This document shows, piece after piece, positions 1 to 64,000 of a stretch of DNA of 64,000 nt. Below the pieces are notes generated by a model, which worked only from the letters and a program-made list of their open reading frames with translations, was not told the origin of the DNA and did no database searches. Origin of the DNA: Ostrinia nubilalis (Eukaryota > Arthropoda > Insecta > Lepidoptera > Crambidae); assembly GCF_963855985.1 (NCBI RefSeq), contig NC_087092.1, forward strand, positions 124,001 through 188,000, given 5' to 3'. Both the position numbers and the translations under genes were made by a program. Position 1 is the first letter of the stretch. The number at the start of each line of letters is the position of its first letter.

Positions 1-1150
1 ATTAACACGCACTGATACCAATATAAACATGATTTTCCGGAGAAAACTGTTCGCAGTGAACAAGCAGCTGACCTTATTTAACAAAAACTTCCGCGGCCTT
101 ATTTAAAAAATACAACTATTTTCCTTGTCCGTTTTTGTAATGTAGTCGTATTATAAAAGCAATCATATTTATACTAAATATGAGTATATGCAACGTCCAT
201 AATATCTGAATCCTTAACAAATTGTCCGGAGTTGAACAATAAATGAATAATGACGTTGTTCTAACAAAGACGATCAATCAGCATAGCCTGTATTTAAGTT
301 TCAGAAATTCAGGGAAGCGTGAACTTCGGCCCTTGATTCTGTCTATAATTTGTAAGTGGTGCGCAGTGTAGTGTGCTATTAATCCCTAATTGGGTATCCG
401 GTGATCAACCGCGATCAATTTATTCGCCACCTCTGTAGTTAAACTTCGCCTTATAGGGAATCAAGAAGTTACGCGTATAATGTAGTCCTTCAATATCACG
501 TTTAGAATCCAGTTGGTATTAGAATTAGAATACATGTTAATGTACCGCGTTAATAGTGTTTAGCTCTTGTAAATCTTAACACTAATAAGTATTTAAAAAA
601 AACACAAAAATTCACTGACTCTTTCAACAACTAGCCTAAATCCTTTGACCTAGAAAGCTGTATTTTACAGGTGTTGTTTTATGACGTCATTCGACGAGAA
701 ATAACAAAGGATTTTTTTAAAATTCAACCGAAAAAGAAGTCCGTCCTTTTTGAAGATAGAAGCATAATATTGTGAGTAAGTCCTAGGTAAGGCAAATGTG
801 ATTAAAAGCTCATTCGTACAATAACTCACACAGTCCCTAACTTGTGTTACTTATGATCGAAAGTTTAAAATTCACGATGAGTTAATGCCATTCGAGTTTA
901 AGCAGAACGTTTCAATGTTCATGATAGCAAATTCAGTAAGAGTTTTCGCAGGCAAGAGGCAGCTGCGTTGCGCGAGTGCGATCCTGCGCGTGAGTTGATT
1001 TTATGAGCGCTCCGCACGTCCACTTTAAGTGCGTAAGCACACTCTCGCAATGTTTGTGGTTAGCACAGAATTTATGGCAACACTCTTCTTTTCAATGGAA
1101 ACCCCCGATCAAAGCAACATTCTTCGAAAGCGTGTTTTGTTAGGTTCTCG
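1..1150. other. Non-coding, no gene seen
   Basis: AT-rich unique sequence without a supportable exon. The one contrast is a GC-rich patch at about 955-1020, dense in GCGC and CGCG. The 77-aa open frame beginning near 1029 runs into the repeat that follows and shows no family signature. Confidence 0.6.
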
Positions 1151-1154
1151 TAAT

Positions 1155-1252
1155 ACCTATGTACGTAAACCTCGGACGGACAGACAGATAGACGGACATG
1201 ACGAAACTATAAGGATTCCTTGTCAGGACTACGGAACCCTAAAAAACAATAA
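1155..1252 (-). repeat. Lepidopteran interspersed repeat fragment (GGTTCCGTAGTCCTGACAAG family)
   Basis: Read on the minus strand this starts with the motif GGTTCCGTAGTCCTGACAAG and continues into a CTGTCTGTCCGTCC run, a combination I recognise as a high-copy lepidopteran repeat. A second short piece of the same motif lies at about 5737-5762 on the plus strand. The parent element is not resolved. The fragment ends directly where a Helitron has inserted. Confidence 0.6.
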
Positions 1253-1485
1253 TCCCAACTAATATTATAAATGCAAAAGTAACTCTGTCTGTCTGTCTGT
1301 CTGTTACGCTTTCCCGCTTAAACCTCGCAACCGATTTTGATGAAATTTGGCATAGAGATAGTTTGAGTCCCGGGAAAGAACATAGGATAGTTTTTATCCC
1401 GGTTTTTGAAACAGGGACGCGCGCGATAAAGTTTTTCTGTGACAGACAAAATTCCACGCGGGCGAAGCCGCGGGCGGAAAGCTAG
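1253..1485 (+). mobile_element. Short non-autonomous Helitron, 233 bp
   Basis: The 5' end reads TCCCAACTAATATTATAAAT, matching lepidopteran Helitron starts, and is followed by a (CTGT)n tract. The 3' end has a short hairpin (CGCGG, then GCGAAG, then CCGCG) about 10 bases before a terminal CTAG. The flanking bases are A (1252) and T (1485+1), the standard Helitron target, with no target duplication. It carries no coding capacity, so it depended on a Rep/helicase supplied elsewhere. Both termini look intact. Confidence 0.85.
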
Positions 1486-4400
1486 TAGGATTTATAAATC
1501 GTAAAAAATATAAAGATATAAGCAACTTCTCGGTCTCGGTCTCACTCGTACCTATTACCTTAAATAGCCGCTACAATACCTCAGGTACATTATTATGTCA
1601 AAGCTCTGGTCAAATTTTAATGAAGCAATTTGCATGTTAGAGGTAAAGATGATTTATTTAGCCGCGCACGACTACCCTGGGAGGCGACCCTTCGCGCAGA
1701 AGTTTGTCTTGTCTGAGTTTATTTGGTAAAACGGGTAATATAATGTACATTTCATATTTATGGTCATACAACCAAAAATATTGTATTATTTAGTTGTATT
1801 AATTTAGTTTTTTCGTTCGCTTTACGAGAAACCTAAATCAACCTCTAACCACATAACAATCTCTTAAATAATATGGACCAAAACAGTTTCACATGGAGTC
1901 CCTGGGACCTACCATGCAAATTGAGGGTTAAAATAAATTTGCCTATCTTCTGTTATATTGTTATGGAAGAGCGGTGCTTCCTAGCACAAGCAACATTCCA
2001 ACAACTTGTAACTGAACCAGGCTAAGTTAAAGAAATAAACGAATTTGAATTTGAATATTTAGGAAAATATCAACAAAAGTATTTAGAATGTGAAACATCG
2101 CAGTAATTTTTGTTTTTGGTAAGCAGATCTATTAAATAATTTTATATTAATAATATTGAAAACACTTTAAAATTTGAAAAGCATTGAATATTGACGCGGC
2201 CGCGGCTCAGTTCCATGACGGTAGGCGTCGCGAGCCCCGCGAGAGCGCTGCAATTTAACTTTGCGCAGAACGCTGAGTGCGCGCGCTCTGCCATAACAGT
2301 TTTAATTTTAACTACAGCTGTTTTAGGTTGTTTGTCCCTTTGGGGGACGGTTTTTATGCGAATGAGGAAAAAGGCAATGTTGTTGTGTTCATTATTACCG
2401 TTAGTTGGATTCAGAATTAAAGCAGTCGATGTGAAGATAGCATTAGATAAATTTAAACTGTATAAAGTGACTCCACCTACGAGTACCTACTTCTTATTTA
2501 TAAGTTTGTATTTTTATTTATCGATTAATGTACATAACTGAACATACATTTGAACTGAACATGTCTAAATTTCAATCTTAAAGATCTTTATATTTGATTT
2601 TTTTTTACAATTGCCGGCATATTTATAGTCGATAAAGTAGCGGCGAGTTAATTTGGTTATTACCTTTTGCAGAGCAGCCGCGTGGGCGACCGTAGTTGTT
2701 GTTGCTGAGAATGGGCATTTGCGCGACGGCTGTTGAGGACGATTGCACCCATATATCGAACATGACTCAAGCGATTATGGATATATTTCTTAATACATAT
2801 TTTTAGCTTTTCCTTTTCGTCTTAGCAAACAGATGCTACTTTGACGTGCGCGTCGTCCGTCGCTGATAAGCGCGACACTTGTCTTGTTATTTATGAGGAG
2901 ACAACGTTATTTATTTGCCTTATCAATTTGCTTTGAGTTATGTCCAACAACAGTTAATTCTATTGTATCTGACAGTCGGACATGCCACCACTATAACCGG
3001 CACTGTTGGCACTTTGCTGGTTAGTAATGATCTTTGTTAAATTTAGTAAGTACCAAACTTTCCATTTAGTATTATTAGGTTCCCGGTTGGTTGGGACAAT
3101 AATAAGATATGTAATAAGTATTAGCGATTCGTACAAGATGAAAGGAACTGTTTAACAAAGCAATTAATTTAAAATCTTGATCTCAATGATAGTGTTCATT
3201 TGTTACACTGAAGTTAAAGCACACTCAGGTACTGTGCAGGAGTCAACTCAATACTTTTAATGGAAAAGGCACAAGTCGTACTCAGCGCCCCGCTGCGTCT
3301 TTGTGGTCAGAGGTGAAACTGCGTGCCCGGAAAAAGGAAAACCTCAAAGGGTCTGTTGAAAACCAACAAAGAGTTTTTATACTTTTTATTTTTCTTCTGT
3401 CATAAACAAAATAAATCTATTTTAAATAGATTGAAAAAAGTCGTTTTATTTTATACATTAACCATATTATTTTTAATTAAATTAAATTCATACATAATTT
3501 AATAATTAATTTATATTGTACGTAAGGCCTACCCCGAAGTTTTTCTTTCATACTTATTTGCAATCAAAAACGCCATACTTACCATTGCATCGGAGTTAAC
3601 GTTTGAGATACTTGAATTACTTGATCATAAAGTTCACGCAAGGGTTCGTAGGAATATAAGATGAGTTTTTAGCAACCCCAAAGTTGTATGTTTTTGTGAT
3701 GTTAAAATGTTTTAATACTTTCCTGGTCATATGTTAATCAAAGCACGTCATAAATTAGCGAGTCTGCGTTGGCACTCGCAGTCGCTGCGATGTTTGAAAT
3801 AAAATTGTCAAAACAACAACGATTGAGAGAGCGCTCTGAAGTGCGGCCGCACACTACTGCTATGTTACTAGTATTAGAGTCGTCCCATACTCGAGCCAAT
3901 TTGTAGCCGACCATTGGGATTACTATTAACTTCTGGGATTTTGATAAAAATAATATAAGTGTTAAGAGCATTTTAAGCGTCGCCAACATATGTGGTTTTT
4001 TGTGGTTTTAGTCTAAGACTGGCCAAATCTGGAATATTAATCTCTATCATCAATTTGAATTTTAATTGAACGAATTTTTATTTTGATTGTTTATAGTATT
4101 ATTAAAAACATGAAATTATGAAGATTTGAATTTGTAGCCTCCACTCGTGAGCTAGTGTGCGGCCGCACTGTATTCTAAAGTTCACTGGCCGACATTATCT
4201 GTTCACAAATAAACAATCTCATTCTGTTAACACAGGCTGATAACACATTCTTTTAAAGGGTGGTCTGAGTGGGATTGACATATTATGCAAATGCTTTCAC
4301 AGAGTTAAACTTAGGTACAGATTAATACACATTATTTAGTGAAAAATGTAAGCACATGCACACATAGCATGTAATTGATGCAACGCTACTACAGTAGTAG

Positions 4401-4780
4401 TTATTTTATTACCTATTGGCTATGCTGCCCCCAAACCCGTTAATAATGATGAAATAAGTAATACCTATCTATTTGTCAAGAGCGGCACTGATAACATTCA
4501 CTGCTAATTAAGGTGCTAGGAATATTATATGGAACGCGATCCTGTCATGATACACTGAGTTGCGCGCAGGCACGCGTTGCGGCGGCGCGTGCGGTGCGGA
4601 GCGGACGATGCTCACGTTGTTGCGGTTAAAATGGACCGTCCTCATGCGGTTCACATGTCACCTAGTCCACCTGGTCAATGTATAGAGTACTCGTATACTA
4701 TGTAATGTAGCGAATTCCTTTTTATACTAGCTTATTGTTGTTGAACATAAGGCCTACATATTACTTACTTTCTGTAGAGA
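1486..4780. other. Non-coding stretch with GC-rich islands
   Basis: No gene supported. It holds GC-rich islands near 2194-2290, 2660-2730 and 4556-4625. GCGGCCGC sites lie at about 2197, 3843 and 4159. The two at 3843 and 4159 share the longer palindrome GTGCGGCCGCAC. The 116-aa and 83-aa frames here begin in or cross these islands and show no recognisable domain. Confidence 0.55.
1890..2056 (+). repeat. Probable LINE 3' end
   Basis: The segment ends AATAAACGAATTTGAATTTG, a short tandem TTTGAAT-type tail typical of CR1/Jockey-like non-LTR retrotransposons. A comparable tail (minus-strand AATAAATTGAATTGAAT) closes the LINE at 29766-31050. No coding part remains, so the clade cannot be fixed. 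Confidence 0.4.
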
Positions 4781-4870
4781 CTTAGGCCGGGTTGCACCAT
4801 CTTCCTTTAACTTTGATAAACGTCAAAAATCTGTCAAATTCCATACAAAAAACACCAGTTGTCGTTATAG
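4781..4870 (+). mobile_element. MITE fragment, GGCCGGGTTGCACCATCTT family
   Basis: Begins CTTAGGCCGGGTTGCACCAT and continues through a TTTGATAAACGTCAAAA segment. The same order of motifs, reverse-complemented, is found at 22523-22632, so this is one interspersed family in two orientations. Here the far terminal repeat is missing, so I call it a truncated copy. Confidence 0.55.
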
Positions 4871-7800
4871 TTACGGTCAAAGTTAGATATGTTTATAATT
4901 AAAAAAAATACACAAAATGCCCCGGAGCAATAAAATCCCCTGTGTCGGCTCAGTGCCGCTAGATGAAAGATAGATCTCTGCGCCGCCACGAGGAGGTTTC
5001 TCGTAGCGGCCATTACCGGCAGTACGCGGCCCGCAGCGCCTCGCAGGCACCATAGAGCGGCCAAGACTACGACGGGAAGTTCACGCGCCTCGATCTCATG
5101 ATCGGGTGGTCATTGTTGATAGAGCAACTGATTTAAATTTGATGGACCTTATATGGACTGGACTAAAAATTTGCTTATAAATTTCATATTATTTTGTTAG
5201 AGATAATCCCGCCTGGTGACATTTTTTAACCTCTGCCGATGTCGTTGATGTCTATTTGACTCTATTACTGCAGCAGATAATTTCGTCATTACTATTGCAT
5301 ATTGTATTGATTTATCACATTACATCCACTACTCTAGGGCTGATTAATTTAGGTCAGTCATCATCTTTATAACATCATTTCTACTTGACTAAATATTATG
5401 TTCAGATAAAAAAAAAAACAAGTTGTCAGTCATTTAATTATTTACAGCTATATTATTATCTATCCCAGAGAGGAATGTTTGTGTCGTTGGAGAAATGAAG
5501 AAATTGTTGTGTAAAGTAAGATAAAGCGGCTGACCGCTGCAGGAGCGGCACAAAGCGCATTGTGCGCGGGGCCGCGGCTTGGAACGTGCCGACGAACACA
5601 ACCATAACAATGCGTCGGAGCTGCAGCAACTAGTATAAATGCTTCTTGCATTGTGCAAGTGAAGTTAATGTTTGTTATCAGTCTGTTAAAGAGGCATTTC
5701 GCAGTTTTGGGTAACTTATGAATGGTCATTGGTTTTTAGGGTTCCGTAGTCCTGACAAGGACTATTAATAAATTATTACAATTGATAAAAATATTACAAC
5801 TCCTTACTAGGTACTTAATTCGATGGTCTGGTTAGGAAAATATTTTAATCTAAAGCTCTATTTATAAAATATGAAATATTAGGTGCAATGGGTAAGATTC
5901 CAGTCTTCTTATGACATCGAATTGTTTTGGAGCAAAGTCGCGGTCGGCGTAGCAAGAATAAAGCAGCAGGTTAGAATATTTTTACGCGCGACATTGGGCG
6001 GCTGTCGCGGAATGCGCGCCCGCGGGGTCACGCGTCCACGCTAATAGACGAAAATGGCTGCAAAACAACTAGGCAAATGCTTTCAATACGTGAGAACACA
6101 ATTTTAATACTATTAGCAACTTTGATTCATTAGCGACAGGTGACATTTTCAGAGGAATCCGGTTGTTTACAGGTGTAATAAATAAATCTTTATGAATACA
6201 ATTATTGCTTGATTTCATCCATTATAAAACATTTTCTAAATTAACAAAGCATAGTCACAGCAGCTAGCACAGTTCCTCGGAGCGGAGTGAGGTCACGGGC
6301 ACGCATAGCAGGTGTCGCGCCGGGAGCGGTCACGCGCCGCCGCACACAAATCGCCCGTGAAATGTTACGACTGTATGTGACCACCTCAATAATTTGTCGC
6401 TAACGGTTCTTTCCGACATTCGTGTCGTATTTTACAGCTCTTTCATCTTTACGAGATAATTAACATTATTGACCTTAAGACCCGTAATCATGACACGAAT
6501 GACTCGCCGTATTTTACTTTTACCTTGGTGCGTGTGCAGGATACGTCATGATTATGAAACACGGCACAGTATTCCGCAATAATACCGATTTTTCGTTAAA
6601 GACCGCAAAAAATCGCTTTCTTTATCCGATATTACTCTACACGATTCACTATGTAGACTCTACATTGTAAAGTCACTTTCTAATTTACCCATCACGATCA
6701 TCTATTATCTGTACATGACAAATTGTAAAATCCTGCACCTATGAACCTGAGTGGAGCTAAAAAAATATTCATAATGTTCCATATTTTCATAAGAGTGGTA
6801 GTTTTCCTGTAGTGGAGAATTAAATGACTCTAATGATGATGATGATGATGACGATGTTTTGGCGAGTGCCCACTCGTGACCATGGTTAGTAAATGCAAAC
6901 CATAAAATACTTTCCAAGTAGAGTCCGTCACAGAAAATATTATTAGGTTTGCCATCGATACTTTATGAACTTATGGGACGTGTTAAATTTAACTTTGAGG
7001 AAATTGAGTGATGCTGGCGAGCAGCGGCGAATAAAGTTACCGCCCCCTCTGCAGGGGGCTCGCTTTGTCGAGGAAGTGGTTAAAAGCCACTTTCCTACGA
7101 CCTGGAAGCAAAGGAAAGGCGGGAATTATAGTTATTCCGGATATTGCAAGGTATCTAAGAGTGTTAATAAATCTACATTTAAGAACAGAATTTGAGTAAA
7201 ACTGGTATTGATGTTTTATTAGTAGGTAAGCTAGGTAGTTTCAGCATTGTTATCAGCTGTTGCTTTGTGAGATAATCAGTTACGTGCGCCGCGGGCGCGT
7301 CGCCGTCCTAGCGCGTCGCGTCGCGTGCCGCACGACGCACCGCAAATAACGCGCGCTGACATTGTTCCGCCATGTTAATAGTCACAAAAATAAACGCGCT
7401 ACATTAAAAATAAACCGTCACGAACTTGTATCCGGCTATAACGCATGTCCTCGCGTTGTATTTTATTAATAAAAGTACAATAAATCACAGTCCTGACAAG
7501 TGGCGCGCAATAATGAAATTATTTGGAGTAATGTTAGGTCCACCCGCTGAATGGCGATGGCTCATTCAATTTGAAGTGATAATTATGTCGTGGGCGGACT
7601 ACAATGTCGTTGGTCGTTGCCGTGGAATGCGACAAATTAGTCGGTCGCCGTGTGCTGTGCCGGTGGGCGATGCGACGTCCACTACCTACGGATATGTTTA
7701 AATGACTCGTATTCAACGTCTAGACACGCCAGCGTGTACGGTTGACGCGTTAAAAAATACCTCATTCGTTTCGTAAGTAATGAAATCGAAAGTTTTGACG

Positions 7801-8790
7801 TGTATGTATGATGCAACCCATGTGGAGTAATTTGAAAATAGATGACCTGCTTTCTTCGTTTGGTCGTTTCGCGAGAGAGGAGCGTGAGCTGGCGTCGCCA
7901 CGTAGGGCGACCCGACGTCAGGAAAAAATCGTGAGTTGTGACGATTACATTGAAGTGCTCTTCAAGTGAATTCATATTTTAAACTCCAATTTCAGACTTT
8001 AAAATACTACTTGAATTATATTCCCAGATTGTGGCAACTGGCAATGCTGTGATAGCGCGGCGTAGTCGGGCGCCGATCGCCGCGGTCGCCTGCGCTGCTC
8101 GAAGGCAATACCAATCACCAATACTCCAACTACGCACATCAAACATAACAGATGCCATATTTTCGCAACGCATGGAGATTTCATTTTAAAAATACATGCG
8201 CTAGTTACACAAGTGTTTGCTGTAAAACGTTCAAACTGGGACAATGACGGCTTTGATCATGATATGGAACAGAAAATGAAAAATAAACGGTGGTTGCTAT
8301 TCTAAGTAATAGATTAATAACAATAGTGAAACCAAGGCAACGTTAAGGATTTGGAAGAATAGTGTACTAGAATTTGATAGAATCACTTCTATCAAAATAG
8401 GTAGGTTATGCACATACGTCGCTAAAGAAAGATGTGGTTTAAGATCTTAGACAGGTCATACCGTAAATGGTCACTAGGGCGCTGAATTCACTTTTCTTTC
8501 AACATGTTCTAAGTAGATATGTTTCTGGGATAATATGGTACGTTTTACAGGGAGATCGGTAATGAAGACCAGACGGGATGCTGTCGGGGCAATCTCTCGC
8601 GGCACTTAGTCGCCAGATCGCTGCAGCGTGGGGTCCAGTCCAAGCGCCAAGCGCCACGAGCTAGAAGACTGAAACTGAACACACGTTCTTACCATAATAT
8701 TGATTAGAGAACGGCGTTAGAAGGAAAGATATGCCTTTTTAACCCACAGCTAAGAAATAATGTAGGTAAATGCATTCACAATTATTAGAT
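4871..8790. other. Non-coding stretch with GC-rich islands
   Basis: No gene supported. GC-rich islands lie near 4975-5060, 5525-5590, 5985-6045, 6275-6355, 7280-7345, 8045-8100 and 8560-8665. Open frames here coincide with these islands, which is expected because GC-rich DNA has few stop codons. A (GAT)n run at about 6834-6850 is a minor microsatellite. Confidence 0.55.
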
Positions 8791-8791
8791 A

Positions 8792-9033
8792 CTAGCTGTG
8801 CCCGCGACTTCGTACGCGTGAAAACCCGTTTTCGCATCATTTTTCATTATTGCTCTGCTCCTATTGATCGTAGCGTGCGTGATGTTGTATAGAATAATCA
8901 AATGGATGAATGAATAATAAATGGGCTATCTAACACTGAAATAATTTTTCAAATCGGACCAGTAGTTCCGGAGATTAGCGCGTTCAAGTAAACAAACAAA
9001 CAAACTCTTCAGCTTTATAATTAATATATTTTT
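8792..9033 (-). mobile_element. Short non-autonomous Helitron, minus strand
   Basis: On the plus strand it opens with A then CTAGCTGTGCCCGCGACTTC, the reverse complement of the conserved lepidopteran Helitron 3' end. It runs through the family's AAACAAACAAACTCTTCAGC block to TTTATAATTAATATA near 9033, which corresponds to the 5' end on the minus strand. The 3' terminus is sharp (CTAG at 8792-8795). The 5' terminus is slightly degraded, so the outer limit is approximate. No coding capacity. Confidence 0.75.
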
Positions 9034-9080
9034 CTAAAAAAATCCATTAAAAATATTTTCCACTTGAAATTGAACGTTTG

Positions 9081-9110
9081 AAAGAAAGAAAGAAAGAAAG
9101 AAAAAATATT
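9081..9110. repeat. (GAAA)n microsatellite leading into an AATATTTATTT tract
   Basis: About six GAAA units run into AAAAAATATTTATTTG. A similar but shorter GAAAGAAAGAAAATATTTATTTG motif occurs at about 10562-10584, suggesting both are degraded 3' ends of one retroelement family rather than independent microsatellites. Confidence 0.6.
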
Positions 9111-9534
9111 TATTTGGTACTAAATGATACACGTTTGACTAATAAAGCACTCATTTGTGACGAATATGGCAATCACCGTAACATTTGTTCAGTTAAGTCC
9201 CCTGCGGTGACAAGTGGGTATCTGAAAAAAAAATCTTAGCTTTCGCGAAAGCTGCCGCTTGATCTCCTGCCTGAAGCCGGGCACTCGCGGCCGCTCGTAA
9301 AGTTTAACGGCGCGGGCGCTGCACTCCGCGCGCATCGCTCGTCTCATGCGGGAGACGCTCGCCGTGGCATTATTGAAAACATACTCCAACCAGACAACCT
9401 AGTTTGCGTGTTTATAATTGTGTTAATGGTAACGCTGTTGTAACTTCTGGAGTGCTATGGGTTATTTTTATTTCACTAGATACTGTAACCGGCACGAGAA
9501 ATAATATTCTGGTAGAGCTACCTAATATAGCCGC

Positions 9535-9540
<6 letters not shown>

Positions 9541-9566
<26 letters not shown>
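9541..9566. repeat. (TC)n microsatellite
   Basis: An uninterrupted run of about 13 TC units, preceded by an A-rich CGCAAAAAA. No element boundaries are visible around it. Confidence 0.95.
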
Positions 9567-12500
9567 GAAATAAACAAACCTAGCTAACCCAATATGTATT
9601 TTACTTATGTTTTATGTGCCTAAGAGCAGGAAATTTAATTTAAGGTGTCCGCTTTGATGGGCCCCCTTACTCTCTATAAAATTGCCAACAAAGCGACGGG
9701 CAACGATTGGATGGTACCTACATAATAATATCTTCGTTTATTCTATAAAACTAAATTCGATCTTTTTAAAGGATTCGACTTCGAAAGGCTTTTCACATTT
9801 TTTTGCATTTTATCCGAATGGAAGAATCGAGCGATTATCGAATAAGCACTCCGTTCGAGTTTACGGTGCTCGATAGGGAAACGATTTGATCGATCCAATA
9901 AACCTTGGTGGTTTATTCCGCGCTCGTTCTCGTAAAGCTGCTGAAGTACGCGCTCCCGCCCGCCTCGCCTTGACTGCAGCGTGACCGTACCAATTCATAA
10001 TAAATACTTGAAATTAAATTCTCTAGTGTTCTCTCGCATTTACTTTTATACCAATTTGGCGAGTTCGAAGTCGTTACTATCATTAACCCATATCAACTTT
10101 TTAGTTCTACCTCCCTACTTTCGGTACTTGAGTATATTAATCATAAAGTTTATAATTTTCTACATGGCTTGACAAAATATAAAACTTTTGTAAAGATATA
10201 ATGATGTAAAATTATATTAAATATAAAATAAGTAGATAATAAAACCGTTGGTGGTCTGGCCACTCGGACTGCTCGGAAGTGCAGAAAACACTTGCGCCAG
10301 CGCACAAGGAGCGCAATTTATTCATTACATACATTAATGGCTGTTTGTTTATACGCTTTGCTTGTGTTGTGACCTATCAATATTTACTTTCGGGTTCCAG
10401 AAAACAGAAGTTCTTTTGTCCTTGTAAACTGAGTCACACTAAACTTGTCAACAAATCGACAAATTGGCAGTTTAAAGCCATCCAATAAACGAGAGATTAA
10501 ACACTGTATAATCTAATCTTATCACAATTTGTTGGATACTTGAACTACAGTTTTTGTATTTGAAAGAAAGAAAATATTTATTTGAAAACTACTTAAAACA
10601 GTAGATCTTCTTATATTATTTAGATTTTAGAAAATAACTTTGAAGAGTTTGAAGATAGAATCTTTTATTATCGTGGCCGATTCTAAGACTATCGTACCTT
10701 CCAACATATAGCGTATCATAAAATTTGTGAAATGAATGTTTGTTTTTGTGTTCACATTCAATTTCCGGTCAGTTTACTTCCATTGTGTTCGTGAAATTAA
10801 CGTTGCATACTTTCTGCTGCCTCTGCCATTAACGTTAAGTGCACAAAAGATTTTACGATAATGTTCTATCAACTCGCAGTTGGTTTTTACGCTTATTGAA
10901 TGCAGCATGAACTGACTGAATCTAGGAAAGATTCAGTCAGTTATGTAGAGACGTACTTAGTCTGACCTGTTTTAACATATTTTTTCTTCACGATGCAAAT
11001 TTTACATTTCTAACAGAGATAGAGAATAGGACCTATTTCGTAATCATTTCTTGTGTCACTTTAATCATCGGCAAGTAAGTAGGTAACTCAGAAAGAATCT
11101 ACATCTACAAAAATACCACGTTCTGATATTGACAGGGCGCATTTATCAGGTCCGACCCGGAGCCGCCATTATACCTGCATAATGGACCGGAGCTTTGTGT
11201 GGATTGTGAATAAGCTCATAGTGGAAACAGTGCTGTAGAATGTACAAAACCTATTCGCAAAAGGATTTCTTCATTGGCATACCTAATAGTAAATATTTTA
11301 TCTTGAAAAGATTTTATTAATCGATTTCATTAAAGACAAACCTACAAAAAGTGGCTCTCACAACTCAGTTTTAAAATGCTTGACTATACTTAAAGCAAGA
11401 TTGTCGTTTACGCGTATGTAACATAATGACTCTATTGCTTTTATCTCTCCTTTAGCGTATAACGTAACACTATACGCGAGTAATAAAATACGACACGGCT
11501 TTATCATTTAAAAGCTTCACGGTACAAGTTTTATTAAGTTTGTACGACTTATTTTACACGCCATAAACCGTGGTGGGTGAGAAAGCGCCCACATGATCGC
11601 CGCGCGGTGAGTCACCGATGATGCCCGTGCAGAGCGGTGGGCTGTCTTGTATTGTGCACAACCACAACGAACAATAATCCGTTAATTGCTTGCTTGTGTA
11701 ATGACATTTTGTAGTATCACTTTTTTAGGGCTATCAAAAATTACAAATCCTCTTAAGTAAATTGCTCATCCTACATCTCTACATTATTTTTTGTTATCTT
11801 TCGGATTCGAATCAAAGAACCAAGTAGCAATTTTATTTACTGTCATAATATTTTGTGATGGATTTTCTTTAAGAGTATTGTTTGTTCAGTTTGATCTCCC
11901 CAGTAGGTACGTTCACTCAAATAATGGTCTCAATAAAACATTGAATATACTCATTGTAAACTCGCTCGAAACTTTGTGAATTCTGCTGACAAACCTCTTA
12001 TAGGTTAAGTGAAAAGTAAAATAAATAAAATACAAGCAACCCTGACAGGCTTATCTAAAATGCCGCCGCGGGATGCGCGGGCGTCGCGCGCTGCCTACGC
12101 CCGGCTTGACTGATCCACGCACTACAAGGCCTAGTCGATGCTTTGATCCATCAAATGTGTGTTAAAGCTCCAGCTTAAACACATGTGTTTAGACTTTTAA
12201 GTTTCTTTTCTAGATTTGTAATACATTCATAGAAAGACATTTATATCAAATCGACTTAATAGGTAACTAACGAAATTAATATTTCATTTCTTCAAATACA
12301 TATTTAGCATTATACGAGTAAATAAGAGATCAGCCAGAAGATATTTTGTGCCTTTATTACCCGCATTCGTTCACAGGTACTTTTACCTCTATACTGTAAT
12401 CGATTACATGAAATTGGAATTCCAAGGTGGGTGTGAAAAGCTCTAAGTGGTGGGTCGTAATAGACGTGCCTATACAGGCAAGTTATCAGACAGGGAGAGA

Positions 12501-14221
12501 TAGTGGAATTCCTGCGGCGGGCGGGGGTTCGGAGAAAGCGCCGATTTCTCGCGGCCCTGAGCAGCCAGCTGCGGGGAAAGTGGGCCAGAGCCGCCAGGTG
12601 GTAGCACTTAGGGATGCCAAAATCAATCTAGTAAGGGAAACTTCTCAATTGAAGTGATGTAATGATTATGACTTTGATTTATAAACATACGCTGCTGTTT
12701 AAGATTTTGTGCAAATTAAATCTAGCACTGAGAGACAAGAAGATATGACTAATTAATAAATTACTTGGGTCATACAGATGCTTGACTCTATCAATAGTGA
12801 GTGAGGTGAGTTTTATAAGTAATGAATTACATGAAATTACAAACTGAAAGTAAAAAATACACTGACTAGAATATACTGGATTTGTTAATTTAATCTTGTC
12901 TCTCATTTTGCAAAGAAAGTGTAATGCTTGTGCTTGGCGTATAAAGCGTTAATTATAAAATATTGTCCTGGTGTAAAGCCTTAATGGTTCCTGGTTCGCC
13001 GACAGCTGGGCCCGGACTGCCCGCGGCCGCCAGTCCGCGCGCGCCAGCTGTCCGCAGTCTCCGCGCCTCTGTACCAGCATTACTTTGTATATCACCTTTA
13101 TAATCCAGTAGAGCTGTAAATTTATAACTTGAGACAGTTTATTCACTCGAGTATTACGTTGGTTTAGGACGGTTAAGACCCTTTGTACTCGTATATTTGA
13201 ATATTGTTGTCGTAAAGTTTCCAATAAAACTAATATTGTTGTTGCAAAATTCAGAAAATAAACAGTAAAGTAGGTTTATACCTCAAATTACAATATTAAT
13301 GCGTGCGCATGTATGGGTAGTGTAATGTCCTATTTAGTTTCAGAGGCAACCTAAATTAAGTCAATTAAGGTAGGAACTTCATGATTAATTTTGCTTTGAA
13401 CTTGTATATTATTATGGCTTCAGTCCGAAACTTGTTTAGCTGACTGTAGAAAACAGGTTACTATTCGATAATTTCACCTTCCGACTCTGCGTCGGGACTC
13501 TGGAGATAAGGGATATCTAGATCACTGAACTCGAGGGCATTTTCCACGTTAGTAAATCTAATTACAGAAACTAAAGCTATTAATGAGATTCATGCTATAA
13601 TATTTCATAATAATACGGCGCCTTTAGAACCTGTTACTGTTGACAATTCATTACGGGAACAAAATCGGCAATAACAATATTATGTGCCCACCCCTTGCGC
13701 TCCCGTGCGGCAACTGCAATGTGAATCAATTAATAATTCAAGAGCCGGCAGCGGGACACCCAATAAGCGACCCCTAACATCGAGTCGAGGGTCCTAAATC
13801 TTAAATCATGCCTCTCCACTTTATATGCAGATGTTGCATTGTTCCTGCTGAGCGCATTGACCTTAAGCCGGTGCCGTTTTGCACTTTTATTCAACCCTAT
13901 CTTAAATTAGTAATTAAAGTGAATCGGGAGCTTAGATTTTTTAACTTTTTAGTAATTCTCAGTATTATTAGAAGTGTTATACTACGATCCTACGACGTGC
14001 CATAAACTACAGGCATTTAATTGTAACAGTAACAGAGTTGCAGCTTGCAAGTCACGATCTCGTGAGGCAAGTAAGACATTGGAGCAAGTTTACTGTACAT
14101 ACTTGTAATCGATTGATAAGAACCGTTACTTACAATCACATGTGTTCAATAAAATCGATACCGATTATTGTCAAACTGTCTGAGCTCATGCGATGATTGA
14201 TAGTTGATAGTAGTAATTACA
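9567..14221. other. Non-coding stretch with GC-rich islands
   Basis: No gene supported. GC-rich islands lie near 9920-9980, 11575-11645, 12055-12115, 12510-12605 and 12985-13075; the last includes GCGGCCGC at about 13023. An island at 9240-9370, just upstream, also has GCGGCCGC (9287). The 76-aa frame at 12427-12657 lies over an island and has no recognisable domain. Confidence 0.55.
10910..10942. repeat. Perfect 14-bp hairpin
   Basis: AACTGACTGAATCT is followed by a 5-base spacer and its exact reverse complement. There is no U-run after it and no operon context, so I do not call it a terminator. It could be a relic of a small inverted-repeat element. Confidence 0.8.
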
Positions 14222-14246
14222 ACCACAGAATAATAATAAGTACTAC

Positions 14247-14540
14247 CAGGCCTGTTCATCTCCGCGAGTTTACATCGAAAACAAAACACGCACGATTGCC
14301 CCCTACAAGAGTACTATTCGACAAGGCCTCACATACGAGCGAACATTGACTCACGCACGCGTATTCTTGTGTATGATGGAAAATTATGCTCGTGCTTTGT
14401 CCTCGAGATTAGAAATAAGAACTATGTAGTATCACGTACGGTGATGCCAGTTTACGCACTGTTAGTTGAGGATATATTTTTTTTTTTTTTTGTGGGTATC
14501 TCACTTTACATCTTATTTGACATTGGTATCCGTCGTCAGT
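14247..14540 (+). repeat. Left inverted end of the composite element
   Basis: Contains the block opening CAGGCCTGTTCATCTCCGCG, a CTCGAGATTAGAAATAAGAA segment, and a T-run of about 15 bases followed by GTGGGTATCTCACTTTACAT. All three recur reverse-complemented at 19377-19537 and 20333-20466, and one piece recurs again at 19153-19199. The few differences seen are point changes and A/T-run length. Confidence 0.8.
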
Positions 14541-14623
14541 CACGATTCAGTGCTCTGCCAGTTCGCACTTCTTCTACTTAAATACGTACCCAGTGTTAAA
14601 AATAGTGTTTTTGTGTCGTCAAA

Positions 14624-14745
14624 ATGCCGAACGAAAAACGTCAAATGAGGATAAGGAACATTTGCTGAAGAAAATAAATAAATTGGAGCAGAAGATATGG
14701 GGTGCTGAACGTCGTTCAAGCGGTTCAACAGAAGATCATCGTTAC
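14624..14745 (+). pseudogene. Broken ORF1/gag-like start inside the composite element
   Basis: An ATG at about 14624 opens MPNEKRQ, but that frame stops after 14 codons. The neighbouring frame downstream reads EHLLKKINKLEQKI, a heptad-like basic coiled coil resembling the N-terminal part of retroelement ORF1/gag proteins, and it stops at the start of the tandem array. The piece is far too short for any such protein (normally hundreds of residues). Most coding sequence appears to have been lost and the array put in its place. The family assignment is a guess from composition only. Confidence 0.3.
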
Positions 14746-16145
14746 ACATTACCATAATGCGAACAACCATCCCGGGTTGTCTCTTTATGCCAGTTGTGTT
14801 TTTTGTCTGAGGGTTTGCGGTTTAACGTTTGAGTTCTACTCCTACCCCTAATTCAGACAATTGGAAAAATCGCAAGTTCATCGCCTTCAACCAAAAGAAG
14901 AAGAAGAAGAACATCATCATTACACATTACCATAATGCGAACAACCATCCCGGGTTGTCTCTTTATGCCAGTTGTGTTTTTTGTCTGAGGGTTTGCGGTT
15001 TAACGTTTGAGTTCTACTCCTACCCCTAATTCAGACAATTGGGAAAAATCGCAAGTTCATCGCCTTCAACCAAAAGAAGAAGAAGAAGAACATCATCATT
15101 ACACATTACCATAATGCGAACAACCATCCCGGGTTATCTCTTTATGCCAGTTGTGTTTTTTGTCTGAGGGTTTGCGGTTTAACGTTTGAGTTCTACTCCT
15201 ACCCCTAATTCAGACAATTGGAAAAATCGCAAGTTCATCGCCTTCAACCAAAAGAAGAAGAAGATCATCATTACACATACTACCATCCCGGGTTGTCTCC
15301 TTATGCCAGTTGTGTTTTTTGTCTGAGGGTTTGCGGTTTAACGTTTGAGTTCTACTCCTACCTCTAATTCAGACAATTAGAAAAAACGCAAGTTCATCGC
15401 CTTCAACCAAACGAAGAAGAAGACAGATGCAGTAAGTTCTATCCATTATTACACATACTACCATGGTGCGGGCAACCATACCGGGTTGTCTTCTTATGCC
15501 AGTTGTGTTTTTTGTCTGAGGGTTTGCGGTTTAACGTTCGAGTTCTACTCCTACCTCTAATTCAGACGAATACAGTAAATTATTTTTATTATAATATTAT
15601 CATTACACATACTACCATATTGCGGGCAACCATACCAGGTTGTCACGTTATGCTAGTTGTGGTTTTTGTCTGATGATTTGCGTTTTAACGTTTGAGTTAT
15701 TACCTACCTCTAATTCAGACGAATACAGTAAATCATATTTACTTAATACAATATTATCATTACACATACTACCATATTGCGGGCAACCGTACACGGGTTG
15801 TCACGTTATTTAATTTGTGTGGTTATTTTTGTCTGACAGTTTGCGATATTAATATATACTTGCCTCCAAATCAGACGTTCGTAATGTAATGATTTATCTA
15901 TATCTAAGGGTTTGCGGCACTAAAAACTTTGCATTAATAACCTACTTCAAAATCAGATGTTCGAAGTTAATTATTTTTTTAAATAATAATTACCCATACT
16001 ACCATACTGCGGAGCTGTGTGATTTTTATAATATGATGGTTTGCGGTATTATCAACAATACCTACCCTCTAAATCAGACGCAGAATCCTAAAAATATTAC
16101 GATACTTACGGTATTGCGGGCAACTACAACGGGTTGTAATTTTAC
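14744..16145 (+). repeat. Tandem array of ~155-180 bp units, about nine copies
   Basis: Unit starts marked by ACACATTACC or ACACATACTA fall near 14744, 14922, 15101, 15273, 15451, 15605 and 15762, with degenerate units to about 16145. Each unit holds CAACC-loop-GGGTTGT (a small hairpin), then GTCTGAGGGTTTGCGGTTTA, then CTAATTCAGAC. The first three units are nearly identical. Later ones diverge progressively and shorten. The frames that cross the array are by-products of the repeat and are not genes. Confidence 0.9.
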
Positions 16146-16352
16146 TGACCTACTTAATTCTTCAAGTCAAGTAAGTTCAAGTCTAAGTTTTTCGGTGATA
16201 ACAATTTGGCGATATTTAATTTTAAATTGATATAAACGTTAATATTACTAGGCATGCAGATAATTCGTGTTAAGTTGTTACCTACCCGCTACATATTTTA
16301 GCAGGCAGTCAAAAGGGCTGTTCCATACTTGTAAAAGTACATAAATCACATT

Positions 16353-16376
16353 AAAAAAAAAAAAAAAAAAAAAAAA
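16353..16376 (+). repeat. A-run of about 24 bases
   Basis: An uninterrupted poly-A tract lying about 200 bases past the tandem array. It could be the tail of a retroposed sequence on the plus strand, but no poly-A signal or target duplication is evident around it. Confidence 0.8.
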
Positions 16377-16479
16377 TGAAATAATGCATACCTACTTGTT
16401 TAAAAATTGGGAGTTGTCTTAATAAGACATAATTTGATGGGTTTATATCCACACTACCGGGCTGTGACCGGGCGGTGAT

Positions 16480-16665
16480 ATGATACACGCCAAATCGTTA
16501 GCAGGTGAAAAACCATTAGTGGCTATCGAAACATTGGACTCAGAACCCTTAGCCTCGAACCCTGCCGCCGCCGACGCTGCTGCTCTCGTTGACATCTGCG
16601 CCGCTTCCGCTGCTGCTGAAACTAGAAATCAATTAGATTCGACACCTGCAACGCTGTTGGTCTGA
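16480..16665 (+). other. GC-rich open frame of 61 codons, unrecognised
   Basis: An ATG-initiated frame inside the composite element with an Ala-rich middle (PAAADAAALV, then CAASAAAE). Base composition is clearly richer in GC than its surroundings. No domain, signal peptide or convincing splice site is visible. It could be a fragment of element-encoded protein or chance openness in a GCC/GCT-repeat tract. I would not call it a gene. Confidence 0.2.
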
Positions 16666-19150
16666 AACAGCTGCGCCCCTTCATGATGAGATTGTAATAT
16701 TGGTGATGATCCTGTGTAGGACAAGCCTCAACACAATTACCTTAATATGAATTTCTTATCGATGCCAATCGCATTTTTTCGACTGTCTACTAAGAATTCA
16801 TTATCAGAAAAAACGTAATTCTACTTAGACTCATTAAAGATAAGATCAATTATTACCTACTTTGGGGCCAGCTGGCGCTGTGTGAAATTGTTAAAAGACT
16901 TATCTATTTATTTATTTATTACAAACACCGAAGATTGACGCCATGTCTTTTGATAAAAACTTTCCAAAACACTAAAAACTGCCTAGCGAACTTCAAAGTT
17001 TGGGGCTGATCTGGAATTGAATCCCAAAATCAAATCAGCAGCCACCAAAAAGTCCTTTCTTATACGAATTTAACCTTGAAGGGACTTCCCCGAAAGGCAG
17101 ACAACCGATGAAAACAGAGGACTTGACCTCCTGACTTTCAAAACAGTCATCACGTGTCATGCTCGTGAGCGCACCAGCCGCATCCAGCTCAGAACCGCAA
17201 CAGTTGAATCTCGTAAAATATGTCGGTTGGCTTTTAAATTTTTACCATCAGTGGTCACTAGTAATAAGTGACTCTGTTGTACTAGGATAGAGTTATGTGA
17301 TTTCAATTTCACAACCAATAATAAATGTCAGTATAAATCACATAATACATGATTATATTCGGACATAGAAAAATTGCAATTATATCAGGCTATTCATAAA
17401 CTTATATTAAGTGTCATGAAATATAGTACTCCGATGTCTCAACTACGGGATGGGGGGCGGCGTGTTACGGGGAAGCTTCTGGGGACCCATGGTCCAACAT
17501 CTATTTTATTTTATTAATATTATCTAATATTAAAAACATAATATAAGAATTAATCTGCAAAGATTCCAAACATTGACCTTTCTTGGCCTAAAAGTATTTA
17601 CTAAGGATCTTCAAAATTTTCAGTTTCTCAGAATGAAATTCAGTTTTGTACACCGCATAGGTGGCGTGCAGTTTCCCCCCACTTAACACAAATAAAAATA
17701 ATTGTGGCAATGATGCGAAACTAGAAAAATCATTATAATCATCAATACACAATGATGTGTCCTATCTAATGATCTATCTTATCTAGATAATAGCATGGTA
17801 GATACCGAATCTTGAAGAGTCCATTCAATATTAGTATGGACTCGACATTACCAAATTCACCATTTTATCATTTTTACATTTGGAGAACGTGGCATCGTTA
17901 ATTTTGCTAAATTCGTTATCTTTATATACCCTAAATTAGATAGGTACCCTGATGCATACGCAATTAAAATTTTAAGACAACAAGGTCAAGCTTATTTCTG
18001 CGGTTTCCTTCCTTTTTTGTATTACACATACATTGCGAAAAATCACATGACGTGATCAAGCGACGGGTATACTGGCAGTACCCTTATAATGTAGTCTAGC
18101 TTTGTTTCTTTAATTGGATAAAAATAAAAACGCTACATGTGTCTAAATGTCTCATATAAAACGAAGATTACATCTTCATCTATCTATGGATATTATATCT
18201 TCATCATTGTCTGATGATCAAGCAGTACAATAATTGTTCAAGGAAATTGTTTTACTTTTACCATAACTATCATTCATTGAGGTATTAGATTCCACTATTT
18301 TAATAAAAATTGTGAATTTCGATAGCTGTAATAAGCTTGTCTTTTAATTTGGCTGTCATATTGGAAACATAATCAGATATTATGGTTTCCGAAAAATTTA
18401 AAATATTGAGAAATTAGCCATTTTACTGTCATTAGTTAGTGTAATTATTACACACATTGTTCAAACCTTCCTTATAAGCATTCAAATGTTATGCATACAA
18501 ATATTCAATTTAATCACGACATCGCGCCCAAGTTCACAACAATCAATCTTGGTATTGTTTTGACAATTTATGTCATGTACAAGCATTTTGTGCAAAGTGT
18601 TGCTTACGAAATTGTTTACCGCTCTAACACCGAGCACTTAGTTTAGTCACAAGTTTAGTTCAATTAACATTGCAGGCTTGTGATATTGACACCTTGATAT
18701 TCACCACTCACAGCACGAGGCATGCTGCCTCGTCTAGAGCACATACATTAGGAATTAATCTTGATTATCAGAATTACCCCCGGTTGGAGCGTTATTTCAA
18801 ATAGCTACTTTGGGCAAATTCTTTAATAGAATGCCTATTGCGTCCAGAAATAACAATCAACATTTAATTGCCAGAAAAACCTAATACTGACAATTGATTT
18901 GGGAAACAATAATTAACTTTCCCACTTAAATTATGGCTAATATAACAGCTAATTATACTTGCCTTTAATTACTTACCCTTAATAATAATTATCAATTATA
19001 CGAAAGTATTCACTCGGGTAACTACGACAGTTATGTCACACTTAATAGTAATTATAAAACAAGCATTGTATTCTTACTAATGATTTATTATTTTTGCAAA
19101 GTAATAAACAGCTTTGTTTTTATTATCATTTCACATCAGTTCTCTCAAAA
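16666..19150. other. Interior of the composite element, nothing recognised
   Basis: AT-rich DNA with no open frame above 60 codons, no motif of known transposases, reverse transcriptases or recombinases, and no repeat structure that I can see. It may be unrelated unique DNA trapped between the inverted ends. Confidence 0.5.
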
Positions 19151-19198
19151 TCTACATAGTTCTTATTTCTAATCTCGAGGACAAAGCACGAGCATAAT

Positions 19199-19575
19199 TA
19201 ATGATTAAACGAACTTAAAAAGTGAAGTTCTATCATAATTATGCGAGGGCTTTGTCCGAAGAGATTAGAAACCCTCCCACCCGTCTTTAACAATCATAAT
19301 AATTATGTATATTATTAAAAACACAAACCCCCATATTAGTGAAATGATAAAAAATACAAATTACTACTCCAAACTAACTGACGACGGATACCAATGTCAA
19401 ATAAGATGTAAAGTGAGATACCCACAAAAAAAAAAAAAAAATATATCCTCAACTAACAGTGCGTAAACTGGCATCACCGTACGTGATACTACATAGTTCT
19501 TATTTCTAATCTCTTCGGACAAAGCCCTCGCATAATTATGATAGAACTTCACTTTTTAAGTTCGTTTAATCATTA
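19199..19575. repeat. Secondary inverted repeat (~73-bp arms, ~230-bp loop)
   Basis: The arm at 19199-19271 (TAATGATTAAACGAACTTAA, then GTGAAGTTCTATCATAATTA and onward) returns reverse-complemented at 19503-19575. The loop holds part of the right inverted end, including its A-run. It sits directly beside the large palindrome, so the right end of the composite element has at least two nested fold-back layers. Confidence 0.8.
19377..19537 (-). repeat. Right inverted end, inner block
   Basis: Reverse complement of 14381-14540, including the TGTGGGTATCTCACTTTACA segment and the long T-run. It differs from the left end where CTCGAGGACAAAGCACGAGC is replaced by CTCTTCGGACAAAGCCCTCG. The left-end version of that stretch survives in a third copy at 19153-19199. 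Confidence 0.8.
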
Positions 19576-20330
19576 AAAATAAAGAAAATGGTGTACTAAA
19601 TACTGTGCAGTATTTAACTGCCTAAATAATAATAAAAACACAGAATGTACTTTTTTAAGTTGCCTCAAGACACTGAGAGGTAAATAAGTAGTTAATAATT
19701 CATGATAATTCATGCTAAATCATGTATTTCCTCCGCCATTTTCTGCAGATTGGCACCTCACGTCACATCATTTTACCGAAGTCAGCCCTATAGCTTCGGC
19801 GCAGTACCGATCACTGACGTTTGTCAACAAAACTTCTGACAAACTTGCTTGACTCTTGAGACAAGCTAAATTACACCATATTGTTAATGACATTGAGCAT
19901 ACATTTTTTTAAATACCTTCGCGAAGTAAAACTTCTGTACGTAGTACTTATTATTATTCTGTGGTACTACGTACAGAAGTTTTACTTCGCAAAGGTATTT
20001 AAAAAAATGTATGCTCAATGTCATTAACAATATGGTGTAATTTAGCCTGTCTCATGAGTCAAGCACCATTTTGTTGACAAACGTCAGTGATCGGCACTGC
20101 GCCGAAGCTATAGGGCTGACTTCGGTAAAATGATGTGACGTGAGGTGCCAAACTGCGGAAAATGGCGGAGGAAATACATGATTTAGCATGAATAATTATC
20201 ATGAATAATATTAACTACTTATTTACCTCTCAGTGTCTTGAGGCAATTTAAAAAAGTACATTCTGTGTTTTTATTATTATTTAGGCAGTTAAATACTGCA
20301 CAGTATTTAGTACACCATTTTCTTTATTTT
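19576..20330. repeat. Large near-perfect palindrome (~370-bp arms, 16-bp spacer)
   Basis: Left arm 19576-19947 and right arm 19964-20330 are reverse complements with few mismatches and one small indel region (about 19829-19850 against 20064-20075). The spacer region 19941-19965 is the exact reverse complement of 14222-14246 at the left edge of the composite element. Its transcript would be a long hairpin RNA. No open frame runs through it. Confidence 0.9.
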
Positions 20331-20332
20331 CT

Positions 20333-20466
20333 TCCATCATAAACAAGAATACGCGTGCGTGAGTCAATGTTCGCTCGTATGTGAGGCCTTGTCGAATAGT
20401 ATCCTGTAGGTGGGCCATCGTGCGTGTTTTGTTTTCGATGTAAACTCGCGGAGATGAACAGGCCTG
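20333..20466 (-). repeat. Right inverted end, outer block
   Basis: Reverse complement of 14247-14380 over its full 134 bases, with a handful of substitutions. It closes with CAGGCCTG. Sequence outside (TTACAACTTCAATTACTAC) does not continue the match to the left flank, except for a shared TTACAAC. Confidence 0.8.
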
Positions 20467-21058
20467 TTACAACTTCAATTACTACACCGCGAGAAGCGTT
20501 GTAAGTAAATACACGCACGCAATATCTATAGTATTAATACTTTTTAAAGCTACCTAAATAATAATATAAATAAACGCTATTGCTGCTAGTGCTGGAGGTT
20601 TACTGTTAATCAACCATGCTTTACAATCTAATCCAAATGAAAACTAAATTAGAAATGCTGTTTCATGTTTGCTTGGAAATTTCAGCACACATTTATGCAA
20701 AGAAACAAAAAGAGCAGCAGAGCTTTTAAAGAAGGTGTTTTATTAGTCATTAAGCTTTTTATTAGCTTCATTAGCTTTTAACAAAAACTAAAAGTAGTGC
20801 AAATCATAGATAGTAGTGGCATCGTGCGGCCGCGCTGGGGGTGCACACGCGTCCCCGGCACGTCCCCGTCGCGTCCCCGTTGCTTCCCCGTCGCGTCGCC
20901 GCGGTGAGCTCGCGGACAGTGGTGCCTTTCTGTTTTTCTGTTTCACTGTATGTTGCATGCCAATTGTCGTTGGTTAGATGTGTGAAACGAACATTCATTG
21001 TTTATCACTACTTTGTACCACATTTACCGCAATAAAAAAATTCTATTCTATTCTATTC
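20467..21058. other. Non-coding, one GC-rich island
   Basis: No gene supported. A GC-rich island at about 20820-20925 contains GCGGCCGC (20826) and repeated CGTCCCCG/CGTCGC units. The two 64-aa frames on opposite strands across it are artefacts of the island. A short ATTCTATTCTATTC run lies near 21042-21058. Confidence 0.55.
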
Positions 21059-21497
21059 AGATTAGGCGAATTATCGCCATTTAGGCTACCTCTGGGGGTC
21101 AAATGGCGACCAAAAAATGCAAACGGCTACCAGTAGCCATTTAGGCTACCTAGAAAATAAGATCGGGCTATTTAGGCTACTTCAGGATTACCTTGGAAAA
21201 ATAAATCATAACCTAGTATTCTGTAATTCAGTTAGTTTTTTAAAATGACCCCCTACCCCCTTTACTACTTTAAAAAGTCCAAACTCCATACTAAATCCGT
21301 CAATTTTTTTTTAAGTGTCAGCTCCATACAAATTACGTTCGAAAATTCGGTTATTCGGCTAAGTCCTGCACCCTCTTTGCTACACCTTAGCCATACATAA
21401 ATAATAATTTAATGATCAAAATCTGTTTACTTTACACATTACCGGTGGGCCAGCTGGTACTCTATACAATGCCTAGGAATTACATACACCTGTAGGC

Positions 21498-21594
21498 CTA
21501 AGATGCGTGCCGTGATAACTTTTATCGACGTCAAAATGTATGGGCAAAATCGATAAAATGGCGTGATAACCGCTTATCGCGGCGCGCATCTTAG
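21498..21594. mobile_element. Short inverted-repeat element (97 bp), CTAAGATGCG ends
   Basis: CTAAGATGCGTGCCGTGATA at the left faces TATCGCGGCGCGCATCTTAG at the right. The core reads TATCGACGTCAAAATGTATG. A relative (CTAGGATGCGTGCC and GGCACGCATCCTAG ends, with ATCGACGTCAAAATATATGG inside) is carried within both hAT-type MITEs at 42651-42734 and 47078-47161. No clear target duplication. Confidence 0.7.
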
Positions 21595-21874
21595 TCCAAC
21601 TGCCTAGGTAAAGTATTTATTGAACAATAATATTTTATACATTGCCTACGCGCCCCAGGCATTGATTTTACACATTGACTAGGGATTGTATAAATAAATA
21701 AATAAAATAAAAAGTTTTCATTTCGAACAACTCATAAGTTCATAGTGTGGTTAGTAAACACACCTTAAATGCTAATGTTAGTAATCTTTATCAAGCGAAG
21801 CTTTATGGAATTCCTAAATTTTATTAAATTGCCGCTAACACATACATTACGCACACACTTATACGCAATATAAA

Positions 21875-21921
21875 TACACGATTTAAGAAAACAACATGGC
21901 CGCAATATAGGAAATGACAGG

Positions 21922-21971
<50 letters not shown>

Positions 21972-22025
21972 AGTTGTCAGCTGATTGCCTATATTGCAGC
22001 CATGTTGATTTCTTAAATCTTGTAT
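21875..22025. mobile_element. Inverted-repeat element with a (TG)n microsatellite at its apex
   Basis: The left arm (about 21875-21920: TTTAAGAAAACAACATGGCC, then GCAATATAGG) is matched by the right arm (about 21974-22025). The apex between is a TG-repeat of roughly 50 bases with a GCGCGCG interruption. The 109-aa minus-strand frame crossing it (a His-Thr run) is a product of the microsatellite and is not a gene. Confidence 0.75.
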
Positions 22026-22522
22026 GTACTCGGCACTAGTCAGGTAGTTAGTGACGTCACATAAAAATGTTGCCCGAATGAGTAGGCTGACCAAACATTA
22101 TCTATCTCTTTTTTCATATGTCACCATGGGTAAGTTAGAAAGAGATAAACAGTGTTTGTCATTAATGTGTCGATTTGATATTATGTACTTTTGTATACTT
22201 ACCTCAAAATGTTAGGCGAATTAGGCTACTTCAGGAAAAAAAAATATTAGGCGATTTAGGCTACTCGGTAGGAAAAATTAGGCGAATTGAGTTAGCTGAT
22301 ATCTGGCAACCCTGCTCGCGGATTAGTTTAATCGGGCGCGGACACGTGCCGGCTCCGCGGCGTTCGCGCAGGGGAGATGCGATTTAATTAAACCATTTCG
22401 ATGCCTATGTCACCCTCGCTTTAAGCCGACGCGTCTGGTCATAAAGGAAATTTATAATCACTGTCGAGTATGTGAGAACTAAAAACTCTACTGAGATAGA
22501 AAAGCGTACCTATCTGACTGAC

Positions 22523-22632
22523 ACTAAGGCTGAGCTGAGTTGCATCACATATAATGATAACCAGTGCATTTTGTATGGATTTTGACGGGTTTTTGACGTT
22601 TGTTAAAGTAAGATGGTGCAACCCAGCCTAAG
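22523..22632 (-). mobile_element. MITE, GGCTGGGTTGCACCATCTT family
   Basis: Terminal repeats are CTAAGGCTGAGCTGAGTTGC at the left and, reverse-complemented at the right, CTTAGGCTGGGTTGCACCAT. The right two-thirds matches 4781-4870 in reverse orientation. About 110 bp, non-coding. The superfamily is not determined because no clean target duplication is seen. Confidence 0.65.
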
Positions 22633-22766
22633 AAAGATACTTTACCTGTACTTTTGGTGCATTTTATCCAAGGTCAGTTAAATAATTAAAATATTTTCTA
22701 ACAGATACAAACTGCGATAACAATAAATCATCCATATACATCTATAATACAGAGTAATTTGTAAGT

Positions 22767-22891
22767 AAAATTATCACTTCACGGGATTTATTGCAACAAT
22801 ATCTATTTTAACGGTAAATAATATTTACCCTCCCGACGTTTCGGCTCGGTTGCACGAGTCATGGTCGCGGGCAGACTGAAGTGATAATTTT
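22767..22891. mobile_element. Small inverted-repeat element, AAAATTATCACTTCA ends
   Basis: Fifteen-base perfect terminal inverted repeats flank 95 bases containing CCCGACGTTTCGGCTCGG and GGTCGCGGGCAGAC. That combination is familiar from dispersed lepidopteran repeats, but I cannot name the family with confidence. Total 125 bp. Confidence 0.65.
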
Positions 22892-23170
22892 CTATATTAA
22901 TACATTGAAGTAATATTGTACGTAGTACATTATAACTCAATGTATTAATAATTTCGTCAAGGGGTACGGTAGACTGGATCGAAACCTTATATGAATAACA
23001 AAGCATAAAAAAATAACGATTTTGAGTCGACAACACATATCCGCAAAATTCGGATAATGGAGAATTTCGTTAAATTCCGATGGCATTGACAAACAAACCG
23101 CTGTCGCCATCTTTAGTAGTTCACCATCCACTCACTATGCGATCAACGCCAAAAGCTGGGTTGTCATCGA

Positions 23171-23360
23171 TCCATAAATACCTATAGATGACCCACGCTG
23201 AACTGTCCCGCCAAACTCAATGACAGGGGGGCGCTACCATCGTTCAACTATATGGTTTCAAACATGGCAAAAATCAGAACCAGCGATTCGGTATTGACGG
23301 TGGCGCCCCTCTGTCAATGTCATGCATAGGACAGTTCAGTATTTTGGAACTATAAATGGA
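23171..23360. mobile_element. Diverged inverted-repeat element (MITE)
   Basis: The left arm CTGAACTGTCC, then CAATGACAGGGGGGCGCTAC, faces a right arm that reads CTGAACTGTCC, then CATTGACAGAGGGGCGCCAC on the other strand (23198-23339). Similarity extends outward to CCATAAATA and CCATTTATAG. The arms carry a 3-4 base indel and several mismatches, so this is an old copy. Confidence 0.65.
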
Positions 23361-23533
23361 AATCAGTGCGTTTCGCGATTTTTATGATAATATACTCTTT
23401 GTTATGTGTTTTTTCTTTAAACCTGGTATTGACCGATTCAACCACAAAAAAAGAATATTAGCCATAACCTTAGAAGTTGAAGTTCAAATATGTCAATGTC
23501 ATTGAGTTTCGCACAGTGATAAATTCCAGTGAC

Positions 23534-24464
23534 ATGCAATTTTTGTAATGGTAAAATATTTGTAAGAAACTGCAAACAAATGCAAATGTGCAGTCGATGT
23601 GTGGAATGCGAACAACATTATACTCGGTAAGCGGCTTAATATTTTTTTTTATTTAACCCGAAACATAATAATAAATGACCACATGCATAGCCTGTGTTGA
23701 GTTGTTATCAACATAAATACAGAAACAGACACAATTTTTGCCCCGTTTTTTCTGATAACCGAATAGACTCCTTCATGCGCAAGTTCCACTTGAGCTCGGC
23801 TGGTTCTTATTATAAATAATTGTGTAATATATTTTTGCAGATAATTTCAATTATTGCGAGTGTTGTGGCTTAGAAACAATTAGGCAGTTAAGAATAAACA
23901 AGGCTCGGGCACTATCAAACCTTTTTCCTAAAAAGCTGCTTCTGCTGCTTCACAAGATTTATTTGATGACTTTCAGGTAAGTTAATAGTGTAGGTCACTG
24001 AGTAAAGTAAAATAATAATAATAATAAATAAACTTTATTTATCTTTCACAGAGGTATAAATAAATATAGAGGTGGGAGGATATACCTACACCTACATACA
24101 TTCACAATACTTATTATTATTTGAATATTTGTCTAAAAATAAAATATATTTCTCTTATTAAACTCAGTTAGCTCAGATGGAGCGCGACAACGGAGAAGTC
24201 GAGGATGTAGGTTCAATTCCTGCTTGTGGTGTATTTTTTCATCACATCTTATTAAATTTGTTTAATAAGAGTAACACAATATATTTCTCTTTTAAGGTTG
24301 ATAACGAAGAGTTGGCGCTAATCGAGGATTCATTGATGATTGATGATGCTTCTTCAGACAACAAGGAAAAACAGCTGCTATCAGTCAGCAGTGATTTTAT
24401 TTCTTTAGAAGAAGAACTGAAAGAAAACATATCAAATGGCGGGCAGACCCCCGAAAAAACGTAA
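23534..24464 (+). pseudogene. Exon-like fragments of a Cys-rich, RING-like protein
   Basis: Three exon-like pieces are visible. Piece 1 (23534-23626) has an ATG, a Cys-rich stretch (CKQMQMCSRCVECEQHYTR, one base out of frame with the ATG) and a donor G|GTAAGC. Piece 2 (23841-23976) follows acceptor ATATTTTTGCAG, encodes NFNYCECCGLETIRQLRI and a Leu-rich helix, and ends at the strong donor CAG|GTAAGT. Piece 3 (24297-24464) follows TTTCTCTTTTAAG and encodes an acidic Ser-rich tail. The Cys spacing plus a following basic/hydrophobic helix resembles the ZIP3/RNF212-type RING of meiotic crossover factors, but only loosely. Reading frames do not join cleanly across the junctions, so I treat it as decayed, possibly a gene fragment captured by the adjoining Helitron. 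A host gene with an unusual structure is the alternative. Confidence 0.4.
24143..24291 (+). mobile_element. tRNA-derived SINE-like insertion with 14-bp target duplication
   Basis: A 121-base insert (24157-24277) is flanked by identical copies of AATATATTTCTCTT. Inside are a polymerase III A box (TAGCTCAGATGG, 24169-24180) and a B box (GGTTCAATTCC, 24210-24220) with the T arm GTAGG/CCTGC. The D loop is short, the anticodon arm imperfect and the acceptor stem does not pair, so it is not a working tRNA. The 3' part ends with the hairpin CTTATTAAA-TTTG-TTTAATAAG. It lies in the intron before the third RING-like piece and duplicates that intron's pyrimidine tract. Confidence 0.6.
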
Positions 24465-25331
24465 ATATTCAAGCAGGTTTAGTACAGAATATCAGCCCCC
24501 CAGGACTAACTATTTATATTTAGCACTTTCAAATAACACCATTCAAGTATCAGTACATTCAGTTGGTTCTATGATTTATGAATGTGTTCAATGTCAAGCA
24601 TTTCATTTTTTAGGTGAAAAAATTAAAAATCATTTTAAAAATTGTTGTCATAATGGGAAGGTATACATAGACCCAGACAGTCTTAAAGCCAATTCCAGAA
24701 ATATTATTAGCATTTTTAGAACCAAACAGAACAGATGAAAGTGTTCGACAATATCTTTACACTGAAATTCCGACACATTTCAGATTTATCCATGGACAGT
24801 GGCAACCACGAATACCTATCTCAGTCAGCGGCTGATAAAGTAATTGCAAGAATGTATAATTATTCCTTTTCTGATCGGGAACGATATTATCTCCGGCTAT
24901 TACTTCTTCACGTCAAAGGGCCGACTTGCTTCAGAGATGTTAGAACTTATTAATATGAAAATATTATTTACACATCATTTCGAGAAGCTGCTCAAGCAAA
25001 GGGGCTACTTTTTGACGATCAAGAATGGGAAAGATGTTTGAATGAAGCAATTGGTTTCAAACTTCCTCGGCAATTATGACAGCTGTTTGCGTTAATTTGC
25101 GTGTTTTGTGAAGTAATTGATCCTAATGCTCTTTGGGAAAAATTTGCATCACATTTTATCGAAAACTTTACAAGATCCCGCCCTGAAATATTATCCAAAC
25201 AGTTGGCTTTACAAGAAATTGATGAAACATTAAAACTCCACGGAAAGAGACTAACAGATTTCGGACTTCCGGAGCCAGATATTGATGAAAATAGTATTTT
25301 CTTATCTGATCCCGTTTCTGACTATTAATAA
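24436..25331 (+). pseudogene. Broken, internally deleted Helitron Rep/helicase ORF
   Basis: Frame pieces follow the order of arthropod Helitron proteins. First comes a basic N-terminus (MAGRPPKKRKY), then the Cys cluster CVQCQAFHFLGEK and CCHNGK. After an apparent deletion comes the pre-helicase region: YSFSDRERYYLRLLLLHVKG, CFRDVRTY, REAAQAKGLLFDDQEWERC, LICVFCEVIDPNALWEKF. The frame shifts near 24730 and again near 24950. An in-frame TGA stands after FKLPRQL (about 25077), where CGA is likely ancestral. It ends at about 25328 without the Rep catalytic motif or the helicase Walker motifs, so it cannot drive transposition. The full protein is normally well over 1,000 residues. Confidence 0.75.
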
Positions 25332-25579
25332 GAGTTATTTACATAACCTATATTAACGATTGAATTTGATTGTTTTGTTAATTTGTCTTAGTTTATTTTG
25401 AATGTTGATTTAAAATAAAAATAATTTGTGTAAAAACATTTGCAGTTTTTATTTACCATATTTATTAAACACAACTAACGAAGCTATATGAATCTATATT
25501 TAATATTCTTTGAGAACCGATGACTACAGAAACATCTATCTACATTTTGCACCTAGAATTGTGTATTATGAGTCAAATT

Positions 25580-25609
25580 GCACCCGAGCGAAGCCGGGTT
25601 TTCATCTAG
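25580..25609 (+). mobile_element. Helitron 3' terminus
   Basis: The hairpin ACCCG-AGCGAAGC-CGGGT lies about seven bases before TTCATCTAG, followed by T: a canonical Helitron end. It closes the element holding the broken Rep/helicase frame 250 bases upstream. The matching 5' end (TC after A) was not identified, so how far upstream the element extends, and whether it includes the RING-like exons, is open. Confidence 0.8.
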
Positions 25610-28060
25610 TATAGTAAAAAATGCAACATAATAGTTTAAAATGTGTAAGTAGGTAGTATCTACGCCTAATATCAAGTGCTAAAATAGCGAATATAAAATT
25701 TAACATCTATCATGATAGCGGTTATGATTTGCGCGCATCTACGGTTCACATCAATTACCATCAAACCTTTCTCACCTAAGAGCTGTACAGTACAGCTGCC
25801 AGCATGGTATATCTTTACTGAAGTCCTGCCGTAACATTAGCTTTATGTTCATTGTTCTAAGACGTAATTTAGAACGCCGACGTGAACTACCGCCATATCT
25901 CTTAGATATCGGATAAAGGTACACTCGTGGCTGAGATCTATTTTCTTGATTTACGAGGGGCAATTACCTACGCTAATATGTGGTGGTTGAGTTACGGCAC
26001 AATACTGATATTTTGTAACAGCTATCGGTGAGGATTCATATAAAGGTTAAAGGTTTAAAGCTGTGTTAGGCTAGACCGAATTTGAGGACCATTTCAACAG
26101 GATAGGTGTTTTTTTACAATTAAATGCTTTAAGTAAAATTACAAAAGATGTCATTAACAAACAAATAATCTACGATAAGGCAATTAAAGAAAATATGACT
26201 TCTAATTTAAGAAAGTTTAGATGAAATGTCAATATTTTCATAAATGCCTAGCCTACTCACATACAGCGTAATTTTGAAACAACCTGAACCAGACCAAAGA
26301 CAGAAAAATAATCTAACATTAGGCTAGCTCTCCTTAATCAAACAGGTGAAAAAAATGCCAAATCCCCTAAATGCACGTACGAGTACCACAACCCCATAAA
26401 CCATTAAATTAAAAACACGAGGTAGTAAGTAAGTATAGGATAGTGGCGAGATAAATGATTGTATTGATAACAAGCAGTCGTGTGTTTAGATCCGTAATCC
26501 ACTGTTAAAAATAATTACTACGAAAATACAATTTTAACATGATGTTTTCAATTTTCTATTTTCAATTAAAGATGAGGTCAAGTCTTAAAATACACGAACC
26601 AAATTAGCTTTCCAGGTAGACTCGGTAAATTTTTAGCTGTCTGTTAAACGCAGTTATTCTAGTTTCTAGATTTTGTTTGTTTAGTCTTGTCTAGCCGGAG
26701 CAAGCGGCGAGAGAAACGCTTTGCTAACGATAGCGTCTGCTTAGCGTCAGGGCGGGAAGCCCGATAGGCGGGAGTCACTCAACAAAACATGATTTATGTA
26801 GCACGAGTATTTACATAGAGGTGTGAGAGGATGGTAAACAATTAATAACAAAAAACAATATAAATGTTTGAGTCTGTAAGCCTATGAAGCTTTTACAGCT
26901 TAATTAATCCCAAAAAATAAGTTTACGGAAGATAAAGCATAAATCCTACAGTTCGGGGAATAAGTAGGTAATCCCATAAATACTCTAAACATTAGTAGAC
27001 CAGTTAGGTTGAATGATTTGACTAACTTAATTCGCAGGCCTTACCAAATTAAGTGAGTCATAAGGAGAGCAAAGCTCCTAACTCTTATCATAGCGTTCTG
27101 CGTGAGTCCTAGTCTTAAGTTCCCTACAAACTTAGTTTGAGACTAGGTAGAGTTGCGTAAAATGTCCAAAAGTATTTATTTGTTTGTTTTAATAGTATCG
27201 CTACGTCTAAATCTTCTGCATGTTTATTGCCAATCGACTCTACCGTTCCGCGGCAGGAGCTGCTCGCGACTTGCGAGCTTGCGGATTGTGCTGTCGCTCC
27301 GCATGCGAATGGCCGCGATTGAGTCCGCACTCCAAGGCCGCGGGGGGGTAAATCCGCGAAACAGTAAAAAACTTATGTTCCGATCGATAAAAAAATAACT
27401 GTTGTAGTTCTGGTAAATTAAACTTCTGAATAACGATTCATACAAGTTTCCACATAAGGCGCCATGATCCATATTGATTAAATACTTCAAGTTATTTCGA
27501 TAATCAAGAAAACACGCACTAAACGTCATTACCATCACAGTAAAAATACTGACCTTTGCCGTTGTCTTTTAATTTTTTTTACTTTACCTATACACAGACC
27601 AGATTTTGATAATAAATTTAAAATGTACATATTTACCGTGACAAAATAACAAAATTATATTGAAATCGTATTAGCCAATAAAATGGAATCATGAATTGAA
27701 ATATTGTCACGAGAAATCGTCATAGCCATCGCGGCAGCATCAAAGGTTCTTTAATGTGGCCGCGACGCGACTTATCCCCGCTTGTGTCCGCGCGTCCCAC
27801 TCTTCAATTCGTTGCTCGTAACAGAACAGAATGCACGTAAAATTTACGCAGCTCCGAGACTTTTTAAACTCCGAAAACGAGAGACACTCGCAGTTTGTCA
27901 TCGGCTCGCGTCATTCCCATTTTGTGCGATTTGGTAAGTTTTATATATCGATATTTTTCTAATAATTAGCACTTTGTAGCATGTGATTACAATAAAAAAA
28001 TGGCGATATTGAGGTGTCCCAATAGTGGTGACAATTATTTTTATATAATTTTAAAATCGT
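25610..28060. other. Non-coding stretch; one short secretory-like ORF
   Basis: No gene supported. GC-richer patches lie near 26690-26775, 27240-27350 and 27720-27800. An ATG at about 27162 opens a frame to 27398 whose first residues (MSKSIYLFVLIVSLRLNLLH) resemble a signal peptide, with a possible donor GGG|GTAAAT near 27347. The rest is basic and low in identity to anything I know. I leave it as a weak candidate first exon rather than a gene. Confidence 0.45.
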
Positions 28061-28061
28061 T

Positions 28062-28135
28062 TTCGTCATTACCATTAACATCATTACCATATCATTTAGG
28101 CTTATGGTGATGACACTTTGTATATGGTAATGATG
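28062..28135. repeat. Short TCATTACCATT motifs in both orientations
   Basis: CGTCATTACCATTAACATCA is followed by ATCATTACCATA, then by ATGGTGATGA and ATGGTAATGATG in reverse. A second cluster of the same 11-mer lies at about 31494-31570. The two clusters sit on either side of the fold-back element at 28153-31102. Confidence 0.6.
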
Positions 28136-28377
28136 ACTATGAATGGTTTCCTAAAAGAACAATGGGACAAAACGTCCCCAGAACTGTAGCACTTTAATAC
28201 CTACCTTATAATATGATAGTACATGATAATACTATAATTTTATTATAATATGACAGCTCAAGTGTGACATGCATGTCTCAGAAAAAAGTTATATCTAAAA
28301 TAAGAATCCATAAGCAACCCTGAAAAAATACATACAAAATCACTTTTGACCGACTTCAATGGGTATCACGACAGCTT

Positions 28378-28735
28378 GACCCCGGGACAATTCGACTCCT
28401 GTGACAACTCGACCCCTGCGACAACTCAAACCCTGCGACAACTTGATTTTTTTCAACACTCAACACTTTTGACTTACTTCAAATGGTTTCACGACTGCCG
28501 GACCATACGACAGCTGAACCCTACGACCACTCGAACCCTCCGACAACTTGACCCCTGCGACAACTCGATTAAATTACTTTTGACCTACTTCAAACGGTAT
28601 CACGACTGCTTGAGCGTTAAGAAAACTCGACCTGGACACCTCGATCCTTGCGACAAGTCGATCTCTATTACAACTCGACCCCTGTGACAAGTCGAACACT
28701 GCGACACGTCAACCCCTGCGACTACTCTGAGCATT
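28378..28735 (+). repeat. 17-bp minisatellite, GACAACTCGACCCCTGC type
   Basis: Runs of near-17-bp units occur at about 28378-28450, 28500-28570 and 28640-28735, separated by AATTACTTTTGACCTACTTC-type spacers that themselves repeat. Mirror copies occupy about 28845-28970 and 29040-29150 and 29555-29640. Because both orientations are present, single strands can pair at many registers. Confidence 0.8.
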
Positions 28736-28808
28736 TATTCTAGATTCTGTTCAGGCATTGATTGATGGAGCTAAATGGTTTACAATAAGTATCATAGTTG
28801 TCATCGGG

Positions 28809-28843
28809 GTCGAACTGTCGTAGGTTCCCTACGACAGTTCGAC
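28809..28843. repeat. Perfect 16-bp-stem palindrome with 3-base loop
   Basis: GTCGAACTGTCGTAGG, then TTC, then its exact reverse complement. It lies near the symmetry centre of the fold-back element, where a cruciform would start most easily. Confidence 0.9.
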
Positions 28844-29157
28844 AACTGGACCCCTGTGACAACTCGACCCCTGCGATAACAAGATTAAATTAATTTTAAC
28901 CTACTTTAAACGAAGCTCGACCCTACAAAAACTTGACCCGGACAACTCGACCCCTACGACAAGTCCAAAATATTCAACTATGATACTTATTGTAAACCAT
29001 TTAGCTCCATCAATCAATGCCTGAACTGTATCTACAATAAATGCTCAGAGTAGTCGCAGGGGTTGACGTGTCACAGTGTTCGACTTGTCACAGGGTCACA
29101 AGTACAAGTTGTCGGAGGGTTCGAGTGGTCGTAGGGTTAAGCAGTCGTAGGGTCCAG

Positions 29158-29508
29158 CCACTAGCGGCGTAAGGGGGGGGCGGTCCGCCCCGGGTGCCAC
29201 TCATCAGGGGGTGACAAAAGTCACGCAGATTAGTACTCACTGGCGCTAGTATAACGAGGATATGCCATGATTGGGGGGGGGGGGGGGGGGGTGTTGCGAT
29301 TAGTATCATATAGCTCATTCGAACTAACACCTTTCATTCATTCAATCGGTAACCCAAAAGAGGGGGTGCACCAGACCATTTTGGGGTGTCTTACCTCCCC
29401 ACTATATGTATACCCAACTTACTTACATTAAGGACTTATGACGGGGGATGCTGTGCTGTGCTATGCCCCGGGTGCCAACCCATGCTACGCCGCCACTGTC
29501 CAGCAGTC
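29158..29508. mobile_element. hAT-like element inserted in the fold-back right arm
   Basis: The left end CACTAGCGGCGTAAGG and the right end (other strand) CAGTGGCGGCGTAGCATGGG form imperfect inverted repeats, each followed inward by a CCCCGGGTGCCA motif. TCCAGC occurs on both sides, consistent with a short target duplication that is now imperfect. This type of end is common in insect hAT-like elements. No transposase frame is present. Confidence 0.6.
29273..29291 (+). repeat. G-run of about 19 bases
   Basis: An uninterrupted G homopolymer inside the hAT-like insertion, with another G-run near 29168-29177. Long G-runs are rare in such AT-rich DNA, can form quadruplexes and are prone to sequencing and assembly error. 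Confidence 0.85.
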
Positions 29509-29765
29509 TTGAAACCATTATTTTGAAGTAAGTTAAAAGTGTTGAGTGTTGAAAAAAATCAAGTTGTCGCAGGGTTTGAGTTGTAGCAGGGGTCGAGTTG
29601 TCACAGGGGTCGAATTGTCCCGGGGTCAAGCTGTCGTGCCCTTTGAAGTTGGTCAAAAGTGATTTTGTATGTATTTTTTCAGGGTTGCTTATGAATTTTT
29701 ATTTTTGATATAACTTTTCTGAGACATGTCACACTTGAGCTGTCATATAATAAAATTATAGTATT

Positions 29766-31050
29766 CAATTCAATTTATTCATTTAAAGATAACAATGATC
29801 CACATGGTTAGTAAATGGGTGCCTTATACAACTATGTTAGTAATTTACTTATTATAACATACCACTAATTATCCAACCCGTTCGGTAAGAAGTAGCCGAA
29901 GGAAATGTCGGATAATAGGAGAGTCGTACCTCTCCGCCACGGTCTTCAGGATACTGTTGGGGCTCGCCCGTATCCTACTGAGCAACGAGGCAGTCTTCTT
30001 GCATAGGACAGCAAAGAAGCCGTCAGTATGCGACTGAGCAAACATTTCCGAAGCACTGCAGAAGCGAGGCAAGCCCAACAGCACCCTGAAACCGTTGTTA
30101 TATTGGACCCGAAGGACGCCAAGCGATTTCTGCGAGTACGTGGTCCATAGGTTTCCCGTGTATAGACTCTGACAGTATGCTTTAAACAGAGTGATCTTGA
30201 CATGGTCATTACATCGGGCAAACCTGCGAGCCAACATATTACACCTTACTGCCAGCGCCCTTCGTTCCCTCTCGATATCAACATGATCTTTAAGGTCATC
30301 AGTAACGTAGTGTCCGAGATATTTAAATTTAGTGACTCTGTTTAACTTTACCCCATTCAGCAAGAGGTCGGGTACCACGTTTGGACATTTACTGGCGGCC
30401 TTAAATACCATGTATTCGCTCTTCTTCACATTATACAAATAAGCCATGGCATTTAGCATACGCTTCACACACACCCACCATCTTTCTGAGAGCCCCCATT
30501 GTTGGCGCCAGCAGTACCATATCATCAGCGTAGCTTATGTTGTTGATACAAACACCATCTACCCAGCATCCGATACGCATACTGCTAAGGGCAACAATGA
30601 GGTCATTTACGTATAGGTTGAAAAGCCTGGGAGACGTCAGCCCACCCTGTCTCACCCCGCACTGCAACCCATACTCCTCAGAAAAAACGTTAGCCCATCT
30701 TACGCTGTTAATCTGGTTAGCATACTAATAATGGAATATTTGTGATACTTCTGACGGGACGCCCTGCCTCCTCATCTTATCCCAAAGGATGTCATAAGAC
30801 ACAAGATCGAACGCCTTGGAGAGGTCGAGGAAGCATGCGTAAATGGAAGTCCCCTGATCCGTGTAGTACCTGACAGTGTGCTTAAGACTAAGGATGGCGC
30901 TCTCGGTCGACAGTCCAGGCTTAAACCCGAATTGAGCATTATGTGATTTTAAATATTTATCTAGTAGAGAGTCAAGCACACTGTCAAGGACCTTTGCCGT
31001 GATTGTAGCTAGAGAGATCGGTCGGGTATTAGCATGGTCTATCATACAAG
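29766..31050 (-). mobile_element. 5'-truncated LINE (CR1/Jockey-like)
   Basis: Minus-strand non-LTR retrotransposon. Its 3' end is at 29766 with the tail AATAAATTGAATTGAAT after about 100 bases of untranslated sequence. The 5' side stops abruptly at about 31050 inside the reverse transcriptase domain. Comparison with the intact left arm of the surrounding fold-back element shows that about 20 bases of target were lost on insertion, with no target duplication. The clade is suggested by tail type and RT sequence only. Confidence 0.8.
29869..31045 (-). pseudogene. LINE reverse transcriptase, broken
   Basis: The catalytic polymerase of a non-LTR retrotransposon, which copies its RNA at the nicked target. 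Visible in order on the minus strand: NTRPISLATITAKVLD (fingers), FGFKPGLSTESAI, motif A FLDLSKAFDLVSYD, motif B CGVRQGGLTSPRLFNLYVND, motif C SYADDMVLLAP with the Asp pair, then thumb sequence FKYLGHYVTDDL and a C-terminal region ending LLLTERVG-stop at 29869. It is inactivated by a TAG after IFHY (about 30727, a Trp codon expected) and by a one-base shift near 30433 just after CHGLF. The N-terminal endonuclease is absent through 5' truncation. Not expressed as a useful protein. Confidence 0.85.
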
Positions 31051-31102
31051 GTAGGTATTAAAGTGCTACAGTTCTGGGGACGTTTTGTCCCATTGTTCTT
31101 TA

Positions 31103-33430
31103 AGCTTTGTTTTTAAATGAGAAGGTTTTTTATTAGTTTACGAAAAGACGTTTTTTTATTCATTTCTTGTATGTTGACTATTGTGTAAGTCTAAGTAAGA
31201 GTACCTAGGCATATTTTTCAATCAAAATCCTCATTGGTGTAAATATATTTTTTTTCTGATTCTGAATAATATTAGGAACGTAAAAAAAATTTAACTAATG
31301 TCCGTATTGTTCCAAATTCAATAAATTCATTAAAATATTGAATACATTTATTTTTATTTCCAACCCATTATTTAATAGGTACGTGCTTAGCTAGGAAAAT
31401 AACATAGATAAAATTGGTGTTTAGCTAAACAATTATATTTAAATTTTAGTTTTTAAGTAATTTTAATTTAATGTATTACTATAAAATATATTTCGTCATC
31501 ACCATTAACATAAGATCATTACCATTTTAATAAAATCATTACCATTAGGAAAACGTCATTACCATTTTGTGAAAAAATATTTGGACGCTTGTTACTTCTA
31601 AAATCACGATTGAATCTAAGGGCCTCACACTGATCTAAAAAGCTTATTGCTTAACCTTTCAGTTTAAGCTAGTTTGCACGCATCCCTGTTAAGTTTTTCA
31701 AAAAACGTAAAATAAATCCCGCGGAATAAAATCGGCGGATCTACCCGGGGACAATCTACAGTATTACTTCAACCAGTTAAACTAACTTTGGGACGCTCAG
31801 ATAAAACAAAACGAATTTGTACGTGAACTTTATGATTTTTATACCATTGATATTATCATTAAATACATACATATTATATTCTCTTTATAAGGCTAAACTC
31901 ATTACTTATTCATTTAAACATCTATAAAATATTGCATTATTGTTTTATTATTTCATTTCATGTTTCCTGGTTCCTACGCAGATAAATTGCCAAGTAATAC
32001 TAGCGAATATAATCAGGAAATAAATAATAATAATAGGCTTTCCCTCGCCGGTGAGCTAGCTTGACTAGAGCCATGCTGTGATAAAGATTAAGTTATTTTC
32101 TTCATGACAGTAACCACGTTTTCTCGTCAAGGTCCGTTTGACCGTAAAAATTGTTCTTAGAACTCCGCTCACCGAGTTATCACTGCACTAATAGGTGAGA
32201 TAGAGCCACCTAAGTATTTGTTTTGATTTTTATAACTGAGCTGTATGAGGTAATGTTTGAAGTTCTCCGACTCACAGTACAGCATACAACTTGATACTCG
32301 GTAAATTAATTAGTCCTGTTAGGATTGCCTCCTTAATCTACGAATGCCAAATGACTGATGGATTCTCTGGCATGCGCTATTTCAGCCAATGACCTCGGCA
32401 GACATAACTCAACTGCTATCGAACCATTACCCGCACCTTTGAAATGCGCGGGATCCGATTAGGAAGTGATCGTATGACCAAACGGATCAGTAATGATCAT
32501 GACTGGCAGTGATCATTTGCTTTTGATCTTCTATTTAAGCTGTTTGGCTGAGATTGCCCAATGTAATCCTTTAAAGGTAGTTATTAATCTAACTTGTTTA
32601 ACGTAGGTACTATGTAAATTAGTTTTTTTCATTAACACTTTCCACTCTTTATCTAAACTATAGCAGGCTAATATATGATGATATAACTCTAATCCAGGAT
32701 TAGAGCCTATGAACGTACGACTATTAAAGCTACGGCTATAAAAATACGAAGGCCAAAAAAATCCATTCACTAAATTACAAGATTGTCAATTGTCAGATGT
32801 AATAAAGTTAATCTATGGATAGTTTTTGTTTTAGTTTTTTACAGCAGAGTAGATTAAGCCGAAAGGTCACTCGGACAATTCTGTAAAGTTAAATTAATAT
32901 GAATAGAAATAACTTTAATGTTACGCAGTCACGAAATGCTAGTAGCGCTTGGCAAAGGTGACATGAAAATAATACGTCGTCGCCCTTTGAATATACAACT
33001 TTTTTTCACGCAGGGTGAGAGACGTGGCTGTAAGTGACTAGAAAATTACAATCGTTTGTTGTCACGTTTCGACTTTCCCAATTTTATAAATAAACACCGA
33101 ATTTCAGACAAAAATATACCTATATTGTTTGGTTTTAACAAAATAAATGGTTTCAAAAAAATATTAGGGCTCGGTAAAGGACAATGTTCGTTCTCCATAC
33201 ATTGTTCGCCTAAGAACCAACAATTTTGACATATTACTACCCGAAAGCGAAATAATACGATTCTGTGTGTAAGAACAATGATTCCTGATGGACACTTGCC
33301 ATAAAATTAATGATTAAGAATATTAAATCACACCGATTTTATAATATGTCGTTTATGACAACATGGCGTCTAATGTATTGTGTGAATGTATGAACACCGA
33401 TTCGCGAAAAATGTTTTGTATTGTCGTCAC
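31103..33430. other. Non-coding, nothing recognised beyond CATTACCATT motifs
   Basis: AT-rich sequence without supportable exons. At 31494-31570 there are four spaced copies of TCATTACCATT or close variants. Around 32445-32520 the tetramer GATC clusters. No element ends or RNA genes are evident. Confidence 0.5.
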
Positions 33431-33433
33431 GCC

Positions 33434-33768
33434 GAGTCGCAGCCAAATAGTATAAAATAATAGAACAAGTTTTAGAAATACAACTCGGCATTCCACTTTT
33501 ATAATATGCCCACATATTGCACGTAAATAAACAACATGAATCGTAGGTTGTTTCCACCCTTGTCATCTGACACATGAAATAAACTCCTATTGTATTATAG
33601 ATATCGAAGCCGAATCGTATATAATAATAGAATGGGTTTTGGAGATCACTCGGGGTTCCACTTTTATAAAATACCTACATATTGCATAAAAATAACACGA
33701 ATTATGAGTTTTCTTTTCACCATTTACATCTGACACGAGATAACAAACTCCTATCTCCATGACTACCG
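33434..33768 (+). repeat. Diverged tandem duplication, ~167-bp unit
   Basis: Unit 1 (33434-33600) and unit 2 (33601-33768) align through ATAATAGAA, GTTCCACTTTTATAA against ATTCCACTTTTATAA, CATATTGCA, CATCTGACAC and AACTCCTAT. Divergence is roughly one base in four, so the duplication is old. The minus-strand 78-aa frame over it has no homology I can see. Confidence 0.7.
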
Positions 33769-34187
33769 TCGTAGTCTATGCCAAAGACTACAATATTTTA
33801 AGCAAGAAGTTTCAAACCTTAGCGGCTACGGTAACCCCTGGGCCACATACATCGTGATAACATTCGGTCGACACTGGAACGAAGTCTTGCGATTATGCAA
33901 AAAAGCATCGTATTCTAGTGCGGCTATATCACGTTCAACCGGGGTTTTAATTCGACTAAAGTCCTGACTAAAGACTGGAAGAAAATACGCCGCATTGTAT
34001 GAGCACTTCGTGTTCGTTAAAGCGGCTTCAGATCTAGAGCCCACATAGTTTTCTTTCCAATAATATCCGCAAGTAGCGCTGCATGATCTTTACAACAAAA
34101 ACGGCAATAGTTATTAAGGTGCCAAAATTATATGATTACTTTGGCACGGTATTATACACGTTCGAAGATTTGTCATTTTCATTCATT

Positions 34188-34330
34188 TCATCATCATCAT
34201 CATCATTTCAGCCACAGGACGTCCACTACTGAACATAGGCCTCCCCCAATGACTTCCACATCGCACGGTTGGTAGCGGCCTGCATCCAGCGCCTTCCCGC
34301 TACCTTTATCAGGTCGTCGGTCCACCTTGT
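34188..34330 (-). pseudogene. LINE 3' end with (GAT)n tail
   Basis: The minus strand encodes RWTDDLIKVAGRRWMQAA, then WKSLGEAYVQ, then a TAG in place of the usual Gln codon, WTSCG and a final stop at about 34208, followed by a (GAT)n tail. This is the C-terminal end of a lepidopteran RTE/BovB-like or related LINE polyprotein, downstream of the reverse transcriptase. Only the last ~40 codons are present, which is the usual outcome of 5'-truncated retrotransposition. Confidence 0.8.
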
Positions 34331-34534
34331 GGTGGGTTGACATTGCAGAATATGACTTTTGATAGGTTCATCATAGAATTCGGCGGGGATATCCTCACGG
34401 AGGAAGTTCGTAAAAGGGCGGAACAAGATCTTATAATAATGCAAGGCCGAAGCTGTAACGCGCGTGCTCCTACGTGTAATCCGGCGAGTATGCAATAAAT
34501 AGTAATGTCTGGTAAATAGTGGTAATACGTATCG

Positions 34535-34790
34535 TTCGTTCGTTCGTTTCAGCCGAAAAGACGTCCACTGCTGGACAAAGGCCTCCCCCAAGGATTTCCA
34601 CGAAGACCGATCCTGCACCGCTCGCATACAGGCACCTCCCGCGACCTTCACCAGATCGTCGGTCCACCTAGTGGGAGGCCTGCCCACGCTACGTCTTTCG
34701 GCTCGTGGTCGCCACTCAAGAACTTTCCTGCCCCAGCGGCCATCAGCTCTACGAGCTATGTGCCCCGCCCCGTCTATGTCTATATGCGCT
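34535..34790 (-). pseudogene. Second LINE 3' end, (ACGA)n tail
   Basis: Same protein family as the neighbour: the minus strand reads GHIARRADGRWGRKVLEWRP, RRSVGRPPTRWTDDLVKVAG, DRSSWKSLGEAFVQQWTS, then loses the frame one codon before the expected stop. The tail is (ACGA)n instead of (GAT)n, so the two neighbours come from different source copies or subfamilies. Because the frame slips, it reads on into unrelated DNA and produces the long 153-aa minus frame here. About 80 codons of the original protein remain. Confidence 0.8.
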
Positions 34791-35335
34791 ACGATTACAG
34801 GGTATCATTTTGCATAGTCGCAAGACTTCACTCCGCTGCTGTCAAATCAATGTCGCATAATGTTATCGCAATGTGTGTGGCCCTTGGCCAAATCACAGAA
34901 GCCTATGCGAAGAAAGAGCACTTGAATGACAATGAAAATCAGGGTTACCATTTTATAAGATCTCCTCACTATTGAGGGTAACAAAGTAACATTAATAATC
35001 TAGCCATTAATTACATTTATTACCTACCTATACGAGAAAGTAAAGCAACATGCGGTTTTATTTTAATTTGTAAAATATTTGTAACAGTTTGTTCCAAGTT
35101 TAGTTTTACAACAGTATTGCTGTTTCAGCTGTCACTGTGAAGCTTTGGGAAAATAAATAAATAGAAAAAATATTAATATAAATATTTATTTAAGTTTTTA
35201 TGTTCATTATCATAATATTATTATGCCAATTTATGTTACACTGTGTGACAGTCTTTGACACTAAACAAACTCTTCAGCTTAATAATACCTACCTACAGGG
35301 CGTTTTTATAGTTACTCTTGCTGATGAAACAAGAA

Positions 35336-35499
35336 GGGTTGATTCTACTACTGAAATACAACTACTTTTCTTACAGGACCAATATCAAATTCTCAAAAAA
35401 ATTCACATCCTCGTGATGGTGATAATTTCTATGGAGAGGTTTTTTTTTATATTCGGTCTCTTGGGATAAGTTATTCCATTTGAGCAGTAGAATTAATCC
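35336..35499. mobile_element. Small MITE with 22-base imperfect inverted ends
   Basis: GGGTTGATTCTACTACTGAA faces GGATTAATTCTACTGCTCAA on the other strand, 18 of 22 positions matching. The 164-bp element is non-coding. The 89-aa frame running in from 35200 is chance. Just upstream, ACAAACTCTTCAGCTT at about 35266-35280 is a scrap of the Helitron family seen at 8792-9033. Confidence 0.55.
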
Positions 35500-36033
35500 T
35501 TTTTATTTGATCACATATAAAAATAACACAAGTGTTTAGGAAAACTTCTTCTTTGGTATGGTATCACTACGGAGTTATAATGTCGGCAACTCTGTATCAC
35601 TGACTTGTAACTTTCAAACAGTATGAATAATAAGGGCACCACATTGGTTTTCTTTCTGAAAAAAGGCTTTCACTTTTAGTACTAACCCTTTAGCACTATT
35701 TCATTGAAATAAAAATACAATAAACGCACAGAAGACTGAAATTGAGTCAACTGACGTGACATTTATAATTTGTTGACATTATGACAGTTTGACAAGACTA
35801 GGAATTGAAAAAGTTTTAATTGAAAAAGTAAAATGACAATTTATTAAAACGATTCACAAGGATATAATCGATTAAAAATATTTATAAAATGTTCTGATAC
35901 TTGCCTGTAGCGATTATCCAATCCTGGTTTCTACTGAAAAACTACCTCGTGGCAAGATTTTGATAAAATAATAAAATCTTTATCTTCTCTTTCACAATCT
36001 ATAAAAGTTCATTTGGTCTATTATTATACATGT

Positions 36034-36226
36034 GCTATGAATGAGGGTTTTCGCAATTGAAAAATCCGCGCGATGGCAATACGTAGACGCGAGGTCCAAA
36101 TGCTGCATGATTGGTGGATATCTGTCAATGTCATGACAAAAATAACCAATCATGCAGCATTTGGACCTCACGTCTACGTATTGCCATCTGGCGGATTTTT
36201 CAATCGCGAAAACCCTCATTGGCATA
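36034..36226. mobile_element. MITE with ~76-bp inverted arms
   Basis: The left arm 36040-36115 (AATGAGGGTTTTCGCAATTG, then GATGGCAATACGTAGACG) pairs with 36145-36220 with few mismatches, leaving a 29-base loop. CTATG/CATAG just outside extends the pairing. The loop contains GTCAATGTCATGAC. A transcript would form a long hairpin; the 77-aa minus frame is incidental. Confidence 0.8.
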
Positions 36227-38260
36227 GATTATGAGAGACTGGCAACTATACTAGGTTGATATATGTTTCTCACACTTCAACTGGCATTGGATTCAACATC
36301 GGATTCTGACACTTTTACAGTTATGATACCATGAATATCAGTTTATGGTCCTAATTATTTTTATTTTATTTACGACCTTCGACCAGTTGGACACTTTAGA
36401 TAGCTTCTTGTAATAGTGTCAATATCTTTTTAGCTTTTAACGCAAATCTAGTCTTCAAAGCAGTTTAATCGATTTATTTTATTTTCAAAATCGATATTTT
36501 ATTGTCTATGATGGCCGCAGGAACATCACTATACATGGACTCCCAGCAATAAAGTACGGTAATGCCTCGTACAGATTTTATCGGCAAAAATTATGGAACT
36601 TGATAGGTTTTAGACCATGCCACGCACCAAAACGTCCGGAAGTTGTAATAGTATTATAGAATAAACGTTAAAAGACTTATTTATTTAATTTTTCAATGCT
36701 TAAGTGTCCATTAGAATGAAAGGGTGCTTAATGTATTAAAAAAAATAGAAAATAATTATGATGGGTTAATGTTTTTGGGCGGTTTTTTAGGCGGTTTCTG
36801 ACAATGTCCTTTAAGTATTAAGGGAATGTGAAGAAGTTATTCAAGTTTTTAACTACTCTACTATTACTCACTCGTAATAGACCTAGATGAGTCTATTTAT
36901 ACCGAGGTAACTAGTACTTATTCTGTGATAGTACTCAGTTGTCAGACTTACAGTAATTAGGACTCAGGATAAGAGTACGATTTTTGAATTTAGAATATTT
37001 TATACTATTCATAAAATCATAAAAATAATAATGAATGGTGCAGAATTTATTTGAGGACCAGCGAGCAGAAAGCTGCAATATTTGCGATACAGAATTAAAT
37101 GTTATGCAATGCACCGAGCTTCTCGGTTCATGACAGACTGCGGTTTCGCTTTCACCGAGAAAGGGGCTGGTTATTGCCGCCGCGACTAAGCATTCACTGT
37201 ACATCCGCCTACTCTACAGTCTGAGAGGAATAAAAGCTCTGCAGAACTACTCTACTTATTCCAGAGAGGGTATGACGTTATTGGTTTATTTATTTTGTAA
37301 TTATTTTACTAACCGTTTATTCTTGGTAATTTAGACCAGCCTCTACCTACTCTGAAAATAGGAAATCTACTTAGTCATACGACTTGCAGAAGTTGCAGTG
37401 CAATGCGTGCAATTACTGACATGACACACTCAGTATGTGCAAAGCTCTAACTAGTCTACAACACTCAATTAGTGACGTAGAGACTTTGCAAGTCGCGACT
37501 CAGCCTACTGGTGGCGCCAGCAGTTCAGGTGGCCCCTGCGTGGGCCATCCATCACCGACGCTAATAGCTACGCCTGCGGTGCTATCAACTTCACAGAGCA
37601 AGGACTTCCGTATAATAGAACCTACAAATTGCTCAGATAGACGATAAGAGAACCAATTAAATACGATTCGCAACCCTATTGGCATTCTGTCAATCGTTGG
37701 ATCAAGAAAATATTAATTAAACCTTTTTTAAAGTGTAGACTAGTGGCAGGAAGCTACATCGCTATTGAACAGCCTCCGGTTTGGTTTGGATTCCCTAGGG
37801 GATATAGCTACACTTAGCACGTGTGACCTTAGTAATTATAATTCAATAGCGTCACCAGGGACTTCACGGAGTGGTTTGGGACGGTTTCCATATTTGTTAG
37901 GTTTATGAAAAAAATCCAGTTAAATGTAAGTAGCTACCAATATTGTAGTAATGAATAACTGACATGTGTTTCCTCGAAAGAATATTTTTGTATTACAGTA
38001 ATATGAAATAGCAAATTAAACATAACAGCCGCGTAAACGTATCTGAAAGGATCGGCTTTAGTATCGTGCGCGCCATATGCCGCCGCGAGGAATTCCGGCT
38101 GGAGCCGCCGGGAACCCCGCGCCGCGCATACTGATGGCGGCTCCGGCGACCAGTCCAGGCTAGCTTGATAAGCATCTTTGGGTCTTCATCGACAAACATA
38201 AGGAATTAATTAAAAACGTGCAGAGATTGCAGCTGATCATTTTCAACAGGCAATTATAAT
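36227..38260. other. Non-coding; one weak ATG frame
   Basis: No gene supported. GC-rich islands lie near 37495-37575 and 38060-38160. The ATG frame at 37435-37647 (70 codons, Ser/Thr/Pro/Gly-rich, with GGASSSGGPC) overlaps the first island and shows neither splice sites nor a domain. I consider it chance, though its composition is not absurd for a regulatory protein. Confidence 0.5.
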
Positions 38261-38261
38261 T

Positions 38262-38375
38262 ATTTTTATGTGACAGGAGGCAAACGAGCAGACGGATCAC
38301 CTGATGGTAAGTGATTACCGTCGCCCATAGACACCCGTAGTCCCAGGGGCGTTACAGGTGACCTTTACCCCTTAC
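38262..38375 (+). repeat. Lepidopteran LINE-derived repeat (GAGGCAAACGAGCAGACGG)
   Basis: TGTGACAGGAGGCAAACGAG, then CACCTGATGGTAAGTGATTA, then CCATAGACACCCGTAG and CAGGGGCGTTACAGGTG is a pattern I recognise from the 3' region of a very common lepidopteran retroposon. The downstream part is missing, so this is a partial copy. Confidence 0.65.
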
Positions 38376-41300
38376 CTATTAGTTTATCTATTTGAACTCA
38401 AATTCATATCGAACAATTGAAACGCATCACAAAGGCAATAGGTACACGCCTGCTCTAATGATAAATCTAAAACGTCTGATTCTGAACTAAAACAATATGT
38501 TTTGCTCTATTGTCTTAGAAAACCGACGAAGCGGATAAAAGATAATGAAAGTGATAGAGTCATGATTAGATTGTGTCGGGTCATGGTTTCGTGTTTCAAG
38601 CTCAATCCTATTGTTTAAAGCTCGCTCGTCCTTGGTCCCCGCGTAACGGCGCCGTCACGGCCGCGGCGGCGGCTGGTGCAAGGCCGAAGGAGCCTATAGC
38701 CCTCGCTAATCAACAAACAATCCTTGCTCTAATTGGGACTAACTAAAGTCTTGGAGGATAGTCCAAGACTGTATTATGTAGTAAAAATACAATGTGATGT
38801 TTGTTTGTTGTTTAATTGTTTTAATTCATCAAACGAGTTTAATTAATCAAGAATAATCTAAAAATAATGGCCAGAGCAAAGCAAATATCCAGGAAGAGGC
38901 AGATTAGAGTATCCAAAGTGAATAATAGCTGGATAATAGGTAATTTCGAGATAAGGAAAACAATAGGCAGTTTGCTTTTATGGCGTCTATTTACGATTCC
39001 CAGCCGAGTGAATCATGTATCGAAAGTATAGCAAGGATGAACTAACGTTGCTGCGAGCGTTAACGAATGAATCAAATGGCACGCGGCGAGGATGCGTGCG
39101 TAATACGCCGATTGGCGTGAACAGCGCGATGGCGAAATTGCGCAATTGGGAATGAAACTCAAACCGTCATGGACGTGAGTGATGTAGGAATCGCTCGCGA
39201 TATCTCTATTAACTCGATGAAAAGTGGGAGTGGGCGGATTCATGATAAATTAAACCCAAAAAAGATGGTGCCAAGATGGAGCACATCAGAGCAATTAATT
39301 TTTATTTTAAGTGAATGATTGACGGCAATTATAATCAAACCAATAAAACGTTAAGTAGGATAAGCACGGTTACCATAAAACTTTCATGACGTTGAAGTTG
39401 TCTTGATTCTTTAGACACTAAAATCATCATAGTTGAAATTACTGATCTAAGATTTTAAGCTTTCGCGTTCCACCATTACAATTAATTAATGTAGCAACAT
39501 AACATAAAAGTCCAACTGTATACTGTACTCATGTAGAGTCTCGACGATTATTTATATCATGATGGATCATCGGTCCATTTAGACAATTTGCGTACTTTTG
39601 TACTAGCCTTTTTTCAACACTTTTCTAGTCGGATTTAATGTTATTTTCAAATAGCGGGTGGTTCATGCGTGCGAGTAATAATAGCGGCTGCGCGTGCGCC
39701 CTTAATGACTTAGTAACGGGTTAGTTTATTTACCGCGAGTTGTGAATGTACTGTTACTCTGTGTCTAAATTATAATCTGTAAAATTGTCTGTTTAATGTA
39801 GCATGAATCGCGTAATAGTACGAGCAAGTATATTGAGCGCTATTGCTATTATTTAAAAGAAAAAATTGCATAATTTTATTTGGCATAGCTGAAGCAATTA
39901 GATATAAATTTTAACGATTTCACCCAGTAGCTAGACATTAACAGGCCATTGGGTTTATCGCTACATCTCTCGCCGGCACCACGCCACGACAGCAGCCATC
40001 GGCGAGTCGGCAATCATACGAACACGAACTAGTTTAAATTCTTCACCTCGCTAGCGAAAGTTGTGGAATGGCGAGTCGCTAATGAAATAATAAGGAAGTC
40101 CTTACAAGTTTTTAAGTAAGTATAATTATACTTATTTACGAGTATTTGTCCTTCCGTAAATTAAAGAAGGCGAACGAGTGACCAGCGCATCATATGACAC
40201 AAAAACTAACATTATTTTTATAAAATACTTAGTTAAAATTAAAATTTGACGTCGTCTTATTTGACAATTTGTATGAAAGACGAAATGATTTGTACTGATA
40301 CTACATACACTTGATTGACTCCATCCAGGAGGTAGGTATACAGTCTGGAACACTAATAAATCCCACGTCCGTTTCTCTCTCTTAATCGAGTACATCCTAA
40401 TTTCATAATCTCTGTTATTAAATTAACTACATCTGCGAGGACGACCAAGACCATTCATTACTACAGTCTTGTAGAATATCAACAAATGTTAACTGCATTC
40501 TGATTCATATGTCAACGTCAACCACTTCAGTTTTAAAACGTATTTAATTATTAAAAGCGTGGCGACATCTGATCAAAAACTTTAAAATTAAAACGAAAAC
40601 ATTTCGCTGGCAATGTACTGAAATTTTTCAAGATGATTAATGAGTCGAGCTGAAAAACTGGCCACTCGAAATAGAATCATTTCATACATATTTATAGTTT
40701 GTTTGATTTGGATATGGGTGTTCCAAATTTCTGTAGAATTATTAAACTCCAACATTGATGAAAATACAGTCATGTTCATTGAGGCGTAAGTTCGGGTTCC
40801 ACTCGGGTAGAAATACAAAATAACCCGAGAGAATAATCGACAAGATCTTTGCGGACCAACTACCTTTTAGCTGCTTAATTTTGAATAGCTTAGGTAGCGA
40901 TATTAATTTATTTATGGAAATTTCATATTTCATGCTGGATAACTTTTTTAATTGAAAATGTTCCACAACTAAATGCAGTAGGTACCTACATTGTATTCCA
41001 GATTGTACATGCCCAAAGTAGGTAAAGTACGAGCAAAATACACATATTTTTATGAGCTTTAGCAGAGCCTCTATGACATGTATGTACAAGTGCTCGTCAA
41101 ATTGTAGGAATTATTGTTGTATGTTGTGTTTAAAATAAAATACTTATTACCTTAAACCAAAATTACAGTTTTTTTTTGTTACTTTTTGTAAGAGACACAC
41201 ACTTATATTTTGCTGGTTTTCGTTTGTTGCCGTTTTATCATATTCATATTCACTTCATTATCATTATTATAATTATTATCATGATTATAATTATTCCACA

Positions 41301-42314
41301 TGTGATGTTAAACGTATAAAATTCCTTCGAAAATAAATCAACGATCAGTGATTAATAATTTGCCATTCAAATATTATTGAATGCGGAAGATTGGCCAATT
41401 TCTAAAGAACCTATAAGTAAAAATGCAGCAAGTGATCTAGGTGTTTTCACGTGCAGCAGCGCCGGCGCCGGAATGCGGAGAAAGTCAGTGCTTCGGGCAC
41501 GTCTGCTGCACGCGGCGCGGGCGCACCTGCCACCAGCACTCCTCGTACTGGTAATGGTTGGGAAATTTCGCAATCTCCTGAATCCATTTCCTATTGTCCT
41601 GGTTGTAATTCGTATTATATTATATTAACTACAGCTATTTAGAATCACATCAATATTGCATTAAGTATGTTAGTGGTAAAGGCATGCCATTTAACAAGCT
41701 GGGCCTGATATGTACTGTTTATGAGAAATATTTAGGTACTAGGTATAATTGTACACATCATTAAACACAATGCTCAATCTTTTTGCTTTTACTGTAGGTA
41801 ATCTACATTGTGAAGCAAGTGAGTAAGAAAAGAAATGTATCTAATCTCAACATATTAATTGACTGCAGTGCTGCAATTAGTTCCGAACAGTTGGCGTTAC
41901 GTCGGGCAGGCTGATCAGCACCTGCGATGTCAGTCACCTTGCTCTGGTGTCAGTCACCCCGCCGCCACTGGGCCACTGGGTGAGGGCGTGTGAGCGTCGC
42001 GGCGCGTGAGCATCTTCGAGAGTTGTCATGGAGCCATTGTGCTTGCAACGATGCTATTTTTTTAGAATAAAGAACAACGTCGAGCAACCGCTACTCATAG
42101 GCCAACAGAGAATGTTATGACAGCCTAAGTATGCATTAACATTATTGGCACAAAATCATTTTTTCTAATATAAAAAAATCATGTTCTGCTGTTTAAAGCC
42201 ACACAAGAACATAGGAATGGTATGATCTTAGCATCGGTAATTTTATCACTGCACATAAGTAACGTGCTGTGCGAGTTATCTCACACGGCGCAGGCGCGTA
42301 CTGTACCATTATGC
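38376..42314. other. Non-coding stretch with GC-rich islands
   Basis: No gene supported. GC-rich islands near 38635-38695, 39965-40015, 41450-41545 and 41925-42010. The several 65-115 codon frames here either cross islands or lie in AT-rich DNA with no domain. A TTATAATTATTATCATGATT tract near 41268-41292 is simple AT-rich sequence. Confidence 0.5.
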
Positions 42315-42322
42315 ATTATTAG

Positions 42323-43157
42323 TAGTGATGGGCCGACTATGGTCTTTGCCGACTAACCGACTAGCCGACTAATCGGTTTTCAAATTGCCGATTAGTCGGC
42401 CGACTAGTCGGCAATGCCGATCATTCTAATACCTACTTGTCCAAAGAATAATATCTAGATTTCTCAAAGAAATAAGAATATCTAAATTTCTAAAGAGATA
42501 AATATTACTTCTTGAGAAATGAGATTTCTTTAATTATGAGAAAAAATAAAAAGCAACATTACAATCACCTAACAGTACCTAAGGTAGATGTCATAATTCT
42601 CGACGGCGGAGGGGTCAGAGGAGGTGACAATATGATCCCCACCTGCTGGGCTAGGATGCGTGCCTTGATATTATTCTTACTTATCGACGTCAAAATATAT
42701 GGACAAATTGCGCTTATCGCGGCACGCATCCTAGGCCCACTGATTCCTCTCCACTCTCCACGGTGATGGTAAGAAGCTGGAGGCGTGGGGGTTCCCCCCG
42801 CCTACATAGCACGGACTAACACCACCGTCAGATAGGCAGGGCACGCTAATTGCTGGCACAGACTGTGATAGTTGATGGCTTTGTCCGGATTCCCATAGTT
42901 TTTCACACTAAAGCGATCGACGGAGCTCAGGGGTTATTTATGTGGGTATTCCTCATCCTTCCGATGAAAGGAGGCCCTTGTCTACCTCATAATCATCTTG
43001 GTAATTATGAGTTTTATTTCATTCACATATTTAATTTTGTAATGCGCCGATTATAATCGGCAGATTTTGCCGAATAGTCGTCACTAGTCGGCCGACTACA
43101 AATGATGCCGAATAGTCGGCTTTCCCGACTAGTCGGCGACTAGTCGGCCCATCTCTA
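42323..43157. mobile_element. hAT-type MITE, copy 1 (835 bp)
   Basis: Ends TAGTGATGGGCCGACTA and (other strand) TAGAGATGGGCCGACTA, typical of hAT elements, are flanked by the perfect 8-bp duplication ATTATTAG (42315-42322 and 43158-43165). Subterminal regions are packed with GCCGACTAGTCGG-type palindromes, possible transposase binding sites. The two open frames inside (84 and 68 codons) lack any transposase motif. A 84-bp inverted-repeat element is nested at 42651-42734. Confidence 0.92.
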
Positions 43158-43286
43158 ATTATTAGCATAGCGAGCCACAATTACGCTGCACCGAGCCACA
43201 GTCCAAGGCCGCCGTCAGGACATTGCAGTAAGTAAACCTACGCTATAATAACACAATTTAGCCACTTTTATAAGCTCTAGCCAGAA
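43158..43286. other. Short unique spacer between hAT MITE and hairpin
   Basis: About 120 bases with nothing recognised beyond the 8-bp target duplication at its left edge. Confidence 0.6.
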
Positions 43287-43492
43287 CTGTACCTCTAGTA
43301 GGAAAAACTTTCGAGTTCGTTTCGTTGCGTATTCAAAGTGTCATCGAAAAATTTTGTATGAAAAATTAAACAGCGCCCCCTAGGGCGGCTATAATATAGG
43401 GGGCGCTGTTTAATTTTTCATACAAAATTTTTCGATGACACTTTGAATACGCAACGAAACGAACTCGAAAGTTTTTCCTACTAGAGGTACAG
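43287..43492. mobile_element. Perfect inverted repeat, 96-bp arms and 14-base loop
   Basis: Arms 43287-43382 and 43397-43492 are exact reverse complements by eye: CTGTACCTCTAGTAGGAAAA at the outside, CAGCGCCCCCTA at the inside. No target duplication is obvious. Perfect arms imply recent origin, gene conversion or functional constraint. It is most likely a very young MITE, but a transcript would fold into an ideal hairpin-RNA precursor. Confidence 0.9.
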
Positions 43493-44539
43493 GTTGGCAT
43501 AGATGCTCGTTCACATATAAATGTATTTGAATCATTTTATAGAAAAGGTAGGTCTTCGCGACCTCGTGGAGCATACTCTGCCTGTGCGATGACTAAGAAG
43601 TACCTACTGTGTGCACGTGCTTTCAAGGAGGAAGCATGAACGCAATAGCAAATAATTATTTTGAATAACAGATTATTTTGTTTAGCATCTTTAAGGGTAA
43701 ACACGGTTATTGCGTCCGTATTTACACTATTAACACAACATGTAGTAGTTTCATTTGTGTTATTATTATTTTATAAGTTTGAAAGCTACTATAATTTTAA
43801 GTGCCTCGTAACGTGATTTACTGAATTCCTTATGGTTAGGTAGAGTTCAGAAATTCTGTAATACAGGTTAATCTGTTAGGACTTAGGAAACTAATCTTCT
43901 TGGTAAAGTTTAAGTGTAAATCCTCTTAGAATTCGATAAAAGTTACATAATTTTACATCAAATTAATTGAAATATGTTTTAATGTAAAACAGACGGATTA
44001 CTAAGCAATCACCGAGCGAACAATCAATCGCTGTCCCAGCGACAACTTAATGGCACAGACGCGTCAGTACACCACACCATCAGTGGTGTCATTCGCGGGT
44101 GTCGTCGGGTTTGTGATTCATTCGACAGCGGCCTCTGGCGGGGACGCTCGACCCAATACAAAGACATCGTTCATTAATGAGAATCGAGTTCATTTGTCAA
44201 AGATAGGCCTAAATAAATATTTTTACACCTTTAAGCCCAAAAACTCATTTTTTCCAACAGTCTTAACGAACATTTTGGCAATAGGTAGGTAGGACGTAAA
44301 TTTTCCTGAAGAAGTTTACTTATAATTTCAAGTGTCTTACTTATAATTTTACAGTTTATAGTTTTTTTTTAATTAGAGCGTAATAAAAATAATTGAAAAA
44401 ATATCGATATAGGTAATTGATAAAAATGTAAAAACAACAATTAACTGGACGGCGAAGAGGCTATAAATAATATATTAATTGCCGATAAAGTGGAAGAGAT
44501 AGTAATGTATTGGGTGTGCTCTCCTCGCTACACAAGCGC
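43493..44539. other. Non-coding, nothing recognised
   Basis: AT-rich DNA. The 80-codon ATG frame at 44050-44292 has no domain or splice evidence. Confidence 0.5.
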
Positions 44540-44945
44540 ATTCGTTCTTTAATAATAATAATAATAAGCAAATACCTTGACTTGGCCCACGAGGTGACCG
44601 CCATGTGGGATGTTGACTCGACGATCATTGTCCCGATAGTTGTCTCGGCAAACGGGCTAATAGCGAAGAGCTTCGACCAACATCTAAAGAAGCTCTCGCT
44701 GGATGGTTGGCTCAAGGGTCAGATGCAAAAGGCGGTGATCCTCAGCACTGCACGCATTGTCCGGAGGTTCCTCAGCCTGTGACCCTGACCACCGGTAGCT
44801 TGGGCCCTGCTCCGCTACCAGCGGAATAACTATTTTTAAGTATTTTTTTATAATGTATTTTTTTTTTTTTGATAATTTACATTGTAAAAAAATATTTAAA
44901 ATTAAGAACCAAAGTTAATAAAGAGAATAATAATAATAATAAATC
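44540..44945 (+). pseudogene. LINE 3' end with C-terminal ORF fragment and (AAT)n tail
   Basis: From about 44570 the frame reads KYLDLAHEVTAMWDVDSTII, VPIVVSANGLIAKSFDQHLK and ends ILSTARIVRRFLSL-stop at 44782. I recognise this as the C-terminal end of a widespread insect LINE polyprotein. A ~150-base 3' UTR follows, ending in AATAATAATAATAATAAAT. The 5' side begins inside another (AAT)n tract at about 44551, so this is a severely 5'-truncated copy or is preceded by a second tail. The clade is not certain. Confidence 0.75.
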
Positions 44946-46741
44946 TTTGGACAATCTCACACAGCGCCATCTAGCCCCAAAGTAAACTCAGTAACTTTTT
45001 CCTCCGATATAATAATTATGTAGAATCGAACACTTTCACTTAAAAGTTAAATCATTAAGATATCGACAAAATGCTGTAAACGGTGCCGCGGTTATATTCA
45101 ATAGCCTTACGTCAGTGCAACATCTGATCATCGGACCGATTTTTATGCAATAAGCTTAAAGGGCAGGCTTGAAGCAGATACGAATACTTGGTTATTGAGC
45201 GCTAAATCGATTAAATATAAAGTTGAAGTCGAATAAAGGCTACGAAGATAAAGGAAAGTGGCGGCTGCTCGTGAAAGCCCTATTACTAGCGCGGCGAGGT
45301 AGCACGGGGAACTAGGACTGAACTATGTGTAATATGAAACTTAAATAAATACTAAACTCTGTTACATCGACATATTAAGATTATCGATTGTAACACTTTG
45401 ATTGCCAATACAAGGTTGTAACTTATTCGTTTCACTTGAACGGGTAGCTAGAGCTCAGTAAAAAGTTATAAAATAACTGATAAATTAATCTTTAAATATT
45501 TATTTATATGAATTCGTTTCTATGACGCCAATTAAAACTTAATAAAGAAACTTGGACGTAATATTTGAAGCTACATGAACTATTAATAAAATAATCACTA
45601 TAGAAGTGTGAGATTATGGAATGCGGAGAGTTTAATATCCCCGGGAGAGTTGAGGCGGCCGGGTGTGAAGATACGAGGCCTTACGGGCGACGCTGTTCAT
45701 GTTCATGGGTAATTTACCTTTATGTACCATCACTGTACCATTCAAAAATAAGTAAACTTTTTTGCTGTTAAGTATATTATTATCGAACATAATTATGTAG
45801 ATGCCGACAATACGAGTCAGTAGACCACTTACTGGTTCGTAATAGAAAACAGGAGAGTTCGATTTTCAGATTGGACAATTTGAAAAAATCCCAGTAGGTA
45901 ATCTACAAGTTCTTAACTATCGTCGTGTGGAACTCCGTCCGTAACAATGTCGGCATAAAAAGCTTACAAAAGAGAATCCGACAAGGAAAAACATTGACTG
46001 CATTATTCAAAAAACGACGCGGCGCAACCATTTCCAAGTTAATCTGAAATAACATCTGAAGAATTCTAGAAATTATAGGAGCTATAAATAATAGCAGGAA
46101 TGCAGTCCACCGCGCCCCGGGCGGGGCCGGCGCTGCAAGGACGGCAAGCGAAGGATTTACTAGAGATTTCCCTACATTACGCGGCTATTATTATAATAAT
46201 TTATGTAACTGAGCTCAAGTAATGTGTTTTAATGCAGCGTAATTCTTTGGAGTAGAACTTGTCCTCTGTAGAATTAGATACCGGTATGAAATGTAAAATA
46301 ATTTAAATGAGGATTAGACAGACTCTACCTATCTAGTTAGAAACATTATTTTATAAACCTGTTGGCTGAATGACTTCCCTGATCGATTCCGGATAGGTAA
46401 GACATTTAAATAACAAGATTTATACAGCCATGGGGCTAAATTAGTACTTGCTTAGCATTATATTTCCATAATTCATGGCGCCGCGGCCGTCGCCTCGTGT
46501 AAAGCCTCTCATCGCCACGGACTGGCGGCGTCGTGTGCGGCGCAGCTGAGTCGCGGCATGTAACGGCGCACGTTGATGACCATGTCGTATAAATATTAAT
46601 TAACCGTCATAATATTAATGCGCGTTATGCAGATAATTCATTACCAATGCGAATTAAAATTATTTTTGTGTCCCCGAGAGTTCCTTCAGATAACGTTCGA
46701 AAAAACATATTGTTGTAGCAACGTTCCTTTAAGAAATAGCA
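44946..46741. other. Non-coding with GC-rich islands
   Basis: No open frame worth reporting. GC-rich patches at about 45640-45690, 46100-46150 and 46480-46565. At 46588-46660 several TTAAT/ATTA cores (ATATTAATTAACC, CATAATATTAATG, AATTCATTACC) are clustered next to the last island, a pattern compatible with homeodomain binding but not proof of it. Confidence 0.45.
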
Positions 46742-46749
46742 ATAAAAAT

Positions 46750-47584
46750 TAGTGATGGGCCGACTATGGTCTTTGCCGACTAACCGACTAGCCGACTAAT
46801 CGGTTTTCAAATTGCCGATTAGTCGGCCGACTAGTCGGCAATGCCGATCATTCTAATACCTACTTGTCCAAAGAATAATATCTAGATTTCTCAAAGAAAT
46901 AAGAATATCTAAATTTCTAAAGAGATAAATATTACTTCTTGAGAAATGAGATTTCTTTAATTATGAGAAAAAATAAAAAGCAACATTACAATCACCTAAC
47001 AGTACCTAAGGTAGATGTCATAATTCTCGACGGCGGAGGGGTCAGAGGAGGTGACAATATGATCCCCACCTGCTGGGCTAGGATGCGTGCCTTGATATTA
47101 TTCTTACTTATCGACGTCAAAATATATGGACAAATTGCGCTTATCGCGGCACGCATCCTAGGCCCACTGATTCCTCTCCACTCTCCACGGTGATGGTAAG
47201 AAGCTGGAGGCGTGGGGGTTCCCCCCGCCTACATAGCACGGACTAACACCACCGTCAGATAGGCAGGGCACGCTAATTGCTGGCACAGACTGTGATAGTT
47301 GATGGCTTTGTCCGGATTCCCATAGTTTTTCACACTAAGGCGATCGACGGAGCTCAGGGGTTATTTATGTGGGTATTCCTCATCCTTCCGATGAAAGGAG
47401 GCCCTTGTCTACCTCATAATCATCTTGGTAATTATGAGTTTTATTTCATTCACATATTTAATTTTGTAATGCGCCGATTATAATCGGCAGATTTTGCCGA
47501 ATAGTCGTCACTAGTCGGCCGACTACAAATGATGCCGAATAGTCGGCTTTCCCGACTAGTCGGCGACTAGTCGGCCCATCTCTA
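46750..47584. mobile_element. hAT-type MITE, copy 2 (835 bp)
   Basis: Same element as 42323-43157, in the same orientation 4,427 bases downstream. The only difference found by eye is A at 42912 against G at 47339. It has its own perfect 8-bp target duplication, ATAAAAAT (46742-46749 and 47585-47592), so the second copy arose by transposition and not by segmental duplication. The nested small element is present here too (47078-47161). Confidence 0.92.
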
Positions 47585-47690
47585 ATAAAAATTCTTTAAA
47601 CATGAATAAAACATAGCAAGAGCAGGTTGAAATACACTTGAAATTGAGAAAAAAATGTCTTTAATATAACAAAGAAGGCTGTTGATCTTT

Positions 47691-47984
47691 TTAAACGGGC
47701 GGGACTGTAGATGTCTCTTCACTGAAGGCATCGGGGCTGTATGTATTGTTGTAACCGCTATCGGACGCAGGTATGACGACATCAATAAAGGAATGAAAGG
47801 GAAAGTTGTAACACTCGCCGATATGTCGCGTGACATGGAACGCTGCTTGACCTGCTTCCGAGTCATAACACGATTCGCTCGGACAATAGCGTGAGAAGAC
47901 TCGACGGTATGCTTCACTGGGTTTTTCACATTGACACCGAATGTGTTCACACAAAGAGTACAATGGCGCATCTAACTTCTGCAC
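47691..47984 (-). other. Possible coding exon, minus strand, unrecognised
   Basis: A GC-balanced segment open on the minus strand from a possible acceptor (TTGTGCAG, at about 47985) to TAA at 47691. It encodes about 95 residues with paired cysteines (LCEHIRCQCEK, YCPSESC, HIGECYNFPF) and ends STVPPV. ATTAAA about 35 bases past the stop could be a poly-A signal, and a young MITE begins soon after. Against it: another minus-strand frame with a true ATG (starting MRHCTLCVNTFG) and a plus-strand frame are also open over the same bases, and I recognise no family. It may be a terminal exon of an unseen gene, or chance. Confidence 0.25.
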
Positions 47985-50900
47985 AATTCGATGCGGGTTT
48001 TATTTTTATCAAATACTCATACCTGCCTGATTTTTTTGTGTTAATAATTACAAAACTAAGGGTGTGTTCTGAAATAATTACAGGGCAGATATGTATCATC
48101 CTAGACTGCATCTCACATAACACCAGGTGCGATTGCGGTCAAATACCTACCTGCCTTGTCTTGCATAAAAAAAAGATTACTCTCACTGGTACTGGTGCTC
48201 GCAGTGCTATAACGGAATACACCATCAATTTATATTTAATTCATATGACAATAATAGCATCTACTCGCACAGCTTCGCCCGTGTTAATTTATGTAGGATA
48301 TTTATTTAGGATAAACGTTGTAAATAATCCTAATCTAAAGCAATTAAGTAGCTACGCACAATGGATAATGTTTAATGTATTAAGAGCATCGCTGTGCAAA
48401 TTGGCGATGTTTTAAATGAACGTCTCTCGCCGCTCCTCTGTGCCGCGCTCGCGAGCGATCCGGCGCGCGGCGGTGTCGAGAACTTTGATCCCGCACAGGT
48501 TGATGTGATGAAACCCGTCGGAATGTGCAAATTGTTTTTGCATTCAGTGCGTACCTAACCTACCTATCTATATACCCACTAAAAGGCAATTTCAAAGAAA
48601 TGAGCAGCCATAAAACCTAAAACGAATATTAGGACTGCTTAATTCATGCACACTTTTCACACTCTCACGACCTACAGATAAGCTTCTGAAATCTATTGAT
48701 AAAACTATCCTTAAAGTGCTCTTAAATGTTGTAATAAAGAACAGAATTAATAAAAGTAGTAAAATAAGCACAATGTTTCTGTAATTAATAGCAGGAAGTA
48801 CATAAACGCTTTACATAAAAGCTAAGGGCTACCGTAATGAAGTCCGCTTATTAGGCGCCGCGTCGCGTCGCCGATGTGTCAGCGTCAGGGGTAAACAACA
48901 TTACACCGCCATGAATACTTGATTCGGTTTATGCCTTAGTTATAATCACCGATCTATCTTTATGTACACAGAGGTTTTATAACATCGCGCATTAACTGGG
49001 TTGATATTCATTTAAAGAAGAAAAAAACTATTTACATCTTTTTTTTATCATTTTAAGAATAAATTTTTCATTTTTATAATATTTGAGTGAATTTATAAGC
49101 TGCAAAAGTAATAAGGACAAAGAGAAAAACCGATTAGATGTTGGCGGAGTCGGGCATGCCTGCTGGAGCCGGGCAAAGGGCATCCGCCCCCATAATTTCT
49201 TCGTTTCCCGTCTCTAATCTGTTTTCCCGGTCAGGCGACACCGAGCTTTTGCTGTGACGTCACGCGTATACGTCATTTCCGTTGCTTTCATTTGATATCG
49301 TCAAAGGTCATTATACCTACTTACAATTTTTTAATTGTTTATCAAGTTTATGTCATGAACATTGGTTGCACAGTTGCACTTGAAGTGAGTTGCGAACCCT
49401 CTTACTCTTTGACCGGGGAATCTGTGGATTGTGGAAGCCGCCTATGATAAACAACCAACTGGTCAGTGCAAGTGAGACAGACAATGATAAAGAAGGGACA
49501 GGACAGAAAAAGAGTAAAAGAATAACTCAGAATATTTTAAGTACCTATGTCATGACTCAAGTTGACGAAAATTATCTAGTTATGACATGGCTCACAAATG
49601 TAGGTACGAGTACGTTATATTTAAACAAATGTGCTAAGTTGTCAGCGAAGTATAAATGATCCATTTATTGTGGCCAGTAGTTGCTACAGTCCGTGATTTA
49701 AGTTTGCGCAGTCAACCCGCGGCCGCCCAACACGCGGAAAGGGCAGCCGCCCGCCCACGCCCGATCCAGCTCGCGCCGCCCGCGCTCACTGTCACACGTC
49801 ACTCAGCAGTCGTCCCGAGCCTGTTGCTTCATCGAAGGTCATTTATCACCGACTCACTTATGTCACTTGCGAAGTTGCGGCCTGAGCGTGACCAAAGACC
49901 TAACCAAACAAAATTCCCTATGACAATCACGTAGCCTGAATATAATACGTTGGGGAAAGTACGGCGCGTGTGAAGGAGGATATTACTGGGAATGTAATGG
50001 ATTTTATTTGATGACAACTGAGCGGAATGTATGAAATATGAGTACGGAAACGTACTGCATTATATCAAAACGATTTAAATAAGGCTCTCATCACAGGTTC
50101 CATCACCTAAACTTATTTTCGCATCTATCGCACTCGCCAGAACCGCCTTGGACGGTAGAACGCCTAGTTCAATTTACTGGCTATGACTTGACCAGTAGTC
50201 GTTCAGCCAACCAAGTTTTTAAAGTTCCAAATTTCAGCTTTTATGAGCTACATAGGGAGCATAATAATAAAAAAGAACTTTTAATATTGGCAATTCATTA
50301 CACCAGCGTAAGCTGCGTGGGCCAAGCGGTTGTTGAGTATACGTTTTGGAAGCTTGCATTTTAGAACATTTTGCACCCACTGGGATACCAACAAGGGATC
50401 TCCGAGTCCGAGACAGACTAAATACCACCTACCTCACAGCCACAACAATCAGGGTGGTCCTGCAAGGATTACCAGCTTTGGTTTATCGCTTTATTGCGGG
50501 AATACGGGATAAGACAGGATTAGTACCCGTGGCTTTATCAGTTAGCATAGTGAACACGAGCTCGTTAGTCTCACTTGTTGAATTATTTATAATAAGCGTT
50601 TAAAGAACTACTAAAATATTATGCTATAATTTAAAAATAATATATTGAACTGTAGATAGGTAATGTAATTTTATTTCTTATTTATATTATTAGATGGAAC
50701 TTTTTGTCTGAACACTTCAAGATGGCTTTTAATAAAATTGTTAATAATAACACTCCATATAAATAAATTAGATATTGAATCTGTTAGTCCTGGTCCGTAA
50801 CAATATAAGGCCTAAAAACGATATTTCCCTACCTACCTACGAGTATTTACTTCAAACTTTTATAAAGTAAGCACTTGTCATATAATGAAGCGCGTTTCCA

Positions 50901-52700
50901 TGTTAAGATAATCCTAAACGAAATACCTACTTTAACAAAAAGGCCGTTAATCTACTTAATTACTTTAATTAATATATTACAAACGGTTTGACAAGGTAGA
51001 CATAGCATTAATTCATCACGTAACAGGATAAACTCCGTTTTATAGGGTTAACACTGGGTAAAAGGGCAATATTTACCCACCATGATTCCATGTAAAGCGA
51101 GCGTGACCCAGTGTGTATGTATCACAATAAAATTGTGCACGTTTGGGGAGTCCCGTGGAAGGGTCAACATCACATAGTGATACTAAAGGCCCCATCATCC
51201 GATTACGAGTAGTCGGCAACTCAGTGAGAACAGCTGATGACATTTAAAGCTACCTCGTCTTAAAGGATGTAAGTACAAACACTAGGTGCGTCTGAAAAGT
51301 ATATTTTCCAGGAAGATTCCTAGCCCAACGCCATTATAAAGGTGCACAATATTTAAGTTACGGTAATTATGTAACTTATATTTTCCGAGCACGATTTTTC
51401 TACTGTTGTTTTCAAATTGTAGCGTATCTTTCACGGCTCGTACACACAAATAACACACATCCTACATACGGGAGAAGCTGTGCTCTGTAATTTCATTTCC
51501 TCAATCACTCCACATTTGTCATAGAGCCACTACATTTGTCATGACAGCAACGACCTCGCGATGAAAAACTAGAGGGAAACGTTACGCGTGGATCATTTTA
51601 TCCACGGAGCGTCGTATTTCGCGTAAAAATTTGGGTTTTTGGGGTAGATTCATCTTTTTCACTAATACCAACTTCCATGAGTAGGTAATGTTTAGTGTTT
51701 TGAAATAGTTTATTTTGTTATCTCTTCTCATATAAAAGTTGTTACTGGTAAGGTCGAGAAGTACCTCCTGATAGGAAAAATATAGGTAACCCGATTTATT
51801 TCAAGGGTGATGTATTTTTCCGCCCTCGCCTGTAGCTGTGTGCGCCTGCACGCCCCCGCGGGGTCGCCGGCCTCTACACGCGCTGCACATCCACGCACAT
51901 CTCAAATGAAGTTTAAAATAATACCTACATAAATTGGTATAGATTTAGCACTCTCAATTAAATTACTCAAAAAATAGGTTAGGTTAGGATTCTCCTTTTT
52001 ATTTGACGACAAAAAGTTAAACCAGCAAATACAAGGGTACACACTATTAAAGAGATGAACATAAAGACTCGGAGATCTAAAAACACACACAGAGATGATC
52101 CCTTTCAGATGGTTCATAAGGCTCTAAATCTCTCTAGTTCAAGCCGCGAAGTTTTCTTGAAAACCCATAGTAACGTATTACATTATGATATTTTTCCAAG
52201 AATAATTGGGCTACAAAGTAAAGGAAACTAGAGGAATAACAAACGTCAAACATGTTCCTTTTCCGATACATCTGGAATTTTCCAGTGACTGCAAATTGTC
52301 GGCAGACTTTGTCGTTTTAATGACTTACGACTGTTAAAGCGATAAGAGGATGAAACGAATCCGATCGTGTTTGAGTTCTTCTGAAAGCAGTCAACTTGAC
52401 TGATGTTGTTTTGATTGCTTCAACTTTTAGAGGGTCATACGAAGTTTTAGAGGACATGATAGGACTGTTTGCCAAACAAATACATCACACTAATTGTTAG
52501 AGACCCCTAGGACAGAAAAGTTTGAAATTAAGTAGGTCAATATATAGTTATACAGTAGTTGAAAACCCTTTCTTTTTCTATTAAGTTCAATGAAAAAATG
52601 CGAAATTAGGTACCATTAAGTAGGATCTAAGAGTAACTTGTCATTTTTAAACTCAATTTTAATGTTTAATACGACGGACGAAATATGTAGTTGTAATAAG
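47985..52700. other. Non-coding stretch with GC-rich islands
   Basis: No gene supported. GC-rich islands near 48420-48485, 48855-48880, 49140-49250, 49705-49795 (with GCGGCCGC at about 49719) and 51830-51895. The 174-codon plus frame at 47891-48415 starts with GTG, runs through AT-rich DNA and has no domain. Three TTAGG-like units near 51974-51990 are too few to be an internal telomeric block. Confidence 0.5.
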
Positions 52701-55700
52701 CTAAGTTTTGCTACATGCTGCTGAAGCTTATGAAGTGAAAACCTAGCTGACCTAGCTCTGCTCGGGGCATCGCGCGGACAGTCGACGTCACGACTGTTGA
52801 GAACTTTGTTTGTAGTTCTCGGCGTAAACACGTTGGCAGGCGAACAGAACACAAGCCAAAGGAAAAACACGTAAACAATTTGAAATTACATAATTTCAAA
52901 TAATTTAAAAAGACATAGCTTTGGGCTTACATTATTGGATTTTTTTAAAGATTTAAAGTCTTGTGTGTGCGTAATTAAACTTTGATTTGTATTTATTATA
53001 AGTAGGTATAGTCATAATAATTTCACAAAGCAATTTTAAAACGTTTGTGTCTGAGATAAATACGAGCCATTTTCTTAATAAGTACACACAGCTTCTCAGG
53101 TATCACATGCCGACTCTATCAGATCCTTCCAACAGTATAAAATTATAGTTATGTCTTTTTTGTATAGCAAAGTGGAGTTTTATACCTACAAATGTCATAA
53201 TCAATTCATTAAAAACACAGACGCAGTATTAATCGCCAATAGCTTCCATTGTCTTAGGCATTTAATTGAATTTTTGCGATGCTTAGATCTAATCAACATT
53301 CCCGGGGCCAGCGGCTCGGCGCCGCAAATAAATTACAGCGGCTGCACACCCATCCTCATCTGGACTTTATGCCGATGTAATAGGCGTTTGTATTATATGC
53401 ACAATCAATATTGCACTTTGTAGGGCAGAGAACACACAGTGGTTAAAGATGTGCTGATTGTTTTTCATAATACGGCCGATTTTACTGTTTTGATTGAGAT
53501 ACTATGAGGAATACTATAAATTATAGTCTTTAAGTATGCTATTCTGATGCAGGAAATAAATAGGTACTGTAAAGTTTCATTAAAATCCGTTCTATATATC
53601 AATATCTATCCGTCCATGCCATGAAGGTTTAATAGGAAGTAAGAATTTTATTAACTACTTTTAATGGAAATTGAGATCATTAAATATTTTTAATTTGATT
53701 GTTGTGCCCTCAGCCCAAGCTGCGCTTGCAGCGCGTGGCTGCACGTCCGTCATTCACACGACGCCCCGCGCCTGCAGATGCGCTGGCGCAACCGCAGCGA
53801 CACTAGCGACGCTACTACATACACGAGAATGGCAATACCAGTGCAAATATTTCTCTCTTCATCGAGGCGGAAAATTATTCAATAGTATTAGCTGATTCAA
53901 CAGAGCATGTTACACAGAAGAAACAGTGTTTTTCTGTTTTAGAATATAACATTAGAAAATCTCTTTTTAAAATCCTTCGCATTTTAAAAAGGAACGCAGA
54001 TCACCAATATAAATGATAAGATCAGAAAGCGTGGATGGATTTCGTATTTTTTCCAATCTCAGTTACTTTAATATCTTTAATCGAAATCATATCGATTGAT
54101 CAGGCAATTGAAATCTAAACCCAATATGAAAGTGACCCAATGATTGTATTTCTTTACCGTTTTTTTATCATTAATCAATAACTTTCAAAATGTTTCCAAT
54201 TGAAAATATGTTTATCGTAATAAACATTATTTTAATGTTTTATATTGAAAACCAAATTACATACGAGTAGATATTAATTCGATTGGATATCGTGTCTTGA
54301 TAAATGTTTTTTTTGCAGATATATTGAAATTACCATTTTAATTAAAACAATGCATGCGTTAATGTATGTAACATTATTACTGCTATTAATTTCCATTTTC
54401 ATTATTGAAGAAAAGCAATGCGGAAGTTATTGGAGCATTTTACATGAATTTGCATTTACAAACCTTGGCGTATCTTAAGTTCTTAACGGGCGACAAGTTA
54501 AGTGTCCCCGAGGCTGCGTCTCATTCCGGTCCGAATTAATTTAGCACAGCGCCCTCAAACGAAGATCAATCACCATCAGCAGTTTAATTACAAGGTGAAA
54601 AAGACTTCCGAGAAGTAATTAAAATTAAATAGCAGCGCGTACTATGTTCTCGTTCATTAGACGACGACCGTTATCGATACCGTATCGTCGTACCTTAAGA
54701 GTTCCTATTACTAAATGACTATGCAAGACTATGCATCATGTCTGCCTTTAATGGTATCGACAAATCCAGGCGCGCTACGAGTAACACATTGCTGAGAAGC
54801 TCATTGCTTAGAGCGCTAGGACACACGTCAACTAGTATAATGTATGAACGAGCAATCCATGCTGTGTTTGAGTACAGTGTCGTCAGTAATCATAGTAGGG
54901 AGGTAGGCGCAGTCCCGCTAGTTAGACGTAATAAGATGTAACTTGTATCTATGGCATACATAATCAATGTTAGAATCTAATCAGTTTTTTCATACTGGTA
55001 AATGCCGTTGACCGTAGATGGTTCTACATCGGTCTAGGTAAGTACTTAATATGCAGGCCATATAATGATTTCATCGATGTATACCTCCATGTAAGGCCTT
55101 CTGCTGACGCCATATTAGTATGAGAATTAAATAAACGAAGAAACGAATTGTTCTTCTTTCGTGTCAATGGCATTTAGATTTTGACCTTATTGACCTTGTG
55201 TTTTCCCGTCAGTGCTTGTGCCGCGTTACGGCGGATGTCCTTTGTGAGGTAGTTGATCAGGACATTTTGACCCCGAGTTTGGTTACAGACATGGAGGCGA
55301 AGAGGCCTTGGAGGCAGTGGACTGGGAGAGAAGGCGACTTACGAAAGTTTAATATTACCTAGTTATTTTAATACAAAAAATACTTAAGTTATTCTTATCA
55401 ATGTCACGATGGATGATCATAAAAGGTGCTTCGAAAGGGTCCCGTTACCCTAGCGGGCTGTGTGCGCACGCGCACGCGTCACAGGCAGTTTGCGCGCGGG
55501 GACGCGGCGCTATCGGCGGTAATGGCCGGGAGCAACCAGGGGAAAGCACAGCGTAAATACAAGCAGTGACTTCTCCGTAACTAAAATATGAGACCAGCAG
55601 ACTGCTAGCTGTCATAAAGAATTTTTCATACCCCCCTTACATAATATGCTTCGTTATTTAGAAAAGCTAGATGAACCTAAAAATAGAAGCAATTGGCATA

Positions 55701-57084
55701 GAAGCAATAAAAACAGACTTGTCACTTACATTGTATATTTGCAATGGAAATTCAGACTTGTCCATTTTAAAGTGTTTTATATCGACACCAGTAGAAAAAA
55801 TAATTTTATGTGTTCTTCTGAATTTTTCTACTTTGTGTCCAAAGTGAGGTGTGATACGCCATGAGCTGGAGTAATGCTGCGTGAACAAGATTAAAGTGGA
55901 TAATGTAATAACATTATGACAAACATGGTTATCATGGGATGTACCTAGCAGTATTTTAGTTCACAATTTTATTCATGGGTGTATAAAATTCCTGCAATTT
56001 ATGAATTTAAGCCAAAAGTATAGATTATTATGAGAATCTAGACTATTTTTTCACTAAAAGTAGAGCCGAGATAATAAGGCAAAAAAAAAAAAAAATCATC
56101 ATCAAATAATTTCCCGATGGTCAAACATACCCATCTACATACCTAGGTACTCAGGCCGCGGTCAAAAGTTACGCACACAAGTATGCAGCTTCAAATATTG
56201 AACGCCATAATTTTATTTTTCCCAATAAGGAAAAATTCTTTCTGATATAGCGGAAAATGTTGGTAGAAATATCGCAAAGAAATAAACACCTTATGATTTC
56301 AGTGATATTGAAAAACATCCCGCCGTGACGCGAAGATAAACCTATTTTTGTTGACAATAGAAGCTATTACGCTTTAGGAGGATTTATTATATTGGATTTC
56401 GCTCACTGAGTTTGGATAAAAGTTTTTTTATCATTAATATAAATACCAAATACCTCGCAAATAACATGCATTATTTGTTCCTATTAACTTAAAATGACTT
56501 TATTAAACTAAAATTTAAAATACCTATTCTAAATAAGAACAGATTCTATTATTTCTACAAGGGAGACTTTTTCAGTCAATCACTATGATTAAAATCTACA
56601 CCATCGAGGAAGACGTTATTGAGTGAGTACTAATTATATTTTTAATCATCCGTTACTTTCAATATTCTATTATATAATTAATTACATTTTTATGTTACAA
56701 AGAATTTCAAGTTACTATTGTTACAAAAGAAAATGCTTTTACAATTTCAGGGAAAATCCGCATCTGCTAACTAGCAAAAAAACTAAAGCAAACAAAATCA
56801 CGAAAATAATCGTGAATTCCACTAGAAACAATAAAACAAAGTCAAATGCTCGCCACAGATGTCTGATATCTCTCGTATCAAGCGCCGCCGATTCGTTTCA
56901 GCGCGTATAAACAATACATCAAAGCTGGTGGAAATCTTTTTGCGCATTTACCTGCGCTGCGTCTGATGTGTTTCATTCAAACCATTTAGACTTCAATAAT
57001 TTATTTTACTAAAGTAATGGAAATCTGCGAACTGAAAATAAAGATGAGCTCATGCCAATTTAGAAACCGATAACTAACTTTAGA
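52701..57084. other. Non-coding stretch with GC-rich islands
   Basis: No gene supported. GC-rich islands near 52740-52795, 53300-53345, 53710-53815 and 55440-55535. Open frames of 60-95 codons have no signatures. No RNA gene or clear mobile element is seen. Confidence 0.5.
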
Positions 57085-57135
57085 CTTCTTCTTTGCCTGG
57101 CCCAATCCCATTTTATTTGGGGTCAGCCCTCCTTA
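57085..57135 (+). repeat. Fragment of a lepidopteran dispersed repeat
   Basis: CTTCTTCTTTGCCTGGCCCA, then ATTTGGGGTCAGCCCTCC resembles a retroposon 3'-end fragment often seen in Lepidoptera. Too short to place in a family. Confidence 0.4.
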
Positions 57136-58756
57136 TCATGATAAACTAACCTTATACCTACTTAATGTAAAAAGGGGTGTGTTAATTAAATTCTTTAATT
57201 TTAACATCTACTTAGATGACACATTGAAAAAATTGTATAGGTAAGTACTTACCTACCTATTGATGATTTGAGATTAATATAAAGATTGGAAAATTCACTC
57301 ATTGACGTGTTAAAATGTCAAGTATAATGCGCAGTAAATACGGGTACAATTAAGTTTAGGTTAGGTAGGCAACAAACTTAGTTAAATTCTTTGAAGAGAT
57401 TAAGTCACCGCTTATAATGAAATCCAAATAGTCGTCAATATAACGGAGTTAATTTAGCTACAGCCCCTTGACGTCACTCCCCAAATCGCGAAACTTTAAC
57501 TAGTTCCTTCGTCACGTCTTAGGGCGGTCACACGCGTTCTATTTTACATTAATGGAGACATATCCGTCTAATTCTTCGATATACTTGCATAATATGAAAC
57601 TGTGCACTCCGATGTTTTGTAAAAACAATAATAATATGATTATTTTACTAAGCTTTTAATTAAGTTGAGTCTTTCCTACAGTAAAGGCCCACGCACACCG
57701 CGTTTTATTCAGGCGTACGTCGACGCGGCCTAAAAAACACAGAGTGCATGTGCGCAAAGTATTTATAGGGAGATAAAATAATGCCCAACGCTTTTCGATA
57801 TTTCTGTTTAACATTTGGTACCTATTTCAATTGTTCAATCGCATAAATAATTAAATAGTAAATATAATCGGATGTGTGTAGCCGCTCTTAACGTGTTGCG
57901 TCACGAAGGATCTCGCCGAGTTTGTCCCTCGGGCTTCAGGAGGAGGTGTTAAGTGAGGTAATCGAGTCAGGCACTTGATGCGACGACGACACGAATAATT
58001 TGTCAGGTGTAATGTTTGCGCCCATCCATCTTCGTGTTTGTTTTGCGAGTGATCCACCGAGATGGAGACGAAACTAGAATAATGGTGTAATTTGTAATAA
58101 TCATTTGTTTACTTGGAAATAAACTAATTATCTACTTAATACGGATAAGTTAGCTCGGTAACTAGATTTAGGTATTTATTTAAAATTGACAGTTACATAT
58201 CAATGTTGATGAAGCAAGACGTGCAAGAGGAGGACTTGTAAGTTGTATACAAATGAAATTCCTAATCTCTCCTTGCTTTGGTCGAATGTCCCAGACTACA
58301 ACCTCAGGAACCTTCATCACTTTATTGAACTGTGAACGTCAACGCACTACAGAACAATCAATGTGCTCGTAGCGCTTTTTATATTATGTATAACTCCTTG
58401 GCATATACGCACGAATGGATTCTAAATTATATTCTCATAAAATTATGCAAAAGCACACATTACGAATTGTTTTTATCACTATTTCCATACTAGTCAGAAA
58501 GCATTAGTTACCCCACGCATCGAGGTGGGTAAATATTCAATCAGCAAAATGGTGGTGAAGCCAAGCCGTTGAATATGGTGATGCGCCGCGGCCTAGCTCA
58601 CGCTCCTCAGGGCAAGTCATGGTATTAATGTTTGCAAATAAATCACCAGGGCTAATGTAAATCAGAGGATTTAAGAAAAAAATACGCCCCTTTTTTCTTC
58701 TGTACATAATTCATTGTTGAATAGGTAACCTTTTACTAGGTTTTTTTATTGTTATA
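57136..58756. other. Non-coding, nothing recognised
   Basis: AT-rich DNA with a modest GC-rich patch at 57890-57980 over which the 68-codon minus frame runs. No supportable exon. Confidence 0.5.
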
Positions 58757-58934
58757 CTAGCTGACCCGGCGAACTTCGTACCGCCTTAGCGTAGAGATTT
58801 TCTTTATATTTTTTTCCGTAAAAACCTTGTACAGAGTATTAGAAAACTACAAAAAAAAATCAGCCAAATCGGTCAAGCCGTTTTCATGTTATGTCGTGAC
58901 AACGGAACACGGGTTTCATTTTTATATATATAGA
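58757..58934 (-). mobile_element. Short non-autonomous Helitron, 178 bp, minus strand
   Basis: Plus strand: A, then CTAGCTGACCCGGCGAACTT (reverse complement of the 3' end), to TTTATATATATAGA followed by T. On the minus strand that gives TCTATATATATAAAAATG at the 5' end and CTAG at the 3' end, inserted between A and T. Both ends look intact and there is no target duplication, as expected for Helitrons. Confidence 0.8.
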
Positions 58935-61900
58935 TTGTTTGTCATTATCTGCGTAATTTGACATTGCGTGACCAATACCGCGTCCTTATTTCTTTATTTG
59001 CCTGTCTGTATTAAACCCTTAGTGACCACTGCGACACTATTATGACTGTTAGCTTATGGTACACACTAAAAAGTGTACAAAAGGACAAAAAGCACGAGCC
59101 AGGGGCCGGCGCGACGTCTGTATCGAGCGGGCTAAATCGGGCCCCGCGTCCTTGCTGCGCCGCGTTGCATAATGCTGCTGCGGCTTATTTGGGGTGCGAA
59201 CAGACGGCTGCACGTTTCAATGTATGAATGCATAAACGCCAAATCAATAATAGAATATAATTTCAGAAAATTAACGGAAAATGTTAAAACATTCACAAAA
59301 TTAAAACGTATGTTTGAAAATGTACTTATCTGGTATTTAGACGTAGGTATGCAATAAACCCTTGCAGCAAATATTTTGTAACGTCAGCATAATTTTAAAT
59401 ACCACAGTCACGCATCCTGGTTTGTAGAGCTATTCGTAGTATAATTTTCCTCGTAATTTTCCGTAATGGTCGCAAATCTCGCAGCGGGCCGCGACAATGA
59501 GAAACAATACATTGCAAGAGCTATATCACTGACGTGAATATCCCTGAACGCCTAAATGTAATATGACAATAATCCAATTTCGTTGGTTGGCTGTTTCTCT
59601 GAATCTTTATTTATTATCTGAATGAGAATTATCTACTAATAGATTGACTGAGAAAACATTAAGGAAATAAGGACATAGGACCTCGATAACGCTATTATGT
59701 AAGTACAAAATAAGTGCTCTAATTTTACATAGAGTTTTGCACATTCATGTTAATATGACACTTCTAGTATAACTGCTGCGCTAAAAGTATTATTATTATT
59801 AAGACAAATTAATGTTTCTCTGTAAGTGATTGCATTGCAAATCTTTTTAAGAAATAAATATCTTAAGCCAATATGTAATGCAGAGTTGCCATTTATACAA
59901 ATATTTCTGTCACCCAATTAATAGGAACAAAGTGCGTTGAACACACACGTATTTTTGTAGTCGATAACAGACATTAGCCGCGAGGAAGACATCGGTCCAC
60001 GTCGGTCTAAAATAAAGCAAACAGTGGACAGTAGTCACAAAATAGAAAATTAGTATAGTTTAAATTTAAATACTTCTAGTATGTCTGCTCTGTCTTATAA
60101 AGTACTTGATAATCCGTCAAAGTCGAGAGTCGTTAGACGCTTACGGAGAACTCTCTCTGCAAATGTATTATTGAGAAAGTTCGGATTTGCCTATTGAATC
60201 CCTTTGTGCCGCGTTTTAGGCATACATTATAAGTAAACTTATGAGGGGAAAGTTATTTCTTATGAGATTTGTATGTGATGAAGGAGAAAATGTAGATATT
60301 TACGTATTCATTTTTTTTTTAGTACTTACCTATTAAAAAAAATACATACAATTTTTTTATTTATTTTCATGTTATTAATTTCCACTTTAAAGGTGGTTTT
60401 CAAAGTATTAACGCCTTAGTAATTTGGTATTAAATACATTACTTTTCAGTCAGTCAAAACCTGGCTGGCTAGCTGAAGGGCATTGGTGCGTACGTGACCG
60501 CCCGGGTCTCTTTACTCTGACCGCGCCGATGAATAAACCAAACACTAAGTATCTTTAAATATCTTAAACATGAAAAATTCTAAATGATAAGAACTACAAA
60601 ACATTAAACACAACCAAATTTACAAAAATAAAATTAGATTACCGATCAAACCGTAAAACAACAAACAAGCAGAAAGCTAATAGGAATGCATTAACACGAT
60701 GATTCGACGGCTTATTTTAGTATGATCGTTAAAAATAATTACATATTTACTTGCGGTCAATAGAAATGACGAATTTAATAAGACAAGCCCGCCGCACCGA
60801 CGCGGCACAGTTTATGCGAAATCAAAGTTCAATGAACAACATAATTTATGTCGCCCATTTGAAAAATAAGATTACCTCGCTTTTGAGCTTCTGACATTTC
60901 ATCGAAATTCCATTTACGGGAACACAATTCTTTCCTCAAAGCTCATTCAAATGAAGCTTTATATTTGATGTAGGATAAATTCAATTTATTTGTTCGCAAA
61001 AAATAAAAACATGATATTATTTGTAACAAGAAAACAGCGAGGGCGCCTAATTCATTGTACTTTTAAAATCCATTTCCGTGGAGATCTCGAAAATGTTAAA
61101 AACGTTTGTAGCGATCCAAAAAGCGTCGTCGCGTCAAAGCATGTTGCTAACGAGACCTTTCTCTCGTCGTTGGAGCCGCCACTGTTTCAAATATACCTAA
61201 CCTAAGAGTTTATTGCAAGCGCAACGTTAAACTGTTGTTTTATACGAGTAAGTAGGTACACTTGCTTTTGCCTTCACACATGCTAAAAATTATGATCTTG
61301 TATTTTTAATTTAATTAAGTAATAAACACCAGGTGAACATAATATTCATCCCAAGAGAAGATTCGAGTATTCACCGATTTGCAAGTAAAACATTTTATTT
61401 AACTTTATTTGGAATACACATGCAAACATGTTGTATGCTGAATAAATGCTGAATCCATTTAACGGATTGTTTATGTAAAACAAATCAAAATACCGATAAT
61501 AATTTTCTACTAATTTGAAAAATGTAAAGTTTAACCGAAACCGTTTGACTTTGACCGAAAGGTTGCTGAGGTGACAGAGTAGTAGGTATAGTAGTGGCGA
61601 GTAGTCCGTAAAACAAAGGTTTATTTTCAGCCATTTGAGGCTCGCCTCGAAGTTGGAACAATGTCATCTAACGAGATGACAGTTGTTCCAAAATCCTGTG
61701 TAGTTTGGGATTGTATTTTCATATCGGTACTTTTATTATGCCACTTTTGTAGCATTCTTATGAAAAACTTCTTAGCAATTGAGTGTTAAGACTTTGCTGT
61801 ATTTTTTTAACCATAATTTCAACAAACTGTGTTATAATATTAATATTAATATTAAAAATATTTATGTTGGGACTTTGGGACGTGTAAAAAAGCTCTTTAC

Positions 61901-61960
61901 TAGCCCTGTACAAGCGAGATTTAAATTATTACAATTGTTTATTTTTGTCCATATAGAATC
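58935..61960. other. Non-coding, one GC-rich island and one small hairpin
   Basis: No gene supported. A GC-rich island at about 59100-59170 is responsible for the 61-codon frames there. At 61653-61691 a 17-bp stem (TTGGAACAATGTCATCT) with one bulged base and a 4-base loop forms a small hairpin. Confidence 0.5.
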
Positions 61961-61967
61961 AGGGTCG

Positions 61968-62025
61968 GACTGGGCCGGAAGGGCCCGGGTGGCTGATCGC
62001 AATCCCGAGGCCCGAGACTAGATCA
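61968..62025 (+). repeat. hAT-like terminal sequence (CAGGGTCGGACTGGGCC)
   Basis: CAGGGTCGGACTGGGCCGGA, then GGGCCCGGGTGGC, then CCCGAGGCCCGAGAC resembles the ends of hAT-type elements with GGGCC-rich termini. It could be the left boundary of the hAT remnant that includes the exon at 63336-63476, but no matching right end is clear in the window. Confidence 0.4.
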
Positions 62026-62274
62026 TGGTGATGGGATACTATCGAAAAATACTGAGATACACAAATTGAGATAAACAAACTGTAAAAAATTTATTACAAT
62101 ACTAAAATAAAGTAAAATAATAAGTAGGTATTTACTAATAACAAATAATAATATAAAGCTACCCAATCAACATTTTTATTAAAACAGGAGAACTTTCAGT
62201 TAAGCAGTTAATGACTCGATCGTAAAAGCTGCTGTTTTCGTAATCCTTGATTAGATCCGATTCTGTATTTAATA

Positions 62275-63352
62275 CAGTGTGAGTAACGATAAAGTGCACA
62301 TAATATGAAATTAGGTGAAACTAGATCTATTTTGATCGACAAAAAACAGGTCAAAATTTTTTTGAGTTTTTTTTCTCATTTTTTATAGTTTTTTTTTCTT
62401 CCAATTACTTATTGTAAAGAAAACGTAATAACTTTTAAACTAAGAGGTATGTCCTGTAAAAACAGTAATAATGCTAAATAACAGACGATACTAAAAAAAT
62501 ACATAAAATACTCAGAAAATGCCAACAAATAATAAAAAATGATACTTTTTGAAAAAAATCTGCTTTTAAATTCGTGTTTTTTGGTTATTTGATAAATTTC
62601 TCCAAAAAATGCCCCTATAACAGGTGGTTTTTATTACTTTGTATTATTCTCTATCGTATTACCATTGTAAAACCAAAAATCGCATGTCTCTATCCCTATC
62701 ACAACATTTGCTATGATCGTGTGAACTAAGCCTCTCCGGGCGCGCCATTCAACGCTTCGTTAACAACGAAACTGAAAATGGCTCTAGATTTGTAATTTTG
62801 ATAAAGACAAGTTAGATTTCAAATAAAAACAAAAGATTTCGAAGTAAAATAAGCATTTTAGTTAAAATTAGAATTGTCCCTACCTGTAGCGTAGAATAAT
62901 GTTGTGGTAGGCCTTTGTTCAAACTATCATAGAAAATGTTGTGATAGGGATAGAGACATGCGATTTTTGGATTTACAAAGGTAATACGATAGAGAATAAT
63001 ACAAAGCAATAAAAACCACCTGTTATAGGGGCATTTTTTGGAGAAAACCAAAAAAACACAAATTTATAAGCAGATTTTTTTCAAAAAGTATCATTTTTTA
63101 TTATTTGTTGGCATTTTCTTAGTATTTTTTTAGTATCGTCTGTTATTTAGCATTATTACTGTTTTCATTTTATCAGGATATACCTCTTAGTTTAAAAGTT
63201 ATTACGTTTTCTTTACAATAAGTAATTTTAAGAAGAAAAATTATATAAAAAATTAAATAAAAATCTCAAAAAAAATTTGACCTCTTTTTTGTCGATAAAA
63301 ATAGGTCTAGTTTCACCTAATTTCATATGTACACTTTATCGTGACTCACATT
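62275..63352. repeat. Large inverted repeat (~430-bp arms, ~208-bp spacer)
   Basis: The left arm 62275-62717 (AGTGTGAGTAACGATAAAGT to CTATCACAACATTTGC) pairs with the right arm 62926-63352 with moderate divergence and small indels (e.g. TTGGTTATTTGATAAATTTC against a shortened TTTGGTTTTC). Arms are extremely A/T-rich. The spacer holds a single GC-rich motif, CCGGGCGCGCC. The outer end of the right arm overlaps the last codons of a hAT transposase exon. Confidence 0.85.
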
Positions 63353-63476
63353 GTTTAATTAACGAATCTAACAGTTCTTGCCCCAGTAGAGAACGAAGTC
63401 TCGTTTTAATGCGCTTTAATGCTGAAAATCGTCTCTCACAAGTCACTTGCGTGAATGAAATTGTGAGAATTAAACA
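63336..63476 (-). pseudogene. hAT transposase last exon (dimerisation region)
   Basis: The minus strand after a clean acceptor (TTTTTTTTATGTATTACAG) encodes 46 residues to a TAA at 63336. Key part: FTQVTCERRFSALKRIKTRL, then RSLLGQELLDSLI. This is the C-terminal dimerisation motif (Cys/Ala-Glu-Arg-x-Phe-Ser-x-Leu, then Arg-Leu-Arg-Ser) of hAT transposases of the ZMYM1/TTF-type group. That domain holds the transposase oligomer together. No upstream exon with the catalytic or zinc-finger domains is seen before the window ends, so the copy is incomplete here. A domesticated host exon is the less likely alternative. Confidence 0.75.
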
Positions 63477-63740
63477 CTGTAATACATAAAAAAAATCAAA
63501 ATAAAACTCCCATCATTTTCCGGCAATTTTCCGAGTATTGCATTTATTAGAGAACGCAATTTTATTTTTGGGACATGTGTGGGTCAATGTGGTCAATAGA
63601 AGCTTAACCTCAAGTTTTTGGGGTCGCCACCCTTGTCCCCCAACCGCCATCTTGAAAATAGGGGTGAAAACACTTTTTTAAGCGTCTTACAAAAAATTCG
63701 CTATGTCATAATTTGTAGCAAATTGTTTTGCCTACAAATA
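63477..63740. other. Non-coding sequence upstream of the hAT exon
   Basis: If the splice acceptor is real, this is intron of the transposase gene on the minus strand. No further exon can be recognised in it. Confidence 0.4.
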
Positions 63741-63749
63741 TGTTTACAC

Positions 63750-63890
63750 AGGCCCCTCTTTCCCACTGGGCACTTTGGGCACGTGCCCAGGGCCCCACGA
63801 CGGAAGGGGCCCCCGTCTGCTCAAAAGACCTTTTTCCAGATGATAAGACCCCCCTTGATCCTTAAGTGCCCAGGGCCCCTAGTAAGTTAC
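63750..63890 (+). repeat. GGGCCC-rich hAT-like repeat fragment
   Basis: GGGCACGTGCCCAGGGCCCC and, about 90 bases on, AAGTGCCCAGGGCCCCTAGT are direct relatives of terminal sequences of a common arthropod hAT-like family. The surrounding 111-codon plus frame is not a gene. Confidence 0.5.
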
Positions 63891-63920
63891 TCTTTCAAGG
63901 TCACTAACATAATTATTATT

Positions 63921-64000
63921 CTTTCTTCTTCTTCTTTCTTTTCAGCCAAATGACGTCCACTGCTGGACAAAGGCCTCCCCCAAGGTTTTCCACAATGAAC
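63921..64000 (-). pseudogene. LINE 3' end, truncated by window edge
   Basis: The minus strand encodes SLWKTLGEAFVQQWTSFG and a TGA stop at about 63942, followed by an (AAG)n tail. It is the same C-terminal family as the two LINE ends at 34.2-34.8 kb, with a third kind of tail. Here the stop is intact; the upstream part lies outside the window. Confidence 0.85.

Follow-up and report, generated by a model that had tools for sequence, protein, structure and literature searches.

Within a window of 64,000 nucleotides of the Ostrinia nubilalis genome (the whole stretch of DNA analysed here; GC content 37.6%), a 6.2-kb segment is bracketed by two inverted ends, the right one of which is split, and this arrangement raises the question of what kind of genetic object the segment represents and by which events it was assembled. 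The inverted-end anatomy at 14247-20466 is real and intricate, and the earlier note on this DNA, which had described two inverted ends with an interrupted right copy, was correct in this respect: 794 nt separate the inner from the outer part of the right end (Table 1). The two copies of module A share 131 matches, with 3 mismatches and 2 gap events in the end alignment. Module C retains 136 matches with no mismatch and a single gap in a poly-T tract, and module B, which in the right end lies beside the insert, has 18 matches, 5 mismatches and 1 gap. Eight palindromic bases, CAGGCCTG, open the left end at 14247 and close the right end at 20466, and the outer limits of the exact end match coincide with these two positions; the arms reported by the repeat finder take in 9 further outward bases of weak likeness.

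Table 1. Features of the segment and its borders, in positions of the window
Feature	Position	Strand	Description
TTACAAC, left copy	14217-14223	+	best flank repeat; possible 7-bp target duplication
Tip copy	14224-14246	+	reverse of the palindrome centre; ends in GTACTAC (14240-14246), which adjoins the left end
Left inverted end	14247-14540	+	contiguous modules A (14247-14381), B (14382-14404) and C (14405-14540)
78-aa open stretch	14521-14754	+	no Pfam match
Tandem array	14730 to about 16144	+	178-179-nt units on the left; 154-157-nt, then degenerate units on the right
Middle region	16145-19151	.	no recognisable gene; unrepeated in the window except for a 51-nt match, 16858-16908 / 44984-44935
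Chimeric end fragment	19152-19271	-	reverse of 14382-14429 (48/48) joined to reverse of 19503-19576 (74/74)
Right inverted end, inner part	19377-19537	-	C' (19377-19513) and diverged B' (19514-19537)
Right-end interruption, 794 nt	19538-20331	.	38-nt lead-in (19538-19575) and palindrome
Palindrome, 755 nt	19576-20330	.	arms 19576-19947 and 19964-20330; 16-nt loop 19948-19963
Right inverted end, outer part A'	20332-20466	-	finishes with CAGGCCTG
TTACAAC, right copy	20467-20473	+	abuts the right end

Long terminal inverted repeats, a feature of fold-back type DNA transposons and also of DIRS1-like elements, are present at this locus. We favour, with somewhat better than even confidence, the reading of the segment as one old DNA transposon copy of fold-back type: a non-autonomous cut-and-paste element that carries long inverted repeats at its termini and whose end modules have been rearranged. 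The earlier note had proposed a fold-back or DIRS/LTR-like element that was repeatedly rearranged; of these readings the rearranged fold-back fits best, the DIRS part fails at the lack of a right internal complementary region (see below), and the LTR part fails at the orientation of the ends. Both LTR fragments and an LTR retrotransposon were rejected, since the terminal repeats are inverted and not direct. The direct repeats in the element are the tandem array, a 55-column match between 19152-19205 and 19489-19542, and matches of 30-31 nt that are A- or AT-rich.

The interruption of the right end is for the most part a palindrome, as had been suggested for some 795 bases: 755 of the 794 nt belong to it, with 92.5% identity over 770 columns. 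Its arms align with 354 matches, 8 mismatches and 4 gap events, and the loop between them is short and asymmetric. Folded as single-stranded DNA, the interruption reaches -409.3 kcal/mol, whereas 20 shuffled versions averaged -72.9. In the pooled modules C, B+ and D no mismatch was found in 258 positions, against 11 in 496 for module A and the palindrome arms (p = 0.020), a contrast pooled post hoc from partly overlapping modules with gaps uncounted, which omits the diverged module B (5/23 mismatched) and in single tests gives p values of 0.11 to 1.0.

Two details were absent from the earlier note. At the left edge, the 25 bases at 14222-14246 repeat the centre of the palindrome (19941-19965) in reverse without a mismatch (25/25), and a chimeric fragment at 19152-19271 joins pieces of both ends (Table 1). 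Among 400 random placements used as a control for the tip match, 4 gave at least 18 nt, 2 of these at the 25-nt ceiling; control placements could fall inside other inverted repeats, so a match of this type is rare here and not unique. A GTAGTAC site at 22922, tip-like at first look, belongs to another short palindrome.

These observations bear on one alternative, namely that unrelated repeats (two solo ends, an array and a palindromic repeat) lie together by chance with inverted fragments and never formed a single mobile unit. Palindromes and inverted pairs do occur elsewhere in the window (36035-36227, 43276-43503, 28228-29765 and 62259-63368), no connection between the middle 3 kb and the ends was seen, and comparison of its flanks revealed no clean target duplication around the 794-nt insert. 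The common exact outer boundary of the two ends, the recurrence of the tip 5.7 kb away and the joining of pieces of both ends in 19152-19271 argue instead that the ends, the palindrome and the fragment share a history, and we regard an accidental assembly as unlikely, if still worth weighing.

The flanks of the segment are informative about its integration. hAT, Polinton and Mutator elements were considered on the basis of flank-duplication length, and all three were rejected, as no 8-, 6- or 9-bp duplication abutting both CAGGCCTG ends occurs in the sequence. The best flank repeat is TTACAAC, and the chance that a random right-flank 7-mer recurs in the 30 left bases was estimated at 0.31% (200,000 draws). 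Target duplications resembling TTACAAC had been anticipated, and two copies of this 7-mer are indeed present, but the left one stands 23 bases off the inverted end, with the tip lying between. Directly beside the left end stands the hexamer TACTAC, which is found again 13 bases past the right end, and the 7-mers immediately flanking the two ends (GTACTAC on the left, TTACAAC on the right) disagree at 2 of their 7 positions. Taken post hoc, these facts point to differing histories: the tip may have been added during or after an integration at TTACAAC, or an insertion at GTACTAC within a repeat carrying the tip may have been followed by recombination.

The second of these histories corresponds to a reading more specific than the favoured one, in which the segment is a Galileo-like chimera within the P superfamily. 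Of its two halves, one would derive from a copy inserted at GTACTAC in another repeat, the 23 bases being the tip of that repeat, and the other from a copy inserted at TTACAAC, and ectopic recombination would have joined them. The left-abutting GTACTAC fits GTANTAC, the target consensus of Galileo given in the available part of PMC4168063, and the right TTACAAC agrees at 4 of the 6 fixed positions only. GTANTAC is found at 17 sites outside the element (2.9e-4 per position), and the match to the target is post hoc. As far as the consulted sections of the literature describe it, Galileo is likewise long-ended, some of its copies carry tandem repeats (PMC3573991), and its ends extend, recombine and turn chimeric (PMC2775673, PMC3573991, PMC4168063, PMC3688188); 12 of 170 Galileo copies in D. 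mojavensis are reported there as chimeric with non-matching 7-bp flanks (PMC3573991). Unlike Galileo, the present segment has a right 7-mer that misfits GTANTAC, and the peptides scanned from the element yielded neither a transposase nor a THAP domain. In addition, the array is not located within the ends. Overall, a Galileo-like origin appears improbable. Even less probable, to the point of being a speculation, is the extension by which a Galileo-like element targets GTANTAC also at its own hairpin tip, so that self-insertion, the palindrome, the splitting of the end and the chimeras would form one linked cycle.

The internal tandem array, also reported in the earlier note, starts inside the inner border of the left end. 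TRF identified a period of 179 with 3.0 copies and 98% matches at 14730-15264 and a period of 159 with 1.9 copies and 95% matches at 15123-15423, and degenerate copies reach about 16144. The identity of neighbouring units declines from left to right (0.989, 0.994, 0.956, 0.920, 0.881, 0.891 and 0.830), in keeping with the left side of the array being the youngest. The array sits between the ends and has no right-hand partner, and the best match of its unit to the ends was at E 1.2; the unit is not derived from the ends. Each array unit retains two short stretches that are complementary to one another, GTCTGA ... TCAGAC in those that align, and the decay along the array is even.

In these respects the segment can be compared with Tetris, a fold-back element of Drosophila virilis (PMC4079207). 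In the accessible part of its description, Tetris is likewise non-autonomous, modular and rearranged, with long inverted ends, a non-coding middle and tandem repeats of about 220 bp, compared with 154-179 nt for the array units here. Its repeats, however, are located inside both ends, whereas the present array lies between the ends and on the left side only; complete Tetris copies carry 8-9-bp duplications (PMC4079207, in part), whereas no clean duplication abuts both ends here. Tetris, like some copies of Galileo, thus has its tandem repeats within the two ends, an arrangement that is not found at this locus. Its absence lowers the case for fold-back membership and remains compatible with it, the feature being common and not universal in the portions of these accounts that are available.

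Little of the segment appears to be coding. What had been called an ORF1-like remnant exists as a 78-aa open stretch (Table 1), but no Pfam match was obtained for it at E 0.1, and hand-joined possible gag pieces yielded no homologue at E 10 in a collection whose insect coverage is uncertain. The coiled-coil look of this peptide is, we assume, reminiscent of retrotransposon gags. The translated left end and a translated palindrome arm likewise had no homologues in this collection of uncertain insect coverage. Domain searches of the middle region covered 10 of the 23 peptides of at least 40 aa (16145-19150), none of which scored above cut-off; the sole line returned had 12.5 bits against a curated cut-off of 28 bits. 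A non-coding middle domain, which is a feature of fold-back elements, is thus what these 10 of 23 peptides and the 78-aa stretch indicate. No RNA families were found in the window at gathering scores, and no tRNAs by ARAGORN.

The same peptides are relevant to another candidate, a wrecked DIRS1-like tyrosine-recombinase retrotransposon in which the ends would be the inverted terminal repeats (ITRs), the tip the left extension (lE) and the palindrome centre the left internal complementary region (ICR). The inverted ends are of DIRS-like length, and the 14521-14754 peptide has the gag-like look mentioned above. As outlined in the part of PMC3266345 that could be consulted, DIRS1-like elements combine inverted ends with a pair of ICRs whose overlap lies at a 3-bp circle junction. 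Here, the 25 nt at the left edge and their exact complement near the 3' end (14222-14246 / 19965-19941, 25/25) resemble such a left extension and left ICR (cf. PMC3266345, in part), and the complement covers the extension and not the repeat proper. On the right side, 20420-20500 complements only the left end and otherwise shows matches of at most 12 nt (within 14200-20500); there is no right ICR and hence no circle junction in the element. The order of parts also differs, as the ICR-like stretch comes after a portion of the right ITR, and the lE is, in the available part of the same account, reported in fungi and amoebozoa only (PMC3266345). Gag, RT/RH, methyltransferase and tyrosine recombinase were not detected in the 78-aa stretch or in the 10 of 23 middle peptides, with which a deletion derivative would still be compatible. 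DIRS membership was rejected on these grounds, and a DIRS1-like origin is retained as a very unlikely rival.

We return to the rearranged fold-back transposon, for which a plausible course of events can be proposed. A transposase supplied from elsewhere may have recognised the CAGGCCTG ends and mobilised the element. If the right end was then broken, or a gap in it was incompletely repaired, a 3' strand would have been able to fold back and prime synthesis, and fold-back synthesis from a 3' end is expected to leave a palindrome with a short asymmetric loop, here of 16 nt. Similar error-prone synthesis with template switching could account for the loop-region sequence copied to the left edge and for the chimeric fragment 19152-19271. 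Exchange between the ends may have kept some modules identical, in line with the lack of mismatches in modules C, B+ and D compared with the 11 in module A and the palindrome arms, and local tandem duplication at the left side would have enlarged the array. Related processes are known: in the available parts of two studies, Galileo is described as expanding in tandem, drawing inner sequence into its ends, forming chimeric copies, acquiring insertions in one of the ends and switching templates while gaps are repaired (PMC3573991; PMC4168063), and the accessible portion of work on yeast breaks describes short templated inverted duplications formed via fold-back (PMC11724301).

This fold-back reading is supported by the exact outer boundary, the lack of recognised coding in the scanned part, the loop, the tip copy, the uneven identity of the modules, the chimeric fragment and the left-young array; the lack of a second copy in the collections searched, of a transposase and of a clean duplication abutting both ends, together with the one-sided array, speaks against it. 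The segment belongs to a known kind of object, in that it resembles described fold-back transposons, and it is most likely one rearranged, long-ended, non-coding copy.

A second copy, which would bear on the other proposal of the earlier note, a new long-inverted-end family that moves with foreign help, was sought in the rest of the window, in viral and prokaryote contigs and in phages, which are poor places for an insect repeat, and none was found. The 16-mer CAGGCCTGTTCATCTC had 7 exact matches in the viral contigs, which were taken as chance because the best surrounding alignments reached no more than 20 identical nt, or 23 nt with 91% identity; four other patterns from the element had no match in these contigs. 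Of two patterns searched in the prokaryote contigs, one had no match and the other, a 20-mer, matched once in MAG contig L008, again taken as chance, and 14224-14700 had no match in the phages. Self-comparison of the window gave no further copy of the ends, array or palindrome, and a single 51-nt match for the middle region. In a more sensitive search of the window with the element masked, the left end produced a 31-nt match over its poly-T tract (56109-56080, E 3.5e-4). The best matches were otherwise one of 28 nt for the palindrome arm (E 0.022) and one with E 0.11 for the array unit, while nhmmer on the rest of the window gave nothing at E 1. In open-licence literature, nothing was found on Lepidoptera with long inverted or fold-back elements, and the letters of the ends and tip recovered only one 12-mer, in work unrelated by title. 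If other copies exist, the family would illustrate within one element the ways in which inverted ends lengthen, split and exchange sequence, and the way in which a transposon comes to contain a young tandem array. Taken as one worn copy, the segment is mainly a curiosity added to a described class.

Several other repeats were observed in the window. The inverted pair at 28228-29765 (280 columns, 90.7%) has 17-bp tandem repeats on both sides and is fold-back-like, with no flanking duplication longer than 5 bp; the pair at 62259-63368 (479 columns, 86.8%) has no flanking duplication of at least 5 bp near its ends. Palindromic repeats are frequent in this DNA, since 36035-36227 and 43276-43503 are also short near-perfect palindromes (88% and 91%, respectively). 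On the minus strand, two open stretches in 30434-31057 match RVT_1 above the curated cut-off and mark a broken retroelement. Finally, 42323-43157 and 46750-47584 represent one element present twice, with 99.9% identity over 837 columns and separate 8-bp flanking duplications (ATTATTAG and ATAAAAAT). We take this element to be hAT-like from its ends and the length of its duplications, and its two copies suggest recent activity.
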